DNA from: Bradyrhizobium acaciae
GTDB lineage: Bacteria > Pseudomonadota > Alphaproteobacteria > Rhizobiales > Xanthobacteraceae
Assembly: GCF_020889785.1 (NCBI RefSeq)
Contig: NZ_JACMYK010000027.1
Coordinates: 1-64,000, forward strand
DNA length: 64,000 bases
Direction: 5' to 3'
Shown piece by piece: positions 1 to 64,000 of this stretch. Under the pieces are notes generated by a model. That model saw nothing but the letters and a program-made list of their open reading frames with translations, was not told the origin of the DNA and did not search any database. The stretch's first letter is position 1. Every line of letters starts with the position of its first letter. The translations under genes and the position numbers were made by a program.

Positions 1-2
1 CG

Positions 3-854
3 TTCGAGAACGACGTCGACGCGCTGTTGCAGATGCGCCGCCTGATCGACTTCCTGCCGTCGAACAACAGCGACGGCGTGCCGGAATGGCCGAGCTTCGA
101 CGATATCGGCCGGGTCGACATGTCCTTGGACACGCTGATCCCCGACAATCCGAACAAGCCCTACGACATGAAGGAGCTGATCCTCAAGGTGGTCGACGAG
201 GGCGACTTCTTCGAGATATCGGAGACCTTCGCCAAGAACATCGTCACCGGCTTCGGTCGCATCGCCGGCCGCACGGTGGGCTTCGTCGCCAACCAGCCGA
301 TGGTGCTGGCGGGCGTGCTGGACAGCGATGCCTCGCGCAAGGCCGCGCGCTTCGTCCGTTTTTGTGATGCCTTCAACATCCCGATCGTGACCTTCGTCGA
401 CGTGCCGGGCTTCCTGCCGGGCACGAGCCAAGAATATGGCGGGCTGATCAAGCACGGTGCCAAGCTCTTGTTCGCCTATTCGCAGTGCACAGTGCCGCTC
501 GTCACCATCATCACCCGCAAGGCCTATGGCGGCGCGTTCGACGTCATGGCCTCGAAGGAGATCGGCGCCGACATGAACTACGCCTGGCCGACCGCCCAGA
601 TCGCCGTGATGGGCGCCAAGGGCGCGGTGGAGATCATCTTCCGCAGCGACATCGGCGACCCCGACAAGATCGCGGCGCGCACCAAGGAATACGAAGACCG
701 CTTCCTGTCGCCTTTCATCGCCGCCGAACGCGGCTACATCGACGACGTCATCATGCCGCATTCGACACGGCGTCGGATTGCGCGCGCGCTGGCGATGTTG
801 AAGGACAAGAAGGTGGAGATTCCGGCGAAGAAGCACGACAATTTGCCGTTGTGA
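3..854 (+). CDS. pccB: Propionyl-CoA carboxylase beta subunit, C-terminal part (5' truncated by window)
   Basis: This is the carboxyltransferase half of the biotin-dependent enzyme that makes methylmalonyl-CoA from propionyl-CoA. The frame is open from base 3, so the gene begins before the window; about 283 residues are visible. The motifs GFGRIAGRTVG, FVDVPGFLPGT, ITRKAYGGAFDVM and the run IAVMGAKGAVEIIFR are characteristic of the acyl-CoA carboxyltransferase C-terminal domain. The stop is followed by an AT-richer stretch, marking the edge of the next, compositionally different gene pair. The alpha (biotin carboxylase) subunit is not in the window. A methylcrotonyl-CoA carboxylase subunit is the only serious alternative; the motifs fit PccB better. 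Confidence 0.93.
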   Translation, partial: FENDVDALLQMRRLIDFLPSNNSDGVPEWPSFDDIGRVDMSLDTLIPDNPNKPYDMKELILKVVDEGDFFEISETFAKNIVTGFGRIAGRTVGFVANQPMVLAGVLDSDASRKAARFVRFCDAFNIPIVTFVDVPGFLPGTSQEYGGLIKHGAKLLFAYSQCTVPLVTIITRKAYGGAFDVMASKEIGADMNYAWPTAQIAVMGAKGAVEIIFRSDIGDPDKIAARTKEYEDRFLSPFIAAERGYIDDVIMPHSTRRRIARALAMLKDKKVEIPAKKHDNLPL

Positions 855-958
855 GGGGTATTCGATTGTGAATTAACGGGATATTTACAGTGTTCATGTT
901 TTGTTCTAAATTCACGAATCGCGCTGAGGCGGATAGTTAGCTTTCGCGAGGAGACGCC

Positions 959-1477
959 ATGGACGCCGAGACTCTAATTCTTGCTGTGCTGGATGCCGTT
1001 CCGGGCAAAAAAATCCAAGGGAGAAAGCGGCTCCAAAAGATGTCCTATTTTGCGTTGCAAAAAGGAGCTGATGCAAATGTAAGATTTTTTTTGCATGACT
1101 TTGGGCCGTTCAGCGCGGACATTGCTAGCGCAACGGATTTGCTTGCCTTCCTCGGAGACATCGAAGAAGAGGAGATTCAGCTTGGGCGGAGCCGGATATA
1201 TTCCAAGCTCTATCGTTTGAATGATCCGAGCAATGTCCCTGAGCATCTTCCAAGTGAGGTTGCTTCTGCGATCAAGCTGCTCGACGAATTTACGACGATT
1301 GAGCTCGAGATTGCCTCGACAATTTTCTACTTCATGTCTGCCGAAAGCCTAGATTCCGCCAGAGCAATCGAGGCTACGAAGAAGCTCAAGCCCAGTAAGG
1401 CGCAGCCGGGCATAGTCAAGCGCGCGCAAGACGCGCTTTCCAAGGTAGGGTTGGATGAAGGCGGAAGAGCGAATTAG
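959..1477 (+). CDS. YwgA/Panacea-like protein paired with an HD phosphohydrolase
   Basis: A 172-residue protein of unproven function. Residues 21-30 (GRKRLQKMSY) and 44-52 (FLHDFGPFS) resemble the LQKLxY...GP signature of the Bacillus YwgA family and of the Panacea (DUF4065, SocA-like antitoxin) domain; this is recognised by eye only. The ATG follows GAGGAGACGCC. A possible weak promoter (TTTACA at 884, TCTAAA at 905) lies upstream. It overlaps the next gene by 23 bases, implying translational coupling. Many codons end in A or T, unlike the neighbouring genes, suggesting recent transfer. In Bacillus subtilis ywgA is, to my knowledge, adjacent to the HD-domain gene ywfO, which matches this arrangement. 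A regulatory or antitoxin-like partner role is inference. Confidence 0.72.
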   Translation: MDAETLILAVLDAVPGKKIQGRKRLQKMSYFALQKGADANVRFFLHDFGPFSADIASATDLLAFLGDIEEEEIQLGRSRIYSKLYRLNDPSNVPEHLPSEVASAIKLLDEFTTIELEIASTIFYFMSAESLDSARAIEATKKLKPSKAQPGIVKRAQDALSKVGLDEGGRAN

Positions 1478-2753
1478 ATGCCCCGTTCATGATCTAATCA
1501 GCTTTAAGAGACAGCGCTCCGAGGACGTTGTCTTGTGGGGTCTTTTGCAGACCCCCGCTATTCAGCGGCTGAGACGCGTGAAGCAGCTCGGATTCTCCGA
1601 GTTCGTCTATCCTGGAGCAACTCACACTCGTTTGTCTCACGTCCTCGGCGCCATGCAAATGGCTCGGCGAATGTTGGATGTTCTTCAAAAGAACAATGCG
1701 TTTGGCGAGGTGCCAGACTTTGAAATTCAGCGATCCGCTACTTTGGCGGCAGCGCTGCTCCACGATGTCGGGCACGGTCCATATTCGCACGTATTCGAAG
1801 AAGTGTGCGAGACACTTGGCATTGAGAAGAAGCACGAAGCCTATACTCTAGAATTCATCGACTCTGAACAAATTCGGCCCTTGCTCGAGAGGGGAGGCAT
1901 CTTCGCTGAAACTCGTCGCTTTTTCACCGAGGAGCCAGGGCAAGCCGTTTTTAACTCGATTATTTCAAGCCAGCTTGATTGCGATCGCCTAGATTTTTTG
2001 GTCCGTGACCGTCACCACACAGGAATCCGAGCGGCAAACATCGATCTAGCCTGGTTGTTTGATAGTCTTAACATTGAGAAGGTGGCTATCGATGACGATG
2101 GGGCTTTTGAATATTCATTTGTTTTTTCGGCAAAGGGGCAGGCTGTCGCTGAAGAGTTCGTTCTTGCCTATATCAAGATGTATAACTCAGTTTACTTTCA
2201 CAAGACCACTCGAGGCGTTCAGCACCTCGTTCGCGACATGCTCGTCGAAGTGATTAATCAGCACTCGGAACGGGCCGAGTTGCGGTCGCTACCATTGGTC
2301 AAATTTTTCAAAGAGGACCAAAGTTTAGATCGTTATGCCCGGCTTGACGATGGCTCGGTTCTCGCGATTGCTCACGTAGTAGCTGAGGTCGATTTGGGGT
2401 TAGCGTCGGAGCTTGCTCGAAGATTCCTGAATCGTGACACCTATAAGTGCTTCGAATTGCCCGGTACCGCGACTGGAAACATCGGGCGGAACAAGTTATT
2501 GCGATTTCGCGATGCGCTGCATAACGACAGTATCTATTTTGTGGAGGATAAGCTCGCTCATCGCAACTACAAACAACACGCGGTTACAGATGAGAGTTTC
2601 CTCAAGAACATTCTCATCAAGATAAACGGTGAGCACGAGTCTTTAGGGAGCGTCAGTTCGCTTCTCAAAACGCCGGTCACGAGAGTTGCGCGATTTTACT
2701 TCCGGACACGTGAAGATTGCGAACGGGCTCAGAGAATATTCCATGAGCTTTAG
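1455..2753 (+). CDS. HD-domain phosphohydrolase, SAMHD1/YwfO (EF1143) type
   Basis: A 432-residue protein with the full metal-binding set of the HD superfamily: H62 (TRLSH), H103-D104 (LLHDVGHGPYSH) and D175 (QLDCDRLDF). The N-terminal PVHDLI and the segment IQRLRRVKQLG are typical of the YwfO/EF1143/SAMHD1 group, whose characterised members hydrolyse dNTPs to nucleoside and triphosphate. No regulatory nucleotide site can be judged by eye. The start lies inside the preceding YwgA-like gene, so the two are probably co-translated. Base composition is markedly more AT-rich than the flanking genes. A dNTP-depleting defence or nucleotide-pool role is plausible; a different phosphohydrolase substrate cannot be excluded. 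Confidence 0.85.
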   Translation: MKAEERIRCPVHDLISFKRQRSEDVVLWGLLQTPAIQRLRRVKQLGFSEFVYPGATHTRLSHVLGAMQMARRMLDVLQKNNAFGEVPDFEIQRSATLAAALLHDVGHGPYSHVFEEVCETLGIEKKHEAYTLEFIDSEQIRPLLERGGIFAETRRFFTEEPGQAVFNSIISSQLDCDRLDFLVRDRHHTGIRAANIDLAWLFDSLNIEKVAIDDDGAFEYSFVFSAKGQAVAEEFVLAYIKMYNSVYFHKTTRGVQHLVRDMLVEVINQHSERAELRSLPLVKFFKEDQSLDRYARLDDGSVLAIAHVVAEVDLGLASELARRFLNRDTYKCFELPGTATGNIGRNKLLRFRDALHNDSIYFVEDKLAHRNYKQHAVTDESFLKNILIKINGEHESLGSVSSLLKTPVTRVARFYFRTREDCERAQRIFHEL

Positions 2754-2795
2754 GCCTCAGCGCGGTTTTGGGACGGCTACCTAAGCAGTGATCCG

Positions 2796-3143
2796 ATGAC
2801 CAAAGACGAGCCGATCGACGAGATTTCCGAGATCGAGGCGCAGATCGAGGAGCTTGCCGAGAGCGCCGAACGATCGCGCAGGATCATTCTCGGCTCGAAG
2901 GTGGCGATTGCCGGCGGGTTCGGGCTGCTGCTCGTCACGCTGCTTGGCCTGCTGGGCTCCGGAGAGACCGCGGCGCTCGGATCGATCGCTCTGGTGCTCG
3001 GCGGCATCGTGTCGCTCGGATCGAATGTCAGCACCTTGCGGCAGACCGAGGCCGCCATCAGCACCGCCGAGGCACGCCGCGCGCGGCTGATCGGCAATAT
3101 CGACTTGCGGCTCGTTCACGAGGCGCCGCTGAAGCTGATGTGA
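2796..3143 (+). CDS. Small membrane protein, two predicted helices
   Basis: A 115-residue protein, not recognised. Residues about 5-30 are acidic and helical with heptad-like spacing (EIEAQIEELAE), followed by two hydrophobic stretches (roughly 33-55 and 60-78) and a charged C-terminus. Composition returns to the high-GC style of the chromosome, so it appears to belong to the native background rather than to the AT-rich pair just upstream. No convincing ribosome binding site precedes the ATG. Function unknown. Confidence 0.6.
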   Translation: MTKDEPIDEISEIEAQIEELAESAERSRRIILGSKVAIAGGFGLLLVTLLGLLGSGETAALGSIALVLGGIVSLGSNVSTLRQTEAAISTAEARRARLIGNIDLRLVHEAPLKLM

Positions 3144-3488
3144 GGCAACATTTGTAGCCCGAATGAGCGCAGCAACTCCATCCTACGAGCCGACAATTAA
3201 ATTGGTTCCGATTTTCAGAATTTAACTTGACGCCGGACCCAACTCAGCTGTTTAATGCGTCCGTCTCACCCGATCGAGGGGCGCTCCGCGATCGTCACGA
3301 ACGCGGCGTGGGATGCGGTGGACGCCGAATGCGCAGTCGACGAATGCGCATGAAGCGGACGGTGAAGTCGTGTGGTCCTGACGCCCTAGCGGCCGGTGTC
3401 TTTTCGCATTGCGCGATGCGCGTTGTGAAGACGGTGACAACCAAGCCCAGTCTCGCCGGGGAGAGCACGAAGTAAGCCGTAAGCCATC

Positions 3489-3638
3489 GCGCAGGGAAAG
3501 CCGGATTGCTCCGGTTACACCTGTGGTCCTACCCCCGTGCTTTCTACCCATTTGCACGGGGCCCATGGGTGCGATCGGCACCCGGCTTTCCCTGCGCCCT
3601 CTATTTCCAGAGTGGCGAAACCAAACGCAAAGCTCGGG
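3489..3638. repeat. Intergenic repeat family A with 16-bp inverted arms
   Basis: Bases 3489-3504 (GCGCAGGGAAAGCCGG) are the exact reverse complement of 3582-3597. Nested inside is a smaller hairpin formed by CCCCGTGC (3533-3540) and GCACGGGG (3554-3561). The right half (3557-3638) recurs in the same orientation, with mismatches, at 48697-48770. This looks like a dispersed palindromic element that can fold as a long stem-loop. Confidence 0.75.
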
Positions 3639-3710
3639 CGATTTGCGCCGCGAGAATGCAGACGCTCATCGTCATCGCTGTTTGAGATGTGAATCGGAAT
3701 CTCACCGCGC

Positions 3711-3845
3711 GTCGTCGCGGGCAAGCGTAAGCGCGACCGGGGACCCATAACCACAAATGACAAGTTGCCTGACAACGCTGTGGCCACAGCACGCTTCGAC
3801 AACCCAATCCTGTGGTTATGGGTCCCTGCTTTCGCAGGGACGACG
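3711..3845. repeat. Intergenic palindromic repeat family B, copy 1
   Basis: Outer arms read GGGACCCATAACCACA (from 3740) and TGTGGTTATGGGTCCC (to 3826), flanked by GTCGTCGCGG and AGGGACGACG ends. A second copy with the same layout, including the internal GGCCACAGC, lies at 14202-14323. It resembles a REP-like element of Bradyrhizobium-type genomes and may act as a transcription stop. Confidence 0.75.
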
Positions 3846-3866
3846 GCGGAGGGATTGTCGCGCTCC

Positions 3867-4217
3867 TTACTTGGACGCCAGCGGCACGTAGTCGTATTCG
3901 CCGACGCCTTGCAGGATCAGGAAGGTCAGCGACGTCGTGCCGGCGTTGGTGACGAGGTGAGGGCGGGTCGGGCGAACCGCGTAGACTTCGCCTGGCTTCA
4001 GGTTCACTTCCTCCTTCGGCTCCTGCAGGAACAGCCGCATCCGGCCCTCAAGCACATAGAACGTGTCGGAGATGTTGCTGTGGGTGTGCCACGGCACTTT
4101 CTGGGTCGGTGAGAGTTGTAGCTCCATGATGCGGAAGCCGGGGCGGGCGGCGTGCTGGGCGCGGCGCTCGACCTCATAGAGGTGGCTGGCATCCTTGACC
4201 GGTTGTCCTGACTTCAC
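3867..4217 (-). CDS. Cupin-domain protein
   Basis: A 116-residue single-domain cupin. The first cupin motif is visible as VPWHTHSNISDTFYVLEG, with the two metal-ligand histidines and a glutamate, and the second as PGEVYAVRPTRPHLVTNAG. Translation begins at GTG (4217), preceded by GGGAGG, rather than at a later ATG. Such small cupins bind a metal and may be sugar or aromatic-acid isomerases, dioxygenases or simple binding proteins; nothing here fixes the substrate. It stands alone, with repeats downstream. Confidence 0.82.
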   Translation of the reverse strand: MKSGQPVKDASHLYEVERRAQHAARPGFRIMELQLSPTQKVPWHTHSNISDTFYVLEGRMRLFLQEPKEEVNLKPGEVYAVRPTRPHLVTNAGTTSLTFLILQGVGEYDYVPLASK

Positions 4218-4472
4218 GGCGGCCTCCCGGAGATGTTCTTATGATGCGCCATGCTAGTCCCGTTCGGCAGTTCATGAAACGGTCGGAGCGAACATGACCC
4301 ATGCGCGCGAAGGAGGCCGTCGTGGCGCGATGGTTGCGTGACGTCACAACGTTGCGCTGCGCAAAGCGCCGAGTTCCATGAAAACATGAATGAGCGGTTC
4401 AGCGAGCATTCAGGTCACGGGGAAAAAACTTGCTGCGCAGTTGATCCCACTCAGCAACAAAGGGAAACGCTC

Positions 4473-4805
4473 ATGGAACGCCGGAATCTTCTCAAGATGG
4501 CCTTTGCCGTCGCTACCTGTGCGGCCACCTTCACGGCAACCGTCCAGGCAGCGCCGCTCGCTCCGCTTCCCCTCAGCCGCGAGGCACACTCGCCCGCCGA
4601 TCGCGATCCGCATCCGGCTGTCACCACGGGCGACGAGGTTGGTCGCCTGAAGCCCGAACAGGTGCACTGGCATCACCGCCACTGGGGCTGGCATCATCGG
4701 CACTGGCACCACCGCCATTGGGGCTGGCACCACAGGCATTGGCACCACAGGCATTGGGGCTGGCGCCATCATCATTGGCATCATCATCACTGGCGCCGCT
4801 GGTGA
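4473..4805 (+). CDS. Exported His/Trp-rich repeat protein with Tat-like signal
   Basis: A 110-residue protein starting MERRNLLKMA, which resembles a twin-arginine signal (RRxxLK) followed by a hydrophobic segment ending near QAA. The last 45 residues are an almost pure array of WHHRHW and WGWHHRHW units. The mature protein could bind divalent metal (Ni, Cu, Zn) or heme in the periplasm, but this is inferred from composition only. AAGGG precedes the start at 4461. The gene ends against a shared terminator hairpin, and converges with the next small exported protein. Confidence 0.7.
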   Translation: MERRNLLKMAFAVATCAATFTATVQAAPLAPLPLSREAHSPADRDPHPAVTTGDEVGRLKPEQVHWHHRHWGWHHRHWHHRHWGWHHRHWHHRHWGWRHHHWHHHHWRRW

Positions 4806-4828
4806 TATCGGCTCCACGTCGAAAAAGA

Positions 4829-4853
4829 AAAACCCCGCGCGTCGCGGGGTTTT
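4829..4853. terminator. Bidirectional rho-independent terminator
   Basis: AAAACCCCGCG and CGCGGGGTTTT form a perfect stem with A and T tracts on either side, placed between the convergent genes at 4473 and 4876. It can serve both strands. Confidence 0.85.
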
Positions 4854-4875
4854 GTTTGTTCGCAATGCGCAGCGA

Positions 4876-5145
4876 TCAGATCGGGCGGCAACGGCCGTAG
4901 CGCCACATGAATCCATAGGGGCAGGCGCGGACGCGCGGCGCCACCACGACCGGGCCGGGTGCGACGACGACGGGACGCTCGACGACGACGGCGCCCGGCG
5001 CGACGACAACGGCACCACGATTTCTGACGCAGCCACCATACGGGCCGCGGTGCCAGCCAGGGCCGCAGCCACCGGCAGCATCAGCAGCGCTGATGCCGGC
5101 GAAAGCGGTCGTCAGCAAAACTGCTGCTGCAAAAAGATACTTCAT
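4876..5145 (-). CDS. Small exported Cys/Gly-rich protein, GCG_CRPN-like
   Basis: An 89-residue protein with a clear Sec signal peptide (MKYLFAAAVLLTTAFAGISAADA). The mature start GGCGPGWHRGPYGGCV matches my recollection of the alphaproteobacterial GCG_CRPN short-peptide family. It is followed by Val/Pro repeats (VVVAPG, VVVERP) and a C-terminal CPYGFMWRYGRC. The four cysteines suggest two disulfides in the periplasm. The ATG is preceded by AAAAAGGAGAAGTC, a strong ribosome binding site. Function unknown. Confidence 0.78.
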   Translation of the reverse strand: MKYLFAAAVLLTTAFAGISAADAAGGCGPGWHRGPYGGCVRNRGAVVVAPGAVVVERPVVVAPGPVVVAPRVRACPYGFMWRYGRCRPI

Positions 5146-5460
5146 GACTTCTCCTTTTTAGTGGGCCGCGCTGCGGCACCGCAACAAACTTGAGATTACC
5201 GATTCGCCCGGCCGGATCATTGCAGAAGCCGTACCCGATGTCGTCGACCATAATGGTGCGGGCTGAATGCGACATGAATGTTGCAGGTCACACCTGCGTC
5301 AGTGCGCCGCAAGCAAGCTCAATATCATTTCAAAATATTTCGCGGGCGCGAGCAGGACGAAGCGCACGGTGATGAGCGCCCGAGATGTGTGGGAGTGCGA
5401 GATAAGCGAGATCCAAGGCTTCGCGAATGACCGAGCCGAAGTTGACTTGAGCGCGCGATC
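5146..5460. other. Gap of about 315 bases with one short palindrome
   Basis: No gene is supported. The only structure noticed is a perfect inverted repeat GCAGGT-CAC-ACCTGC at 5283-5297, 138 bases upstream of the small exported gene on the minus strand; it could be an operator but nothing identifies the regulator. Confidence 0.4.
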
Positions 5461-6156
5461 TTACTCGCCCGCGCCGAACAGCGCTGCGAACCGCTTCTCG
5501 CCGGTTCGCGAGAAATTGACCACACGGCTGCCCGGCGTCGCGTCGCGCGCGGCCCATTTCAATTCCGTGAAGCAGTCCATCATGGCAGCGCCGAGCGTGC
5601 CGGCGAGATGGTGCCGCCGCTCGCTCCAGTCGAGACAGGCCTTGCACACCGGACGGCGCGGATGCGTCAGCGCGTCGGCGTCGATCTGCAACTCCTCGGC
5701 CATGAAGCGCTTGCCTTCGCCGGTGAGCTCGATCGCCTGCTTGCTCTGGCGCACCAGCTTCTGCCGTCTCATGCTGTCGAGCATCTGCACGCCGAGATCG
5801 CCGGCGAGATGGTCGTAGCAGATGCGGGCATGGCGCAGCGCCGGATCCTTCGGTCCGGTACGCACGCGCATGTGGCCGGCGCGGGCGGCAATGCCCTGCA
5901 GGCCTTCGAGCACGTCGGCGACGTCGGGGTCAGAGAGGCGATAGTAGCGGTGACGGCCCTGCTTCTCGGGCTCGATCAGCCCGCCCGCCTCGAGCTTGGC
6001 GAGATGCGAGCTCGCCGTCTGCGGCGTGATGCCGGCCTCCTGCGCCAGCTCGCTCGCAGTCAGCGCGCGGCCGGTCATCAGCGCGGTCAGCATGTTGCAG
6101 CGTGCGGGATCACCGACCAAAGCGGCGATCCGGGAGATGTCGGGTCCTGCTTTCAT
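5461..6156 (-). CDS. ArsR/SmtB-family transcriptional regulator with long C-terminal extension
   Basis: A 231-residue protein whose first 95 residues are a winged helix of ArsR type (LGDPARCNML-like start, then ELAQEAGITPQTASSHLAKLEAGGLI, then a beta wing RHRYYRL). The C-terminal half carries CKACLDW and many His residues and is about twice the usual ArsR length; this architecture is seen in a family of stand-alone regulators in rhizobia. It points away from the NIPSNAP/ABM pair at 6315, so it may control them from the shared upstream region, but a repeat lies between. Ligand unknown. Confidence 0.82.
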   Translation of the reverse strand: MKAGPDISRIAALVGDPARCNMLTALMTGRALTASELAQEAGITPQTASSHLAKLEAGGLIEPEKQGRHRYYRLSDPDVADVLEGLQGIAARAGHMRVRTGPKDPALRHARICYDHLAGDLGVQMLDSMRRQKLVRQSKQAIELTGEGKRFMAEELQIDADALTHPRRPVCKACLDWSERRHHLAGTLGAAMMDCFTELKWAARDATPGSRVVNFSRTGEKRFAALFGAGE

Positions 6157-6210
6157 AGTTCGATGATAGCCGAAGCATCGTGGCCGGGCAAGCGGGTAGT
6201 GTCCACCTTG

Positions 6211-6291
6211 CAGTCATTGCGAGCGAAGCGACGCAATCCATCGTGCCACTTGCCGAGGCGTGGATTGCTTCGCTGACGCCCGCAATGACGG
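6211..6291. repeat. Palindromic repeat family C, copy 1
   Basis: Left arm CATTGCGAGCGAAGCGACGC and right arm GCTTCGCTGACGCCCGCAATG around AATCCA...TGGATT form an imperfect inverted repeat. It is the common REP-like element of Bradyrhizobium chromosomes. A degenerate copy lies at 29965-30030. It sits between the ArsR gene and the NIPSNAP gene. Confidence 0.75.
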
Positions 6292-6314
6292 AATACATTC
6301 ATCGGAGGCCATCA

Positions 6315-6623
6315 ATGACCGTCACCGTCTTCATCCGCTACCAGCTCGATCCGTTCAAGCGCGCGATGTTCGAGGAGTATTCGAGGAACTGGCTCTCGAT
6401 CATCCCGCGCTGCGGCGGCGATCTGCTCGGCTACTGGATGCCGCACGAGGGCACCAACAACATCGGCTTCGCGCTGATCTCGTTTGAAAGCCTGGCCGCC
6501 TATGAGGCCTATCGCGCGCGGCTGCGCCAGGACAAAGAGGGTATGGCGAACTTCCACTTCGCGGAAGAAAACCGCTTCATCCTCGCCGAAGAGCGGACAT
6601 TTCTGCGCAAGGTCGAGCTATAG
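6315..6623 (+). CDS. NIPSNAP family protein
   Basis: A 102-residue ferredoxin-fold dimeric alpha/beta barrel protein. The conserved stretch [34 protein letters not shown] and the ending FLRKVEL are typical of bacterial NIPSNAP proteins. The ATG at 6315 follows CGGAGG. The next gene begins 31 bases later and encodes a protein of the same fold, so the two may be co-transcribed. Biochemical role not established for the family. Confidence 0.85.
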
Positions 6624-6653
6624 TCGCTCCACATCAGAAATGCGGAGGCGCCC

Positions 6654-7004
6654 ATGATCGCCGTGATCTTCGAAGTCTGGCCGAAGCCGGAGTACCGGCA
6701 GCAATATTTCGACCTTGCCGCCGAGCTGAAGCCGATCCTGCAGGAGATTGACGGCTTCATCTCGGTCGAGCGGTTCGAGAGCATCACCGAGCAGGGCAAG
6801 TTCGTGTCGCTGTCATTCTTCCGCGACGAGGCCGCGGTGCAAGCCTGGCGCAATACCATCGAGCATCGCCGCACCCAGGCCAAGGGCCGCGCGCGGATTT
6901 TTGACGACTATCGGCTGCGCGTTGCCAGCGTGATCCGCGACTACGGACTGAACGAACGCGATCAGGCACCGAAAGACAGCCGCGCGGTGCATGAGCCGCA
7001 CTAG
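6654..7004 (+). CDS. Antibiotic biosynthesis monooxygenase (ABM) domain protein
   Basis: A 116-residue protein with the single ABM dimeric alpha/beta barrel: MIAVIFEVWPKPEYRQQYFDLA, GFISVERFES, FVSLSFFRDEAAVQAWRN and HRRTQAKGRARIFDDY. Members oxidise small aromatic substrates without cofactors or degrade heme, while many have no known activity. A strong ribosome binding site (GGAGGCG) precedes the ATG. It lies directly behind the NIPSNAP gene and ahead of a lyase gene, in a plausible small operon. Confidence 0.85.
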   Translation: MIAVIFEVWPKPEYRQQYFDLAAELKPILQEIDGFISVERFESITEQGKFVSLSFFRDEAAVQAWRNTIEHRRTQAKGRARIFDDYRLRVASVIRDYGLNERDQAPKDSRAVHEPH

Positions 7005-7060
7005 CAGCGCGATCCGGACGTGCCTATCTGTGCGCGGCCAACGACACCAGGGAGCGACCT

Positions 7061-7879
7061 ATGCCACTGCCAACTGCTGACAAACGAGCCGCCTTCAAGA
7101 AGCTGCATGAGAGCGGGTGCTTCATCATCCCGAACCCGTTCGATGTCGGCAGCGCCCGCGCCTTGCAACATCTCGGCTTCAAGGCGCTGGCCTCGACCAG
7201 CGCGGGATTTGCCTGGACCATCGGCAAGGCCGACAACCGCGTCACGGTCGACGACGTCTGCGACCACCTGACCGCGATCTGCGCGGCGGTCGATATTCCG
7301 GTGAATGCGGATTTCGAGGGCGGCTTTGCCGTCGAGCCTGAGAAAGTCGCAGTCAACGTCGCGCGCGGCGTCAAGACCGGCGTCGCCGGGCTCTCGATCG
7401 AGGACTCCACCGGCGATACGGCCAACGTGTTGTACGAGCACAAGCTCGCGGTCGAGCGCATCAGGGCGGCGCGCAGGGCGATCGATGCCGACAACAGCGG
7501 CGTGCTGCTCACCGGCCGCTGCGAGGCGTTCCTGTGGGGCAAGAAGGATCTCAACCTGGTGATCGAGCGGCTGCAGGCCTATTCGGACGCCGGGGCCGAC
7601 GTCTTGTATGCGCCGGGCATCTCGACCACAGAGGAAATCACCGCGGTTGTGAAGGCGGTGGCGCCGAAGCCGGTCAATCTGCTGATCGGCGGTGCGTCCG
7701 ATCTGACGCTGCAGGCGGTTGCCGACCTCGGCGTACGCCGGATCAGCGTCGGTGGGGCGCTGGCGCGGATGGCCTGGAGCGGCGTCATGAAGGCGGCGAC
7801 GGAGATGGCCGAGAGGGGCACCTTCACCGAGTTCGCCAATGGATATCCCGGCGGCGAACTCAACAAGATGTTCAAGTAG
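7061..7879 (+). CDS. Isocitrate lyase/PEP mutase superfamily protein
   Basis: A 272-residue TIM-barrel protein. Visible signatures are SAGFAWTIGKADN, the metal-binding region VNADFEGGFA, GLSIEDSTGD and LLTGRCEAFLWGKKDL. These fit the oxaloacetate decarboxylase/2-methylisocitrate lyase-like branch; the canonical KKCGH motif of isocitrate lyase is absent. The reaction is therefore probably cleavage of a C-C bond next to a carboxylate, substrate unknown. Preceded by GGGAGCG. It ends at a terminator hairpin. Confidence 0.85.
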   Translation: MPLPTADKRAAFKKLHESGCFIIPNPFDVGSARALQHLGFKALASTSAGFAWTIGKADNRVTVDDVCDHLTAICAAVDIPVNADFEGGFAVEPEKVAVNVARGVKTGVAGLSIEDSTGDTANVLYEHKLAVERIRAARRAIDADNSGVLLTGRCEAFLWGKKDLNLVIERLQAYSDAGADVLYAPGISTTEEITAVVKAVAPKPVNLLIGGASDLTLQAVADLGVRRISVGGALARMAWSGVMKAATEMAERGTFTEFANGYPGGELNKMFK

Positions 7880-7893
7880 ATCGCACGCAAAAA

Positions 7894-7920
7894 GGCGGCG
7901 GGCCATCTGGGCCCGCCGCC
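7894..7920. terminator. Terminator hairpin after the PEP-mutase-like gene
   Basis: GGCGGCGGGCC and GGCCCGCCGCC form an 11-bp stem with a short loop, preceded by an A run (useful to the minus-strand gene ending at 7946). It lies between convergent genes and probably serves both. Confidence 0.7.
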
Positions 7921-7945
7921 TCTCCGCTCACGCTAAGCGAGCGAG

Positions 7946-8386
7946 TTACTTCTTGTCGCCCGTCGAGTCGGTCGGTGCCGCCGAGCGGTCGATCTCTTGT
8001 CCGGTCGGCTTGGTCGCCGACGGGGACGCCGGCTGGGCCGGCGCCGCGCCGGTGGTCATGCCGGGCTGGCTGTTCGGCTTCGGCGTCACGTCGCGCATGC
8101 CGGGAGGCGGCGCGGCCGGATTGACCGGTTGCGCCTGCTGCGCGGTCTGCGTCGACGGCGCGGTGCCCGCCTCGTGCACCGACGTATTGTTCAAGCCGTA
8201 GAACAGCGCGCCGAGCACCACGGCCACCGCAACTGCGAACATCGCGATCTTGGTGCCGCTGGCCGGTCCCTCCTGCAGTTCCGGATCCGGCTGCAGCTCG
8301 TTGTCCAGGCTGTTGAAGCGCGCCTGACGGCGGATTTCGTCATCGGTCAGGTTGGCGCGATACGGATCGTCAGGGTTGTAAGCCAT
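7946..8386 (-). CDS. Single-helix membrane protein with Pro/Ala-rich tail
   Basis: A 146-residue protein. The N-terminal 40 residues are polar (MAYNPDDPYRANLTDDEIRRQARF), then one hydrophobic segment (IAMFAVAVAVVLGALFYGL, about 49-67), then a long Pro/Ala/Thr-rich, low-complexity region likely to be periplasmic. GGAGGAA stands 9 bases before the ATG. It resembles a conserved rhizobial hypothetical family; no function can be assigned. Confidence 0.7.
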   Translation of the reverse strand: MAYNPDDPYRANLTDDEIRRQARFNSLDNELQPDPELQEGPASGTKIAMFAVAVAVVLGALFYGLNNTSVHEAGTAPSTQTAQQAQPVNPAAPPPGMRDVTPKPNSQPGMTTGAAPAQPASPSATKPTGQEIDRSAAPTDSTGDKK

Positions 8387-8533
8387 TGCTAAGTTCCTCC
8401 GTTAGCACCCCAAAGCTAAACGCAGGGGACAATGGCTGGCGCGTGAGGATGTTCCGCGCCAATGTTGCAACCCGTTCATGCAGGAACTGCCGATTCCCCT
8501 GGGTTCCGAACCTGTTCCATGAGGCGTTTTCAA

Positions 8534-9175
8534 ATGTGGACCATGCCGCCGACCGATTCGGTACTGCAGATGCTCTCGTTCATCGCCGTTGCCGCGCAGT
8601 CGATGACGGCGGCGCTGGCGGCGGGTAGGCGCAGCATGGATTGGGCCGGCGTCTGCATGCTCGGGGCGATCACCGCACTCGGCGGCGGCACCATCCGCGA
8701 CGTGCTGCTCGGGCATTATCCGTTGCTCTGGGTCAAACACCCGATCTACCTCGCAATCGCGGCGGCCGGCGCCTTCGCCACCATCCTGCTGGCGCGGCTG
8801 GTGCACCGGCTGAACCTCGCATTCCTGGTGCTCGACGCGATCGGGCTCGTGGTGTTCACCATGGCCGGCTGCGACGTGGCCTGGCAGGTCGATGCCTCGC
8901 TGCCGATCGTCATCGTTGCCGGCATGATCACCGGCTGCGCCGGCGGCGTGCTGCGCGACATCCTCTGCAACGAAGTGCCGCTGCTGTTTCGCAGCGAACT
9001 CTACGCCAGCGTCTCCGTGGTGACGGGGCTGTTCTACGCCACCGCGTTCGGACTGAACCTCAACCCGCCGGCCTGGACCTTGCTGACCTTCGCGCTCGGC
9101 CTGAGCTTCCGGTTGCTCGCGATCCGCTACAAATGGGAAATGCCGAAATTCGTGTTCAGCGGCGAGGAGCGGTGA
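8534..9175 (+). CDS. Trimeric intracellular cation channel/YicG family (UPF0126) membrane protein
   Basis: A protein of about 213 residues with seven hydrophobic helices arranged as a duplicated unit. The two copies of the family motif are seen: GGGTIRDVLLG and GCAGGVLRDIL. Bacterial members of this family form cation-selective channels. The ATG at 8534 is preferred because GAGG stands 9 bases upstream; starts at 8519 or 8543 are possible. It is isolated between two minus-strand genes. Confidence 0.85.
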   Translation: MWTMPPTDSVLQMLSFIAVAAQSMTAALAAGRRSMDWAGVCMLGAITALGGGTIRDVLLGHYPLLWVKHPIYLAIAAAGAFATILLARLVHRLNLAFLVLDAIGLVVFTMAGCDVAWQVDASLPIVIVAGMITGCAGGVLRDILCNEVPLLFRSELYASVSVVTGLFYATAFGLNLNPPAWTLLTFALGLSFRLLAIRYKWEMPKFVFSGEER

Positions 9176-9219
9176 GCGGCGATTTCGCCCTGCGCGCCTT
9201 CATCTCGCTGTCCGCGCCT

Positions 9220-10446
9220 TCACTTTGCTGCGCGCGCTTTGGCGACCTCATCGGCCGTCACGGCCGGTGCCGCATTGCCCCAGGAATTGCGGATATAGGT
9301 CGCGACGTCGGCGACCTCCTGGTCGGTGAGTTTTGGATAGGCCGGCATCGAGCCTGCGTTCGGCGCGCGCGGCGTGGTGATGGTCTGTGCGCCGTCGAGG
9401 ATGATGCGCAGCGTGCTCGCCGGGTTGGCCGATTGCAGATTGGCGTTGTCGGGCAGCGGCGGATAGATTCGCGGCGCTCCGGAGCCGTCGAGCTCATGGC
9501 AGGCGACGCAGGCGCCGCGATAGATACGCTCGCCGTTGCTCATCTGAGCCGGCGAAGGCGGCGTGACCGCAGGCTCCGGCGTGCCGCGGGGCAGGCTCTT
9601 CAGATAGACTGCGATCGCGCGCACATCGGCGTCACTCATCTTCGAGGTCGAGTTGACCACCACCTCGGACATCAGGGGGCCGGCATGGCTGTGCCCGTTG
9701 CGGCCGCTCTGCAGATATTCGGCGATGTCGTCCGCGCTCCAGGACTTCAGCCCGCTGCGCGCGGCGCCGTCGAGCCGTGGCGCGAACATGCCCTGGACCA
9801 TGCTGCCATTGAGCGCCTGGTCGCGCTTGTCGGCGCCGAATGCGTTCTTCGGCGTATGGCAGGCGCCGCAATAGGCGAGGGCCTCGACCAGATAGCGGCC
9901 GCGATTCCATTCGGCACCCTTGCTCTGGTCCGGCTGGATGATGCCCGGCGTGAAGAACAGCGCATTCCAGCCCCGCATCAGCACGCGGTAGCATAGCGGC
10001 CAGCGCAGCTGCGGCGGCGGCGCCCTGTTGCTGACCGGCGCAAGCGTCGCGAGGTAGGCGCGGATCGCCAGGATGTCGTCGCGGATCAGCTTCGTGAAGT
10101 AAGGGTAGGGGAAGGCGGGGTAATAATGCTTCCCGTTCGGCGAGACGCCGCTCCGCAGCGCGCGGAGGAAATCGTCGTCGCTCCAGCCGCCGATGCCGGT
10201 ATCGCGGTCGGGCGTCAGGTTCGGCGAAAACACCGCACCGAACGGCGTGTCGATCCGCTTGCCCCCGGCGAAGGGTTTTGCCGGGTCGGCGGTGTGGCAG
10301 CTCGCGCAGTCGCCGGCGATCGTGAGTGCCTTGCCGCGGGCGACGATGTCGTCGGTCGTCGCAGCGGCGCATTCGCTGGCCGCGAACGCACTGCACAACA
10401 GCGCTGTGACCAGAATCGCACCGGCCGTTCGAGGTCGTCGCCGCAT
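9220..10446 (-). CDS. Exported triheme cytochrome c (dehydrogenase electron-transfer subunit type)
   Basis: A 408-residue protein with an N-terminal signal (RRRPRTAGAILVTALLCSAFAA) and three CxxCH heme sites at residues 47-51 (CASCH), 193-197 (CGACH) and 313-317 (CVACH). This is the architecture of the cytochrome subunit of membrane alcohol, gluconate or aldehyde dehydrogenases, where it passes electrons to ubiquinone or an oxidase. Motifs FGAVFSPNLTPD, WSDDDFLRALRSG and HYYPAFPYP are family hallmarks. The catalytic flavin/PQQ/molybdenum partner is not adjacent, which is unusual. The ATG at 10446 follows GGAAGGTG. Confidence 0.9.
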   Translation of the reverse strand: MRRRPRTAGAILVTALLCSAFAASECAAATTDDIVARGKALTIAGDCASCHTADPAKPFAGGKRIDTPFGAVFSPNLTPDRDTGIGGWSDDDFLRALRSGVSPNGKHYYPAFPYPYFTKLIRDDILAIRAYLATLAPVSNRAPPPQLRWPLCYRVLMRGWNALFFTPGIIQPDQSKGAEWNRGRYLVEALAYCGACHTPKNAFGADKRDQALNGSMVQGMFAPRLDGAARSGLKSWSADDIAEYLQSGRNGHSHAGPLMSEVVVNSTSKMSDADVRAIAVYLKSLPRGTPEPAVTPPSPAQMSNGERIYRGACVACHELDGSGAPRIYPPLPDNANLQSANPASTLRIILDGAQTITTPRAPNAGSMPAYPKLTDQEVADVATYIRNSWGNAAPAVTADEVAKARAAK

Positions 10447-10689
10447 CCATTCACCTTCCGCACCTTCCGGTCCACAGGACGCGTCACGCCATTTCGCCGC
10501 AGGCCCGTCTTGCGACAGAAACCGAAACGGCGCTCCGATATTCCCGGCACGAAATTGCGATTTTTGAGCAACCGGCCTGGTCGCCCAGAATTGTGTCGCG
10601 CAGGCCGGAAAATCCGACATAGACTGGTTCTAACAAGCTCGGATGACTAGCTAAAAAGCAGCCGTCGCGACCAGCGCAAAGAGGGCTAA

Positions 10690-13600
10690 ATGGGAATCAA
10701 CCAAGGGCCTATCAGCCTCGACCAGAAATACACCCAGGGCACCGGCCACGTCTTCATGACCGGCATCCAGGCGCTGGTCCGCCTGCCGATGGCGCAGATC
10801 AGACGCGACCGCGCCGCAGGCCTCAACACGGCGGGCTTCATCTCCGGCTATCGCGGTTCCCCCCTTGGCGGCTACGACCAGCAGCTGTTCGCCGCCCGCA
10901 AGCATCTCGAGCAGTACAACATCAAATTCCAGCCCGGCGTGAACGAGGATCTTGCGGCCACCGCGATCTGGGGCTCGCAGCAGCTCGGGCTGTCCGCCGG
11001 CGCCAAGTATGATGGCGCGGTCGGCATCTGGTACGGCAAGGGCCCCGGCGTCGACCGCTGCGGCGATGTGTTCCGCCACGGCAATGCGGCGGGCTCCGCC
11101 AAGCATGGCGGCGTGCTCTGCCTTGCCGGCGACGACCACGGCGCAAAGTCCTCCACCGTCCCGCATCAGTCCGACCACGCCTTCATCTCCGCGCTGATGC
11201 CCTACCTCTATCCCTCCAGCATCCATGAAATGATCGAGATGGGCCTGCTGGGTATCGCGATGTCGCGCTACTCGGGCTGCTGGGTCGGCATGAAGGTGAT
11301 CACGGAGACGGTCGAGACCACGGCCGAGATCGACCTCACCGACGAGATGACGCCGTTCATCATCCCGACCGATTTCGAGCTGCCGCCGGGCGGATTGAAC
11401 ATCCGCTGGCCCGACGACCGCTTCGAGCAGGACCGCCGGCTGCAGGACTACAAGGGCTTTGCCGCGATCGCCTTTGCCCGCGCCAACAGGGTCAATCGCA
11501 TCACGATGGATTCGCCGAACGCGCGCTACGGCATCATGGCCTCGGGCAAGAGCTACGAGGACATCCGCCAGGCGCTGCGCGAACTCGGCATCACGCCCGA
11601 GATCGCCGCCAAGATCGGCATCCGCCTCTACAAGATCGGCATGCCCTGGCCGCTGGAGCCCGAAGGCGTCCGCAACTTCGCCGTCGGCCTCGAGGAGATC
11701 TTCATCGTGGAGGAGCGCCGCGAGATCGTCGAGAACCAGGTCAAGCAGGAGCTGTTCAACTGGCGCGACGACGTGCGTCCGCGCATCGTCGGCAAGATGG
11801 ACGATCACGACAAGCGCTTCCTGACCTTCGCCGCCGAGCTCAGCGTCGCCTCGCTGGCGAGCTCGCTCACCGAACGGCTGCTTCGGCTTAATCTCAATCC
11901 TGAAATCGCCGAGATGCTGCGTGCCAAGGCGGACTGGTTCAACGGCCGCCAGTCGAGCCAGATGCAGGCGACCGCGCCGGTCAGCCGCACGCCGTATTTC
12001 TGCTCGGGCTGCCCGCACAACACCTCGACCAAGGTGCCGGAAGGCAGCCGCGCGCTCGGCGGCATCGGCTGCCATTTCATGGCGCTGTGGATGAACCGCT
12101 CGACCGAAACCTTCACCCATATGGGCGGCGAGGGCGTGCCGTGGGTCGGCATCGCGCCGTTCACCAACGAGAACCACATCTTCGCCAATCTCGGCGACGG
12201 CACCTATTTCCACTCCGGCATTCTCGCGATCCGCCAGTCGATCGCCTCCAAGGCCAACATTACCTACAAGATCCTCTACAACGACGCCGTCGCCATGACC
12301 GGCGGCCAGCGCCATGACGGCGACCTGTCGCCGCAGCAGATCACCTTCCAGCTCCACGCCGAAGGCATTCGCGAGATCTATTTGGTCTCGGAAAATCCCG
12401 GCGCCTATCCGGCCGACACTATCGCGCCTGGCGTCAAGCTGTTCCATCGTGACGAGCTCGAGAACGTCCAGAAGATGTGTCGCGACACCAAGGGCACCTC
12501 GGCGATTGTATTCGTGCAGACCTGCGCCGCCGAAAAGCGCCGCCGCCGCAAACGCGGCCTGATGGAGGATCCGGCGCGCCGCGTGCTGATCAATCCCGCC
12601 GTCTGCGAAGGCTGCGGTGACTGCTCGGTGCAGTCGAACTGCATCTCGGTCGAGCCGCTGGAGACCGAATTGGGGCGCAAGCGCACCATCAACCAGTCGA
12701 CCTGCAACAAGGACTATTCCTGCGTGAAGGGTTTTTGCCCGTCCTTCGTCACGGTCGACGGCGGCACGCTCAAGCGTCGCGCGCCGACTGAACTCGGCGA
12801 TATCGGCGCCTTGCCGGAGCCGGCCTCGAAGCCGGCGCTCGACCGGCCCTACAATATCGCGGTCGGCGGCGTCGGCGGCACCGGCGTCTTGACGATCGGC
12901 GCGCTGCTCGGCATGGCCGCGCATATCGAGGGCAAGGCCTCGATGATCCTCGACATGTCCGGCCTCGCGCAGAAGGGCGGCGCGGTGCTCAGCCACGTCC
13001 GGCTCTCCGAGCACACCGCAGACGTAACCTGCTCGCGCATCGTGACCGGCACCGCCGATCTCGTCCTCGCGGCCGACGAAGTCGTGGCGGTGTCGAAGGA
13101 CACCATCACCCTGTGCGAGCCGAGCCGCACCGTCGGCATCATCAACAGCCATATCATCCCGACCGCGGATTTCATCCTCAACCGCGACTTCAACTTCCAG
13201 AGCCGCAAGGTCAACAGCGTGCTGGAGACCGAGCTGCGCAAGGACTCCGCCTTCTTCGACTTCACCAAGCCGGCCGAAGCGCTGCTCGGCGACAGCATCG
13301 CCACCAACATCATGATGATGGGCTATGCCTATCAGCGCGGGCTGCTGCCGCTGTCGGCGGAATCGATCCAGCAGGCGATCGAGGTCAACGGCGTCTCGAT
13401 CAAGATGAACACCCAGGCGTTCCAGCTCGGGCGCCTCGCTGCCGCGGATCCGGCGCGGCTCGCCGCGATGATGAAGGGACAGGATGGCGACGCAGCTCCG
13501 GGCAAGTCGCTGGATGCGATGTCGCTCGACGAGATCATCACTCATCGTATGACGCTTCTGACCGGCTACCAGAATGCGCGTTTGGCAAAGCGCTACCGCA

Positions 13601-14184
13601 AGCTGGTCGACCAGGTGCGCGACGCCGCCACCAAGGGCGGCTACGGCGAGGCGCTGCCGCGCGCGGTCGCGATCAACTACGCCAAGCTGCTGGCCTACAA
13701 GGACGAGTATGAGGTGGCGCGGCTGTTCACCGATGGCCGCTTCGAGAAGCAGCTGCGCGATCAGTTCGAGGGCGAGTTCAAGTTCAACTTCAATCTGGCG
13801 CCGCCGATCCTCGGCGGCGGGCTCGATGCGCAGGGTCGTCCGAAGAAGCGCGCCTTCGGGCCGTGGATGATGTCGGCCTTCCGGGTGCTGGCGCGATTCC
13901 GCGTCCTGCGCGGTACGCCGCTCGACATCTTCGGCTACAACGCCGATCGCAAGCTCGAGCGCGATTTGATCGCGGGCTATGAGAAGGATGTCGGGACGGT
14001 GCTCAATTTGCTGTCGCCGCTCAATCACGACATCGCGGTCGAGCTGCTGTCGTTGCCCGATCGTATCCGCGGCTACGGGCCGGTGAAGGAGAAGGCGATC
14101 AAGGAGGCAAAGGTTCGCTACGCGCAACTCGCCGCCGACCTCGCCAACCCGCCGCCCGCACCGCGACAGATGGCGGCGGAGTAG
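10690..14184 (+). CDS. Fused indolepyruvate (2-oxoacid):ferredoxin oxidoreductase
   Basis: An 1164-residue single-chain enzyme that decarboxylates arylpyruvates or related 2-oxoacids to acyl-CoA and reduces ferredoxin. In order: pyrimidine-binding thiamine domain (GFISGYRGSPLGGYD), ATP-grasp-free linker, TPP-binding core (YFCSGCPHNTSTKVPEG, GIGCHFMALWM, NLGDGTYFHSG), a 4Fe-4S segment (CEGCGDCSVQSNC), and the gamma domain (VGGVGGTGVLTIG...GLAQKGGAVLSHVR). The usual alpha and beta chains (IorA, IorB) are fused, as is normal in alphaproteobacteria. Its position ahead of an acyl-CoA cluster suggests that its CoA product may feed that pathway. Substrate is not fixed by sequence. Confidence 0.93.
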   Translation: MGINQGPISLDQKYTQGTGHVFMTGIQALVRLPMAQIRRDRAAGLNTAGFISGYRGSPLGGYDQQLFAARKHLEQYNIKFQPGVNEDLAATAIWGSQQLGLSAGAKYDGAVGIWYGKGPGVDRCGDVFRHGNAAGSAKHGGVLCLAGDDHGAKSSTVPHQSDHAFISALMPYLYPSSIHEMIEMGLLGIAMSRYSGCWVGMKVITETVETTAEIDLTDEMTPFIIPTDFELPPGGLNIRWPDDRFEQDRRLQDYKGFAAIAFARANRVNRITMDSPNARYGIMASGKSYEDIRQALRELGITPEIAAKIGIRLYKIGMPWPLEPEGVRNFAVGLEEIFIVEERREIVENQVKQELFNWRDDVRPRIVGKMDDHDKRFLTFAAELSVASLASSLTERLLRLNLNPEIAEMLRAKADWFNGRQSSQMQATAPVSRTPYFCSGCPHNTSTKVPEGSRALGGIGCHFMALWMNRSTETFTHMGGEGVPWVGIAPFTNENHIFANLGDGTYFHSGILAIRQSIASKANITYKILYNDAVAMTGGQRHDGDLSPQQITFQLHAEGIREIYLVSENPGAYPADTIAPGVKLFHRDELENVQKMCRDTKGTSAIVFVQTCAAEKRRRRKRGLMEDPARRVLINPAVCEGCGDCSVQSNCISVEPLETELGRKRTINQSTCNKDYSCVKGFCPSFVTVDGGTLKRRAPTELGDIGALPEPASKPALDRPYNIAVGGVGGTGVLTIGALLGMAAHIEGKASMILDMSGLAQKGGAVLSHVRLSEHTADVTCSRIVTGTADLVLAADEVVAVSKDTITLCEPSRTVGIINSHIIPTADFILNRDFNFQSRKVNSVLETELRKDSAFFDFTKPAEALLGDSIATNIMMMGYAYQRGLLPLSAESIQQAIEVNGVSIKMNTQAFQLGRLAAADPARLAAMMKGQDGDAAPGKSLDAMSLDEIITHRMTLLTGYQNARLAKRYRKLVDQVRDAATKGGYGEALPRAVAINYAKLLAYKDEYEVARLFTDGRFEKQLRDQFEGEFKFNFNLAPPILGGGLDAQGRPKKRAFGPWMMSAFRVLARFRVLRGTPLDIFGYNADRKLERDLIAGYEKDVGTVLNLLSPLNHDIAVELLSLPDRIRGYGPVKEKAIKEAKVRYAQLAADLANPPPAPRQMAAE

Positions 14185-14201
14185 GTAGCCACACATTCGG
14201 T

Positions 14202-14323
14202 GTCGTCCCGGCGAAGGCCGGGACCCATAGCCACCGAAGTTCGTTGTTGTGCGACGCTGGGGCCACAGCGCGTTCTAACCACACAACCCTGTGGTTATGG
14301 GTTCCGGCCTTCGCCGGGACGAC
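14202..14323. repeat. Intergenic palindromic repeat family B, copy 2
   Basis: GTCGTCCCGGCGAAGGCCGG at the left is the imperfect inverse of CCGGCCTTCGCCGGGACGAC at the right, with inner GGACCCATAGCCAC and GTGGTTATGGGTTCC arms. It matches the copy at 3711-3845. It occupies most of the 267-base gap between the oxidoreductase and the thiolase-like gene and is likely to insulate them. Confidence 0.8.
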
Positions 14324-14451
14324 ATCGGTTTTGAGGCGCGCATAGTGCACGCTCATCGCAGTCTCGCCTGACGGAATATTTCCGCGCTTGCCAAGGTCGC
14401 GTCGTCGGTTCAGAAAAAAGCTGGAGATGAAAAACGCCAGCGGAGAGCGAT

Positions 14452-15609
14452 TTGACCATCAAGGGCAAGGCCTACATTGCCGGGATCTACGAACATCCCA
14501 CCCGGCATGCACCCGATAAATCAACTGCACAGCTTCATGCCGAGGTCGCCAAGGGTGCGATCGAGGATGCCGGGCTCACCAAGGACGACATCGACGGCTA
14601 TTTCTGCGCCGGCGATGCGCCGGGTGGGCTGTGGCCGATGGTCGATTACCTCGGCCTCAACACCAAGAAGCTGCGCCACATCGACTCCACCGAGACCGGT
14701 GGCTGTTCGTATCTGATCCATCTCGGCCACGCTGCCGAGGCGATCGCCGCGGGCAAGTGCTCGGTCGCGCTGGTCACGCTGGCGGGCAAGCCGCGCACCG
14801 GCCCGATGCCGCCGCGCGCGTCCGGTGCCGAGGCCGATTTCGAATTGGCCTACGGGGCTACCACGCACAATGCCTATGGCATGTGTGCCATGCGCCATAT
14901 GCACGACTACGGCACCACCTCCGAGCAGCTCGCCTGGATCAAGGTCGCGGCCTCGCATCACGCGCAATACAATCCGCATGCGATGCTCAAGGAGGTCGTC
15001 ACCGTCGAGGACGTGCTGAACTCGCCGATGATCTCTGACCCGCTGCACCGGATGGATTGCTGCGTCGTCACCGATGGCGGCGGCGCAATGATCGTCACCA
15101 CGCCGGAGATTGCGAAGAGCCTGAAGAAGCCGCTGGTGCGGCTGATCGGCCACGGCGAGGCGGCAAAAGGCCCGCGCGGCGGCAAGGATCTCGATCTGAC
15201 TTATTCCGCCGGCGTGTGGTCCGGCCCGCGCGCCTTCGAGGAAGCGGGCGTGACGCCGAAGGACATCAAGTACGCCTCGATCTATGACAGCTTCACCATC
15301 ACGGTGCTGATGCAGCTCGAAGACCTCGGCTTCTGTAAGAAGGGCGAGGGCGGCAAGTTCGTCGCCGACGGCAATCTGATCTCGGGTGTCGGCAAGCTGC
15401 CGTTCAACACCGATGGCGGCGGCCTGTGCAGCAACCATCCGGTCAATCGCGGCGGCATGACCAAGATCCTCGAGGCTGTGCGCCAGTTGCGCGGCGAGGC
15501 GCATCCGAAGGTGCAGGTGAAGAACTGCGACCTCGCGATCGCCCACGGCACCGGCGGTCTGCTCGGCGTTCGCCACGCCGCCTCAACCTGTATTCTGGAG
15601 CGTGCGTGA
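14452..15609 (+). CDS. Thiolase-like protein (SCP2-thiolase/acetyl-CoA acetyltransferase family)
   Basis: A 385-residue thiolase-fold protein begun at TTG (14452), preceded by CGGAGAG; no ATG fits the conserved N-terminus. A candidate nucleophile is C85 (TETGGCSYL); other active-site-like segments are CSNHPVNRGG and AIAHGTGGLLG. It overlaps the DUF35 gene by one base (TGATG), the standard pairing for SCP2-like thiolases and for Ltp2-type retro-aldolases of steroid side-chain breakdown. It therefore either condenses/cleaves 3-oxoacyl-CoA or performs an aldol cleavage; the sequence alone does not decide. Confidence 0.87.
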   Translation: MTIKGKAYIAGIYEHPTRHAPDKSTAQLHAEVAKGAIEDAGLTKDDIDGYFCAGDAPGGLWPMVDYLGLNTKKLRHIDSTETGGCSYLIHLGHAAEAIAAGKCSVALVTLAGKPRTGPMPPRASGAEADFELAYGATTHNAYGMCAMRHMHDYGTTSEQLAWIKVAASHHAQYNPHAMLKEVVTVEDVLNSPMISDPLHRMDCCVVTDGGGAMIVTTPEIAKSLKKPLVRLIGHGEAAKGPRGGKDLDLTYSAGVWSGPRAFEEAGVTPKDIKYASIYDSFTITVLMQLEDLGFCKKGEGGKFVADGNLISGVGKLPFNTDGGGLCSNHPVNRGGMTKILEAVRQLRGEAHPKVQVKNCDLAIAHGTGGLLGVRHAASTCILERA

Positions 15610-15998
15610 TGTCTGAAGCCAAGAAGTACAATGCCCCGGTGACCAATCCGGAGAGCGCGCCGTTCTGGGAAGCGGCGAAGGCGGGCGAGTTCATGATCAA
15701 GCGCTGCACCACCTGCGGCGAAGCGCACTACTTTCCGCGCGCGATCTGCCCGTTCTGCTTCTCCGACAAGACGGTGTGGGAGGAATCGAGCGGCGAGGCC
15801 ACGGTCTACACCTACAGCCTGATGCGGAAGTCGCCGACCGGTCCCTATGCGATCGCCTATGTGACGCTGAAGGAAGGTCCGTCGCTGCAGACCAACATCG
15901 TCGATTGCGATCTGGAGACGGTGAAGATCGGCCAGAAGGTCAAGGTGGTGTGGAAGCCGACCGACGGCGCCCCGCTGCCATTCTTCACGCCGGCCTGA
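15609..15998 (+). CDS. DUF35 zinc-ribbon/OB-fold acyl-CoA-binding protein
   Basis: A 129-residue partner protein. The rubredoxin-like zinc ribbon shows C33-x2-C36 (CTTC) and C47-x2-C50 (CPFC), followed by an OB fold (SSGEATVYTYSLM, YAIAYVTLKEG, VKVVWKPTDG). Proteins of this family form complexes with the adjacent thiolase or aldolase and help bind the CoA substrate. The ATG overlaps the stop of the upstream gene, so expression is coupled. Confidence 0.9.
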   Translation: MSEAKKYNAPVTNPESAPFWEAAKAGEFMIKRCTTCGEAHYFPRAICPFCFSDKTVWEESSGEATVYTYSLMRKSPTGPYAIAYVTLKEGPSLQTNIVDCDLETVKIGQKVKVVWKPTDGAPLPFFTPA

Positions 15999-16000
15999 AG

Positions 16001-16150
16001 TACCTTCCCCCTTGCGGGGGAAGGTGGCAGCCGAAGGCTGCCGGAAGAGGGGTATCTCTCCGCGAGAGATGTGTTTGCGGTGGCAACCCCTCTCCCAAAC
16101 GAGTTTGCGTTTGATGCCGGTGTAGCCCTCTCCCGCAAGGGGAAAGGGCG
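16001..16150. repeat. Palindromic intergenic repeat family E
   Basis: Begins CCTTCCCCCTTGCGGGGGAAGG and ends CCCTCTCCCGCAAGGGGAAAGG, with an inner hairpin GGCAGCCGAAGGCTGCC and a second CTCTCCGCGAGAG. The multi-hairpin element lies between the DUF35 and MaoC genes and could attenuate read-through. A short related hairpin (CCCGCAAGCGGGG) occurs near 17085 before the SDR gene. Confidence 0.75.
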
Positions 16151-16198
16151 CAATAACGGGCAGCGCTGAAGCAAGAACAATTCGGGGAGAAAACGACA

Positions 16199-17059
16199 AT
16201 GCCGATTGTGTACGAACAGCTGATGGCCCTGAAGAATCTCGGCCAGAAATACAGCTACGCCGACCGCGACGTCATGCTCTACGCCTATGGTATCGGCCTC
16301 GGCGCCGATCCGATGGACGAGAAGGAACTCGCCTTCGTCAATGAGGGCGTGCTGACGCCCCGTCCACTGAAGGTGGTGCCGACCTTTGCGTCGGTTGCGG
16401 CCTGGGGCGCAGGCCCCGGCGAGATGAACCTGAACCGCGTGATGGTGGTCGACGGCGAGCGCGACATCACCTTCCACAAGCCGTTCGCGACCGCGGCCCA
16501 CATCACGGCCGACTCGACCGTTCTCGACGTGTTCGACAAGGGCAAGGACAAGGGCGCCGTGATCCGTCACCAGACCGTGCTCAGGGACGAGAAGGGCGAG
16601 AAACTCGCAACGCTCGTGGCCTCGCGCTTCGCCCGCGGCGACGGCGGCTTCGGCGGCCCGTCGGACGGCCAGCCCGAGCCGCACAAGGTGCCGGAACGGG
16701 CGCCGGACAAGGTGGTCGACATCACGACGCGGCCCGACCAGGCGCTGATCTACCGTCTCTGCGGCGACCGCAATCCGCTGCACTCAGATCCGGAGTTTGC
16801 GAAAAAGGCCGGCTTCCCGCGGCCGATCCTGCACGGCATGTGCACCTACGGCATCACCTGCCGCGGCGTGCTGCAGACCTATGCCGACTACGATCCGTCA
16901 GCCTTCAAGCAGCACGCGGCGCGGTTCTCCTCGCCGGTGTTTCCCGGCGAGACCGTGACCATGGAGCTGTGGAAGGACGGCAATGTGGTGTCGTTCGAGG
17001 CCAAGGTGAAATCGCGCGGCGTCACCGTGATCAAGAGCGGCAAGACGGTGCTGGCGTAG
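16199..17059 (+). CDS. MaoC-family (hydratase 2) enoyl-CoA hydratase
   Basis: A 286-residue double hot-dog protein. The hydratase-2 motif YRLCGDRNPLHSDPEFAKKAG carries the catalytic D190, N192 and H195, followed by PILHGMCTYG. It hydrates trans-2-enoyl-CoA to (R)-3-hydroxyacyl-CoA, as does the corresponding domain of multifunctional enzyme 2. The next gene encodes an SDR that matches the dehydrogenase part of the same enzyme, so the pair forms a split MFE-2-type beta-oxidation module. GGGGAGAA precedes the start. Confidence 0.92.
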   Translation: MPIVYEQLMALKNLGQKYSYADRDVMLYAYGIGLGADPMDEKELAFVNEGVLTPRPLKVVPTFASVAAWGAGPGEMNLNRVMVVDGERDITFHKPFATAAHITADSTVLDVFDKGKDKGAVIRHQTVLRDEKGEKLATLVASRFARGDGGFGGPSDGQPEPHKVPERAPDKVVDITTRPDQALIYRLCGDRNPLHSDPEFAKKAGFPRPILHGMCTYGITCRGVLQTYADYDPSAFKQHAARFSSPVFPGETVTMELWKDGNVVSFEAKVKSRGVTVIKSGKTVLA

Positions 17060-17137
17060 TCGCGCGCGACAGCCGTTATCTCCCTCGCCCCGCAAGCGGG
17101 GAGAGGTGAAGAAGAAACAATAAACGGAGAAACAACC

Positions 17138-18019
17138 ATGGGATTACTCGACGGCAAGGTGGCGCTGATCACGGGCGCCGGCGGCGGACTCGGTGAAGCC
17201 TACGCAAAACTGTTTGCGCGCGAGGGCGCGGCCGTGGTGGTCAACGATCTCGGCGGCCCGCGCGACGGCTCGGGCTCCGACAAGTCGATGGCCGACAAGG
17301 TGGTCGACGCAATCAAGGCCGAGGGCGGCCGTGCGGTCGCCAACGGCGCCGATATCTCGACCTTGGCCGGCGGCCAGTCGGTGTTCGACGATGCGATCAA
17401 GCATTTCGGCCGCGCCGACATCCTGGTCAACAACGCCGGCATCCTGCTCGACGAGACCTTCCACAAGGCCAAGGAAGCCAACTGGGACAGAGTGATGAAG
17501 GTGCATCTCAAAGGCACCTTCTGCTGCACCCAGCCGGTGTTCAAATGGATGCGCGACAACGGGGGCGGCGTCATCGTCAACACGTCGTCGACGTCGGGCC
17601 TGATCGGCAATTTCGGCCAGACCAATTACGGCGCGGCCAAGGGTGGCATCTGGGGCCTCTCCAACGTGCTGGCGATCGAGGGCCGCAAGTACAACATCCG
17701 GATCTGGACGCTGGCGCCGGGCGCGCTGACCCGCATGACCGCGGACCTGCCGCGCTACAAGGAGAACCCGGGTGCGGCGCTCGGACCTGACGGCATCGCG
17801 CCGGCCGTGCTCTACATGGTCAGCGACCTGTCGGGTGACCAGACCGGCAAGGTGCTCGGCGTCTCGGGTCCGCGCGGCGTCCGCGAGATGCGGATGATGG
17901 AAATGGAAGGCTGGACGCCGCCATTCACCGGGTGGAAGGCTGAGGATATCGTCACCCACGCCAACGAAATCTTCTTCTCGGAGGACGAGATCAAGAAGTC
18001 GGCGCGGCGGTTCAAGTAA
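17138..18019 (+). CDS. SDR family 3-hydroxyacyl-CoA dehydrogenase (MFE-2 type)
   Basis: A 293-residue short-chain dehydrogenase. NAD(P) motif TGAGGGLGEAYA, NNAG, active-site serine region NTSSTSGL and the YxxxK pair in NYGAAKGG are visible. The start MGLLDGKVALITG and the segment VVNDLGGPRDGSGSD are typical of the (R)-3-hydroxyacyl-CoA dehydrogenase domain of peroxisomal-type multifunctional enzymes. It oxidises the product of the upstream MaoC hydratase. CGGAGAAACAACC precedes the ATG. Confidence 0.92.
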   Translation: MGLLDGKVALITGAGGGLGEAYAKLFAREGAAVVVNDLGGPRDGSGSDKSMADKVVDAIKAEGGRAVANGADISTLAGGQSVFDDAIKHFGRADILVNNAGILLDETFHKAKEANWDRVMKVHLKGTFCCTQPVFKWMRDNGGGVIVNTSSTSGLIGNFGQTNYGAAKGGIWGLSNVLAIEGRKYNIRIWTLAPGALTRMTADLPRYKENPGAALGPDGIAPAVLYMVSDLSGDQTGKVLGVSGPRGVREMRMMEMEGWTPPFTGWKAEDIVTHANEIFFSEDEIKKSARRFK

Positions 18020-18032
18020 GGACAGACAGATG

Positions 18033-18069
18033 CCATTCCGGCGCGATGCGCGGCATCGGGCCGGAATGG
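18033..18069. repeat. Perfect inverted repeat, stem-loop
   Basis: CCATTCCGGC (18033-18042) and GCCGGAATGG (18060-18069) pair exactly around a 17-base loop, directly after the SDR stop. A second weaker inverted pair follows (CTTCCGGATGCGC / GCGCAGCCGGAA, about 18099-18124). Probably a REP-like element or terminator. Confidence 0.6.
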
Positions 18070-18164
18070 ATGACCCGCGACCGGGGGTAGGGAGGGGCTT
18101 CCGGATGCGCAATGGCGCAGCCGGAAATGAGGCTGTATAGAGGGCGGAAACAGACGAGGCACCC

Positions 18165-19121
18165 ATGACCAAACTCACCGCCCAGGCCGCAGGAACCTTC
18201 GCGATCGCGCCGACCCCGTTCCACGACGACGGCCGCATCGACGAGGCGTCGATCGATCGGCTGACCGATTTCTACACCGAGGTCGGCTGCGACGGCGTCA
18301 CGGTGCTGGGCATCCTGGGCGAGGCGCCGAAGCTCGATGCCGCGGAGGCCGAGCAGGTCGCGCTGCGCTTCGTCAAGCGCGCCAAGAAGCTGCAGGTGAT
18401 CGTCGGCGTCTCGGCGCCGGGCTATGCCACGATGCGCTCGCTGGCGAAGAAGTCGATGGATGCGGGCGCCGCCGGCGTCATGATCGCGCCGCCGCCGCAT
18501 CTGCGCACCGACGACCAGATCATTGGCTATTTCAAGCAGGCGCAGGAAGCGATCGGCGACGATATTCCCTGGGTGCTGCAGGACTACCCACTGACGCTGA
18601 CCGTCGTGTTCACGCCCGCCGTGATCCGCAAGATCGTGATGGATTCGCCGTCCTGCGTGATGCTCAAGCACGAGGACTGGCCGGGGCTGGAGAAGATCTC
18701 GACCCTGCGCAATTTCCAGAAGGACGGCTCGCTGCGGCCGCTGTCGATCCTGGTCGGCAATGGCGGCCTGTTCCTCGATTTCGAGATGGAGCGCGGCGCC
18801 GACGGCGCGATGACGGGCTATGCCTTCCCTGAGCTCCTGATCGACGTCGTCAATCTCTCCAAGGCCGGCAAGCGTGATGCCGCGCACGATCTGTTCGACG
18901 CGCATCTGCCGCTGATCCGCTACGAGCAGCAGCCCGGCGTTGGCCTCACCGTGCGCAAATACGTGCTGCAGAAGCGCGGCATCATTTCCTCCAGCGCCCA
19001 GCGCAAGCCCGGTGCTGTGATCACGCCGCAGGCGAAGGCCGAGGTCGACTATCTGCTCTCCCGCGTGGCGCGCGTTGACCGCCGTGCCAATCTGCAACCA
19101 CAATCCAGCGCCGCAGGCTAA
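18165..19121 (+). CDS. Dihydrodipicolinate synthase/N-acetylneuraminate lyase family aldolase
   Basis: A 318-residue class I aldolase of the DapA superfamily. The Schiff-base lysine is K168 (VMLKHEDW) and the catalytic tyrosine Y141 (LQDYP). The usual GTTGE motif is replaced by GILGEA, so it is unlikely to be the lysine-biosynthetic enzyme itself. Located at the end of the acyl-CoA gene run; substrate is probably a 2-oxo acid adduct but is unknown. The Nudix gene starts 3 bases after its stop. Confidence 0.87.
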   Translation: MTKLTAQAAGTFAIAPTPFHDDGRIDEASIDRLTDFYTEVGCDGVTVLGILGEAPKLDAAEAEQVALRFVKRAKKLQVIVGVSAPGYATMRSLAKKSMDAGAAGVMIAPPPHLRTDDQIIGYFKQAQEAIGDDIPWVLQDYPLTLTVVFTPAVIRKIVMDSPSCVMLKHEDWPGLEKISTLRNFQKDGSLRPLSILVGNGGLFLDFEMERGADGAMTGYAFPELLIDVVNLSKAGKRDAAHDLFDAHLPLIRYEQQPGVGLTVRKYVLQKRGIISSSAQRKPGAVITPQAKAEVDYLLSRVARVDRRANLQPQSSAAG

Positions 19122-19124
19122 ATA

Positions 19125-19925
19125 ATGACCGAGATCGTTGCTCCGCGCCTTGCCTCAACTGTGCTCTTGCTGCGCGACGGCGCCTCGTCACGCGAGATCG
19201 AAGTCTTCATGATGGTTCGCCATCACCAGATCGAGTTCAATTCGGGGGCGCTGGTATTTCCGGGCGGCAGCGTCGACAAGAACGACAAAGAGATCGCCGC
19301 CGATCCCGCGCTCTATTCGGGCGGCGAAGGGCTCGACGGCGACGCGCTCGGTTTCCGCATCGCGGCGATCCGCGAAACCTTCGAAGAGAGCGGCATCCTG
19401 CTGGCGCGGCCGCAGGGCTCGAAGGATCTGGTCGACGCCGGGCGTGCGAACGAGATCGCCACCGCGCATCGTGCGGCGTTGAACGAAGGCAAGATCACCT
19501 TCCTCAAGGTGCTGACCGACAACGGCATCGTGCTCGCGCTCGACGAGCTCGTGCCCTATGCACACTGGATCACGCCGGAGGGCATGCCGAAGCGCTTCGA
19601 CACCTGGTTCTTCCTGGCCGCAGCGCCCCCCGAGCAGCTCGGCGCCCATGACGGCAAGGAATCGACCGATTCGATCTGGGTGTCGACGCGCGAAGCGCTG
19701 GAAGGCGGCGAGACCGGCCGCTTCAAGCTGCCATTCCCGACCACGCGCAACCTGATCAAGCTCGGCAAGCAGCCGAGCGTCGGCGCCGCGCTCGCCGACA
19801 GCAAGGGCAAATCGATCGTCGCCGTGATGCCGGTGATGACCAAGACCGCCTCCGGCCGTCAGCTTCGCATTCCCAAGGAAGCCGGCTACGACGGCGAGGT
19901 GTTCGACGTCGGTGCGATGGGCTAG
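19125..19925 (+). CDS. Nudix hydrolase
   Basis: A 266-residue Nudix protein with the core RETFEESGILLARP (REUxEExGU part of the box) and the preceding region LVFPGGSVDKND. Its length and the sequence PYAHWITPEGMPKRFDTWFFLA suggest the CoA-pyrophosphatase-like NUDT19 branch. If so it may hydrolyse acyl-CoAs released by the neighbouring pathway; this is inference. Its ATG lies 3 bases after the upstream stop (TAAATAATG), so it is in the same operon. A palindromic repeat follows. Confidence 0.87.
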   Translation: MTEIVAPRLASTVLLLRDGASSREIEVFMMVRHHQIEFNSGALVFPGGSVDKNDKEIAADPALYSGGEGLDGDALGFRIAAIRETFEESGILLARPQGSKDLVDAGRANEIATAHRAALNEGKITFLKVLTDNGIVLALDELVPYAHWITPEGMPKRFDTWFFLAAAPPEQLGAHDGKESTDSIWVSTREALEGGETGRFKLPFPTTRNLIKLGKQPSVGAALADSKGKSIVAVMPVMTKTASGRQLRIPKEAGYDGEVFDVGAMG

Positions 19926-19929
19926 CGTT

Positions 19930-20039
19930 ATCCGTCATCCTGAGGTGCGCGCTCTTGCGCGCCTCGAAGGATGTACGGCCCGGCTGGTGGCCGTCGACCC
20001 TTCGAGGCTCGCTCCGCTCGCACCTCAGGGTGACGGATC
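19930..20039. repeat. Palindromic repeat family D
   Basis: Outer arms ATCCGTCATCCTGAGGTGCG and CGCACCTCAGGGTGACGGAT, inner arms CGCCTCGAAGGATG and CGACCCTTCGAGGC. This is a well-formed, long imperfect palindrome of the type common between genes in Bradyrhizobium; it closes the acyl-CoA gene run. Confidence 0.8.
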
Positions 20040-20077
20040 ACTCCCTTCACACTTCGGTCAACACTGAAACATCATCG

Positions 20078-20121
20078 GCTACCATCTTGGTAGCTTCCGT
20101 CTCAATCACCGAGACGGAAGC
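20078..20121 (+). promoter_or_regulatory. Two adjoining hairpins covering the ribosome binding site of the EamA gene
   Basis: Hairpin 1: GCTACC (20078-20083), loop ATCTT, GGTAGC (20089-20094). Hairpin 2: GCTTCCGTCTC (20093-20103), loop AATCACC, GAGACGGAAGC (20111-20121), an exact 11-bp stem. The arms share bases 20093-20094. The only Shine-Dalgarno-like sequence for the ATG at 20129 is GGAAG (20116-20120), which is buried in hairpin 2. A translational switch is inferred; a DNA operator palindrome is the alternative. Confidence 0.5.
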
Positions 20122-20128
20122 GCAGCCC

Positions 20129-21034
20129 ATGACCACGCCCCGCCAGCCCAACATGGCCTTCGAGCTGGCGCTGCTGCTCGCGCTCGCCACGCTCTGGGGC
20201 GGCTCCTACACGTTCATCAAGCTCGGCGTCGCGACCATCCCGCCGATCACGCTGATCGCGGCGCGCACCGCGATCGCGGGGGTCTTGCTGCTCGTCATCA
20301 TGCGGATGCGCGGCGTGACGATGCCGACCGATGGTGCGACCTGGCGGCGCTTCATCTTCCAGGCCTGTCTCAACAGCGTGATCCCGTGGACGCTGATCGC
20401 CTGGGGCGAGCGCTTCGTCGATGCCGGGCTCGCCACCATCCTCAATTCGGCCTCGCCGATCTTCACCTTCCTGTTCACCGTCGCGATCACCCGCCACGAG
20501 GCCGCGAGCCCGCGGAAGCTGTTCGGGGTGATCGCCGGTATGACTGGGATCTGTCTGATCGTGGGCGTCGAGGCATTCCGCGATCTCGGGGAGGGGATCG
20601 TGGCCGAGGTCGCGATCGTTGCCGCCACCATCTGTTACGCCTGCGCCGCGATCTTCAGCCGCGGCTTCAAGGGGCTCGATCCGATGGCGCCGGCAGCCGG
20701 CTCGCTGATCGCGGGCGCTGCGATGCTGATTCCCCTCAGCCTTGCCGTCGAACGGCCCTGGACGCTAGCGCCGTCGGCGAGCTCGCTCGCTGCATTGCTG
20801 GCGCTTGCGGTGTTCTCGACCGCGATCGCCTTCGTGATCTACTTCCGTCTGATCCAGACCCTGGGTTCGGTCGGCACCACCGCACAGGCCTATCTGCGGG
20901 TGCCGATCGGGGTTGCGCTCAGCGTCGCTCTTCTGGGCGAGCGGCTGAGCCCGACCGCGTGGATCGGGCTGGCCTGTGTCGTGATCGGCGTCGCCGCGAT
21001 GACGATTCCTGCGCGAAGGGTTGCCGCCGCCTGA
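20129..21034 (+). CDS. EamA/DMT family transporter
   Basis: A 301-residue protein with ten hydrophobic helices arranged as two EamA repeats; conserved marks are LATLWGGSYTFIKLGV in helix 1 and LLGERLSPTAWIGLACVVIGV in the last repeat. Members export amino acids, purines or other metabolites. The ATG at 20129 starts the conserved N-terminus; the open frame extends upstream but lies in a repeat and hairpin region. The 3' end of the gene is the first unit of a 49-bp tandem repeat that runs past the stop. Confidence 0.88.
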   Translation: MTTPRQPNMAFELALLLALATLWGGSYTFIKLGVATIPPITLIAARTAIAGVLLLVIMRMRGVTMPTDGATWRRFIFQACLNSVIPWTLIAWGERFVDAGLATILNSASPIFTFLFTVAITRHEAASPRKLFGVIAGMTGICLIVGVEAFRDLGEGIVAEVAIVAATICYACAAIFSRGFKGLDPMAPAAGSLIAGAAMLIPLSLAVERPWTLAPSASSLAALLALAVFSTAIAFVIYFRLIQTLGSVGTTAQAYLRVPIGVALSVALLGERLSPTAWIGLACVVIGVAAMTIPARRVAAA

Positions 21035-21137
21035 GGCCATCGCCGCGATGACGATTCCTGCGCGACGGGTCGCTACCGCCTGAGGTCGTCGCCGCGACGG
21101 CGATTCCGGCGCGTAGGGTCGCCGCGGCCCGAAGTTT
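20991..21137. repeat. Three tandem copies of a 49-bp unit spanning a gene end
   Basis: Units beginning TCGCCGCGATGACGATTCC recur at 20991, 21040 and 21089 (the third diverged). Unit 1 encodes the last residues of the EamA protein and its stop; units 2 and 3 lie after it. Since 49 is not a multiple of three, duplication did not lengthen the protein. Confidence 0.8.
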
Positions 21138-21324
21138 CGTCCGCCGAACAGCATCAGGACGCCGGCGTCCCGCCGGACCGAGGCCGAAGGCCTGTACCGG
21201 AATCGGTCACCGGCGGCCCCTCCGGGTGACACCGGTCACACCGCCGGCCGGGCCCTTCAGCATGTTTCCCCAACGCCCGTAATTTCCCGTATATTGGGGC
21301 GCATTGGACCCCGGCCTCGATGAC

Positions 21325-24006
21325 ATGACCGCTGAATTGCCGCCGAATTCGCAAGCGCCGCGCGCGTTCTCCCTCTCTATTGGCCAGCTCACGTTCGGCA
21401 GCTTCCTGCTGGTGCTGGCTGTGATCATCGTCACATCTACGGCCAGCGTGATCGCGATTCGCCACATCGATACGACCTTCGCCGAGCTGCAGCGGCTGCA
21501 AAGCGTCGGCGACATTGCCGAGGATATCGACCGTCGCACCAACGAGCTGAGGTTGGCGGCGCGGGACTTCGTCACGGAGCCCGGCAACCAGTCCGCCCAG
21601 GTCGCTCAGGCGGCCCAGTCGCTGAGCGAGATCCTGAAGAAGACCCGCATCGAGCTGGCGCCCGAGCAACAGGACATGATCGACGGCGTCACCCAGCGGC
21701 TGGCGACCTATCGCAGCGGGATCGAGCGCATCTCGGCGCTGCTCAGCCGCCGCGCGGAGATTGTCGCCGGGCTGCCGCCGCTGCGCGACGCCTTCGACAA
21801 GGCGCTCGCCGAGAGCAACGATGCGGCGCTGGCGAACACGCTGTCGCGGATACAGAGCGGCATTGCCACCGCGCTGCTGGCGCACAACACGTCCGCGGCC
21901 GAGCATGCCGCGCAAAGCATGCGGGCGATGACCATCGCCGATCCGACCCTGCGCAGCGCGGTCGACAATTATGCCGAGGCGATCAGCGCGATTTCGGTGC
22001 GCGAGGGCCAGATCGCCGACATCGACCGCGAAGTGCTCGGCGCCGAGGGCCGGCTGATCCAGAAGGTGACCGAGCTGTTGCGCGAACTCAGCTCCCGTCG
22101 CGGCCATGTGCTGTCGCGCGATTTTGCGCGGACGCTGGCTGAAGCAAAATGGCAGAGCATCGTGCTCGGCACGGCGGGCGTGCTGATCGGCCTGTTCGCC
22201 TCGGTGCTGGTGGTTCGACGCACCGTCCGGCCGCTCGCCAGGATCGCCGGCTCGATCCGCAAGGTCGCGGGCGGCGAGAAGAGCGCCTTCATTCCCGGAG
22301 CCGACCTCGACAACGAGATCGGCGACATCGCGCGCGCCGCCGAGGTGTTCCGCCAGACCCTGGTCGACGCCGACAGCGCGCGCGAGGCGGCGTTACGCGC
22401 GCTCGCCGAGCAGCGGCTCGCAGAAGAGAGCTACCACAAGCTGTTTGAGGCGTCGGTCGACGGCATCTATGTCACCACGCCGGGCGGCACGCTGCTCAAC
22501 GCCAATCCGGCGCTGGCGCGGATGATGGGCTATGCCACGCCGCAGGACCTGATCAACGGCATCGACGACATCGCAACTACCGTCTATGTCGATCCGGCGG
22601 CACGCGAGCAATACATGCAGTTGATGCAGCGCGACGGCACGGTGCGCGACTACGAGTATCAGGTCCGTTCGCGCGACGGCACCGTGCTGTGGTTGTCGGA
22701 TTCCGCAACCGTCGTGCGCAACGACGAGGGCGAGGTGATCCGCTACGAAGGCACGGTGCGCGATATCACCGACCAGAAGCGCGCCGAAGACGCGATCGCC
22801 GAAGGCCGGCGGCTGTTGCAGATGGTCATCGACACGGTGCCCGCCGTCATCAACGTCAAGGACCACGACCTGCGCTACGTGCTGATGAACCGCTACATGG
22901 CGGGGATCTTCGGTATCGAGCCGCAGGACGCGATCGGCCAGACCACCGCCGAGCTGATGGCGCGCTACGGCGCCGCCAAGACCGACGAGAACGACAAGCG
23001 CGTGCTGTCGGCGCGCCGCGAACTTGGCTTCTACGAAGAAGAGTACAAGGACGCCGCCGGCAACATGCGGCAATGGCTGGTCAACAAGCTGCCGATCCTC
23101 GATGCGCATGGCGACATTGAGAACATCGTCACGGTCGCGCTCGATATCGGCGATCGCAAGCGATCCGAGCAGGAGATGCGCAAGGCGAGGGATTCCGCGG
23201 AAGCCGCGCTGCGCAATCTCCGGGAAACCCAGAATTCGCTGATCGAGGCCGAGAAGCTCGCCGCCCTCGGCCGCCTGGTGGCCGGAGTCGCCCACGAGGT
23301 CAACAACCCCGTCGGCATCAGCCTGACGGTAGCGTCCGCGCTGGAGCGCAAGACCGCGATTTTCGGCGCTCAGGTCGAACGCGGCGACCTCAGGCGCTCG
23401 AGCCTCAACGACTTCCTCAACACCGCGCGCGATGCCTCGTCGCAGCTGGTCGCCAATCTCAACCGTGCCGCAGAACTGATCCAGTCGTTCAAGCAGGTTG
23501 CCGCCGACCGCAACTATTCAGACCAGCGCACCTTCGATCTCGGCGATCTCACCGAGCAGGTGGTGATGAGTCTGCGGCCCGGCCTGCGCAAGCACAATCT
23601 GACGCTCAACGTCGACTGCGAGCCGAACCTGATCATGAATTCCTATCCGGGACCGTACGGCCAGGTGCTGACCAATCTGTTCCTCAACGCAGTCGCGCAT
23701 GCGTTTCCGGACGGCAAGGCCGGCGAGGTCGAGATCCAGGTTCACGCGTCCGGCGGCGACAATGTCGAGGTGATCTTCGCCGATAATGGCTGCGGCATGA
23801 GCATCGATGTCCGCCGCCGCGCCTTCGACCCGTTCTTCACGACGCGGCGCGATCAGGGCGGCACCGGGCTCGGCCTGCACATCGTCTATAGCATCGTCAC
23901 CAACCGCCTCGGCGGGCGGCTCTCGCTCGATTCCGCGCCGGGCCACGGCACGCGGATCCAGATGATCCTGCCGCGGGTCGCGCCGCTGGAGCAGGCCGCG
24001 GAGTAG
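21325..24006 (+). CDS. Membrane PAS sensor histidine kinase
   Basis: An 893-residue kinase. In order: cytoplasmic tail, TM1 (LTFGSFLLVLAVIIVTS), a periplasmic helical bundle of about 240 residues, TM2 (SIVLGTAGVLIGLFASVLVV), HAMP (RPLARIAGSIRKVAGGEK), two PAS domains (first FEASVDGIYVTTPGGTLLNAN, second IDTVPAVINVKDHDLRYVLMN), HisKA-like segment with H657 (GVAHEVNNPVG), and HATPase_c with DNGCGMS, FDPFFTTR and GTGLGLHIVYSIV. ATG at 21325 is preferred over a TTG 21 bases earlier. No response regulator is adjacent, so the partner is elsewhere. Signal unknown. Confidence 0.92.
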   Translation: MTAELPPNSQAPRAFSLSIGQLTFGSFLLVLAVIIVTSTASVIAIRHIDTTFAELQRLQSVGDIAEDIDRRTNELRLAARDFVTEPGNQSAQVAQAAQSLSEILKKTRIELAPEQQDMIDGVTQRLATYRSGIERISALLSRRAEIVAGLPPLRDAFDKALAESNDAALANTLSRIQSGIATALLAHNTSAAEHAAQSMRAMTIADPTLRSAVDNYAEAISAISVREGQIADIDREVLGAEGRLIQKVTELLRELSSRRGHVLSRDFARTLAEAKWQSIVLGTAGVLIGLFASVLVVRRTVRPLARIAGSIRKVAGGEKSAFIPGADLDNEIGDIARAAEVFRQTLVDADSAREAALRALAEQRLAEESYHKLFEASVDGIYVTTPGGTLLNANPALARMMGYATPQDLINGIDDIATTVYVDPAAREQYMQLMQRDGTVRDYEYQVRSRDGTVLWLSDSATVVRNDEGEVIRYEGTVRDITDQKRAEDAIAEGRRLLQMVIDTVPAVINVKDHDLRYVLMNRYMAGIFGIEPQDAIGQTTAELMARYGAAKTDENDKRVLSARRELGFYEEEYKDAAGNMRQWLVNKLPILDAHGDIENIVTVALDIGDRKRSEQEMRKARDSAEAALRNLRETQNSLIEAEKLAALGRLVAGVAHEVNNPVGISLTVASALERKTAIFGAQVERGDLRRSSLNDFLNTARDASSQLVANLNRAAELIQSFKQVAADRNYSDQRTFDLGDLTEQVVMSLRPGLRKHNLTLNVDCEPNLIMNSYPGPYGQVLTNLFLNAVAHAFPDGKAGEVEIQVHASGGDNVEVIFADNGCGMSIDVRRRAFDPFFTTRRDQGGTGLGLHIVYSIVTNRLGGRLSLDSAPGHGTRIQMILPRVAPLEQAAE

Positions 24007-24055
24007 GCGGGCCGGGCGTCCGTCCGAGCCCAATCTCCATCATCCAAGCTGCGGT

Positions 24056-25426
24056 CTATCGCTTTGTCTCGCTGGCAAGCAGGTTCTTGTAGACTTTCCC
24101 GCCCTTCATGATGACCACAAAGCTCTTCGCGGGATCTTCGACCAGCTTGATGTTGTCGATCGGATTGCCGTCGACGAGCAGCAGGTCGGCCAGCGCCCCT
24201 TCCTCCACGACGCCGAGCTTGCCGGGATATGGATTTCGCAGGCCGGATAGAGTCAGAAGCTCGGCATTCGTCGATGTTGCCATGATCAATGCCTCGGCCG
24301 GCGTATACCAGCGAGTGAGGCTGGCCAGCATCGCGCCTTGCCGGTCCGCCAGCGCCTTCGAGAACAGGATGTCGGTGCCGAACGCGGTCTTGAGTCCATA
24401 TTTCTTGGCGAGCGCATAGACCCGGTCGGTTCCCGCAACCACTTGCCGCAGCTTCTCCTGCTCCGCGGGCCCGAGGCCGCTTGCGCCGGTCAGATCGAGA
24501 AAGGGTTGCGTGCTCAACCAGATTCCTTTCTCGGCCATCAGTCGGGCCGTCGCGTCGTCCATCAGGTGCCCATGCTCGATGCACCTGACACCGGCCGCGA
24601 TCGACCGCTGGATCGCAACCGACGTGTAGGCATGCGTGGCGACATAGGTGCCCCAGTTCGTGGCCGCTTCGACAGCGGCGCGCAGCTCGGGCTCGGTGAA
24701 CGTGGACACGTCGATTGGACTGAACGGCGACGCCACGCCGCCGCCGGCGGTGAGCTTGACCTGTGAGGCCCCTTGCATGAGTTGCTCTCGTGCCCGCACG
24801 CGAACCTCATCCGGACTGTCCGCAATCATGCTGCCGCCGATTTTTTCCATGCGGCTGAGCATGCCGCCGATCGTGCGTGGCAGATCAGACAATTGCCGGA
24901 AATCGCCATGGCCGCCGGTGATCGAGATCACCGCGCCGGATGGATAGATACGTGGACCGGCCACGAGATCCTCGTCGATGGCTCGCTTGAGCCCAAAGGT
25001 CGGTCCGCCCATGTCGCGAACGGTGGTGAAGCCCCGCATCAGCGTGTCGGTCGCTTCGGCGGCCGCCAGCAGATTGTTGTAGCCGACGTCCCCGGCGATC
25101 GCAGACGCCGGCGTTGGGCGCACCAGCATCGCATGCCAATGTGCGTCGATAAGTCCGGGCATCAGGACGCGTTCGCCACCTTCGATCACCCGAGCATCGA
25201 CTGTGATCGCCGCAGCCGAAATCTTCTCGATCTTGTTGTTCCTGACGAGAACGTTGGACGGCGCGGAGAGCGCGCTGTTCTTTCCGTCGAAAATGCGAAC
25301 GTTCCGGAACAGGATCGCGGTGTCCTGTTGCGCCAGCGCGGCAGGCCCGACGCCGAGACTGGTTCCGATCGCGGCGAGCAGCGCGAAAACTCCGACGAGT
25401 CCACCCGGTGTTCTCAAACCTGACAT
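24056..25426 (-). CDS. Exported metal-dependent amidohydrolase
   Basis: A 456-residue protein with a signal-like N-terminus (GLVGVFALLAAIGTSLGVGPAALAQ). Amidohydrolase metal ligands are visible as DAHWHAM (HxH), VKLTAGGG (carboxylated lysine candidate), THAYT, EHGH and FGTDILF. The set fits the imidazolonepropionase-like/prolidase (Xaa-Pro, Sgx9260-like) branch acting on small amides or peptides in the periplasm. It follows the HdeD gene by 99 bases on the same strand and may be the last gene of that unit. The start ATG (25426) lies just before the signal peptide; the open frame extends further upstream without a ribosome binding site. Confidence 0.87.
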   Translation of the reverse strand: MSGLRTPGGLVGVFALLAAIGTSLGVGPAALAQQDTAILFRNVRIFDGKNSALSAPSNVLVRNNKIEKISAAAITVDARVIEGGERVLMPGLIDAHWHAMLVRPTPASAIAGDVGYNNLLAAAEATDTLMRGFTTVRDMGGPTFGLKRAIDEDLVAGPRIYPSGAVISITGGHGDFRQLSDLPRTIGGMLSRMEKIGGSMIADSPDEVRVRAREQLMQGASQVKLTAGGGVASPFSPIDVSTFTEPELRAAVEAATNWGTYVATHAYTSVAIQRSIAAGVRCIEHGHLMDDATARLMAEKGIWLSTQPFLDLTGASGLGPAEQEKLRQVVAGTDRVYALAKKYGLKTAFGTDILFSKALADRQGAMLASLTRWYTPAEALIMATSTNAELLTLSGLRNPYPGKLGVVEEGALADLLLVDGNPIDNIKLVEDPAKSFVVIMKGGKVYKNLLASETKR

Positions 25427-25525
25427 ATCCGATCTCCGCCACAGTCGGTATCCGGCGCCGGATTCCCAATCCTTCCGTGAAGGAGGGAGGCCGGCGCTAT
25501 CGCGCATCGATGAGTTGGCGGGCCG

Positions 25526-26089
25526 CTACGCGGGCTTGGCGGCAGGCTGCCAGGCGTAGGTCAACCATCCGATGCCGTGGGAGAGAAGATCGATGCCCAG
25601 CAGCATTCCGAGCACCCACAGCCCCGTTGCCGGAAATCCCGTCAGGATGATCAGGCCGGCCAGGATGCCGAACGCCCCTGACGCCATCATGATCCAGCCG
25701 GCCTGTTGCCGATGGCCGATGCCGATCAGCACGCGGACGAAGCCAGAGACAAGCAGCATCAGGCCGAGCACATAGGTCAGGATCAACGCGCCGGTCACCG
25801 GTTGGCTCAGGAGGACGACGCCGGCCGCAACATAAAGGGCTCCGAGCAGCAACTGCCACACGAAACCTCCCCATCCCTTGGTCCAGAAGGCGTGCACGAT
25901 CTCGAAGCCGCCGGCGAAGATCGCTGTCCAGCCGATGAAGATGGCACTGATGACGGTGAAGAACACGACGTCCCCGAGCACCAGCAGGCCCGCGGCGATC
26001 ATCGCGATCCCGAGCAGAATACGCGCCCACAGAGGCGGTGTCGGCAGGCCCGTCAGGCCCGCCGTCGAACTGTTGTCATAGGTCGTCAT
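25526..26089 (-). CDS. HdeD family acid-resistance membrane protein
   Basis: A 187-residue protein with six hydrophobic helices; the patterns LLGIAMIAAGLLVLGDVVFFTVISA, GWTAIFAGGFEIVHAFW and LLLGIDLLSHGIGWLTYAW are characteristic of the HdeD/DUF308 family. In Escherichia coli HdeD protects dense cultures from acid. AAGGAGG stands directly before the ATG, and the MFS gene ends only 24 bases upstream, so the two are co-transcribed. Confidence 0.9.
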   Translation of the reverse strand: MTTYDNSSTAGLTGLPTPPLWARILLGIAMIAAGLLVLGDVVFFTVISAIFIGWTAIFAGGFEIVHAFWTKGWGGFVWQLLLGALYVAAGVVLLSQPVTGALILTYVLGLMLLVSGFVRVLIGIGHRQQAGWIMMASGAFGILAGLIILTGFPATGLWVLGMLLGIDLLSHGIGWLTYAWQPAAKPA

Positions 26090-26113
26090 GTCGTCCTCCT
26101 TGCGGACCTCCGG

Positions 26114-27766
26114 TCAGGCCGCTCGCTCGCGCTTCTCTGCCGCGTCGTCGTCCGGAATCTCTCCCGGCCGATAGTTCGGCAGATGTCCGGCCGGAATGAC
26201 TGCCAGCAGGGCCAGGCCGGCCATGATCAACAGCCCGATCTTCAGGGCCCGCAGCCGGGCTTCGGTGTTGACCCGAACGGCTTCCTCGACCTGCTGCGGC
26301 GTGCCGCTTGTGCCTTCCAGCACGCTGCGCAGCCGGTCATTGCTGACGAAGGTGATATTGTTGAGATCAACCTGGCTCTGCAGCTCCTTGGTCAGCACCG
26401 GACTTGCCGTGATCTTGCCGAGGGCGATCGTGCTCAGGAGACCCACGAGAAGTGCGCCGGCGACCGCGGTGCCGACGGCGGCCGCCAGGTTCTGCGTGGT
26501 TCCGCGCAATGACCCGACATCTCCCGCCAATGCCTTGGGCGATGCCGTCACCAGGACGTTGAACAGCAGCGTCACCAGGGAGCCCTGGCCGATCCCGAAC
26601 AGGATGAGGCCAAACAGTACGGGAACCTCGCTCCAGTCGTTGCGCACGACGAATGCGAGCCAGAGCAGCGCAACGGTGCAGAGCGCGAAGCCGAAGCGGC
26701 CGATCTGGCGCGGTGTCAGCCTGTCGTAGACATTGACGATGAGCATCGCCGAGAAGAAGACCGTGAGGTTGAACGGCATCATCGCGATCGCCGTCGCGAT
26801 CGGCGAACGTCCCTGCACGATCTGGATGTAAAGCGGTACCGTGAAGTTCAGCGCCGCCTCCAGCGCGACCACTGCGAACAGCGCATAGACTGCACAGCGC
26901 TCTTCGGGCGATTCAATCACCTCCAGCGCCAGCAGCGGCGTCTTCCCCGCGGCCTGCTGCCGGTGCGTCCAGCTCAGGAAGGCCTGCCCGAGCACGACAC
27001 CGAGCACGATCATGATCGGTGCCGGCGAAACGCCCAACAGATCGAACGGCGCGTTCGGCGTGGCGAGCGCCAACCCCCAACGATTGAGATTGTTGAATCC
27101 GAAGCTGATGAGAATGATCGCACTTGCGGCAAGGGCGACGCCGACGAGATCGATCTGGACGTCCGGGCGGCCCCGGTCGGCCCTCAGGCGGAAGCTGAGG
27201 ACGAGGACGATCGCCGAAGCCGCGATCAGGATCCCGAACGCCGGGCGCCACCCGATATAGGTTCCGAACACGCCGCCGATAACGAATGCGAGCACGCCCG
27301 CCGCCGCGCGCGCCGAGCCCAGCGCACCAAGGGCGGTCGCCTGTTGGCGTCCGGCGTAGTTCTCGGCGATCAGGGCGACCAGCGACGGCACGATCACCGC
27401 GCCCGCGGCCCCGCAAAGTGCCTGCGCGGAAATCATGACGGCCGCCGTCGGGCTGAACGTCATCGCGAGCTGCGATACGAGGAAGAGCACCACCGCGATA
27501 CGGAATACCTGCACAGCCCCGAACCTTTGGGCGAGCTTCGCGCCAAGCATGACGAACCCCGCCACAAGCATGGAGTAGGCCACGATCCCGGTCGCCACCG
27601 TGGTTGGGGGCACGCCGAAGCTCGCCACCATTCCCCCCAAGGCGACAGGCAACGATGCAACGTTGTACGACATGATCATCTGACCAAGCGCGATCGCGAT
27701 CATTGGAACCCATGATGCCCGCTCTTCACGGTGGACGCCGTCGAACGACATTGCCTGTGTTGCCAT
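26114..27766 (-). CDS. MFS transporter, 14-helix DHA2-like
   Basis: A 550-residue major facilitator with about 14 hydrophobic helices. The N-terminal half has LGAKLAQRFGAVQVFRIAVVLFLVSQ (the loop 2-3 region) and ALGALGSARAAAGVLAFVIGGVFGTYIGWR (motif C area). An unusually long extracytoplasmic loop precedes the last helix (residues about 470-515). GGAGG precedes the ATG. It lies between glutaminase (69 bases upstream) and HdeD (24 bases downstream) on one strand. Substrate unknown; by context ammonium, an amino acid or a drug-like acid could be exported. Confidence 0.88.
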   Translation of the reverse strand: MATQAMSFDGVHREERASWVPMIAIALGQMIMSYNVASLPVALGGMVASFGVPPTTVATGIVAYSMLVAGFVMLGAKLAQRFGAVQVFRIAVVLFLVSQLAMTFSPTAAVMISAQALCGAAGAVIVPSLVALIAENYAGRQQATALGALGSARAAAGVLAFVIGGVFGTYIGWRPAFGILIAASAIVLVLSFRLRADRGRPDVQIDLVGVALAASAIILISFGFNNLNRWGLALATPNAPFDLLGVSPAPIMIVLGVVLGQAFLSWTHRQQAAGKTPLLALEVIESPEERCAVYALFAVVALEAALNFTVPLYIQIVQGRSPIATAIAMMPFNLTVFFSAMLIVNVYDRLTPRQIGRFGFALCTVALLWLAFVVRNDWSEVPVLFGLILFGIGQGSLVTLLFNVLVTASPKALAGDVGSLRGTTQNLAAAVGTAVAGALLVGLLSTIALGKITASPVLTKELQSQVDLNNITFVSNDRLRSVLEGTSGTPQQVEEAVRVNTEARLRALKIGLLIMAGLALLAVIPAGHLPNYRPGEIPDDDAAEKRERAA

Positions 27767-27835
27767 CGCATCCTCCGATCTGATTGAGGTAGCGATCGGT
27801 CGGGCCGCGGCTCCGCCGATCTTGCGCGCATTCGT

Positions 27836-28831
27836 TCATCGTTCCGGTTGCGATACGAACAGATCCATGCCCAGCCGCTGCGACAGGAATTTTGCAGCGA
27901 GCTGGCCCCTCACGCTGTTGCCGGCCGCATCCAGCGGTGGCGCGAACGTGCCGAAACCACCTTTGCCGGGGGACACCGCGACGATGCCGCCGCCAATGCC
28001 GCTCTTTCCCGGCAGGCCGATGTCGTAGAGCCAGTCGCCCGATGTCTCGTACAATCCGGCGGTGACCATCACGGCCAGGACGTAGTGGCACACATCAGCG
28101 TCGACCACGCGCTGCCTGGTCACCGGGTTCACGCCGCCGTCAGCCAGCGTCGCGCCCATCACGGCCAGATCCCTGGCGCTGACATTCAGCGAACACTGCC
28201 GTGTGTAAAGGTCGGTCGCCTGTTTGGCGTCGCTGTAGATCCGCTCATAGCTTTCCAGCAAGCGAGCGATGCTTCGATTGCGGAAATTGGTCTCGGACGC
28301 GGATGCGTAGACCTCCTCGTTGAGCGGGAGGTTGCGGCCGGCGAAGCGCGACAGCCCGTCGTGGATGAATTTCCAGCGCTCCTCGATGGACTTTCCCGGC
28401 GCGAGGCTCGTGGTCGCGATCGCGCCGGCGTTCACCATCGGATTGGTCCGCCCGTTTCCCTGCTCGATTGCCGCGAGCGAGTTGAATGCCAGTCCGGTGG
28501 CGTTGGCGCCGAGCTTTTCGCGTGCCGCCTCAGGTCCGATCGTCTCGCAGATCAGCGCGAACAGGAACGGCTTCGAGACGCTCATGATGGAGAATTCGTG
28601 GTCGACGTCTCCCGCGCCATAGACACGCCCGCTGGTGCCAACGACACAGATGCCGAACAGCTCGCTCGGAACCCGGGCGAGGGCCGGATAGACCTGCGAT
28701 CTGGTTCCATCGGTGTTGGACTTGAACCGTCGATGGGCGTCGTCCACAAGCGACTGCACCATCTCCGGGCCGGGCAAGTGGCCGGTCGAGACATAGGCTT
28801 GCTCTGGTTGATCGAGCGAATGCGACGCCAT
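27836..28831 (-). CDS. glsA: Glutaminase
   Basis: A 331-residue serine-dependent glutaminase that converts glutamine to glutamate and ammonia. The SxxK catalytic pair is S84/K87 (IMSVSKPF); other family marks are NPMVNAGAIATTSL, SARDLAVMGATLADGGVNPVT and the ending segment GLPGKSGIGGGIVAVSPGKGGFGTFAPPLD. Length fits the bacterial GlsA family. The ATG at 28831 follows CGGAGTG. It heads a minus-strand run with an MFS transporter and HdeD, suggesting ammonia-based acid neutralisation as known for YbaS in Escherichia coli. Confidence 0.93.
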   Translation of the reverse strand: MASHSLDQPEQAYVSTGHLPGPEMVQSLVDDAHRRFKSNTDGTRSQVYPALARVPSELFGICVVGTSGRVYGAGDVDHEFSIMSVSKPFLFALICETIGPEAAREKLGANATGLAFNSLAAIEQGNGRTNPMVNAGAIATTSLAPGKSIEERWKFIHDGLSRFAGRNLPLNEEVYASASETNFRNRSIARLLESYERIYSDAKQATDLYTRQCSLNVSARDLAVMGATLADGGVNPVTRQRVVDADVCHYVLAVMVTAGLYETSGDWLYDIGLPGKSGIGGGIVAVSPGKGGFGTFAPPLDAAGNSVRGQLAAKFLSQRLGMDLFVSQPER

Positions 28832-29185
28832 CGCATCACTCCGTCGAACGGACCGAATGCCGATCGGCTCCGTTCTAGAACACGACACGTTCTCCGCAGT
28901 CAGCGCCCAAGTTTCAATCGAGTCAATGTACAACCAAGGCTCGGTGCTGCGACCCGACCATCAATTATGTGCGAGGCTTGCGGTTGGAACGACGTCGGGT
29001 GCCGGATTGAGTGAGTGAGGCTGACATAATCGGTTTCAGTTTGAATCAAACCGCCGATGTCCGCGCGACACGCGATCAACGACAGATTGCAACTTTTCCG
29101 TCCGGGAGTAGCATCGTGCGCGCGTACGCGGACCGAGACTAAACGAGAAGAATATGGGGCATCATCTGAAGGAGCGAGGCGTACC
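28832..29185. other. Divergent promoter region, 354 bases, no gene
   Basis: Separates glutaminase (minus) from a small membrane protein (plus). A palindrome GTTCTAGAAC occurs at 28872-28881, followed by CACGACACGTTC, about 40 bases before the glutaminase start; it may be an operator. No open frame with a ribosome binding site is seen. Confidence 0.4.
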
Positions 29186-29395
29186 ATGGCGGCGCAAACA
29201 AGTGACGGACATTTGTTCCTGGTCAAGAAGCTTGGCGGCCTGATCTCAGTCATTATCGGATGCCTGCTGACCGCTGTTGGCGTGACATTCGAATCCACCG
29301 ATACGATCGTGATCGGTGTCCTGTTTCTGATGCTTGGTGCCGTCCTGCTGGTGCTCAAGATCATGAGACGAAATCAGGAGAGCTCGCCCGGCTAG
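29186..29395 (+). CDS. Small two-helix membrane protein
   Basis: A 69-residue protein with hydrophobic segments LISVIIGCLLTAVGVTF and TIVIGVLFLMLGAVLLVLKIM, a short polar N-terminus and a basic end. GAAGGAGCGAGG gives a strong ribosome binding site before the ATG at 29186. Not recognised. The remnant of a gluconolactonase gene begins directly after its stop. Confidence 0.65.
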   Translation: MAAQTSDGHLFLVKKLGGLISVIIGCLLTAVGVTFESTDTIVIGVLFLMLGAVLLVLKIMRRNQESSPG

Positions 29396-29396
29396 T

Positions 29397-29965
29397 CGGG
29401 GGCATCAGCGTATTCCGCGGCGGATCACGCGTACCGAGAAGAACGGCAAGATCACCGTGCTTGCCGACAACTTCGAGGGCAAGCGCCTCAATGCGCCGAA
29501 CGACATCGTGGTGGAGTCCGACGACACGATCTGGTTCACCGATCCGGTGTTCGGCATCGCCGGCGAGTGGGAGGGCTTCAAGGCCAAGCGCGAGCAAGAC
29601 AACACCAACGTGCTCCGCATCGGCACCGATGGAAAGCTGACCGCCGTCATCACCGATCTGGTCAATCCGAACGGGCTTGCCTTCTCGCCGGACGAGAAGA
29701 AGCTCTACGTGGTCGAGTGGAAGGGCACGCCGAGCCGCGGTATCTGGAGCTACGACGTCAATGCGGCCGGCACGGGGGGCAACAAATCCAGGCTGATCGA
29801 CGCCGCCGATCAGGGATCGCTTGACGGCTTCCGCGTCGACAGCGACGGCAGTCTGTGGTGCGGCTGGGGCAGCAACGGTGCGCTGCAGTCTGAGCCGGCC
29901 GACGTGGGCGACCGTAAAGTCTATCAGCTCAAGGGCAGACCCGAAGATCTCGACGGCGTCAATAG
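29397..29965 (+). pseudogene. SMP-30/gluconolactonase-family remnant
   Basis: The frame encodes about 190 residues of a six-bladed beta-propeller lactonase: RITRTEKNGKITVLADNF, GKRLNAPNDIVVESD, IWFTDPVFGI, LVNPNGLAFSPDEKKLYVVEW and DGFRVDSDGSLWCGWGSNG, including the metal-binding N and D positions. The normal N-terminal 80-100 residues and a start codon are missing (the frame runs straight from the stop of the upstream small gene), and the C-terminus is cut at DGVNSDEA where a REP-like repeat begins. Both ends are lost, so the protein cannot be functional as a lactonase. Confidence 0.8.
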
Positions 29966-30030
29966 CGACGAAGCAGTCCATGGCTCCGCTTGTCGCAGTA
30001 TGGATTGCTTCGCTTCGCTCCCAATGACGT
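29965..30030. repeat. Palindromic repeat family C, degenerate copy 2
   Basis: AGCGACGAAGCAGTCCATGG at the left and TGGATTGCTTCGCTTCGCTCCCAATGACG at the right match the arms of the 6211-6291 element. It lies exactly at the 3' break of the gluconolactonase remnant. Confidence 0.65.
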
Positions 30031-30057
30031 GGATCGGCCGATGCAGTATCCCCGTCA

Positions 30058-30091
30058 TCCCCGCGCAAAGGCGAAGCCTTGGCGCGGGGGT
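30058..30091. repeat. Strong stem-loop
   Basis: CCCCGCGCAAAGGC and GCCTTGGCGCGGGG pair around GAA, close to the end of the minus-strand gene at 30120. It can serve as that gene's terminator or be part of another REP-like element. Confidence 0.6.
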
Positions 30092-30119
30092 AACGGGTCA
30101 AGCAGCGAGTCTCGAACCG

Positions 30120-30470
30120 CTAATTGATATCTGCGAGCTTGTGCAGCGTTGCACCGAAGATCAGGCTTGCCTTGCCGACCAGCGCAGTTCCACTCATGGT
30201 GCCGCGGGTATCGGTGAAGGTGCCGGAGACGCCGATGCCGACCGGCGCGGGTCCGCCGAACAGCGGGTTGTCGGTGTCGCGTGGCGTGGTGTGGCGTTGG
30301 ACCAGGACCTCGCCCTTGAATGCGTCGCCCTTCACCGTGTAGCTGCCGGTGTAATACAGATAGGCATCGCCGCCGAGGATTTGCCCGTCGCGGAAAAGAA
30401 TCACTCCGCTGCCCTTGCCGACGCGTCCATCCAGCAGGGTGACGTGGATTGAGTACAGCCCGTTCTTCAT
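30120..30470 (-). CDS. GrlR-like regulatory-fold protein
   Basis: A 116-residue protein beginning MKNGLYSIHVTLLDGRVGKG and containing GGDAYLYYTGSYTVKGDAFKGEV, a beta-barrel pattern that resembles the GrlR/T3SS negative regulator family, which is widespread in rhizobia outside any secretion locus. The ATG at 30470 is chosen because homologous sequences start MKNG; the open frame continues upstream without support. Partner and target are unknown; no type III secretion genes are in the window. Confidence 0.68.
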   Translation of the reverse strand: MKNGLYSIHVTLLDGRVGKGSGVILFRDGQILGGDAYLYYTGSYTVKGDAFKGEVLVQRHTTPRDTDNPLFGGPAPVGIGVSGTFTDTRGTMSGTALVGKASLIFGATLHKLADIN

Positions 30471-30709
30471 AACGTCCCATCGACCGGTTGCTACGCCCGC
30501 AGCAATCCGGATTGGTTTTTTATGCCAAAGCGAGCAACCTCGTGCAATGCGGCAGGTTGATTCCGGGGGTGTCCGGAGTGACCGTGGACCCTCGGTTCCT
30601 GCCAGCCGGTGTGACGGCGCGATGACAGCGGACCGTGCGCGCGAATCGAACTGGCCCGCGAAATGCATGGCTCTGGTTGCACTGGCCGGTGAGTGCTGGA
30701 GCAACATAC

Positions 30710-31150
30710 ATGACAGACAGGATGGAAGCCGGCGGCCGCTTTGCGGACCGGTATGACGATCCCGGAACCTTGGTTGGCCGCCGCCGCGGCTGGATGCGCG
30801 TATCCCTGCCGCTTGGTCTGGTCGCGCTGCTGTCGGTCGCCGCTGCGCAGCTTGCGCAGGCACGCGATCCCGACGGCCGCTACGCCAATTCGCCGCTCAA
30901 GGAATGGTTCGACGGTCTGCGCAGCGGCAAGGGGCCGTGCTGCTCGGACGCCGACGGCAGCGCGGTCAGCGATGTCGATTGGGAATCGAAGGACGGGCAC
31001 TACCGCGTGCGCCTCGACGGAGCCTGGATCGATGTGCCCGATGAAGCCGTGGTCACCGAGCCCAACCGGGTCGGCCGCGCCATGGTCTGGCCGATCAAGA
31101 GCTACATGGGCGTGACGATCCGCTGCTTCATGCCGGGCAGCATGACGTAG
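30710..31150 (+). CDS. Exported or anchored protein with Cys-Cys motif
   Basis: A 146-residue protein with a basic N-terminal region (GRRRGWMR) and one hydrophobic segment (VSLPLGLVALLSVAAAQLAQA) that may be a signal peptide. The mature part has SPLKEWFDGLRSGKGPCCSDADG (C77-C78) and ends CFMPGSMT. The Cys-Cys-Ser-Asp segment recurs in a family of rhizobial periplasmic proteins of unknown role. A later start at MRVSLPLG is possible. Confidence 0.65.
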   Translation: MTDRMEAGGRFADRYDDPGTLVGRRRGWMRVSLPLGLVALLSVAAAQLAQARDPDGRYANSPLKEWFDGLRSGKGPCCSDADGSAVSDVDWESKDGHYRVRLDGAWIDVPDEAVVTEPNRVGRAMVWPIKSYMGVTIRCFMPGSMT

Positions 31151-31165
31151 CGGACGGTCGTCCGC

Positions 31166-31549
31166 TCAGACGTACTTCTTGTCGCGCTCGAGCAGTTCGA
31201 TCGAGATGCCCTGCGGGCCGCGGATGAAGCAGATCCGCACGCCGGGGCGGATCGTGGTCGGCTCCTTGGTGAACTCGACGCCCCTGGCCTTGATCTCGGC
31301 CGCAACCGCGTCGATGTCCTTCACCGCCAGCCCGAAATGATCGAGCCCCTGATATGGCGTCACCGGCGGCGTGTTGACGCCGTCGCCCTGCGTCACCTCC
31401 GCGATGAACACCTTGGCGCCGCCGAGCTGGACGTCGATGCGGCCTGGGCCGCGGATGATCTCGCCGCCGAGGATGTCGCGCAGCCAGGTCGCGGTGGCCT
31501 CGGGATCGGGACTGCGCAGATGAACGTGGTCCCAGGTGACGACAGGCAT
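31166..31549 (-). CDS. VOC/glyoxalase-family protein
   Basis: A 127-residue single vicinal-oxygen-chelate protein: MPVVTWDHVHLRSPDPEATATWL, GLDHFGLAVKDIDAVAAEIKARG and ISIELLERD supply two His and one Glu as probable metal ligands (H8, H71, E118). Function within the fold (lyase, dioxygenase, isomerase) is not predictable. AAGGAGATCGC precedes the ATG at 31549. It converges with the preceding exported protein gene. Confidence 0.85.
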   Translation of the reverse strand: MPVVTWDHVHLRSPDPEATATWLRDILGGEIIRGPGRIDVQLGGAKVFIAEVTQGDGVNTPPVTPYQGLDHFGLAVKDIDAVAAEIKARGVEFTKEPTTIRPGVRICFIRGPQGISIELLERDKKYV

Positions 31550-31813
31550 TGCGATCTCCTTGTTGTTCTCGCGCCGCTCAGGTGCGCGGCACTTGCTCTC
31601 GGGCGGCGCGAACTTAGCGAGCGGCCGGCCGTGATGCCATCCCTCCATCCCTGTCGCAAGATTGCCGCCCGGAATGAAACCATTCCGGCGGTCAGCGATT
31701 GTTCTCGCGTGGCCGCTCGACCTGCGGCCGTCCCGGAAGCCGCAAGGTGCGGTGTTTGCGTGGCTTGTGGGTGTGTGGCGGCCTGACCGGGCTGCCGGGG
31801 TGAGGGCACGACG

Positions 31814-32425
31814 ATGCGGATCGGTTTGGCGTCGTTTGGAAGGCTGGCCGCCGGACGTCTCGGTGAACGCGGCCTCTACGCCGGCCTGCTGCTGCCGCTG
31901 ATCGCGATGGCCGGGATCGGCGCATGGTTCATGCTCCCCGAGCCCAGCGACGCCGGAGATCAGGATATCTGGCCGCTGTCGTCCGCCATCATCCGCACCG
32001 CGCAGAATGCATCGACCGGGACGCAGCCACAGTCCGCAAAGGACGTGCCGGGAGATGAGCCGGCCACGGTCGGGGTAGCCACCACCCCGCCGGCCGCAGA
32101 GGAGGCCAAGCCGTCCGAGCCCGCCGAAAGGTCGCCGCTGGGCCGGCTGCGGATCGCCTCGCAATCCTGGGAGCGCGGCGGGCTGGGTTCGAAGGTGCTG
32201 GTCACCCTGACGCTGCGTAATGCCAACGATTTCGCGGTCAAGGATATCGAGATCGCCTGCGCCTTCATTAGGCGCGACGGCAGCCCCCTGACCGAGCGCA
32301 AGCGGCTGATTTCGGACACCATCGCCATGAAGAGCCGCAAGACCTACTCGCGGATGTTGATCGGCTTCGTCAATGTTAACGCAAACAAGGCGAAATGTTC
32401 GCTCGTGACGGCGAGCCGCGTCTAA
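31814..32425 (+). CDS. Membrane-anchored protein with C-terminal beta domain
   Basis: A 203-residue protein: one transmembrane helix (GLYAGLLLPLIAMAGIGAWFML), a Pro/Ala/Glu-rich linker (about 45-108), and a domain with VLVTLTLRNANDFAVKDIEIACAFIRRDGSPL and KTYSRMLIGFVNVNANKAKCSL. The last part resembles the FxLyD-type or immunoglobulin-like extracellular domains that extend from membrane proteins. Not recognised further. No clear ribosome binding site. Confidence 0.65.
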   Translation: MRIGLASFGRLAAGRLGERGLYAGLLLPLIAMAGIGAWFMLPEPSDAGDQDIWPLSSAIIRTAQNASTGTQPQSAKDVPGDEPATVGVATTPPAAEEAKPSEPAERSPLGRLRIASQSWERGGLGSKVLVTLTLRNANDFAVKDIEIACAFIRRDGSPLTERKRLISDTIAMKSRKTYSRMLIGFVNVNANKAKCSLVTASRV

Positions 32426-32487
32426 ACTCTGCATCCCGAAAAAGTGACCGGGAATTGACTTGCCGGGTGAACCGTAACGGCCAGGCA

Positions 32488-32512
32488 GGAACTAACTAAT
32501 AAGCCGACCGTT
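32488..32512 (+). promoter_or_regulatory. EcfG-type general stress promoter
   Basis: GGAAC (32488-32492), 16 bases, CGTT (32509-32512) fits the alphaproteobacterial EcfG consensus GGAAC-N16/17-CGTT. It lies 130 bases upstream of the ATG at 32643 on the same strand, in a non-coding region. Confidence 0.6.
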
Positions 32513-32642
32513 AGAGAACGACCCGGAAGCGCGGGATGGCGTCTGTCCGGGTGATCATGCGCAGACGATGAATTCGTCGCGCGATGGCTGATGTCGTCGC
32601 GCCGAGATGAACCGCGCCCATCGCGCGGGGGGAGCTACCAAG

Positions 32643-33173
32643 ATGCCTGTGGCGCGTTATTTCCTGTTCGTTGGTGGCGTGCTGCTCGCGCTGCTTTTCG
32701 TCGTGAATGCCATCGTGCCGCAGGAGGCCGTGGTCGCCAGCCAGAACCAGAGCCTGTCGTCGCCCGCCGTCGACAACAAGACCGTGGTGCGGATCAAGTC
32801 GGTCCAGAAACTGCCGGAGCGGGTGGTATACGACACCAGCCTGCCGACCATCGTTCCGTCGCAGGTCAACGCGGTTGCCGCGGCAGCTCCCGCGACTGAT
32901 CGCGAGGCCTCGGCTGAGGCCCGCGTCCGCAACACATTCGCCCAGTTCATTCCGCCGGAGAAGGCTGACACGAACAAGGTCGTTGCCGAGGCAAAGCCGG
33001 CTGAGCAGGCCGCGCCGGCCCAGCCGCAGGCGCCGAAGAAGCGCAAGGTCGCGCACAACCATAACCATTACCAGCAGCCGATGCGCTTCGCGCAGCCCGG
33101 TATGTATCAACCCTACCGCGTCGCCCAGCAGCAGCCGCGGATGGGCTTCTTCGGCGGCTTCGGCACCTGGTAA
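32643..33173 (+). CDS. Small one-helix membrane/periplasmic protein, probably stress induced
   Basis: A 176-residue protein beginning MPVARYFLFVGGVLLALLFVVNA (uncleaved signal or anchor), followed by QEAVVASQNQSLSSPAVDNKT and a Pro/Ala/Lys-rich region with HNHNHYQQPMRF and a Gly-rich end. Not recognised. The ATG at 32643 is preferred to an in-frame start 36 bases earlier because it begins the hydrophobic segment. An EcfG-like promoter lies upstream and a good terminator downstream, making a single-gene unit. Confidence 0.68.
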   Translation: MPVARYFLFVGGVLLALLFVVNAIVPQEAVVASQNQSLSSPAVDNKTVVRIKSVQKLPERVVYDTSLPTIVPSQVNAVAAAAPATDREASAEARVRNTFAQFIPPEKADTNKVVAEAKPAEQAAPAQPQAPKKRKVAHNHNHYQQPMRFAQPGMYQPYRVAQQQPRMGFFGGFGTW

Positions 33174-33203
33174 GCGGGGCCGCCACAGCCGGCAATCGAT
33201 ACG

Positions 33204-33232
33204 CCGCCGCAAGCACTTGCGGCGGCTTTTTC
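33204..33232 (+). terminator. Rho-independent terminator
   Basis: GCCGCCGCAAG pairs with CTTGCGGCGGC and is followed by TTTTTC, 30 bases after the stop of the gene at 32643. Confidence 0.85.
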
Positions 33233-33277
33233 ATGTCCGCGATTCCAGGGGGCAGCGTGCCGCCCGGCCTGGCGTGA

Positions 33278-33688
33278 TTAACGCGGCAGGCGCGGAATCT
33301 TGTCGGCGAAGCCGTTGTAACAGGTCAGCCGCTCGTCCTCTTCCTTCACGAAACGGCATTCGTTGACGCCCTTGGCGGGGGCGGCCTTCGGCTTGGGCTG
33401 CGGCTTGAAGATCTCGTCGTAGCACATCAGCCGCTCCTTGGTGGCGTCGTCGATGTCGCCACAGGCCTGGAGCTTCTGCGCGACCGAGGGCGGCTTGCCC
33501 GGGGCAGGCTTCTCGCCCTTCTTGGCCGCCGACTTCTTGCCGACCTGGACCAGCGGCTTGTCGCCGACCATGGGCTGTGAGGCGGCCGGCTTGTCGGCGG
33601 CGGGTGGGGGAGCGGCGGCTGGAGCGGTGCCTTGGGCAAGCGCGGCAGCCGGGCACAGGAGCGCCAGCGCGAGGATGATATGTCTCAT
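33278..33688 (-). CDS. Exported protein with C-terminal paired cysteines
   Basis: A 136-residue protein with a Sec signal (MRHIILALALLCPAAALAQG), a Pro/Ala/Lys-rich linker, and a C-terminal domain with four cysteines in two similar units: CGDIDDATKERLMCYDEI and CRFVKEEDERLTCYNGFAD. The doubled C-x12-C-Y pattern suggests two helical hairpins each closed by a disulfide. Similar units occur in many rhizobial periplasmic proteins of unknown role. Start supported by the signal peptide only. Confidence 0.7.
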   Translation of the reverse strand: MRHIILALALLCPAAALAQGTAPAAAPPPAADKPAASQPMVGDKPLVQVGKKSAAKKGEKPAPGKPPSVAQKLQACGDIDDATKERLMCYDEIFKPQPKPKAAPAKGVNECRFVKEEDERLTCYNGFADKIPRLPR

Positions 33689-33986
33689 GTTGAAATGTCC
33701 GAAATGGCGTGATGACCGGAAGGATGGCGCCGGGGATCGGAAAAGCCCGGCAAGCGCCGAGGCTTATCGCAAGTTCTGCCCGAATCCTACCCCCAGGCGT
33801 GGTCCGCACGGCCCGATCCACCGGCAAAAACCGGCGCAATTCGTGGCCGGGGGAGCGTGATTTGCCTTTGCCCGGCCGGCGGCTATGACGGCGCCATCTG
33901 CGCGACTGGCGCTTGGATGGACCACCATCGGGGAGCGCAGAGACCAAACGCCGCGCGCCTGGGCACCGCTTCGAAACGGAGGTGCC

Positions 33987-34850
33987 ATGACGGCGAACAT
34001 TCTTGATGGGCACGCACATGCCCAAATTGTCATCGACAAGGTTGCTCACGAACTGGACCGGCTGCCCCGCGCACCGGGGCTTGCGGTCGTGCTGGTCGGC
34101 GACGACCCGGCGAGTCAAATCTATGTGCAGAGCAAGGTCCGGATGGCCGAACGGCTCGGCCTGCGCGGCGAGGTCGAACGGCTGCCGGATGATTGCAGCG
34201 AGGCCGATCTGCTTGCCAGGATCAAGGCGCTCAATGCGCGCGACGATATCGACGGCATCCTTATCCAGTTGCCGCTGCCGGCGCATATCGACAGTTTGCG
34301 TGTGATGGCGGCGGTCGATCCCGCAAAGGATGTCGACGGTCTGCACGCGCTGAACGCCGGCCGGCTGTTTCACGGCGACGAAGCGCTGGTGCCGTGCACG
34401 CCGCTCGGCTGTCTCCGGCTGATCAAGTCGATCCGGCCAGATCTCACCGGCGCCCATGCCGTGGTGATCGGCAGCTCCAACATCGTCGGCAAGCCGATGG
34501 CTGCGCTGCTGCTGCAGGAGCACGCGACCGTGACGCAGACCCACATCCATACCCGCGGCATCAGCAAGATCTGTCGTCAGGCCGATATCCTGGTAAGCGC
34601 GGTGGGCAAGGCCGGCCTCGTGCGCGGCGACTGGATCAAGCCGCAGGCCATCGTGATCGACGTCGGCACCACGCGCGTCGAGAAGCCGGAGGGCGGCTAC
34701 GCCGTGTGCGGCGATGTCTCCTTCGACGAGGCGGTGCAGGTTGCCGGCGCGATCACGCCCGTGCCCCGCGGCGTCGGCCCGATGACGATCGCCTGCCTGA
34801 TGGAGAACACCGTGAAGGCCGCAAAGGCGAGGGCGGCCCGGCTGCAGTAA
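33987..34850 (+). CDS. folD: Bifunctional methylenetetrahydrofolate dehydrogenase/cyclohydrolase
   Basis: A 287-residue enzyme that interconverts 5,10-methylene- and 10-formyl-tetrahydrofolate. Catalytic residues of the family are visible: Y46 and K50 (IYVQSKVRMAERLG), Q94 (ILIQLPLP) and D117 (KDVDGLH). The NADP site is VIGSSNIVGKP, with PVPRGVGPMT near the end. The ATG at 33987 has GGAGGT just before it, so the longer open frame starting at 33885 is not used. No other C1 or purine genes are nearby. It could be a secondary copy used for C1 flux; this cannot be judged from one window. Confidence 0.95.
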   Translation: MTANILDGHAHAQIVIDKVAHELDRLPRAPGLAVVLVGDDPASQIYVQSKVRMAERLGLRGEVERLPDDCSEADLLARIKALNARDDIDGILIQLPLPAHIDSLRVMAAVDPAKDVDGLHALNAGRLFHGDEALVPCTPLGCLRLIKSIRPDLTGAHAVVIGSSNIVGKPMAALLLQEHATVTQTHIHTRGISKICRQADILVSAVGKAGLVRGDWIKPQAIVIDVGTTRVEKPEGGYAVCGDVSFDEAVQVAGAITPVPRGVGPMTIACLMENTVKAAKARAARLQ

Positions 34851-35005
34851 CGCGGGACGCCTTCGGCGATGTGCGCGAGCGGTAGGTGCCGTTCGCGCGC
34901 ATCTCGTTCGCGCTTGGGCGTTCCGTGCGCGAACTTCACGACCCCGGAGGTAATGGAAAGCCAGCAGCGTTGGTCTATCGTCGCACCACAGACGGGAGGC
35001 GTGCG

Positions 35006-35451
35006 ATGCTGTATGCGGAAGATCTCACCGAGGGCCAGACCTTCAGACTCGGCAGCTACACGATCGGCGAGGCGGAAATTCTGGAATTCGCCGGCAAGTA
35101 TGATCCGGTGCCGATCCATACCGATCCCGTCGCGGCTGCTGCCGGCCCGTTCGGCGGCTTGATCGCAAGCGGCTTCAATACCATTGCGATCTATCAGCGC
35201 CTCGTCGTGGAGGCGATCTGGACCAGGGTGGCCGGCATCGTCGGACGAAGCTTCGAGATTCGCCTGCCGAGCCCGGTTCGGCCCGGAGCGACGCTGACCG
35301 GGCACTCCCGGATCGAGAAGATTACCATCGGCCGGAGCGGCACGACGCCGTCGTGATCTTCAAGACGGAGCTCGTCAACGACGAGCAGCGCCCGGTTCTT
35401 GTCCTCGTGCTCGATGCACTCATCCACATGCGGCCGGTGGAGCAGAGGTGA
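35006..35451 (+). pseudogene. MaoC-like dehydratase gene with a single frameshift
   Basis: The first 110 or so residues (MLYAEDLTEGQTFRLGSY, FAGKYDPVPIHTDP, FGGLIASG, LPSPVRPGATLTG) are a normal single hot-dog MaoC protein. The frame then closes with TGA at 35354, but the missing last strand continues in another frame from about 35338 (RHDAVVIFKTELVNDEQRPV ... ending at 35451). Joined, the product is about 148 residues, the usual family length. A one- or two-base indel near 35320-35340 explains both. It may be a true mutation or a base-calling error. Confidence 0.8.
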
Positions 35452-35630
35452 AGCTAGGTTCGCGCGCGAGCCTCGATCTCGTTGTCGCACAACGCTGCGG
35501 CCACTGTGGCAAGCCTGCGGCGGAACAGCAGCGTATTGGTGACGTCGTCCTTGATGCGGTCGTTCCGCTCCAACTTCACGCATTGGTGCACACGGAACCC
35601 GCGCACAGGCGGTCAATGCGTCGCGCGCGC

Positions 35631-35655
35631 GGAACGTTTCGTTGCCTGATCGGTT
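35631..35655 (+). promoter_or_regulatory. Possible EcfG-type promoter (weak match)
   Basis: GGAAC (35631-35635), 17 bases, GTT (35653-35655); the C normally preceding GTT is G here. It lies 90 bases upstream of the ATG at 35745. Apart from this the 293-base gap 35452-35744 holds nothing recognised. Confidence 0.3.
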
Positions 35656-35744
35656 CGAGACTTCGAAGCCCCCGGCGAGGGGCGCGGGCGGGGAGGAGCC
35701 AGCCAGGGACACGATCAAGGCCGGAACCAACGAAGGAGCAGCGG

Positions 35745-36038
35745 ATGAAACTTAACTCGACGCAAGTCAAACAGACCATGACGCAATTGAACGCGCAGGT
35801 GCTTCCGGACGATCACCCGGCGGTGGCGCAACTGAACAGCGTCTTCGGCGAACATACTTTCTTCGTCGACACCAGCGGACTGAAGGTCCTCGAACCTGCG
35901 CAGAGCTCCGACATGCCGGGGCAGACAGGCGAGGTGGTGAGCCTCGCCGAGTGGAGCGATCCGGAGCTGACGTCGCTTCGGCCGCACGAGCCCGAGCCGA
36001 CCGGCGTGCTTATCGCGCTTGAACCCAGCAAGCACTAA
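35745..36038 (+). CDS. Small soluble hypothetical protein
   Basis: A 97-residue acidic protein starting MKLNSTQVKQTMTQLNAQVLPDDHPAVAQLNSVFG, with GEHTFFVDTSGLKVLE and an acidic Pro-rich end. No helix, signal or known motif is apparent. GAAGGAGCAGCGG before the ATG is a strong ribosome binding site and decides this start over the longer open frame. Conserved-looking rhizobial hypothetical; function unknown. Confidence 0.62.
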   Translation: MKLNSTQVKQTMTQLNAQVLPDDHPAVAQLNSVFGEHTFFVDTSGLKVLEPAQSSDMPGQTGEVVSLAEWSDPELTSLRPHEPEPTGVLIALEPSKH

Positions 36039-36185
36039 TTGCCGCTTCGCCCGGCATGACGATCGGCTCGCTTGATGGCGATAGCCCCCATACGTCACGT
36101 CAAGAGGTGCCGAAAGTCACATGGCAAATCAGCGCCGCCTGCGTATGCATCGGATTGAGGTGGGTATCCAGGCGGTGAGGGGCAG

Positions 36186-36557
36186 ATGGGGATCGTGCGG
36201 CGCTGGAGCCCTGACGAGGACGAGAAGCTCAGAGAACTCGCCAGGGCCGGCAAGAATGCTCTCGAGATCAGCAACGAACTGACCCGCAGCGCCTCGGCTG
36301 TGCGCCGTCGCGCCGAGGTCCTGTCGGTCCTGATCATGGCGAAGGCATTTCGCGCGCGCCCGTCGCATGTCGCCACCCATCTGGAAAGGGTCGCGATCGA
36401 CGCGATCCGGACCCGCCGCTCGTTTCCCGCAGGCGTCGGCCCGAGCACCATTGCCGGAATGATCGAGAAGGGCTGGATCGTCCCGGAGTTGGGGCGCAGA
36501 TATCGCGTTACCGATGCCGGGGTGGAGGCGGTACGGCGGAAGATCCCGAGCGGCTGA
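36186..36557 (+). CDS. SANT/Myb-like helix-turn-helix protein
   Basis: A 123-residue protein whose N-terminus RRWSPDEDEKLRELARAGKNALEISNELTRSASAVRRRAEVL has the three-helix SANT/Myb or GcrA-type DNA-binding pattern. The C-terminus (IAGMIEKGWIVPELGRRYRVTDAGVEAVRR) looks like a second, winged-helix-like segment. Probably a small DNA-binding regulator; target unknown. GAGGGGCAG precedes the ATG. It converges with alkB across a hairpin. Confidence 0.7.
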   Translation: MGIVRRWSPDEDEKLRELARAGKNALEISNELTRSASAVRRRAEVLSVLIMAKAFRARPSHVATHLERVAIDAIRTRRSFPAGVGPSTIAGMIEKGWIVPELGRRYRVTDAGVEAVRRKIPSG

Positions 36558-36598
36558 CGGCGCTACGTGACGGCTCGTCCGGCTTTGACGGCAATTGA

Positions 36599-36632
36599 CG
36601 ATCGCCCGGGTTGGCGTGAAGCCGGGCGATCG
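36599..36632. terminator. Hairpin between convergent genes
   Basis: CGATCGCCCGG (36599-36609) pairs exactly with CCGGGCGATCG (36622-36632). There is no long T tract, so terminator function for the SANT-like gene and alkB is likely rather than certain. Confidence 0.5.
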
Positions 36633-36638
36633 CAGCGA

Positions 36639-37784
36639 TCACGAAGCCGCTGGCCGATCGCCCAGGTTCAACTTGCTCTTGTCGCCACCCGCCCACGCCA
36701 AGGTCTTCGGGTCCATTACCCGGAACCAGAGCGGCGGGATCGCAGCCAACCCGAACATGCCGGTGTAGCCGTTCGGCAGCCGCGGGATATCGTCGAAATC
36801 GCGCAGCGACTGATAGGGGCGCATCGGGTTGGCGTGGTGGTCGGAATGACGTTGCAGATGGAACGTCATCAGGTTCGAGACGATGTGGTTGGTGTTCCAG
36901 GAGTGCCGCGGCTCGACCGCCTGGTAGCGGCCGTTCGGCAGTTTTTCGCGGAGCAGCCCGTAGTGCTCGACATAATTGGCCTGGGTCAGCGCGTACCAGC
37001 CGAGGAAATGATGCGCGACGATGAACGGCGCGACCTTCCAGCCGAACAGCGCAATCAGGATGGCGGCGACGACGAGCGTGAGTGCGAAGCCCTGCAGGAT
37101 CTCGTTGTTGATCGACCAGACCGGCTCGCCGCGCCGGGTCAGCCGTTCGGCCTCGTTGCGCCAGCCGCGTTTGAACGCGCCCGGCAGTTCGCGCGTGGCG
37201 AACGTATAGATCGATTCACCGAACCGCGCGCTGGCGGGGTCTTCGGGTGTCGCGACCCAGGTGTGATGGCCGCGATTGTGCTCGACGCGGAAATGGGCGT
37301 AACCGACCGCACAATTGGCGAGCATGCCGAAGAAGATGTTGAGCCTGTCCGCCTTGTGGCCGAGCTCGTGCCCGATCAGCAGCGCGCCGCCGTTGATGGT
37401 GCCGACGCCGAGCAGCAGGGCGACATAGGACCACCACGGCAGCTCCTGCGTGCCGAAGAAGGCGATCAGCGCGACGTAGTTGATCCAGGGAAACACCACG
37501 GTGATGCGCGCGAGCCGCAGGTAGTACGGGTCGGCCTCCATCGCCGCGACCACTTCCGCCGGCGGATTGTGCGTGTCCTCGCCGAAGAGGACATCGAGCA
37601 GCGGGATCAGGATGAAGATGAAAACGAAGGGGATCAGCGTCACCAGCGGATTGTGCGTCTGCAGGAACAGCCAATAGGACAACAGCGGAATCAGCGGCGG
37701 GATGAACGAAAGCATCCACAGATAGCGTTTGCCGTCCCGGTAGGTGATCGTCTCGCCCGCAGCATTGGTGCCCGTGAAGATCAT
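36639..37784 (-). CDS. alkB: Alkane 1-monooxygenase
   Basis: A 381-residue integral-membrane diiron hydroxylase. All histidine boxes are present: HELGHK (139-144), HNRGHH (169-174), NYVEHYG (270-276) and LQRHSDHH (310-317), within six hydrophobic helices. It hydroxylates the terminal carbon of n-alkanes with electrons from rubredoxin; no rubredoxin or rubredoxin reductase gene lies beside it. Start ATG 37784 follows TGGAGGAA. The divergent AraC regulator suggests inducible expression. Fatty-acid omega-hydroxylation is an alternative substrate class. Confidence 0.93.
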   Translation of the reverse strand: MIFTGTNAAGETITYRDGKRYLWMLSFIPPLIPLLSYWLFLQTHNPLVTLIPFVFIFILIPLLDVLFGEDTHNPPAEVVAAMEADPYYLRLARITVVFPWINYVALIAFFGTQELPWWSYVALLLGVGTINGGALLIGHELGHKADRLNIFFGMLANCAVGYAHFRVEHNRGHHTWVATPEDPASARFGESIYTFATRELPGAFKRGWRNEAERLTRRGEPVWSINNEILQGFALTLVVAAILIALFGWKVAPFIVAHHFLGWYALTQANYVEHYGLLREKLPNGRYQAVEPRHSWNTNHIVSNLMTFHLQRHSDHHANPMRPYQSLRDFDDIPRLPNGYTGMFGLAAIPPLWFRVMDPKTLAWAGGDKSKLNLGDRPAAS

Positions 37785-37940
37785 CGTATTCCTCCAGCGT
37801 CTCCTCGAAGCGGCGTTCGCCGTCATTTGGCCAAGCATGCCGCCAGGGACCGTGCTCCGCCAGTTCCCATCAGGCCAATTTTGTGGCATTTTGCGCCAAG
37901 TGGTTCAGCTGGACGCTCGCGCGGGAGGGACACCGACGCA
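37785..37940. promoter_or_regulatory. Divergent alkB/araC-type promoter region
   Basis: The 156-base region holds the start signals of alkB (minus) and its probable AraC regulator (plus). An imperfect palindrome TGGC-N7-GCCA (37884-37898) inside it is a possible operator half-site pair; promoters were not resolved. Confidence 0.4.
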
Positions 37941-38951
37941 ATGCCGGGATCGGAGGCAGATGCGCTTCGCACGCCGGTGTCTGCGGCCTACGCACGGGCG
38001 CTGTTGCGCGCATTCGGCAAGACGCGGAGTGAGCGCGACGAACTGCTGATGGGCACCGGAATCCAGCAGGACACCGTCGACCAGCCCGGCGCGCACATGC
38101 CGGTGTCGTCGCTGGTGGTGCTGGCCGCCAACATCACCCGTCGACACGGCGAGCTGTGGCCGTTGTCGGCTGCGGCGGTCTGGTCGACATCGCTGCAAGG
38201 TGCGCTCGACGTTGCGACCCGGACGGCGCCGACCATCGAAGATGCGTTGAGCACCGGCGCCCGCTTCGGGTCGACCCGCGCGCCGTTCGTTCGCAACCGG
38301 CTGCGCCGAACCGCGCGCGCGATCCAGATTGAGATCGCTCCTGCGGTGGCCATGGAAGGCACGCTGTGGCGCGCCGTGGCGCTGGCGGTGAGCCTCAACG
38401 TGCACGCGGTGTATGTGCAGTTGCTCGAGGATGCGATCGGCCAGGCGACGCTGCAATTTCCCTGGCCGCCGCCCGCCGGCGCGGAGCGGCTGGCACAGCA
38501 CTATTCCTGCGCCGTCAAATTCAACGCCGCCGCCTTCATCTTCGAGGTGCCGAAGGCGCTGTGCGCGCGGCCGTCGCCGTTTGCCGATCCGGAATTGCAT
38601 GCCAAGGCGATCGAGGCGCTGGAGGCGATCGAGAAGCCGCGCTCGGACACCGCGGCGCTGGCGCGCATGCTCGAGAGCCTGATTGCGGCGCGGCTGCCGC
38701 AGCGCCTCGGCGAGGAGGAAGCAGCGCGTCTCGTCGGCACCTCGCGGCGGACCCTGGTGAGGCGGCTCGCGGAAGCCGGCAGCGCCTTCCGTCCGCTGCT
38801 CGACGGCGTGCTGCGCGAGCGCGCCCGCACCATGCTCGCGGCGGGCAGCCAGTCGCGCGACGAGATGGCGGCCGCGCTCGGCTATACCGATGCAACGAGC
38901 TTCAGCCGGGCATGCCGGCGGTGGTTCCGGGAGAGGGACGCGCGGAACTAA
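37941..38951 (+). CDS. AraC-family transcriptional regulator
   Basis: A 336-residue regulator with an N-terminal OruR/ArgR-type AraC-binding domain (about 1-220) and a C-terminal double helix-turn-helix: LGEEEAARLVGTSRRTLVRRLAEAGSAF and SRDEMAAALGYTDATSFSRACRRWF. It is divergent from alkB, 156 bases apart, and probably controls it in response to alkanes or fatty acids. GGGAGGGACACC lies upstream of the ATG. Confidence 0.9.
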   Translation: MPGSEADALRTPVSAAYARALLRAFGKTRSERDELLMGTGIQQDTVDQPGAHMPVSSLVVLAANITRRHGELWPLSAAAVWSTSLQGALDVATRTAPTIEDALSTGARFGSTRAPFVRNRLRRTARAIQIEIAPAVAMEGTLWRAVALAVSLNVHAVYVQLLEDAIGQATLQFPWPPPAGAERLAQHYSCAVKFNAAAFIFEVPKALCARPSPFADPELHAKAIEALEAIEKPRSDTAALARMLESLIAARLPQRLGEEEAARLVGTSRRTLVRRLAEAGSAFRPLLDGVLRERARTMLAAGSQSRDEMAAALGYTDATSFSRACRRWFRERDARN

Positions 38952-39028
38952 TTTAGCCGGCTCGGTTAGCGGCTCGCGCGATCCTAAAGGCTCGCGGACG
39001 GCACACTGATTGAACTACGCCGATCCTG

Positions 39029-39115
39029 TCAGTGCGTGTGCAGGGCGTCGTATGCGTGGGCACAAAACACAGCAGCGCTGAGCAGCAGCAGCGCGACAAT
39101 GGTCGCTTCCATCAT
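39029..39115 (-). CDS. 28-residue membrane microprotein
   Basis: Reads MMEATIVALLLLSAAVFCAHAYDALHTH: one hydrophobic helix with a His-containing tail. GGGGAAG stands 5 bases before the ATG pair at 39115, a good ribosome binding site. Nothing overlaps it. Similar tiny proteins are common and unannotated in Bradyrhizobium-type genomes. Supported by structure and start signal only. Confidence 0.5.
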   Translation of the reverse strand: MMEATIVALLLLSAAVFCAHAYDALHTH

Positions 39116-39242
39116 GACACTTCCCCATAATTTCTTTGATTGTTTTGGGGAGGATACTGGCCAAATGTTTCCGCCCGGTTTCGTCGGCTGCTGAAAATGG
39201 TTTCGTGGCTGCCGCCAAGCTGCCGCGGGGCCGTCGGAACGA

Positions 39243-39319
39243 TGGCGCGCTCGGAGAGATTCGAACTCCCGACCCTCGGAATCGAAATCCGATGCTCTAT
39301 CCAGCTGAGCTACGAGCGC
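39243..39319 (-). tRNA. tRNA-Arg, anticodon UCG
   Basis: The minus strand folds as a full cloverleaf: acceptor GCGCTCG/CGAGCGC, D stem GCTC/GAGC, anticodon stem TCGGA/TCCGA with loop TTTCGAT (anticodon TCG, decoding CGA), T arm GGGAG-TTCGAAT-CTCTC, discriminator G and encoded CCA. No integrase or duplicated 3' end is seen nearby, so there is no sign of an integrated island here. Confidence 0.95.
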
Positions 39320-39396
39320 GTTGCGGGTCGATTATCAGACTTGGCCGACCGGGGCCAGCACAGACGGCGCGGTGTCCTGCCGGGCTTCCGCTGACC

Positions 39397-39681
39397 TCAG
39401 AAGCAGGGGTGCCGGCGGTGGTCCTGGCCGATATAGGCGGCCGCGCTCTGGTAGCATTTGTTGGAGGAGGGGCCGTCGTAATAGGCGAAGCTGCCGGCGG
39501 CCGGGCCCGGGCCATAATTGTGCAGGTAGCTGATGTGGTAGGGCAGGCCCCAATGGGCGTGGCGGTGATACCGGTGGTGGCGCGGAGCGGCCGAGAGATC
39601 GGCCGCGGCCGCCGGGGAGAGGGCCGGAACGGCCAGGGAAACAGTCACGGCGAGGGCGGCGAAAAGCTTGGTCTTGGTCAT
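39397..39681 (-). CDS. Small exported His-rich protein
   Basis: A 94-residue protein with a Sec signal (MTKTKLFAALAVTVSLAVPALSPAAAA), a basic His/Arg cluster (PRHHRYHRHAHWG) and an aromatic mature part (YHISYLHNYGPGPAAGSFAYYDGPSSNKCYQ) with two cysteines. Resembles a rhizobial family of unknown periplasmic proteins; the histidines may bind metal, which is inference. Ribosome binding site GGAGGCC before ATG. Confidence 0.7.
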   Translation of the reverse strand: MTKTKLFAALAVTVSLAVPALSPAAAADLSAAPRHHRYHRHAHWGLPYHISYLHNYGPGPAAGSFAYYDGPSSNKCYQSAAAYIGQDHRRHPCF

Positions 39682-39903
39682 TGGCGGCCTCCGGGCATTC
39701 GCGCTGGAATCGGCCCGTCCAGCCGATCCAAAGTCCTTTAGCAGTTCATTTAACCCGGAATCGGGCCGATAGCTGCGGGAAATCGGCCACAGCGCGCCAA
39801 ATTTTGCCTTTTTGAGGATGCTTAACGGATTGCCAACACAGTCCGGCCAGAGTCTTGGGGTCAGGTCCGCCCGGGCCGCCTTTCCCTCGGTTTAGAACAT
39901 TTC

Positions 39904-40350
39904 ATGCGCATCACGCCCCTTGTCGCCTTGCTGCTCTCGGTTCTGGCGGTCACGCCGGCACGAGCCGTGCTGCACATCACGCGCGACCATGGCGGTTATG
40001 TCGAGGAGTACAAGGCCAAGTACAAGCAGATCCGCGACCGCCGCGAGCGCGTCGTAATCGACGGCATCTGCAACTCGGCCTGCACGCTGGTGTTCGGCAT
40101 CGTGCCGTTGAACAAGATCTGCGTGACGCCGAAGGCCAGCATCGGCTTCCACCAGGCCTATTACGACAAGGCCTTCACCTTCGGCATCAAGGTCACCAGC
40201 CTCGAGGGCACCTCCGACCTGATGTCCTACTATCCCGACACGGTGAAGGACTGGATCCGCCGCAATGGCGGGCTCACCACCGAGATGAAGAAGATCAAGA
40301 ACGGGATCGATCTCTGGAAGATCGTCGATCCCTGTCCGGAAGAGTGGTAG
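39904..40350 (+). CDS. Periplasmic ClpP-fold (COG3904-like) protein
   Basis: A 148-residue protein with a signal peptide (MRITPLVALLLSVLAVTPARA) and a short crotonase/ClpP-like core: VVIDGICNSACTLVFGIVP contains the likely nucleophile S58 and KASIGFHQAYYD the likely base H83. The third acid is not identified. Homologous-looking exported proteins are annotated as periplasmic proteases of unknown substrate. It stands between a minus-strand small gene and the antiporter. Confidence 0.78.
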   Translation: MRITPLVALLLSVLAVTPARAVLHITRDHGGYVEEYKAKYKQIRDRRERVVIDGICNSACTLVFGIVPLNKICVTPKASIGFHQAYYDKAFTFGIKVTSLEGTSDLMSYYPDTVKDWIRRNGGLTTEMKKIKNGIDLWKIVDPCPEEW

Positions 40351-40377
40351 GGCGCACCGCCGCTCGCGTCTTCAGCA

Positions 40378-42648
40378 TCAGGTCCCGGGCCTGACGTCGC
40401 CGTCCGACACCAGCAGCACCGATGCCTTCGACTTGCCGAGCACGGCGGTTGCGACGCTGCCGAAATTCAGGCTGTCACCCTGGATGCGGTCGACGCCGAT
40501 CACGACTAGGTCGGCCCCGCTTGCCGCGATCTCCTGCAGGATCGCCACTTCCGGCGCGGTGTTGGCGCGTAGCCGCGTCACCACATTGATGTCATAGCGT
40601 GCCGCGGTCGCCGCGATGTCCTTCAGGATCGCTTCCTCCGGTGCCAGCGACATGCTGGGGTTGGAGCGGCGGGCGCCTTTGTCGCGCGTGGTCGAGACAT
40701 AGACGACCTGCAGCGGCTCGCTGGCCAGACGCGCCAGCGCGATCGCGACCTCGGCGCCGCGACGCGATACGTTGCTGCCCGACACCGGCACCAGGATCTT
40801 GCGTGCATTTGCTGTCGGCTCGCTCGCGTGCACGCCCTTGGCGGCGGCAATCGCCAGCGGGCCGTCAAAGCCGGAGGTCAACTGGTCGATGCGCCGGTCG
40901 AAGCCGCCATCCGGGCCCGCGACAGCGCCGATGCCGACCACGAGCAGGTCAAAGCCCTTCTTGGCCTCCTCAGCGATCGCCCCCGCCGCGGTCTCCTCGC
41001 GGGCGCGACTGATGACGTCGAGATTGCCGCCGCCCTCGGGATCGGCGCTCGCCTTGGCGCTCTCCTTGGCCGCATCGATGACCGCCGCCTCCGGGCTCGC
41101 CTCGTCGGCACGGTTCTTCTCCTGCAGTTTTGCGTTCGCCCCGACATGGAGCACGGTGATCGGCAGGCCGCGTCCTCCGGCGACGAGCCCCGCGAGATGC
41201 GCAGCGAATTTCGCGTTGCTGCTTTCGTCGACCGCGAGCAGCAGCCGCTCGAGATTGGCAACGAAGCCGCGCTCCTCATATTCCTCGCGCTCCAGCCGCT
41301 CTTTTTCCTCCTTGCCGAGCGGGAGCCGGGCCAGCGCGCTGCGCAGCATCGGCGGCATCGCCATCGTGGTCAGGATCGCCATGGTGACGATCATCGAGAA
41401 CATGGTCTGGCTCAGCACGCCCATCGACAGGCCGATGGTGGCGATGATGACCTCGGTCGAGCCGCGCGCATTCATGCCGCTCGCCAGCGCATAGGATTCC
41501 TGCCGCGTCAGCCCGCCCAGCGCGCCGCCGGCAAAGGCGCCGGCGAACTTGCCGATGCTGGCGATCAGGATCAGCGCGGCGGTGAGTCCCAGTACCGACG
41601 GATCCTTCAGTACGGTGAGGTCGGCGCTAAGACCGGCGAGCCCGAAGAACACCGGCATGAACAGGCTGGAGATCAGCCCGCGCAGCCGCTCGTCGATCTG
41701 CCTGGTCAGGATCGGGGATTCCCCGACCAGCACGCCGGCGATAAAGGCGCCGAGCACGGTGTGGACGCCGATCAGGTGCGTGATCATCGCCATCGCGCTC
41801 ATCAGGAGCAGAATCACGGTGATCACCGCAGCCGAAGAGACCAGATTGTCGTTGGCCCAGCGGATCAGCCGGAACACCAGCCGGCGGCCGATCGTGAAGC
41901 TGACGGCGAGGAAGGCGAGGGTGCCGAACAGCGCCTGCGCGACCGAGAGGACATCAAGCGTGCCGCGCGAGGCGAGGCTGAAGATGACGGCGATGATGAT
42001 CCAGCCGATGGCGTCATCGATGATCGCAGAGGCGACGATGATCTGGCCGACATTGTGGCGCATGAAGTTCATCTCGCGCACCACGACAGCGACGATCTTC
42101 ACCGACGAGATCGACAGCGCGGTGCCGAGGAACAGCGCGGCGATCACCCGCGCTTCCGGATGCGGCAACAGGCTCTGCGGCAAGAATTCGCCGAGCGCAA
42201 AGCCGGAGGCGAACGGCACCGCGATGCCCGCGGCCGAGATCGTCATCGCCGCGCGGCCGACCTTGCGTACCAGCTTGAGGTCGGTGTCCATGCCGGTCAG
42301 CAGGAGCAGCAGCAGGATGCCGAACTGCGCGATACCGTCGATCAGCGCTTTCTGCTCGCCAGACGGTGGAAAGATCACGTCATGGGCCGACGGCCATAGC
42401 CAGCCGAACAGCGACGGGCCAAGCAGCAGGCCGCCGAGCAGCTCGCCGATCACGGAGGGCTGGCCGATCCGCTGCATCAGTTCGCCGAGGCCGCGCCCGA
42501 CCGCGATCAGGAGCGCGATCTGGACAAGCAGGATGAATTCGGACGGCTTGCTTGCCCCGTGGCCCTCGGCACCGGCGGCCGTGACGGTCGCAAGCAGGAT
42601 GATGACCGCCCGGATCGTCGGTTGAAGCCGCGCCCAGCGGATCGTCAT
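40378..42648 (-). CDS. Kef-type cation:proton antiporter with two C-terminal Usp domains
   Basis: A 756-residue protein. After a signal-like first helix comes a CPA2 antiporter core of about 12 helices (residues 40-430; LGELMQRIGQPSVIGELLGGLLLGPSLFGWLWP, LLLLLTGMDTDLKLVR, ASAIIDDAIGWIIIAV, FFGLAGLSADLTVL, GMNARGSTEVIIATIGLSMGVLS). Two universal-stress-protein folds follow (about 470-600 and 620-750), the second with KILVPVSGSNVSRRGAEVAIALAR. The Usp parts likely bind ATP or another nucleotide and gate K+ or Na+ exchange. The reading frame is continuous. GGAGAGGC precedes the ATG. Confidence 0.92.
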   Translation of the reverse strand: MTIRWARLQPTIRAVIILLATVTAAGAEGHGASKPSEFILLVQIALLIAVGRGLGELMQRIGQPSVIGELLGGLLLGPSLFGWLWPSAHDVIFPPSGEQKALIDGIAQFGILLLLLLTGMDTDLKLVRKVGRAAMTISAAGIAVPFASGFALGEFLPQSLLPHPEARVIAALFLGTALSISSVKIVAVVVREMNFMRHNVGQIIVASAIIDDAIGWIIIAVIFSLASRGTLDVLSVAQALFGTLAFLAVSFTIGRRLVFRLIRWANDNLVSSAAVITVILLLMSAMAMITHLIGVHTVLGAFIAGVLVGESPILTRQIDERLRGLISSLFMPVFFGLAGLSADLTVLKDPSVLGLTAALILIASIGKFAGAFAGGALGGLTRQESYALASGMNARGSTEVIIATIGLSMGVLSQTMFSMIVTMAILTTMAMPPMLRSALARLPLGKEEKERLEREEYEERGFVANLERLLLAVDESSNAKFAAHLAGLVAGGRGLPITVLHVGANAKLQEKNRADEASPEAAVIDAAKESAKASADPEGGGNLDVISRAREETAAGAIAEEAKKGFDLLVVGIGAVAGPDGGFDRRIDQLTSGFDGPLAIAAAKGVHASEPTANARKILVPVSGSNVSRRGAEVAIALARLASEPLQVVYVSTTRDKGARRSNPSMSLAPEEAILKDIAATAARYDINVVTRLRANTAPEVAILQEIAASGADLVVIGVDRIQGDSLNFGSVATAVLGKSKASVLLVSDGDVRPGT

Positions 42649-42745
42649 TGCCTCTCCGATTGCGAAAATTCCAGTGTGGCCCGTCCCGCTTGCCGCATGC
42701 GGTCAACGCCGGGGTTCCGAAAGCGATCCACAAGCGGACAGATTT

Positions 42746-42771
42746 GGAACCGATGGCAGGGGCCGTTCGTT
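42746..42771 (+). promoter_or_regulatory. EcfG-type general stress promoter
   Basis: GGAAC (42746-42750), 17 bases, CGTT (42768-42771) exactly fits the EcfG consensus. It directs transcription toward the microprotein gene at 42882, about 110 bases on, and away from the antiporter. Confidence 0.6.
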
Positions 42772-42881
42772 TCGCTCATGAGGCGTTCATCCTCATGATG
42801 CGATTGTCTCCATGAGCGAGTCTGATCGCCGGAGCGGCTACGTCATAGCTCCCCCTAGGCTCGCGCGCACGGGAGACTGCG

Positions 42882-43004
42882 ATGGCAACCAGATCCAATC
42901 TTTCGAAGGCTGAACTCGCGCGTAGCGTTGCGGGCGCCACGTCGGCGTTGGTGCTGAGCGCGCTCGCCTTGTTCGTCGCCGCACATCATCTGAGCGGCGG
43001 GTAG
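42882..43004 (+). CDS. 40-residue membrane microprotein, probable stress gene
   Basis: A short protein starting MATRSNLSKAELARSVAGAT, with one hydrophobic helix (SALVLSALALFVAAHHL) and a Gly-Gly end. A GGGAG ribosome binding site stands before the ATG, and a good EcfG-type promoter lies upstream. Similar single-helix proteins belong to the general stress regulon in rhizobia; the role is unknown. Confidence 0.6.
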   Translation: MATRSNLSKAELARSVAGATSALVLSALALFVAAHHLSGG

Positions 43005-43029
43005 GGCGGACGGTGTGTCCGCCGGCCAG

Positions 43030-43263
43030 TCATGAAAGCAGGAAGGTCCCGATCAGGAGGCCGGCCGCGAATGCCCAAAGCCCGAGGGTACAGGCCGAGA
43101 TGACCCGGACCAGATTGCGCAGATCCACGTCCTGCCAGTTGCTGTGGGATCGATAGGTCAATTGCAGGCACCCCCTGCGGCGGCCGCCTTTGCTTCCGGC
43201 CGGCAGCCTGTTCCCGATCAGTGCCCAAATGAAGGCAACCAATGGTGGTGCCTGATCACGCAT
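43030..43263 (-). CDS. Small one-helix membrane protein (uncertain)
   Basis: A 77-residue frame with a basic middle (GNRLPAGSKGGRRRG) and a C-terminal hydrophobic helix (VRVISACTLGLWAFAAGLLIGTFLL). It has no clear ribosome binding site and its start is not certain; a shorter form is possible. Retained because the helix and third-position GC bias look coding. The 228 bases after it hold no supported gene. Confidence 0.4.
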   Translation of the reverse strand: MRDQAPPLVAFIWALIGNRLPAGSKGGRRRGCLQLTYRSHSNWQDVDLRNLVRVISACTLGLWAFAAGLLIGTFLLS

Positions 43264-43491
43264 TCGCGAGGCAGCGCCTCAGGCGTCCGGTATTGCGCTC
43301 GCCGGATTTGCCCATGGTGCGACCGGGGGCTGAGAGGTTGCGCCGGCATGTTGTACCGGTGCGGCAGCGCTGATAGCGGGCCTTGGCAACTTCGCCGGAC
43401 GCGCGACGGCGATCTGCCCGTCGGTTGTATGCGACGGGGACGCGGGTTACAGAAGGCTGGCTTGGCAAGGCAACAGCCCGGGGGAGTGTCG

Positions 43492-43866
43492 TTGAGCATA
43501 TCTGCCAATACCCGCATCGTGATCGGAACGACGCTCTTTGCGTTGGCGTCGAGTGCATTCCTTTATGCGCTTCCTCCGAGCCCGATCGACAGTGACCTGC
43601 TCCGCGGCAGCTTCTACTGGTTGCAGGGATATGCGTACCAAATTCCCGTCAAGTATCTGAACGGCGAGCTCAACGCTGCTCGATTGTATGAAGATGACAA
43701 GCTGCTTGGCCCGGCAAATAGCGACCGGGAGGAGATCGCCACCAAAGGCGGCGGCCGATTCCAGCTCTTCCGGGACAGCAAGAGCTTTTTCGGCCCGGTG
43801 TTGCTGCTCTCGACGAGCGACAACACCAACCCGAACACGAACGGCCGGAAATATCACCTCAAGTGA
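43492..43866 (+). CDS. Exported or anchored hypothetical protein, TTG start
   Basis: A 124-residue protein whose N-terminal helix (TRIVIGTTLFALASSAFLYAL) is a signal or anchor, followed by a soluble part without known motif and with many charged residues (ARLYEDDKLLGPANSDREEI). No ATG fits; TTG at 43492 has GGGGGAG 5 bases upstream, with GTG at 43486 as the alternative. Composition is slightly less GC-rich than the neighbours. Confidence 0.55.
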   Translation: MSISANTRIVIGTTLFALASSAFLYALPPSPIDSDLLRGSFYWLQGYAYQIPVKYLNGELNAARLYEDDKLLGPANSDREEIATKGGGRFQLFRDSKSFFGPVLLLSTSDNTNPNTNGRKYHLK

Positions 43867-43902
43867 CGGTCAGCGCCGTGGTCGAACCTAGACCCGCGTC
43901 GG

Positions 43903-44805
43903 TCACATGAAGCCCGGGTTGCGCGGCAGATACTGGGCCCAGTTGCCGAATTCTCGCGACGACATCAGCAGCATCGGACACTTGATCCGCATTCCCAGCG
44001 CCATCGCAGTATCAAGCGCCGCCTTGCTCGCACCGGGCAGGAATGCCGATATCCGTGAGGCGCCGCTCTCGGCCGCCAGGTAGAGCGCTGTTCTCAAAGC
44101 GGGAGCGACCGCGCGCGGCTCCGTGACTGCGAGCGGCCCGATATGACCACCGGCGTCCACGTAGGCGTAGCCGATCCAGTCGTTTCCATCGAGAAGATTG
44201 AACCCGGTCGCGGCGCCGTCATTGATCAGATAGCGATGATGCTTTTCGCGTGAGATGCCAAGGATCCGCTCGTCCGCTTGCGCAAGGCGGCGCAGGGTCG
44301 AGGCCTCCGGCCTGAGCGGCGTGACGTCGTAGCGTGGACCGTGCAAACGGCCGATCACCTGCTCGCGCGATGCACTGACATTGTAGATCGGAAATCGTGG
44401 AAGCAGGCCGTGACGGATGTAGAGCCCCTGCGACACCGTGTTGAAGCTGAAGGTGATGAGCACCCTGTTGGACGCGCCCGATGTCTCGGCGTGCGCGATG
44501 GTCCGCTTGATCAGTTCGTTGCCGATGCTCCGACCCTGCTGATCCGGCGACACGAACAGCTGTGCCAGAAACCACATGTCGCCGCAGGCCCAACTCCAGG
44601 CAAAGCCGAGGATCCGCTCGTCCTCCTCCGCCACCCAGAGACCGTGGGGATCGTCCTTCAGCGAAAACAGCTGGAACCTGGGCGGAGACGAGACCGCCAT
44701 CGGGCCGAAGCCGTGCCGTTCCGTGAGATCGTTGATGCTGGAGACCACAAGCGCGTCGGCGAATTCCAGATCCTGCGCGCGTGCCGGCCGGCAAATCACT
44801 GACAT
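43903..44805 (-). CDS. GNAT-family N-acetyltransferase with C-terminal second domain
   Basis: A 300-residue protein. The N-terminal half is a GNAT fold with the acetyl-CoA motif QLFVSPDQQGRSIGNELI and YIRHGLLPRFPIYNV. The second half (YLINDGAATGFNLLDGNDWIGYAYVDAGGHIGPLAVTEP) looks like a weaker second GNAT unit. The target (amine, amino acid or protein) is unknown. It begins 29 bases after the stop of the flavin monooxygenase-like gene, in the same direction, so the pair is an operon. Confidence 0.85.
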   Translation of the reverse strand: MSVICRPARAQDLEFADALVVSSINDLTERHGFGPMAVSSPPRFQLFSLKDDPHGLWVAEEDERILGFAWSWACGDMWFLAQLFVSPDQQGRSIGNELIKRTIAHAETSGASNRVLITFSFNTVSQGLYIRHGLLPRFPIYNVSASREQVIGRLHGPRYDVTPLRPEASTLRRLAQADERILGISREKHHRYLINDGAATGFNLLDGNDWIGYAYVDAGGHIGPLAVTEPRAVAPALRTALYLAAESGASRISAFLPGASKAALDTAMALGMRIKCPMLLMSSREFGNWAQYLPRNPGFM

Positions 44806-44834
44806 GGGCAACTCCGTTGCTCGCCGGACAATCC

Positions 44835-46043
44835 TCAAAACCTCGCGGTGCCGGGATCGAGCCCAAGCGCCAGCCGGCCGGCGGTGATGTAATTGCTCGG
44901 ACTCATCGCGATATGCTTTGCCGCGGCGCGTACATCGCCGACCGCACGCTCCAGGGCGCAGGTCTCGAAGATGGCGACGGCGCCCGCGCCGGCAGCCAGC
45001 ATCTCGGTGACGGACGTCGCAGTCTCCGCCGCGTGCGCGTTGGCGAGCCGGACGTCCGCGCGTGCCTCCACCAGCCGTTGGCCGCCGATGTCGGTCGCGG
45101 CCATCAATTCGGTCATGGCGTCGATCAGAAAGGCGCGGGCGGCGCAAAGCATCGCTCTCGTACGCCCGATCGTCGCCTGAACGATCTCGCGATCGCGGAG
45201 CGCGGCGCGGTTTCCGGAGTGGCCCTTGGCCAGTTCCGTGAACGAGGTCATGGCGCCCGACGCGATGCCGAGCGGCACCCCGCAGATGCTCCACGCGAAC
45301 ACCGATGACGGCGGCATGCGATAGAGCAATCCGGGCTGGGTCGGTTGCAGCCCGAGAAAGGGATGGGCGTGCGCAGCCGGCACGAAAACATTCTGCGCCT
45401 CGAAATCGCAACTGCCGGTGCCGCGCAGTCCGGACACATGCCAGTTGTCGAGGATGGTTACATCCGCACGCCCGGGATAGCAGCAGAGAAGCGGCGAAGC
45501 CGGGTCGCCGGGCCTGGTACTGGCCAGCACCATGAAGCGCGTCGCGTGATGTGCGCCGCTGCCGAACGGCCAGCGGCCGGACAGGCGATAGCCGCCTGCG
45601 ACGGCGGTCGCGGTACCGACCGCACCGGTCGCGCTTGCGACAAATGCACGCGGGTCGGCATACCACTCACGCACGACGGCCTCATCGAGGTAGCCGCCGA
45701 TCCGGCTCATGCCGGCGCCATTGCCGACCAGCCAGCCGACGGAGCCATCGAGGGCCGAGCAGGCTTCGACGACGCGCATGAACGCGAAGGAGGACAGTTC
45801 AGGCCCGCCAAGTGTTTGCGGCAGCCACAGGCGGAACAGGCCGGCATCGGCCAGTGCGGCGAAAATCGTGTCCGGTAACCGTCGTCCGCTGTCGAATTCA
45901 TTGCGTTGCGCAGCGATGCGCGGAGCCAGCGTCTGGACGACCTCGAGCAGGCGGCAAACGTGGGCCGGCTCACCTGCATTCACTTCCGGATAAGGGCGGG
46001 CGATCGGACCGTCCGCTTTTGCCGCATAGCCTGGATCGTGCAT
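44835..46043 (-). CDS. Acyl-CoA dehydrogenase-like flavoprotein (DszC/HpaH-type monooxygenase)
   Basis: A 402-residue acyl-CoA-dehydrogenase-fold protein: LFRLWLPQTLGGPELSSFAFMRVVEACSALDGSVGW in the N-terminal domain, a central beta domain (GYRLSGRWPFGSGAHHATRF, WHVSGLRGTGSCDFEAQNVFVP), then a helical C-terminal domain. The GSGAHHA and RGTGS segments are those of the group D flavin monooxygenases (DszC, HsaA-like) that need a separate flavin reductase, which is not adjacent. GAGGAGAG precedes the ATG at 46043. It is divergent from a CadC-like regulator. Confidence 0.85.
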   Translation of the reverse strand: MHDPGYAAKADGPIARPYPEVNAGEPAHVCRLLEVVQTLAPRIAAQRNEFDSGRRLPDTIFAALADAGLFRLWLPQTLGGPELSSFAFMRVVEACSALDGSVGWLVGNGAGMSRIGGYLDEAVVREWYADPRAFVASATGAVGTATAVAGGYRLSGRWPFGSGAHHATRFMVLASTRPGDPASPLLCCYPGRADVTILDNWHVSGLRGTGSCDFEAQNVFVPAAHAHPFLGLQPTQPGLLYRMPPSSVFAWSICGVPLGIASGAMTSFTELAKGHSGNRAALRDREIVQATIGRTRAMLCAARAFLIDAMTELMAATDIGGQRLVEARADVRLANAHAAETATSVTEMLAAGAGAVAIFETCALERAVGDVRAAAKHIAMSPSNYITAGRLALGLDPGTARF

Positions 46044-46146
46044 CGGGCTCTCCTCGAGATTCTGCACCCCCGCAGGATGATCGTGCGCTTCCCGCAGGTC
46101 CTGAATCCGTTCCGAAAAAGTTGCAAAAAATGTAGTCTCCACAGCC

Positions 46147-47712
46147 ATGGCGACGATCCACGAATTCGGTCCCTTCCGCCTCGACGCCGGGGCCGAGATG
46201 CTGTTGCGAGAGTCCGAACCGGTCGCGCTCGGCCAGCGCGCGGTCGTGCTGCTCCGGCTGCTTGTCGAGCGGGCCGGATCGCCGGTTTCCAAGGATGCGT
46301 TGATGGAGGCGACCTGGCCGGGGCTTGCGGTCGAGGAGAGCAACCTGACGGTCCAGATCGCCGCCTTGCGGCGGGTATTTGCCGGCATCGAGGGAGGCGC
46401 GACCTGGATCGAGACGCTGCCGCGTCGCGGCTATCGCTATGTTGGCCCCGCGGTTGCGACCGTATCCGAACCGAGCTCACCCGTATCACCAGCGCCGACG
46501 CTGTCCGATAGGCCGTCGCTCGCGGTGCTCCCGCTGTCGAATCTGAGTGGCGATCCCGCGCAGGATTATTTTTCCGACGGGATCACGGGAGACATCATCG
46601 CCGAACTGTCGCGGTTCAGGTCACTATTCGTCGTCGCCCGTCACTCCAGCTTCGCCTATAAGGGTAAGACACCCGAGATCAAACAGGTCGGCCGCGAGCT
46701 CGGCGTCCGGTACGTGGCCGAAGGAAGTGTGCGCAAGATCGGCAGCCGGGTGCGGGTGGTCATCCAGCTGCTCGATGCTGCGAGCGGCTTCAATCTCTGG
46801 GCCGAGCGCTACGACCGCGAGATCGACGACATCTTCGTCCTGCAGGACGAGATTGTCCGGGCGATCGTTGCGGCCCTGCCGGGCAGGCTGGAGGATGCCG
46901 GTCGCGAGATCGCCAGACGCAAGCCGACCTCGAGCATTACCGCCTATGACCTGGTCCTGCTCGGAAACGAGCGATGGCGCCAGCTGACCGTGAAGGCGAT
47001 GGCGCAGGCCAGGGACTATTTTCGAAACGCCGTTGCGCTAGACCCGCACTATGCTCGCGCCCGCGCCAACATCGCCTGGACCATCGTCTGTGACGTGTTT
47101 CTCGAATCTCCCACCACCGCTACCCTGGGCGAGGCGCGGCGCGAGATCGAGTACGCGCTGGATATTGAGGACGGCGACGCCTGGTCCCATGGCGTCATGG
47201 CTCAGCTGCTGTTCCTGCTGAAAGATGACGCCAAGGCCGAAATCCACTTCAGCCGCGCGCTCGCGCTCAATCCAAACGATGCCGATGTCGCCGCCGTCTT
47301 CGCCAATATCCTGGTCTACTGGGGACGATGGCGCGAGGCGCTGATGTGGATCGGGACGGCCAAGCGGCTCAATCCGTTTCCGCCCAACCTGTACCATTGG
47401 TATCATGCGCTAGCGCTCTATTCGGGACGCGAGTACGAGCAGGCGGTCAAGGCGGTGTTGGAGGCGCGGTCGTTCGACAGGTGGTCGCACGGCCTCCTTG
47501 CAGCCTGCTATGCGCAGATGGGACGCCTCGGCGAGGCGCAGGCCGAGGCCGACATGTTCGTCAGCCAACGATGTCGCGAATTGACTGCGAACGGCGAAGC
47601 CGTACCCGCGAAGACGCTCCAACTCGCTCGCGCCCGTGCCGAAAGATATCGCGATCCCACCGACCGCGACCATTTCCTCGACGGATTGCGCAAGGCCGGT
47701 CTCACCGGTTGA
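46147..47712 (+). CDS. CadC-like winged-helix regulator with TolB-like and TPR domains
   Basis: A 521-residue protein. Residues 1-100 are an OmpR/PhoB-type winged helix (VALGQRAVVLLRLLVERAGSPVSKDALMEATWPG...ETLPRRGYRYVGP). Residues about 115-235 match the adenylate-cyclase-associated TolB-like domain (LAVLPLSNLSGDPAQDYFSDGITGDIIAELSRF). The C-terminal half has TPR repeats. No transmembrane helix is seen, unlike true CadC. Only 103 bases separate it from the divergent monooxygenase gene, so it probably regulates that pair; the effector is unknown. Confidence 0.9.
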   Translation: MATIHEFGPFRLDAGAEMLLRESEPVALGQRAVVLLRLLVERAGSPVSKDALMEATWPGLAVEESNLTVQIAALRRVFAGIEGGATWIETLPRRGYRYVGPAVATVSEPSSPVSPAPTLSDRPSLAVLPLSNLSGDPAQDYFSDGITGDIIAELSRFRSLFVVARHSSFAYKGKTPEIKQVGRELGVRYVAEGSVRKIGSRVRVVIQLLDAASGFNLWAERYDREIDDIFVLQDEIVRAIVAALPGRLEDAGREIARRKPTSSITAYDLVLLGNERWRQLTVKAMAQARDYFRNAVALDPHYARARANIAWTIVCDVFLESPTTATLGEARREIEYALDIEDGDAWSHGVMAQLLFLLKDDAKAEIHFSRALALNPNDADVAAVFANILVYWGRWREALMWIGTAKRLNPFPPNLYHWYHALALYSGREYEQAVKAVLEARSFDRWSHGLLAACYAQMGRLGEAQAEADMFVSQRCRELTANGEAVPAKTLQLARARAERYRDPTDRDHFLDGLRKAGLTG

Positions 47713-47860
47713 CGGCTCATAGCCGCCGCCTGCTGCTCGACGTCCCGAGTTGGCTCCGGGCGGATTCACGCCGTGCGTATCACACCGATTTCCTTCGAGA
47801 GCTGGATAAGCGTCGGTCGGTAAGGCGGGGAGGGAACAGGTTTTAACCCGCAGCGCTGGT

Positions 47861-47874
47861 TTGATCCGCGTCAA
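47861..47874 (+). promoter_or_regulatory. FixK/FNR box
   Basis: TTGA-TCCGCG-TCAA is a perfect match to the TTGA-N6-TCAA core used by FixK2 and FNR in alphaproteobacteria. It is centred about 53 bases upstream of the ATG at 47921. If the start of transcription is near 47908 the site is centred at -40.5, and TAGGCT at 47896 fits the -10 box. Confidence 0.72.
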
Positions 47875-47920
47875 GTTCGAGGGCCCCGAACGGCCTAGGC
47901 TTACTCTTGAGAGGAGAGCC

Positions 47921-48490
47921 ATGATGCCAGCGCATGACGAATACGGTCCGGTGGCCAAGAGCCTGCACTGGGTAACCGTGCTCTTGGTGGTCCTCGCCTG
48001 GACCTTGGGTGTTCTTAACGACGATGCGACCCAGCCGCTGGGCCTGCTAACCCATATCTGGGTCGGACTGAGCATTCTGGTGCTGGCAGTGGCGCGAATT
48101 CCGTGGCGAGTTGCCAATCCACCGCCAAAGATCGTTCCTACCGAGTTTGGCAGGTGGTTGATCGAGTGGACTGACCCGGTGTCCCGCGTGATGCACTACG
48201 TGCTCTACGGTTTGCTGCTGGCCGTACCGGTCTTCGGCATTGTGTTGCAGTTTGCAAAGGGCCATCCGCTACCGCTGTTTGGGTTCGGCGAAATAGCTTC
48301 ACCTTGGCACGCTGACAAGGTGCTCGCTCACAACATCAAGGAAATTCACGAGGTCCTGGCCAATCTCCTGGTGATCCTCGCAACAATCCACATGACTGCT
48401 GCGCTTGTGCATCACCTGGTGTTTGGCGACGACACCCTGAAGCGAATGCTGCCGGGCGTTGGCAAGCGGACGGAGCGCGGAGCGCAATGA
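47921..48490 (+). CDS. Cytochrome b561
   Basis: A 189-residue four-helix membrane diheme cytochrome of the bacterial b561 (CybB-like) family. Histidine ligands lie at VAKSLHW and THIWVG, near HYVLYGLLL, and in NLLVILATIHMTAALVHH. It transfers electrons from ubiquinol, possibly to superoxide or a periplasmic acceptor. Start ATG 47921 has GAGGAGAG just before it. A FixK/FNR box points to microaerobic induction. The next gene overlaps it by four bases. Confidence 0.9.
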   Translation: MMPAHDEYGPVAKSLHWVTVLLVVLAWTLGVLNDDATQPLGLLTHIWVGLSILVLAVARIPWRVANPPPKIVPTEFGRWLIEWTDPVSRVMHYVLYGLLLAVPVFGIVLQFAKGHPLPLFGFGEIASPWHADKVLAHNIKEIHEVLANLLVILATIHMTAALVHHLVFGDDTLKRMLPGVGKRTERGAQ

Positions 48491-48654
48491 GTATCATCCT
48501 TCGCATCTTCTTCGTCATTGCGGGAGCGATCGTCGCCTTATTCGTCGCGCGTGACAGCCTGCACTTCGACTTGATCCAGACGTGGGTGTCTATTGTGCTC
48601 GTGATCATCGTGGCAGGCATCGCAAGCTTCTGGGCACGACGACGCAAGGCGTGA
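48487..48654 (+). CDS. 55-residue two-helix membrane protein coupled to cytochrome b561
   Basis: Starts MSIILRIFFVIAGAIVALFVAR and has a second hydrophobic segment (TWVSIVLVIIVAGIASFW), ending in a cluster of Arg and Lys. Its ATG overlaps the stop of the cytochrome gene (ATGA), so translation is coupled. It is plausible as a small accessory subunit; this rests on position and shape. Confidence 0.65.
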   Translation: MSIILRIFFVIAGAIVALFVARDSLHFDLIQTWVSIVLVIIVAGIASFWARRRKA

Positions 48655-48696
48655 GCGCGTAGGCTTCACGAACCGGGCTGAGCCAGGCCGAGGCCT

Positions 48697-48770
48697 CGGG
48701 GCCCACGGGTGCGATCGGCACCGGCTCTCCTTGCGCCCTCTGCATGAAGGGCGGAACGAGCAAAGCTCGG
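48697..48770. repeat. Intergenic repeat family A, partial copy
   Basis: Shares CGGGGCCCAYGGGTGCGATCGGCACC and the later GCGCCCTCT...AGCAAAGCTCGG segments, in the same orientation, with bases 3557-3638. It fills part of the 272-base gap between the microprotein and the EamA gene; nothing else is seen there. Confidence 0.7.
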
Positions 48771-48926
48771 ACAAACCTGTCGCGAGATCGCGGAGTCATG
48801 TCGGAGATTTCTTGAGTTTGAAGCGCGCCGCGAATTCATTGTCGTCCGGCCTGGGACGAACGCCCGCCAACCCCGCCAAAATTCACGATTGCCGACTGCC
48901 TCATCTTCGGGCAATGACGACCTGCA

Positions 48927-49799
48927 ATGAACAAGAGCTTCGAGGAAACTGCCGCTCGTCTGGCGCCGGCGATCTTTGTCGTGCTGTGGAGCACGGGCTT
49001 CATCGGCACCAAATACGTCATCAACAATGCGGAGCCGCTGACCTATCTGGCGATCCGGATGGCGTTCGTCGTGGTGGTGATGGCGGTGATCGTCGCGGTC
49101 GCGCGACCGAAATGGCCGGACCGGACCGGCGTCTTCCACAGCGCGGTGGCCGGCATCCTGGTGCACGGCTTCTATCTCGGCGGAACCGCAATTGCGATCG
49201 CACATTCGATTCCGGCCGGGCTCTCGGCGTTGATCCCGGGCCTGCAGCCGATCCTGACCTCGACCCTTGCCAACCGCTGGCTCGGTGAGCGCGTCACGCC
49301 GCTGCAATGGGGCGGGCTCGTGCTCGGGCTCGCCGGCGTCGTGCTGATCCTGCACAACCGGCCGATGACCGGCGAGGCGGGGTGGGGTTGGCTTGCCTCC
49401 GGCGTCTCGCTGATCTCGATCACGCTCGGCACGCTCTATCAGCGCCGCTACTGCAATGCGATCGACTGGCGCGCCGGCAATCTGGTGCAGTACATCGCGG
49501 TGACGATCTTCTTCGGCATCGGCGCCTGGCTGTTCGAGACCAACGTCGTGCATTGGACCCGCGAGTTCGTGCTGGCGATCGCCTGGTTGGTGTTCGCGCT
49601 GTCGATCGGCTCGATCGGGCTGCTGTATTGGCTGATCCGCCACCATGCCGCGACCTCGGTCGCGAGCCTGTTTTACCTGGTGCCGGCAGTGACCGCGCTG
49701 ATGGCCTACATCCTGTTCGGCGAGCGGCTGGATTACGTCGCGATGGCCGGCATGGCGGCTTGCGCCGCCGCGGTGCTGGTGGTCAACCGCCGCGCTTAA
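48927..49799 (+). CDS. EamA/DMT family transporter
   Basis: A 290-residue protein with ten hydrophobic helices in two EamA repeats: VLWSTGFIGTKYVINNAEPLTYLAIRMAFV, GLSALIPGLQPILTSTLANRWLGERVTPLQWGGLVLGLAGVVLI and the second-repeat end SLFYLVPAVTALMAYILFGERL. Probably exports small metabolites. Its stop overlaps that of the convergent photolyase gene by four bases. No strong ribosome binding site precedes the ATG. Confidence 0.9.
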   Translation: MNKSFEETAARLAPAIFVVLWSTGFIGTKYVINNAEPLTYLAIRMAFVVVVMAVIVAVARPKWPDRTGVFHSAVAGILVHGFYLGGTAIAIAHSIPAGLSALIPGLQPILTSTLANRWLGERVTPLQWGGLVLGLAGVVLILHNRPMTGEAGWGWLASGVSLISITLGTLYQRRYCNAIDWRAGNLVQYIAVTIFFGIGAWLFETNVVHWTREFVLAIAWLVFALSIGSIGLLYWLIRHHAATSVASLFYLVPAVTALMAYILFGERLDYVAMAGMAACAAAVLVVNRRA

Positions 49800-51259
49800 T
49801 TGCTGCGACGAATCTTGGCGTAGGCCGCAAGCGCGCGTTCGCGGCCTTGCTTGTGATCGACGATCGGCTGCGGATAGGTCTTGCCGAGTTCGACGCCGGC
49901 GCTGGCGAGCTCGATCGGCGTCGCGGTCCAGGGCTGATGGATCAGGTCGTTGGGGAGCTGCGCGAGTTGAGGCACCCAGCGCCGGACATAGCCCCCGTCG
50001 GGATCGAACTTCTCGCCCTGGAGGATCGGATTGAACACGCGGAAATAGGGCGCGGCATCGGCGCCGGAGCCCGCGACCCACTGCCAGTTCGCCGGATTGG
50101 AGCCGGCATCGGCATCGACCAGCGTGTCCCAGAACCATTGCTCGCCGGCGCGCCAGTCGATCAGCAGATGCTTCACCAGAAACGAGGCGGCGACCATCCG
50201 CACCCGGTTGTGCATCACGCCGGTGTGCCAGAGCTCGCGCATGCCGGCATCGACGATCGGATAGCCGGTAAGGCCGCGCTGCCAGGCCTTCAATGCGCGT
50301 GCGTCGTGTTTCCACGGAAAGGCGTCGAAATGCTCCTGCAAGTTCCGTTCGGCGAGATCAGGCACGTCGAACAGCAGGTGGCGGCAAAACTCGCGCCAGC
50401 CGAGCTCGCTCAGAAACTTGTCGATGTCGCCGGCAAGGCGCGGGTGCGCGGCGGCCGCGAAGCGGGCGGCGTGCCAGAGCTGGCGCGGGCTGATCTCGCC
50501 GAAGCGCAGATGCGGCGACAGGTGCGAGGTGCCGTCGCGGTCGGGGCGGTCGCGGTCGTCGGTGTAGGCGTAGACACCATCGCCGAGGAACGCCTTCAGC
50601 CGCGCCTGCGCTGCGGCTTCGCCAGGCGTCCAGGTCTCGCGCAGGCCGCCGGCCCAATCCGGCCGGATCGGCTCGAGCCGCCAATCGTCGAGCGCCTCGC
50701 TCGCGATAGCGCGGATCGGTGTCAGCTTCTTCGGCGCCGGCAACGGCTTCGGCGGATCGCCGAGGCCCTGCACGCGCCGCCAGAATGGCGTGAAGACGCG
50801 GAGGCCCCGGTTGTCCTTGTTGCGGATCGCCTTGGGTTCGACCAGCAGGTCGCCGGGGAAAATTTCCGAGTCCACGCCGTCACTTGCGAGCGCGGATTCA
50901 ACGTCTCCAGAAATTGCCTGATGCGGCGCCTGCGCGATGTCGTTCCAGAACACGGCGCCTGCATTGGTTTCGCGCGCCACCGCCGCGATCACGGACGCGG
51001 CTGGTCCGGTGCGCAGCACTAGCCTTCCACCAATCGCTTCAAAGCTATTGCTGAGCGCGCGCAGTGACTGTGCCAACCACCAGCGCGTCGCGCCCCCAAG
51101 GGGGCGCGCGGCTGGAGATTTCAGGGCACGGCTTTGTTCGTCGCGGACATAGAGGCCAACCACGGGCGCGCCACGGCTGGCTGCTTCGTGCAGGGCCGGG
51201 TGATCCGACAGCCGGAGATCGTCGCGGAACCAGACGATAACAGGCTGTGCGTTTGCCAC
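49796..51259 (-). CDS. phrB: Deoxyribodipyrimidine photolyase (class I)
   Basis: A 487-residue light-dependent DNA repair enzyme splitting cyclobutane pyrimidine dimers. The N-terminal antenna-binding Rossmann fold begins IVWFRDDLRLSDHPAL; the FAD domain carries LRFGEISPRQLWHA, FLSELGWREFCRHLL, YPIVDAGMRELWHTGVMHNRVRM and DADAGSNPANWQWVAGSGADAAPYFRVFNP. Translation starts at GTG (51259). It follows the peroxiredoxin gene by 21 bases in the same direction, so the two may form an oxidative and light stress operon. CPD rather than (6-4) specificity is inferred from the family. Confidence 0.95.
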   Translation of the reverse strand: MANAQPVIVWFRDDLRLSDHPALHEAASRGAPVVGLYVRDEQSRALKSPAARPLGGATRWWLAQSLRALSNSFEAIGGRLVLRTGPAASVIAAVARETNAGAVFWNDIAQAPHQAISGDVESALASDGVDSEIFPGDLLVEPKAIRNKDNRGLRVFTPFWRRVQGLGDPPKPLPAPKKLTPIRAIASEALDDWRLEPIRPDWAGGLRETWTPGEAAAQARLKAFLGDGVYAYTDDRDRPDRDGTSHLSPHLRFGEISPRQLWHAARFAAAAHPRLAGDIDKFLSELGWREFCRHLLFDVPDLAERNLQEHFDAFPWKHDARALKAWQRGLTGYPIVDAGMRELWHTGVMHNRVRMVAASFLVKHLLIDWRAGEQWFWDTLVDADAGSNPANWQWVAGSGADAAPYFRVFNPILQGEKFDPDGGYVRRWVPQLAQLPNDLIHQPWTATPIELASAGVELGKTYPQPIVDHKQGRERALAAYAKIRRSN

Positions 51260-51280
51260 CCGGACGCTGCGTTTCGGCCG

Positions 51281-51940
51281 TTACTTCGGCTGCGGCACGA
51301 TGCGGATATAGGGCTTCGGCTCTTTCCAGCCCTGCGGATAGATCGTCTTGGCCTCATCGTTGTTGACCGAGCCCGCGATGATCACGTCCTCGCCCTGCTT
51401 CCAGTCGGCGGGGGTGGCGACGCGATGCTTGGCGGTGAGTTGCAGCGAGTCGATCACGCGCAGGATCTCCTGGAAGTTCCGGCCGGTGGTCATCGGGTAG
51501 ACCAGCACGAGCTTGATCTTCTTGTCGGGGCCGATGATGAAGACGTTACGGACGGTCTGGTTGTCGGCCGGCGTACGGGTGAGGGGATCGCCCGAGGTCG
51601 ATGCCGGCAGCATGTCGTAGAGCTTCGACACGTTGTAGTCGGTGTCGCCGATCATCGGATAGTTCGGTGCGGCGCCCTGGGTCTCCTTGATGTCCTCGGA
51701 CCATTTGGCGTGTCGGTCGACCGGGTCGACCGACAGGCCCATCAGCTTGACGCCGCGCTGGTCGAATTCAGGCTTCAGGCGGGCGAGCGTGCCGAGCTCG
51801 GTGGTGCAGACCGGGGTGAAGTCCTTGGGATGGGAGAACAAGAGCGCCCAGCTGCTGCCGATCCAATCGTGGAACTTGATCTTCCCTTCGGTGGTCTCGG
51901 CTTCGAAGTCGGGGGCGACTGCGCCAATCTGAAGTGCCAT
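51281..51940 (-). CDS. 1-Cys peroxiredoxin (Prx6 type)
   Basis: A 219-residue peroxidase. The catalytic motif is PVCTTE with C45 as peroxidatic cysteine, after LFSHPKDFT. The long C-terminal domain (KKIKLVLVYPMTTGRNFQEILRVIDSLQLT) and the single active cysteine place it in the Prx6 group, which reduces peroxides with glutathione or another small thiol. It lies just upstream of the photolyase gene. The 388-base region upstream (51941-52328) holds no gene. Confidence 0.95.
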   Translation of the reverse strand: MALQIGAVAPDFEAETTEGKIKFHDWIGSSWALLFSHPKDFTPVCTTELGTLARLKPEFDQRGVKLMGLSVDPVDRHAKWSEDIKETQGAAPNYPMIGDTDYNVSKLYDMLPASTSGDPLTRTPADNQTVRNVFIIGPDKKIKLVLVYPMTTGRNFQEILRVIDSLQLTAKHRVATPADWKQGEDVIIAGSVNNDEAKTIYPQGWKEPKPYIRIVPQPK

Positions 51941-52243
51941 GATCTTACCTCATCTCATTGATGCTGCATCTAAATTTGTATTTGAGGTGGTCTGTTCCAG
52001 TATAGGACGCGAAAAGGCTTAAGTGAACGGCTTCTGAAAAAAGGTGAAACATTTCTCCTTGAGGCTGGAATTCCAAGCAACTTGTTTTGATCCAACCCCC
52101 TGCGACGAAATATCAGCTGCGGCACAAAAGCTTGGAAATGCCCAGATAAAGCCGCTTATCGCCGTCATGACGCCCGCCCCGGCTGCTATAGGACTGAACC
52201 GTGACAGCTTCTAAAGCGACCAAATAGCAACCATCTAAAAATC

Positions 52244-52261
52244 TCGGAACCCAAGTTCCGA
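52244..52261. promoter_or_regulatory. 18-bp palindrome, candidate operator
   Basis: TCGGAAC-CCAA-GTTCCGA is an exact inverted repeat 68 bases before the ATG at 52329 inside the 51941-52328 gap. No other signal or gene was recognised in that gap, which also contains the peroxiredoxin promoter. Confidence 0.4.
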
Positions 52262-52328
52262 ATCATTAACCACTCGTTTACGCCCGCATGGAAAAGCTGG
52301 CCTGAGATAGGAATTGAAAGCTCCCACA

Positions 52329-52910
52329 ATGTCTACCCCAAGTACCAAGACCGCTGAGGCTCTCAGCGGTGCGTTGCATCCATCCTGCCGCAAGACCGCC
52401 GCCCATGCGCTGACCATCGTGCGCGACGGCGTCATCACCGGCGAAGGCCCGACCACCAAGGGCCGTATCCATTTCTCCCGGTCACTCGATGCCGACGACG
52501 CTGCCTGGTGCGCGCGCATCCTGACGGCGGCCGCGGTCGAGCATCAGCCGGTCAGTCGGGCCGAGATCGAGGCGCTGTTCGCGATCAACGAGGCTGCTGC
52601 CGAGCGCAGCGATGGCGGCCGGTTCGACGATCTGCTCGCCAAGGCGATCGCCCATCATGCCGCGTCCGAGTCCGGCCTGCCGGTGCCGCCGCGCACGGTG
52701 GCGCTGTCGGCGGACACCGAGATCGATCGCTGGGCACCGACGCAGGGAACCAAGATCGACACCAAGGTTCTGGAGTGGATCGCGGGCCGGATGCGCGGTC
52801 AGCGCCGCACCGGGCGTGCGCTGGCGGCGATGGTGGCGACGCTGGTCGGCGCGGCCGCGTTGCCGCTCGCGACCCAGCTGCCGAACGTGTTCGACATCGG
52901 GATGATGTGA
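52329..52910 (+). CDS. Hypothetical protein, possible C-terminal anchor
   Basis: A 193-residue protein of mixed alpha structure. Segments are GALHPSCRKTAAHALTIVRDGVITGEGPTTKGRIHFSRSLDADDAAWCARILTAA and a hydrophobic C-terminus (AALAAMVATLVGAAALPLATQL-like) that could be a tail helix. ATG 52329 is chosen; an in-frame TTG 15 bases earlier is possible. Not recognised. It converges with the phosphodiesterase gene across a terminator. Confidence 0.6.
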   Translation: MSTPSTKTAEALSGALHPSCRKTAAHALTIVRDGVITGEGPTTKGRIHFSRSLDADDAAWCARILTAAAVEHQPVSRAEIEALFAINEAAAERSDGGRFDDLLAKAIAHHAASESGLPVPPRTVALSADTEIDRWAPTQGTKIDTKVLEWIAGRMRGQRRTGRALAAMVATLVGAAALPLATQLPNVFDIGMM

Positions 52911-52961
52911 CCATTCGGGACGATGCCTGCGTCGTCCCGAACGAAACGGCTTCGAGCGAGA

Positions 52962-52989
52962 GCGGCGGGGATCACTTCCCCGCCGTTTT
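52962..52989. terminator. Bidirectional terminator overlapping a gene end
   Basis: GCGGCGGGGA and TTCCCCGCCG pair around ATCAC, followed by TTTTC. The stem contains the stop codon of the minus-strand gene at 52972, and serves the plus-strand gene ending at 52910. Confidence 0.75.
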
Positions 52990-54813
52990 CTGTTTGCCGT
53001 CGGTCTCCTCGAGCCCGAGCGTCCGCCCCGGGAATCCGGCAACGTCGAAATAGCGGGTCGAGAGCACGCGCTGGAATTTCAGCACGGTGCGCAGGCCATT
53101 GGCCGACGGCTTCTTCGACATGATGGTGCCCTCGGCCATCTTCGGCACGATGCCGTTCGGCAGCGCCTCCGACATCACCCGGCCGATCAACCCGCCATTG
53201 TTCGGCGCGCGCAGCCCGAGCAGCTGGGCCGCAGTCATGCCGACATCGGCGTTGCTGACCGGCAGCGGATCGACATAGCCGCTCTTGAAGTCGGGGCCGA
53301 TCGCCGCGGTGAAGTTGTAGGTGTCGCCGCGGCTGAAGCTGCCATGCATGCCTTGGCCCTGGCGCAGCACGGTGTCGGCGACCTGCACCGAGCAGTTGGT
53401 CGGGATAGCGCAGCCGCTCGACCAGGAGCGGAAGTTGACCACGATCGACGGGTTCGGCGTCACCGCCTTGCCCTTCAGATTGAGGTTCGACATCGGCAGC
53501 GTGCCGGGGAAGTTGCCGAGCTTGTCGTCGACAAAGAGGCCGCTGACATAGTCCTGCTCGAGCAGCGCCTTGATGACGCGGTCGGCGAGCTTCTTGTCGC
53601 GGTTCGGCAGATAGATCAGATCCGAGCCGCCATTGGTCGCGATCACGACGTCAGGCTTGGTGGGGTCCTGGCCGAGCACGCCGTTGCCGGCCTTCGGGTG
53701 GGCGTTGTCGGCGACCTTGGCGTTCTTGTCATTCGGATCGAACAGCGGCAGGTTCAGCGCCTTGGCCAGATCGATCGCCAGGAAGCCCATCGGCAGGAAA
53801 TCCTTCGGCGTGTCGTCGTAGGCGATCTTGGCTGAGGGGCTGGTCTTGCTCTCCTTCGAGATCGTCGAGAAGCCGTGGTCGGAGGAGATCATGATGTTGG
53901 TGTTGGCGGACAGCCCGAGCTCGTCGAGCGCCTTGCGGAGCTGGGCGAGGTTGTTGTCGGCATTCTTGATGCCGGCCAGCGAGGTCGGGCCGTTGATGCC
54001 GGGCGTGATGGTGTTGAGGCTGTCGCCGGTATTGTGCTGGCTGCCGTCCGGATCGCGCGACCAGAACACCAGCACGAACGGCTTGTTGCGCGCCTTGAAC
54101 ATCGGCAGCACCACCTTCGTCGCGACGTCAGCCATGTAGGCCTGCTGCGCGACGTTGGCGACAATGGTGCCGGGCGTCTTGGCGTCGCCGGCCTTGGCAT
54201 TCTCGCCGCGGCTCGGGGTGGCGAGCGGCAAGCCGGCCTTGTTCAGCGCGTCTTTCATCTCGTCGGAGAGCGGCACGCCAGTCTTGCCGCCGGTGGAATC
54301 GTCGATCACGATCGTGTTCTTGCCGCGATCGGTGTGGTCGAACAGCAGGGTCGGGCCGACCTTGCCGATGGCGGCGGTGCTGAAACCCTGGCCGCGGGCC
54401 ATCTTCAGCAGCGTTTCCTCGTTGAGGTAATCGCCGTTGAAATGATCGTCGATATCGGCGAGCACGGCGTCGTTCTCGATGAACGGCACCACGGTGTCGC
54501 CGGCCGGCGCCGAGGTGTAGCCGGTATAGATGGTGTTGGAGAAGGTGCCGGTGTCGCCGAGATAATGGCCGGTCGACAGCGCCGAGCTGTTGGCCATCGT
54601 GAAGGTCGGGAACAACGAATGCGAATTCTTGAAGTGGACGCCCTTGTCGCGGACGTCGGCCATCGCAGGCGCGGTCTCCGGCGTCACGATTCCGCCGCGC
54701 AGGCCGTCGGGGACGAACAGGATGAGGTTACGGGGTTTTGCATTTTGTGCGGAGGCGGCGCCGGCTGAAAGCGCGATCATGCTCGCGGACAACAATGTGA
54801 TGGCACGACGCAT
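52972..54813 (-). CDS. Exported alkaline phosphatase-superfamily phosphodiesterase
   Basis: A 613-residue protein with a Sec signal (MRRAITLLSASMIALSAGAASAQ). The metal-binding pattern of the type I phosphodiesterase/alkaline phosphatase fold is visible: ILFVPDGLRGG, FTMANSSALSTGHYLGDTG (probable Thr or Ser nucleophile), LVFWSRDPDGSQHNTGDS, and MISSDHGFSTISKES. Likely hydrolyses phosphodiesters or phosphonates in the periplasm. ATG 54813 starts the signal peptide. Isolated gene with its own terminator. Confidence 0.88.
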   Translation of the reverse strand: MRRAITLLSASMIALSAGAASAQNAKPRNLILFVPDGLRGGIVTPETAPAMADVRDKGVHFKNSHSLFPTFTMANSSALSTGHYLGDTGTFSNTIYTGYTSAPAGDTVVPFIENDAVLADIDDHFNGDYLNEETLLKMARGQGFSTAAIGKVGPTLLFDHTDRGKNTIVIDDSTGGKTGVPLSDEMKDALNKAGLPLATPSRGENAKAGDAKTPGTIVANVAQQAYMADVATKVVLPMFKARNKPFVLVFWSRDPDGSQHNTGDSLNTITPGINGPTSLAGIKNADNNLAQLRKALDELGLSANTNIMISSDHGFSTISKESKTSPSAKIAYDDTPKDFLPMGFLAIDLAKALNLPLFDPNDKNAKVADNAHPKAGNGVLGQDPTKPDVVIATNGGSDLIYLPNRDKKLADRVIKALLEQDYVSGLFVDDKLGNFPGTLPMSNLNLKGKAVTPNPSIVVNFRSWSSGCAIPTNCSVQVADTVLRQGQGMHGSFSRGDTYNFTAAIGPDFKSGYVDPLPVSNADVGMTAAQLLGLRAPNNGGLIGRVMSEALPNGIVPKMAEGTIMSKKPSANGLRTVLKFQRVLSTRYFDVAGFPGRTLGLEETDGKQKTAGK

Positions 54814-54951
54814 TTTGCTATTCCCCTGATGAAGCCCCGCGGCAGCCCGCCGCTGCCTTCGTTTAGTTTTGCCATATGACAGAAATGTTACAGCGGCTGT
54901 TCGGCGCTGCAACTGTCGGATTTTTCCCGCGGACTGCCGGCCGACGAGCCG

Positions 54952-57900
54952 TCATTCCGCAGGCTGAATCGCGGCTTTCTCACTGCGCGCAGCGCTGCCG
55001 GCATGCCCGTACCGTGCATAGAGAGCTGGCAGCACGGCGAGCGTCAGCAGGGTCGCGCTGATCAGGCCGCCGATCACGACGGTCGCGAGCGGCTTCTGCA
55101 CCTCGGCACCGGTGCCGGTGGCGAATGCCATCGGCACGAAGCCGAGCGAGGCCACCAGCGCGGTCATCACCACGGGCCGGAAGCGGGTGAGGGCGCCTTG
55201 CTCGATGGCGTCGCGCATCGGCACGCCTTGCTCGCGCAACTGCCGGACGAAGCTCAGCATCACGAGACCGTTGAGGACCGCGACGCCCGACAGCGCGATG
55301 AAGCCGACCGCCGCCGAGATCGAGAACGGCATGCCGCGCAGCCACAGTGCCGCGATGCCGCCGGTGAGCGCCAGCGGCACCGCGCTGAACACCAAGAGCG
55401 CATCGCGCACCGAGCCCATCGCCGCCAGCAACAACAGAAAGATCATCGCAAAGCAAGCCGGCACCACGACGGCAAGGCGCCGGCGCGCGGCCGCGAGATT
55501 CTCGGACTGTCCGCCCCAGGTCATCCAGTAGCCGGGCGGCAGCTGTACCGATTGCGCGACTTTCGTCTGTGCTTCCTCGACCACCGAGCCGAGGTCGCGG
55601 CCGCGGACATTGGCGGTCACCACGATGCGGCGCTTGCCGTTCTCGCGGCTGATCTGGTTCGGACCTTCGGTGAAGGAGAATTGGGCGACGCGGTTGAGCG
55701 GCAGGCTCTGCACCGGCGAGCTCGGCGTCGCCTTCGGCAACGCGACGGGCAGGTTGCTCAACGCCTCGAGATCGGAGCGCACGCTCTCCGGCAAGCGCAC
55801 CACGATGTCGAAGCTCCGATCGCCCTCGTATACGACGCCGGCATCCTGGCCGCCGACCGCGGCACCGATCACGTCCTGGACCGCGGAGACGCTCAAGCCG
55901 CGACGGGCAATCGCCGCCTTGTCGACCTTGATCTCGAGCACAGGGAGACCGCCGGCCTGTTCGACCTTGACGTCGGTCGCACCCCGCACGCTGCGCAGCG
56001 CGGCGGCGACCTGGTTGGCGGCCTTCTGCATCGGTTCGAACTCGTCGCCGAACACCTTGACCGCGATGTCGCCGCGAACGCCGGCGAGCAGTTCGTTGAA
56101 GCGCATCTGGATCGGCTGGGTGAATTCATAGACGTTGCCGGGTAGCCGGCCGACCGCTTTCGAGATGTCCTCGATCAACTGCTCCTTGGTCAGGGATGGA
56201 TCCGGCCACTGCTCGCGCGGCTTCAGGATGATGAAGGTGTCGGATGCGTTCGGTGGCATCGGGTCGCTCGCCACCTCCGCGGTGCCGGTCTTGGAGAAGA
56301 CGAACGACACCTGCGGGAAGCGGCTGACGGCCTTCTCGACCGAGAGCTGCATCGCCTGCGACTGCGACAGCGCCGTGCTCGGAATCCTGAGCGCGTGCAT
56401 GGCGATGTTCTTCTCGTCGAGCGAGGGGATGAACTCCTGGCCGAGACGAAAGAAGCCGAACAGCGCGGTCGCGAACAGCACGACTGCCACCGCGATAACG
56501 GGAACAGGCGTTGCCATCGCGCGCCCGAGCAGCGGGCTGTACCAGCGCTTCAGTGCGGCCACGAGCCAGTTTTCGTTCTCCTGCACGCGGCCGGTGATGC
56601 CGATCGCGATCAGCGCGGGCACCAGCGTCAGCGACAGCACGAAGGCGGCGGCGAGCGCGAGGATCACGGTCAGCGCCATCGGCTCGAACATCTTGCCTTC
56701 GACGCCGGTGAAGGTGAGCAGCGGCACATAGACCAGCAGGATGATGGCCTGGCCGTAGAGGCTCGGTTGCACCATTTCAACGGCGGACGCCCGCACCGTC
56801 GCCAGCCGCTCGTCGCGCGTCAGCACGCGGCCAAGCGCGTGCTGCTTCTCGGCGAGATGCCGCAGGCTGTTCTCGGTGATGATGACGGCGCCGTCGACGA
56901 TCAGGCCGAAATCCAGTGCGCCGAGGCTCATCAGGTTGGCGCTGATGCGGCCCTGCCACATGCCGATCGCCGTCATCAGCATGGCGATCGGGATCACCAG
57001 CGCCGTGATGAACGCCGCCCGGAAATTGCCGAGCAGCACGAACAACACGGCGATCACGAGCAGTGCGCCTTCAGAGAGGTTGCGCGCCACGGTGCCGATC
57101 GTCGCATCGACCAGCTGGGTGCGGTCCAGCACCGTCTCGACCTTGACGCCCGCCGGCAGGGACGGCGTGATCGCACGCAGCTTGGCGTCGACTGCGGCCG
57201 ACACCGTGCGGCTGTTGGCGCCGATCAGCATCAGCGCGGTGCCGACCACGACCTCGCGGCCGTTCTCGCTGGCACTGCCGGTGCGGGTTTCGCCACCGAT
57301 CGAGAGCGTGGCGAGGTCACGGATCCGGACCGGGACGCCGCCGCGGGTGGTGACGACGACGGCGCCGAGCTCCTCGATGTTCTCGAGCCGGCCGCCGGAG
57401 CGCACCACGAATCCTTCACCGTTGCGCTCGATATAGCGCGCGCCGCGGCTGACATTGTTGCCTTCGATCGCCTTGGCGACATCGGCGAAGGTGAGACCGA
57501 GCGCGATCAGCTTCGCCGCGTCGGGATGGACCTGGTATTGCTTGAGGTAGCCGCCGATCGAATCGACGCCGGCGACACCCGGCACCATCTTGATCTGCGG
57601 CTTGATGATCCAGTCCTGCACCGTGCGCAGATAGGCGTCTTTCTCGACCTCGCTTTGCAGCACCTGGCCGTCGGCCGTGAGGAAGCGGCCGTCGCTTTGC
57701 AAGCCGGGCGCGCCGTCGGTCTGCACCTTCTCGCCGGAGTAATGGACGGTCCACATGTAGATTTCGCCAAGCCCGGTCGAGGTCGGCCCGATCCGCGGCT
57801 CGATACCTTGTGGCAGGCGGGCGCGGACTTCGGTCAGACGCTCGCCGACCTGCTGGCGGGCGAAATAGATGTCGGTGGCTTCGCTGAACACTGCCGTGAT

Positions 57901-58176
57901 CTGCGAGAAGCCGTTGCGGGAGAGCGAGCGCGTGCTCTCCAGCCCCGGTGCTCCGGCGAGCGCGGTTTCGATCGGGAAGGTGATCTGCTTCTCAATCTCC
58001 GCCGGCGACAGCGCCGGGGCCACCGTGTTGATCTGCACCTGCTTGTTGGTGATGTCGGGCACGGCGTCGATCGGCAGCCTGGTCAGCGCGAGGCCGCCGA
58101 TGAACGTCAGGACCGCCGCCAGGGTGACGACGACCCAGCGCCGCTGGATCGCAAGACCGATGATGCGCTCAATCAT
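54952..58176 (-). CDS. Heavy-metal efflux RND permease (CzcA/CusA family)
   Basis: A 1074-residue inner-membrane RND pump. Marks of the metal branch: ALTRLPIDAVPDITNKQVQINTVAPALSPAEIEKQITFPIE at the start, LGALDFGLIVDGAVIITENSLRHL in helix 4, and PLALTGGIAALWLRGMPFSISAAVGFIALSGVAVLNGLVMLS in the second half. It exports divalent (Co, Zn, Cd) or monovalent (Cu, Ag) cations from the periplasm using proton motive force. It overlaps the adaptor gene by 8 bases. No outer-membrane TolC gene is in the unit. Confidence 0.93.
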   Translation of the reverse strand: MIERIIGLAIQRRWVVVTLAAVLTFIGGLALTRLPIDAVPDITNKQVQINTVAPALSPAEIEKQITFPIETALAGAPGLESTRSLSRNGFSQITAVFSEATDIYFARQQVGERLTEVRARLPQGIEPRIGPTSTGLGEIYMWTVHYSGEKVQTDGAPGLQSDGRFLTADGQVLQSEVEKDAYLRTVQDWIIKPQIKMVPGVAGVDSIGGYLKQYQVHPDAAKLIALGLTFADVAKAIEGNNVSRGARYIERNGEGFVVRSGGRLENIEELGAVVVTTRGGVPVRIRDLATLSIGGETRTGSASENGREVVVGTALMLIGANSRTVSAAVDAKLRAITPSLPAGVKVETVLDRTQLVDATIGTVARNLSEGALLVIAVLFVLLGNFRAAFITALVIPIAMLMTAIGMWQGRISANLMSLGALDFGLIVDGAVIITENSLRHLAEKQHALGRVLTRDERLATVRASAVEMVQPSLYGQAIILLVYVPLLTFTGVEGKMFEPMALTVILALAAAFVLSLTLVPALIAIGITGRVQENENWLVAALKRWYSPLLGRAMATPVPVIAVAVVLFATALFGFFRLGQEFIPSLDEKNIAMHALRIPSTALSQSQAMQLSVEKAVSRFPQVSFVFSKTGTAEVASDPMPPNASDTFIILKPREQWPDPSLTKEQLIEDISKAVGRLPGNVYEFTQPIQMRFNELLAGVRGDIAVKVFGDEFEPMQKAANQVAAALRSVRGATDVKVEQAGGLPVLEIKVDKAAIARRGLSVSAVQDVIGAAVGGQDAGVVYEGDRSFDIVVRLPESVRSDLEALSNLPVALPKATPSSPVQSLPLNRVAQFSFTEGPNQISRENGKRRIVVTANVRGRDLGSVVEEAQTKVAQSVQLPPGYWMTWGGQSENLAAARRRLAVVVPACFAMIFLLLLAAMGSVRDALLVFSAVPLALTGGIAALWLRGMPFSISAAVGFIALSGVAVLNGLVMLSFVRQLREQGVPMRDAIEQGALTRFRPVVMTALVASLGFVPMAFATGTGAEVQKPLATVVIGGLISATLLTLAVLPALYARYGHAGSAARSEKAAIQPAE

Positions 58177-59392
58177 GGCCGTGCTCCACTTCGTCCTTCT
58201 CGACCTCGGCCTTCAGCGTGAAGGTGTTTTGCACCGCGATGGTCTCACCGGCGGCGAGGCCCGCGACAATTTCGATATCGTCGTCGTCCTCGCGGCCGGT
58301 CCGCACGGACCGCGCCTCGAAGCCGTCGGCATCACGCACGAACACGGTCGGTGTTCCCTTGATCGTCTGAATGGCCTTCTTCGGGACCATCACGGTCGAT
58401 GGCGCGCCCGACAGTGGGACTTCCGCAGTGACGAAGGTGCCCGGCTTCCAGCGGTGGTCCTTGTTGGGCATGGTCGCGATCACGCGGGCGTTGCGGGTCT
58501 CGCGGTCGAGCAGGGGGCTGACGAAGATCACGCCGGCGCTCGCTTCATCCTCGGTGCCGATGGCACGGATCTTGACCGAAACGCCTTCGCGCACCGCGCT
58601 GATGTCTTCCGGCGAAACTGCCAGATCGACCCAGATGTCGTCGAGATTGACGATGACGTAGAGCTCGCTTTCCTGGCCTTCGCGCCCGATCAACCCGCCG
58701 AGATCGACGCGCCGTTCGGACACCCGGCCGCTGATCGGCGCGCGCAGGAACTGCGTCCGCAGGCTTTCCGGCGGCTGGTTCGGCAGGTCGGCGATTTCGC
58801 CGTCCGACAGACCGAGCGCAAACAGCTTCTGCCGCGCGCCGTCGAGCTTGATCTGGGCGTCGTTCGCGCTCAGCCGCGTTCGCAGGAACTCGTTTTCCGA
58901 GACGATGCGGGTCTCGACCAGCGTCTTCTGTCTGGCATAGAGAGTCTGCTGCAGATCGTTGGTGAGCCGCGCTGCGAGGTATTCGCTCTTGGCGTCGGCG
59001 ACCTCACGGCTTTCGATCGCTGCGACGATCTCGCCCTTCTCGACGACGTCGCCGAGACGCTTGCGCAGTTCGGTGACCGTCGCGAGCACGCGCACCGAGA
59101 CGCGGCCGATATGGTCGGCGTCGGGGATCAGCGATCCCGGCGCGAGGAAGTGCCGCTTCAGCATGCCGCCGCCGGCTTGCGCGAACGTGATGCCGGCTTC
59201 CCGAAGCTGGTCTTCGCTCAGCTCGATATGGCCGGGGGCCTCATGCTTGGCCTCGGCCTTCGGTGGATTCCCGGACGCGGTCTCAAGCGTCGTGGCCGGG
59301 AACTTGACCGGCCAGCCGATGCCTCCGGCTGCCAGGAACACCAGTGCAATGCCGGCGGTCACGCCCGCGAAAAATAGAACAACCCGTTTCAT
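58169..59392 (-). CDS. RND periplasmic adaptor protein (CzcB/CusB family)
   Basis: A 407-residue membrane fusion protein with an N-terminal anchor (MKRVVLFFAGVTAGIALVFLA). The barrel-sandwich hybrid (GSLIPDADHIGRVSVRVLATVTELRKRLGDVVEKGEIVAAIES), helical hairpin and beta-barrel (LRAPISGRVSERRVDLGGLIG) are in standard order. It links the RND pump to an outer-membrane channel. GAGAGGCGTAT precedes the ATG at 59392. The His-rich stretch KAEAKHEAPGHIE near residue 37 may bind metal. Confidence 0.92.
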   Translation of the reverse strand: MKRVVLFFAGVTAGIALVFLAAGGIGWPVKFPATTLETASGNPPKAEAKHEAPGHIELSEDQLREAGITFAQAGGGMLKRHFLAPGSLIPDADHIGRVSVRVLATVTELRKRLGDVVEKGEIVAAIESREVADAKSEYLAARLTNDLQQTLYARQKTLVETRIVSENEFLRTRLSANDAQIKLDGARQKLFALGLSDGEIADLPNQPPESLRTQFLRAPISGRVSERRVDLGGLIGREGQESELYVIVNLDDIWVDLAVSPEDISAVREGVSVKIRAIGTEDEASAGVIFVSPLLDRETRNARVIATMPNKDHRWKPGTFVTAEVPLSGAPSTVMVPKKAIQTIKGTPTVFVRDADGFEARSVRTGREDDDDIEIVAGLAAGETIAVQNTFTLKAEVEKDEVEHGHD

Positions 59393-59505
59393 ATACGCCT
59401 CTCCGCAGCGCATGCCGTAGGCCGTGCGCTGTTGCGACATCAATCTGTGCGGAAGCGTGCGCGCTGCCCAATGGCAGCGGCACACAGCCGGTCATATCGA
59501 CCGGA

Positions 59506-59874
59506 TCAGGCGCGGGGTGGTTTGAACGGAGAAAGGCGATCGGCCGACGCGGGCAGCTCAACGCTGCCGTCGCCATAGCGATGCGGCGCATAGGCGATGG
59601 GGAACGCGGTCTCCTGCGGGGCGACCGAGACGACGTGCGTCAGGCAGTGATCACCATGCAGCGAGATCGGATGCGCGGGTGCCTTGCCGCCGGTGTCATT
59701 GATCGACTGAGCGATCGAGAGAGAGGGAGCTGCATCGTCATCGCTGTCGGAGGTCCAGCCGTGGAAGAACGACAGCACCAGTGCAAGCGAAATCAGTCCC
59801 GCAAGCAGGCTGCGCCAGCGGCGCGGTCCCGTTGCGTGAGAGGAAGACTGAATCATGGTGCGCGAAGCGTCCAT
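59506..59874 (-). CDS. Small membrane-anchored protein upstream of the metal efflux genes
   Basis: A 122-residue protein with one hydrophobic helix (LLAGLISLALVLSFFHGW) and a periplasmic part containing HPISLHGDHCLTHVVSV, a His/Cys/Asp cluster that could bind metal. It lies 113 bases upstream of the adaptor in the same direction and may be the first gene of that operon. ATG at 59874 (GAGGG nearby) is preferred over 59856. Confidence 0.65.
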   Translation of the reverse strand: MDASRTMIQSSSHATGPRRWRSLLAGLISLALVLSFFHGWTSDSDDDAAPSLSIAQSINDTGGKAPAHPISLHGDHCLTHVVSVAPQETAFPIAYAPHRYGDGSVELPASADRLSPFKPPRA

Positions 59875-59948
59875 GGGCCCTCATTAGCGCCACGACCGCG
59901 CGCATTCAAGCTCGTCGCCGCGACAGATTAGCCGTGGATACTATAACG

Positions 59949-60176
59949 TTACACGCGTTCTGCGGTTCGGCGCGCCAGCCATCGGCGCGCTGCGACCACG
60001 GCCCAGATCGCTTCGACGACGCCGAACGGCCAGGCGCCCTGCAGGAAACCGTAGGCCGAGCCGAGCGCGCACGAGACCGCGAAGGCCAGGATGAACCAGG
60101 GGCTGCGATCTTCGGCCGCGTAGCAGACGAGCATCATGGTCACGGCGAACAAACCGAACAGCGTAAGTGCGTCCAT
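59949..60176 (-). CDS. Small multi-helix membrane protein
   Basis: A 75-residue protein starting MDALTLFGLFAVTMMLVCYAAEDRSPWF, with two or three hydrophobic helices and a basic end. A longer form from 60239 is open but lies in the upstream region of the arsI-like gene. Conserved-looking rhizobial hypothetical; function unknown. Confidence 0.6.
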   Translation of the reverse strand: MDALTLFGLFAVTMMLVCYAAEDRSPWFILAFAVSCALGSAYGFLQGAWPFGVVEAIWAVVAARRWLARRTAERV

Positions 60177-60268
60177 CGCGTGGTAGAACCTCGTCACATC
60201 GATGTTGATATCTGAGCATGCTTGGGATGGAATATCCATCGAGCGTCGTCGCCTGAAAGGATTGCCTC

Positions 60269-60763
60269 ATGAAGCGCATGCATCTTCACGTCGCCGTCAA
60301 GGACATTCCGCAATCGGTAGGCTTCTACTCGGCGCTGTTCGGGGCAGAGCCTTCGGTCGTGAAATCCGACTATGCCAAATGGATGCTCGACGATCCCCGC
60401 GTCAACTTCGCGATCTCGACCCGCGGCCGGGAGCCGGGCCTCGATCATCTCGGCATTCAGGTGGACAGCGCCGAAGAGCTCGGCGAGGTCTATGATCGGC
60501 TGCGCAAGGCAGGCGGCGAGGTGATCGAGCAGGGCCAGACGGTGTGCTGCTATGCCAAGTCGGAGAAGTCGTGGATCGACGATCCCGCAGGGATTGCGTG
60601 GGAGACGTTCCATACGACGGGTGAGAGCATCGTCTATGGCGACGGCAGCGGCGAGCGTACCGCGCGCGTCGCGCACGAAAAGCAGGACGGCAAGCAAAGC
60701 GCGTGTTGCGCGCCGCAGCCGCAGGCGGAACCAGCCGAGGCTTCGGCTTGCTGCCGACCGTGA
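60269..60763 (+). CDS. arsI: ArsI/CadI-type glyoxalase-fold C-As lyase
   Basis: A 164-residue VOC protein. It matches the ArsI group by the vicinal cysteines C93-C94 (GQTVCCYAKSEKSWI) and metal ligands H5, H60 and E112, each within three positions of the ligands of characterised ArsI. ArsI cleaves the carbon-arsenic bond of trivalent methyl- or aryl-arsenicals. Two further CC pairs (C146-C147, C161-C162) lie on a C-terminal tail, which could load As(III). No ArsR, ArsC or arsenite pump gene is adjacent. Cadmium-induced protein CadI is the closest alternative name. Confidence 0.85.
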   Translation: MKRMHLHVAVKDIPQSVGFYSALFGAEPSVVKSDYAKWMLDDPRVNFAISTRGREPGLDHLGIQVDSAEELGEVYDRLRKAGGEVIEQGQTVCCYAKSEKSWIDDPAGIAWETFHTTGESIVYGDGSGERTARVAHEKQDGKQSACCAPQPQAEPAEASACCRP

Positions 60764-60922
60764 ACCCGGGCAGCCGCGCATATAAATGCGAGGGAGCCGA
60801 AGTTCTTGTAGCCCGGGCAGCCGTCATGCCGCCGCAACCGGCTACCGCTGTAAGCAAAGGCTTAATGCCTGCGACATATTATCTCAGCGACGACTCCCCT
60901 CCGTGCTAACAGCCCCTTAACC

Positions 60923-61459
60923 ATGCGGCTTCTGCCACTCAAGGATCCTGAGCGGTCCTGGCGTCATATCAAGGCACAATGGAAGAAGGACGCTGAAGGC
61001 GTCGGCGAGGATATTGCCACCTTCGGCGGCATCGGTGCCTTCGAAGCCCTGACCGCCAGGGAAGGTGACAGCCAAGGGCTGTATCACCTGACTGACGGAG
61101 AACGGGTTCATGCGGTCTGCCAGGTCAGGCGTCTCCTGATGAGCCGATATTCGGCGCCGGCCCTCAGCGCGCGTTTCGTCAATGTGTCTCCGATTTACGA
61201 TCTCGGCGTCGCCGACACCGGCGATTACGCGCAAATGCTTCTGGCGCTGTTCTCCGGCGTCGTCTGGCTGTCGCGTGATGCGCTGTCGGCCAATCACATC
61301 CGGTTTCTCCTGAAGTCTCCGGGCGACTCGCAATTCTTTGCTGCGCTCAAGGCCGTGACGCCGTTCTCGCCGTTCTCGAAATTCACCATCGATGGCGCGT
61401 TGATCGAGTGCAGTCTGAAGGAAGCGACCGCGGCGGCGCCGGCTAAGGTCGCCTCCTGA
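60923..61459 (+). CDS. Conserved hypothetical protein
   Basis: A 178-residue soluble protein. It has SWRHIKAQWKKDAEGVGEDIATFGGIGAFEALTAREGD near the start and a mostly helical remainder with QMLLALFSGVVWLSRDALSANHIRFLLKSPGDSQFF. Not assigned to a family by eye. The ATG comes directly after a short leader of 160 bases without other features. It is 115 bases from the GGDEF-EAL gene and could be its partner. Confidence 0.65.
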   Translation: MRLLPLKDPERSWRHIKAQWKKDAEGVGEDIATFGGIGAFEALTAREGDSQGLYHLTDGERVHAVCQVRRLLMSRYSAPALSARFVNVSPIYDLGVADTGDYAQMLLALFSGVVWLSRDALSANHIRFLLKSPGDSQFFAALKAVTPFSPFSKFTIDGALIECSLKEATAAAPAKVAS

Positions 61460-61574
61460 CGATTTTCGTGCGCGCCTCGTTCGGGTATGCGTTCAACTTA
61501 ACCCCCCGATAACTGATTTTCCTAACGACCCCTTGGGTTGTGTTCCCGTAGAAGGCACCCACAGGGGCAGGAAA

Positions 61575-64000
61575 ATGTCGGTTGTCTCAACGATCAGTCT
61601 GATGCCGGAACACCGGCGGCTGTCGATCAAAGGTATGTTGCGCGTCACCAGGATGGGCGCCATTCAGTGGCTCGTCCTGAGCGCCGCGCTGCTGGTGCTC
61701 GCCATCACGCTTGGCACCGGCTATCTCGCGCTGCAGTTTCGTGAACGCGCGTTGGAGATGTCCGAACGGGAGCTCAATAACACCGCGCTGCTGCTGTCGC
61801 GGCATTTCGACCAGCAGCTCAGTGACCTCCAGCATGTCCACGACGATATCTTGAATTATCTGCGATCGGAGCAGGTCGAGACTGCCGATCAGTTCGAAAA
61901 GAACATGTCGCTCCTGAGCGCGCACGAGATGCTGCGCAGGCGGCTGGCGGCACTGCCGCATGTCGGCGGCCTTAATCTGTTCAACGCCAAGGGATGGCTG
62001 ATCAACTCGTCCGAGATGTGGCCGGTGCCTGACGTCAGCATCGCGGACCGGCGCTACTTCCAGGAGTTCACGTCGGGGCGGCCGACATCGCCCGTCATCG
62101 TCGAGCCGGCGATGAGCAAGGTGACCGGCAACTGGACCACGGTCTTTGCCCGCAAGATCACCGGGCGCAACGGCGAGATCATCGGCTTTGCGAGCCGCGG
62201 CGTCGAGCCCAGCCATTTCGAGGATTTCGTGGCCTCCCTGGCGCTGAACGGTGACACCGTGATTTCGATGATCCACCGTGATGGCACGATCATCGTGCGC
62301 TATCCGCAGGATGCGAGCGTGGTCGGCAGCAACATCACCGACCAGTCGCTGTTCCGGAAGATCATCGGCCTCGGCGGCAACACGTCCGGGCGGTTCATCG
62401 GCGCCGGCGGCGAGGAAAATGTCGGCGCGGTCAGGTCGCTGTCGCACTTTCCGATCCTGATCCTCGCCACCACGAAGACCTCCAGCGCGCTGGAGGACTG
62501 GCGCGCCCAGACCAAGCTGCAATTCTGCGCCGCGGTGCTCGCGGTGCTGATCGTCGTCATGACGATCTTCCTGATCGTCCGCCAGTTGCAGAGGCAGCAC
62601 GATGCGGCGCAGCGCCGGCTGTCCGAGAAGAGCCAGCACCTCGACACCGCCATCAACACCATGACGCAGGGGCTGCTGCTGTTCGACGCCTCGGCGCGGC
62701 TCGTGATCTGCAATCAGCAATATATCGACATGTTCGCCCTGTCGCCCGACATCGTCAAACCCGGATGTCATCTGCGCGACCTGATCCTGCATCGTCAGGC
62801 GCTCGGCTCGTTCGTCGGCGATGTCGATGACTACTGCGTCCGCTTCACCGATCCCAGGGGTGACCAGGTCCGGGACTCGTTGATCCTGACGCCCGACGGC
62901 CGCAGCATCCGCCTGATCTACAAGCGCGCGCCGGACGGCGGCTGGGCCACGACGCTCGAGGACGTCACCGACGGGCGGCGGGCACAGGCACGGATCGAGT
63001 ATCTTGCGCATTACGATGCCCTGACCAATCTGCCGAACCGGACGCTGTTCCAGCGCCACGCGGAAGAGCTGTTGCGCGAAGCCGTCGTCCGCGAGTTCGC
63101 GATCCACTATATCGATATCGACGAGTTCAAGCGGATCAACGACACGCTCGGCCATCCGATCGGCGACGAATTCCTGCGCCGCGTGGCCGAGAAGCTGCGG
63201 CAGTCGGTCGGATCGAACGACTTCATCGCCCGCCTCGGCGGCGACGAGTTCGCGATCGTCCAGCACGACGTCACCTCGGACGACGACGTCAGCGATCTTG
63301 TGGCGCGCGTCTATCAGTCGTTGCGCACGCCGTTCGACTGCCTCGGCCATTGGTTGTCGAGCGATGCCAGCATCGGCATTGCGATCGCCCCGCGCCACGG
63401 GGCCGACCTGTTCGGCCTGTTGAAATGCGCCGACCTCGCGATGTACGCGGCAAAGGCCGCCGGCCGCAGGACCTATCGCTTCTTCGACCCCGCGATGGAG
63501 AAGCAGGCGAACCTGCGCCGCGCGCTGGAGGCCGATCTGCGAAGCGCGTTGGCCGAGGGCCGTTTCGAATTGCACTATCAGCCGCTGGTCGATTTACGCA
63601 GCGACGAGGTGACCGGCTGCGAGGCGCTGCTGCGCTGGCGGCATCCGGTGCGCGGGATGATCTCACCGGCGGAGTTCGTACCGGTTGCCGAGGAAACCGG
63701 GTTGATCGAGGAGATCGGGCAGTGGGTGTTGCGCACCGCCTGTATCGAGGCGGCGACCTGGCCGGCGCATGTGCGCCTTGCGGTCAACGTCTCCCCGATC
63801 CAGTTCAAGTCGGAGACGCTGGCGCTGAAGGTTGCGAATGCGCTTGCCGAGAGCGGGCTCGACCCGCGCAGGCTCGAGCTCGAGATCACCGAAGCCGTGC
63901 TGATCGCCGATGACGATGCGGCACTGGTCACGCTCGGCCAGCTGCGCGAACTCGGCGTCCACATCGCGCTCGACGATTTCGGCACCGGCTACTCGTCGCT
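61575..64000 (+). CDS. Cache-PAS-GGDEF-EAL cyclic-di-GMP protein (3' end outside window)
   Basis: An open frame of more than 808 codons that runs off the window. In order: TM1 (WLVLSAALLVLAITLGTGYLA), a periplasmic dCache-like sensor (about 60-290, with LFNAKGWLINSSEMWPVPDVSIADRRYF and FASRGVEPSHFEDF), TM2 (FCAAVLAVLIVVMTIFLIV), a PAS domain (TMTQGLLLFDASARLVICNQQYIDMF), GGDEF at residues 555-559, and EAL with EALLRW from 683. The GGDEF motif is intact; the inhibitory RxxD site is lost (GSND). Whether cyclase or phosphodiesterase dominates cannot be decided without the EAL end. Confidence 0.93.
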   Translation, partial: MSVVSTISLMPEHRRLSIKGMLRVTRMGAIQWLVLSAALLVLAITLGTGYLALQFRERALEMSERELNNTALLLSRHFDQQLSDLQHVHDDILNYLRSEQVETADQFEKNMSLLSAHEMLRRRLAALPHVGGLNLFNAKGWLINSSEMWPVPDVSIADRRYFQEFTSGRPTSPVIVEPAMSKVTGNWTTVFARKITGRNGEIIGFASRGVEPSHFEDFVASLALNGDTVISMIHRDGTIIVRYPQDASVVGSNITDQSLFRKIIGLGGNTSGRFIGAGGEENVGAVRSLSHFPILILATTKTSSALEDWRAQTKLQFCAAVLAVLIVVMTIFLIVRQLQRQHDAAQRRLSEKSQHLDTAINTMTQGLLLFDASARLVICNQQYIDMFALSPDIVKPGCHLRDLILHRQALGSFVGDVDDYCVRFTDPRGDQVRDSLILTPDGRSIRLIYKRAPDGGWATTLEDVTDGRRAQARIEYLAHYDALTNLPNRTLFQRHAEELLREAVVREFAIHYIDIDEFKRINDTLGHPIGDEFLRRVAEKLRQSVGSNDFIARLGGDEFAIVQHDVTSDDDVSDLVARVYQSLRTPFDCLGHWLSSDASIGIAIAPRHGADLFGLLKCADLAMYAAKAAGRRTYRFFDPAMEKQANLRRALEADLRSALAEGRFELHYQPLVDLRSDEVTGCEALLRWRHPVRGMISPAEFVPVAEETGLIEEIGQWVLRTACIEAATWPAHVRLAVNVSPIQFKSETLALKVANALAESGLDPRRLELEITEAVLIADDDAALVTLGQLRELGVHIALDDFGTGYSS

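Follow-up and report, generated by a model that had tools for sequence, protein, structure and literature searches.

In the 64-kb window analyzed here (the whole stretch of 64,000 nt), two overlapping AT-rich genes, A and B, lie in a stretch that is absent or replaced in relatives and carry a LexA-type operator sequence in their promoter. With a probability of roughly 55%, we read the pair as a horizontally acquired, LexA-controlled nucleotide-depletion module, in which the dNTPase encoded by gene B would be held in check by the DarG-type product of gene A. The features are as follows.

858..2793 (ends approximate), no strand assigned: insert lying between pccB and the gene at 2796-3143; lowest GC of the window; in relatives, missing or exchanged for other sequence
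884..912, + strand: sigma-70-like promoter, TTTACA-17-TAAATT, from a consensus scan
892..906, + strand: exact LexA (SOS) box GTTCATGTTTTGTTC, GTTC-N7-GTTC, within the spacer that separates the −35 and −10-like hexamers
959-1477, + strand: gene A, 172 aa, DarG-C-terminal-domain/YwgA-like partner
1455-2753, + strand: gene B, 432 aa, predicted SAMHD1/EF1143-type HD dNTPase
1455..1477, + strand: overlap of A and B, 23 bases

Both genes were found where the initial annotation had placed them, overlapping by 23 bases directly downstream of the pccB-like gene, which ends at 854. The overlap likely reflects translational coupling, and the start of B at 1455 is supported by a relative (L001) that starts at the same residue. 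The pair had also been described as richer in AT than its neighbors, which holds true: GC content was 0.51 in A and 0.50 in B compared with 0.642 in the whole window, and GC3 was 0.57 and 0.55, respectively, vs. 0.85–0.90 in four other window genes. A scan in 50-base steps showed A and B to be the lowest-GC 1.8 kb of the window.

In related genomes, pccB was often followed by the counterpart of the window's 2796-3143 gene. The survey comprised 44 pccB loci, which gave 39 relative places after subtraction of two window copies and three repeats; some genomes contribute a second pccB copy to this set. The site was near-empty at 19 of the 39 places (gap of 43–141 bases after pccB), the gap was longer (406–1375 bases) at 13, and the 2796-type gene was missing within approximately 1.5 kb at seven. 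The longer gaps hold other genes and, therefore, the site exchanges small cassettes: the gap of G401 contains a 70-aa ORF and a Fic-domain protein, that of L135 an ORF very similar by eye to the G401 cassette ORF, and that of L134 a 260-aa AT-rich ORF. A 468-aa AT-rich ORF follows pccB in G404, with no 2796-type gene within 1.5 kb. Differing small AT-rich cassettes, including the Fic protein, were also noted at the pccB-downstream site across related genomes (e.g., L111, L116, L134, and L158).

Judged by its sequence and predicted structure, B is a SAMHD1/EF1143-type HD phosphohydrolase, and dNTP hydrolysis is predicted for it. It contains the Pfam domains HD and HD_assoc_2, and the best phmmer match was EF1143 (2o6i, E = 3.1e-47), followed by a Bacteroides phosphohydrolase and SAMHD1. 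The AlphaFold2 model of B (pLDDT 90.4) matched 2o6i over its full length (Foldseek E = 2.3e-22, TM 0.78, 454 columns), the next matches being fungal and then human SAMHD1; the modeled fold includes the C-terminal region of EF1143/SAMHD1. According to excerpts of PMC8177086, EF1143 is a proven dNTPase with the metal ligands H66, H110, D111, and D183; it depletes dNTPs, and dGTP is an activator of the Mg form. These ligands map to H62, H103, D104, and D177 of B, all of which were invariant in 31 aligned sequences (window included); the first three were also invariant in a separate alignment of 20 sequences (window included). Thus, the assignment to SAMHD1-type dNTPases made earlier is upheld by sequence, full-length fold, and four metal ligands. 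Three of the ligands then proposed (H62, H103, and D104) stand, but the fourth does not: D175 is invariant, and the residue that aligns with D183 of EF1143 is D177. As a candidate Dgt/CloA-type dGTPase, B was rejected (28.9 bits against TIGR01353, cut-off 152.35). Structure 9mr6, considered as CloA, proved to be a fungal SAMHD1.

No Pfam domain was matched in A. When a profile of 24 A members was compared with the PDB, 7yk3_B (DarG in the DarT-DarG complex of Mycobacterium tuberculosis) was matched with E = 1.1e-5, the next match having E = 0.12. The PADLOC DarG model was also hit by all 24 members with E values of 0.1 or lower, the lowest being 8.6e-15. For the AlphaFold2 model of A (pLDDT 97.1), 7yk3 was the sole Foldseek match below 0.001 (7yk3_B, E = 2.5e-4, TM 0.64). 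VIA-align placed 157 of 172 residues on 7yk3_D (Z 14.1, rmsd 4.3), and the next entry reached Z 7.2 over 85 residues; in the same comparison, the N-terminal half of A resembled PadR/MarR-type DNA-binding domains. A and the DarG C-terminal domain have the motifs LQK, YGPYS, and ELxAxT in common. The LQKMSY...FGPFS pattern noted at the outset is present in A, and Q26, K27, G49, and P50 were invariant among the 24 aligned sequences (window included). By homology and modeling, A would be a winged-helix protein with the DarG C-terminal-domain fold, inhibitor-like in character, which agrees with the restraining role that had been suggested for the small partner. Deep et al. reportedly found in 2023 that the DarG C-terminal domain keeps DarT inhibited through ssDNA mimicry. 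The median pI of A was 6.1, with no overall acidic bias, and so gross DNA mimicry is not supported by its composition.

A stands alone, without the N-terminal macrodomain, and it did not qualify as a whole DarG antitoxin, matching only positions 188–324 of the 338-position profile with 21.7 bits vs. the NCBIfam cut-off of 250. The relation to Panacea (SocA-like) proteins that had been proposed for A was not supported by Pfam: none of the 24 members matched Pfam Panacea at E 0.1, the match being to the DarG C-terminal domain instead; judged by entry names, no structure named Panacea was among the fold matches listed for the A model. A BFVD fold search returned one match under 1e-3, a Sulfolobus virus protein (TM 0.43), and the closest named A homologue was found in a Methylobacteriaceae MAG. 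PDC-M19A, a candidate defense family of PADLOC, was also matched by 19 of the 24 A members at E 0.1 or better, with window A matching the N-terminal part of the 294-position profile.

A homologue of A was found directly after the HD gene in Priestia (73 bits, E = 1.3e-23; 11-sequence test set, 23-member profile built without the Priestia sequence). Its record is labeled "hypothetical protein"; by position we take it to be YwgA and, with it, the two genes to be the ywfO-ywgA locus. On this identification, the suggested relation of A to YwgA is borne out.

In the order, 20 of 397 genomes (that of the window among them) had a match to window A, and B adjoined A in those loci wherever the contig reached. 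The exception (L013, in G006) is cut by the contig end, and the B of G006 lies at the end of another contig. A B profile, made up of the Priestia B and 19 B genes from loci with an adjacent A, gave 23 places below 1e-100 in the same 397 genomes (window included); A was adjacent to B at 22 of them, and the 23rd (G006) meets a contig end. Being built from paired B genes, this profile favors paired B, and most of the 23 places depend on that choice of members. The pair of G310 was found by the B profile and missed by the single-sequence A search. The weaker B places (n = 9) include the second half of a split B and a B with a divergent A (G228); seven of the nine were examined, these two among them, and five had no A in the locus. 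The split B is that of L072 (G074:C13), where the gene is broken into two neighboring ORFs and the A next to it looks intact. The near-empty sites behind pccB, the presence in 20 of 397 genomes, and the pairing at 22 of 23 strong B places mark an inserted, patchily distributed pair kept as a unit, in support of the initial view of a mobile insert.

Of 398 genomes sampled across the phylum, 16 gave a match to A. Five of the matches (that of the window, three strong A proteins, and a divergent one in G663) lie next to a B, and the other 11 lay in frames of 243–392 aa, a length that would fit DarG proteins. Pairs were found in both gene orders (n = 34 in the tree set): A-B in the window, L001, L003, and L004, and B-A in the other 31 pairs listed. 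A and B are adjacent, mostly overlapping, and conserved as a unit, which is the gene arrangement of type II toxin-antitoxin systems. The overlap was 1–20 bases in 23 of 34 pairs, with some larger figures reflecting uncertain starts. Distances in the A and B trees were correlated (34 pairs, r = 0.905, best of 2000 shuffles 0.43; 27 closer pairs, r = 0.935, best shuffle 0.45). Because linked genes are inherited together, this agreement shows co-transfer, not contact.

In the B tree (single FastTree run, midpoint rooted, branch supports disregarded), the clade of window B was paired throughout, barring L085 and four plasmid HD genes. L085 lies at a contig end, with the beginning of A still present on its contig, and in the nested group of four plasmid HD genes, A is replaced by a radical SAM protein, an exonuclease, and an AAA protein. 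On Rhizobiales plasmids (L026–L029), a radical SAM protein, an RNase T-type 3′-5′ exonuclease, an AAA protein, and a SAMHD1-type HD protein are encoded in one conserved four-gene operon without A, which is possibly an undescribed defense cassette; Shedu-like, TcmP, or ABC-three-component genes occur near some copies. In L089, L092, L093, L107, L040, and L074, a divergent HD gene is immediately followed by one for a divergent A-like protein; these loci are remoter versions of the pair. L091 holds a B relative (1.4e-102) with no A in its 16-kb contig.

As a single query against plasmid and phage records, window A found no A at the limits set. Among 21 fetched plasmid- or phage-labeled records with an HD relative, A was present, within the stretch taken, in that of Priestia only; no A was found within the stretch fetched in the Listeria, Staphylococcus, Aerococcus, and Enterococcus records with B relatives. 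With A in 1 of 21 such records, enzymes of this kind do not always need A.

The earlier sequence-only reading had missed the promoter's LexA box. On its own, the promoter prediction is weak, as the scan found one where 1.4 were expected by chance. The pattern GTTC-N7-GTTC is given as the LexA box of Caulobacter crescentus in parts of PMC9578287 and PMC4211646. In the genome of the window, exact boxes precede the lexA ORF by approximately 166 bases and the longest recA ORF by approximately 132 bases. At 26 pair loci, namely the 23 places of the order, two loci of the class, and L001, we searched the 155 bases surrounding the start of the first gene as inferred by profile. The exact box, in either orientation, was present upstream of 15 of these loci, in both gene orders, and no exact box was present upstream of the other 11. 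For comparison, the box occurred in 5 of 2057 control tiles (20 control loci) and in 32 of 5200 shuffles of the pair upstreams. The motif had first been noticed in four of the 26 upstreams, which therefore provide no independent test of the hypothesis; with them excluded, 11 of the remaining 22 loci had the exact box. One-mismatch boxes were uninformative, being found in 16 of 26 pair upstreams but also in 184 of 2057 control tiles.

Nine scanned relatives with a short pccB gap had no box in that gap; thus, the box belongs to the insert. No box was found upstream of L179 (other class of the phylum) or of four radical-SAM cassettes, and the upstream sequence of the Priestia pair contained neither of the two box patterns tried. 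The pair loci from IMG/VR comprised L088, with an exact box upstream, and L082, L083, and L085, with none. The operator-like sequence in the promoter of the pair suggests that LexA would bind there and that DNA damage would induce the genes.

The genomic surroundings were compared using 158 ORFs around 18 pair loci and 160 control ORFs picked. After ORFs of at least 900 aa were left out (five neighbor and two control ORFs), 138 of the remaining 153 neighbor ORFs and 138 of the remaining 158 control ORFs were scanned with PADLOC. Defense enrichment around the pair was not visible (51 families matched vs. 50 in controls); among the matches listed (best 25 of 51 and best 25 of 50), reverse transcriptase dominates one side and restriction-modification genes the other. 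A viral origin of the pair was considered but not adopted. Three IMG/VR contigs, viral by database origin and putatively phage, carry complete pairs, and one more pair is cut by the contig end; one of the pair-bearing contigs begins with a RecD-like helicase. On one pair-bearing IMG/VR contig, TIR-domain and HicB-like genes follow the pair. In a genome of the window's genus (G376, L161:4963-7526), there is an AT-rich gene pair in which a divergent HD phosphohydrolase gene overlaps that of a protein-kinase-domain protein, which matches the mad6 and PD-T4-6 defense kinases.

In the proposed mechanism, LexA on the promoter spacer would keep the expression of A and B low, and its inactivation by DNA damage or by the ssDNA of a phage attack would lift the repression. 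A and B would then be made together, coupled through the gene overlap, and A would bind B directly and keep it inactive, as the DarG C-terminal domain plugs DarT. If A were lost or saturated, B would be freed to hydrolyze dNTPs. Active B would lower dNTP pools and stop the replication of damaged or infecting DNA, and A would limit self-harm. The linkage, homologies, predicted folds, ligands, and LexA-type box are results of the analysis described above; the binding and inhibition of B by A, the binding of LexA and induction, toxicity, phage defense, and this outcome are inferred.

Part of this evidence would also suit a host DNA-damage checkpoint, in which a LexA-controlled dNTPase trims dNTP pools during repair and A acts as an allosteric tuner. 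LexA boxes at 15 of 26 pair loci and surroundings with no visible defense enrichment are consistent with such a role, and FssC of Caulobacter offers a precedent as a dNTPase that sets dNTP levels and cell-cycle timing (passages of PMC12186491). However, a core function would not be expected to show the patchy presence (20 of 397 order genomes) and variable insertion site that we observed, and we regard the checkpoint as unlikely. We give even less weight to the idea, which the Bacillus-type locus might prompt, that B is a house-cleaning dNTPase in need of A as its subunit or activator. The Priestia pair, in a plasmid-labeled record, does lie among housekeeping-type genes (e.g., pta and YwhD), and YwfO has been proposed to be a promiscuous pyrophosphohydrolase acting on modified nucleotides (part of PMC4993169); a required A, however, is hard to reconcile with the Listeria, Staphylococcus, Aerococcus, and Enterococcus relatives of B that lack it in the stretch fetched, and the best structural relative of A is an inhibitor domain.

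It is very improbable that A represses its own operon by binding DNA and makes no contact with B. The N-terminal winged helix is like those of VanR and PadR (Z up to 7.2), and upstream of the window pair there is an inverted repeat that only 1 of 200 shuffles equaled. Three close A-B relatives, however, had no inverted repeat better than many shuffles, the match between A and DarG spans 157 residues at Z 14.1, and the linkage of A and B is kept in both gene orders.

A nucleotide-depletion module restrained by a DarG-type partner has partial counterparts among known systems. DarTG (7yk3) is similar in the fold of A over 157 residues and in the LQK, YGPYS, and ELxAxT motifs, but A has no macrodomain and its partner is a predicted HD dNTPase instead of DarT. 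EF1143 of Enterococcus faecalis and SAMHD1 share the full-length fold and metal ligands with B, whereas no A gene was present in the 6-kb Enterococcus stretch examined. In what we presume to be the ywfO-ywgA locus of Priestia, the HD gene is likewise followed by an A homologue, but the pair lies among housekeeping-type genes with neither box pattern upstream. Caulobacter HigBA is a LexA-controlled two-gene toxin-antitoxin pair (excerpts of PMC9578287) and thus resembles the arrangement proposed for A and B, but HigB is an RNase and B a predicted dNTPase. In the portion of a Staphylococcus aureus toxin-antitoxin survey consulted (PMC10244574), the HD phosphohydrolase group "1H" is listed as a putative toxin of unknown function in 619 of 621 genomes; it has the HD domain in common with B and may belong to another subfamily. 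The HD relative in our S. aureus record (n = 1) has no A, unlike the paired B.

The closest described logic, by analogy, is that of Clover, a two-gene module in which the dGTPase CloA is restrained by p3diT made by the nucleotidyltransferase CloB (parts of PMC12265719). Both are two-gene modules with a dNTPase and a partner that restrains it or, in our case, would do so; however, A is of the DarG type and CloB makes a nucleotide, and B is of the EF1143/SAMHD1 branch. Membership in Clover was rejected, because A has the DarG fold and no Pfam match where Clover has a nucleotidyltransferase, and B scored 28.9 bits vs. 152.35. The available portions of the open-licence literature on YwgA, YwfO, and dNTPases with antitoxins contained no description of the A/B pair and no HD dNTPase with a DarG-like partner. 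Restrained dNTPases are already known from Clover, and the combination of a DarG-type partner with an enzyme of the EF1143/SAMHD1 branch appears, from sequences and models, to be new.

An orphan A homologue (L084:4959-5471) lies on a phage contig of 39 kb (IMG/VR 3300033150_001288) that also encodes a primase, an HNH protein, and an exonuclease and has no B match anywhere; it is the one phage contig of this kind encountered, and its A is a candidate decoy antitoxin. Tentatively, and with considerable doubt, the pair could be seen as an SOS-triggered bacterial counterpart of SAMHD1, that is, a mobile dNTPase held off by a portable DarG-type inhibitor, with some phages carrying A alone as a decoy. 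On this view, damage or phage attack would switch the module on and collapse dNTP pools, and one inhibitor domain would serve against several DNA-acting enzymes (DarT and dNTPases).

If the module reading is true, antiviral dNTP depletion, a DarG-type inhibitor, and SOS control would be joined in one mobile unit. The little-studied YwgA family would gain a function, and the DarG C-terminal domain might then be a general plug for enzymes handling DNA or deoxynucleotides. The module would also tie DNA damage to a programmed depletion of dNTPs in bacteria in a way that can be tested directly.
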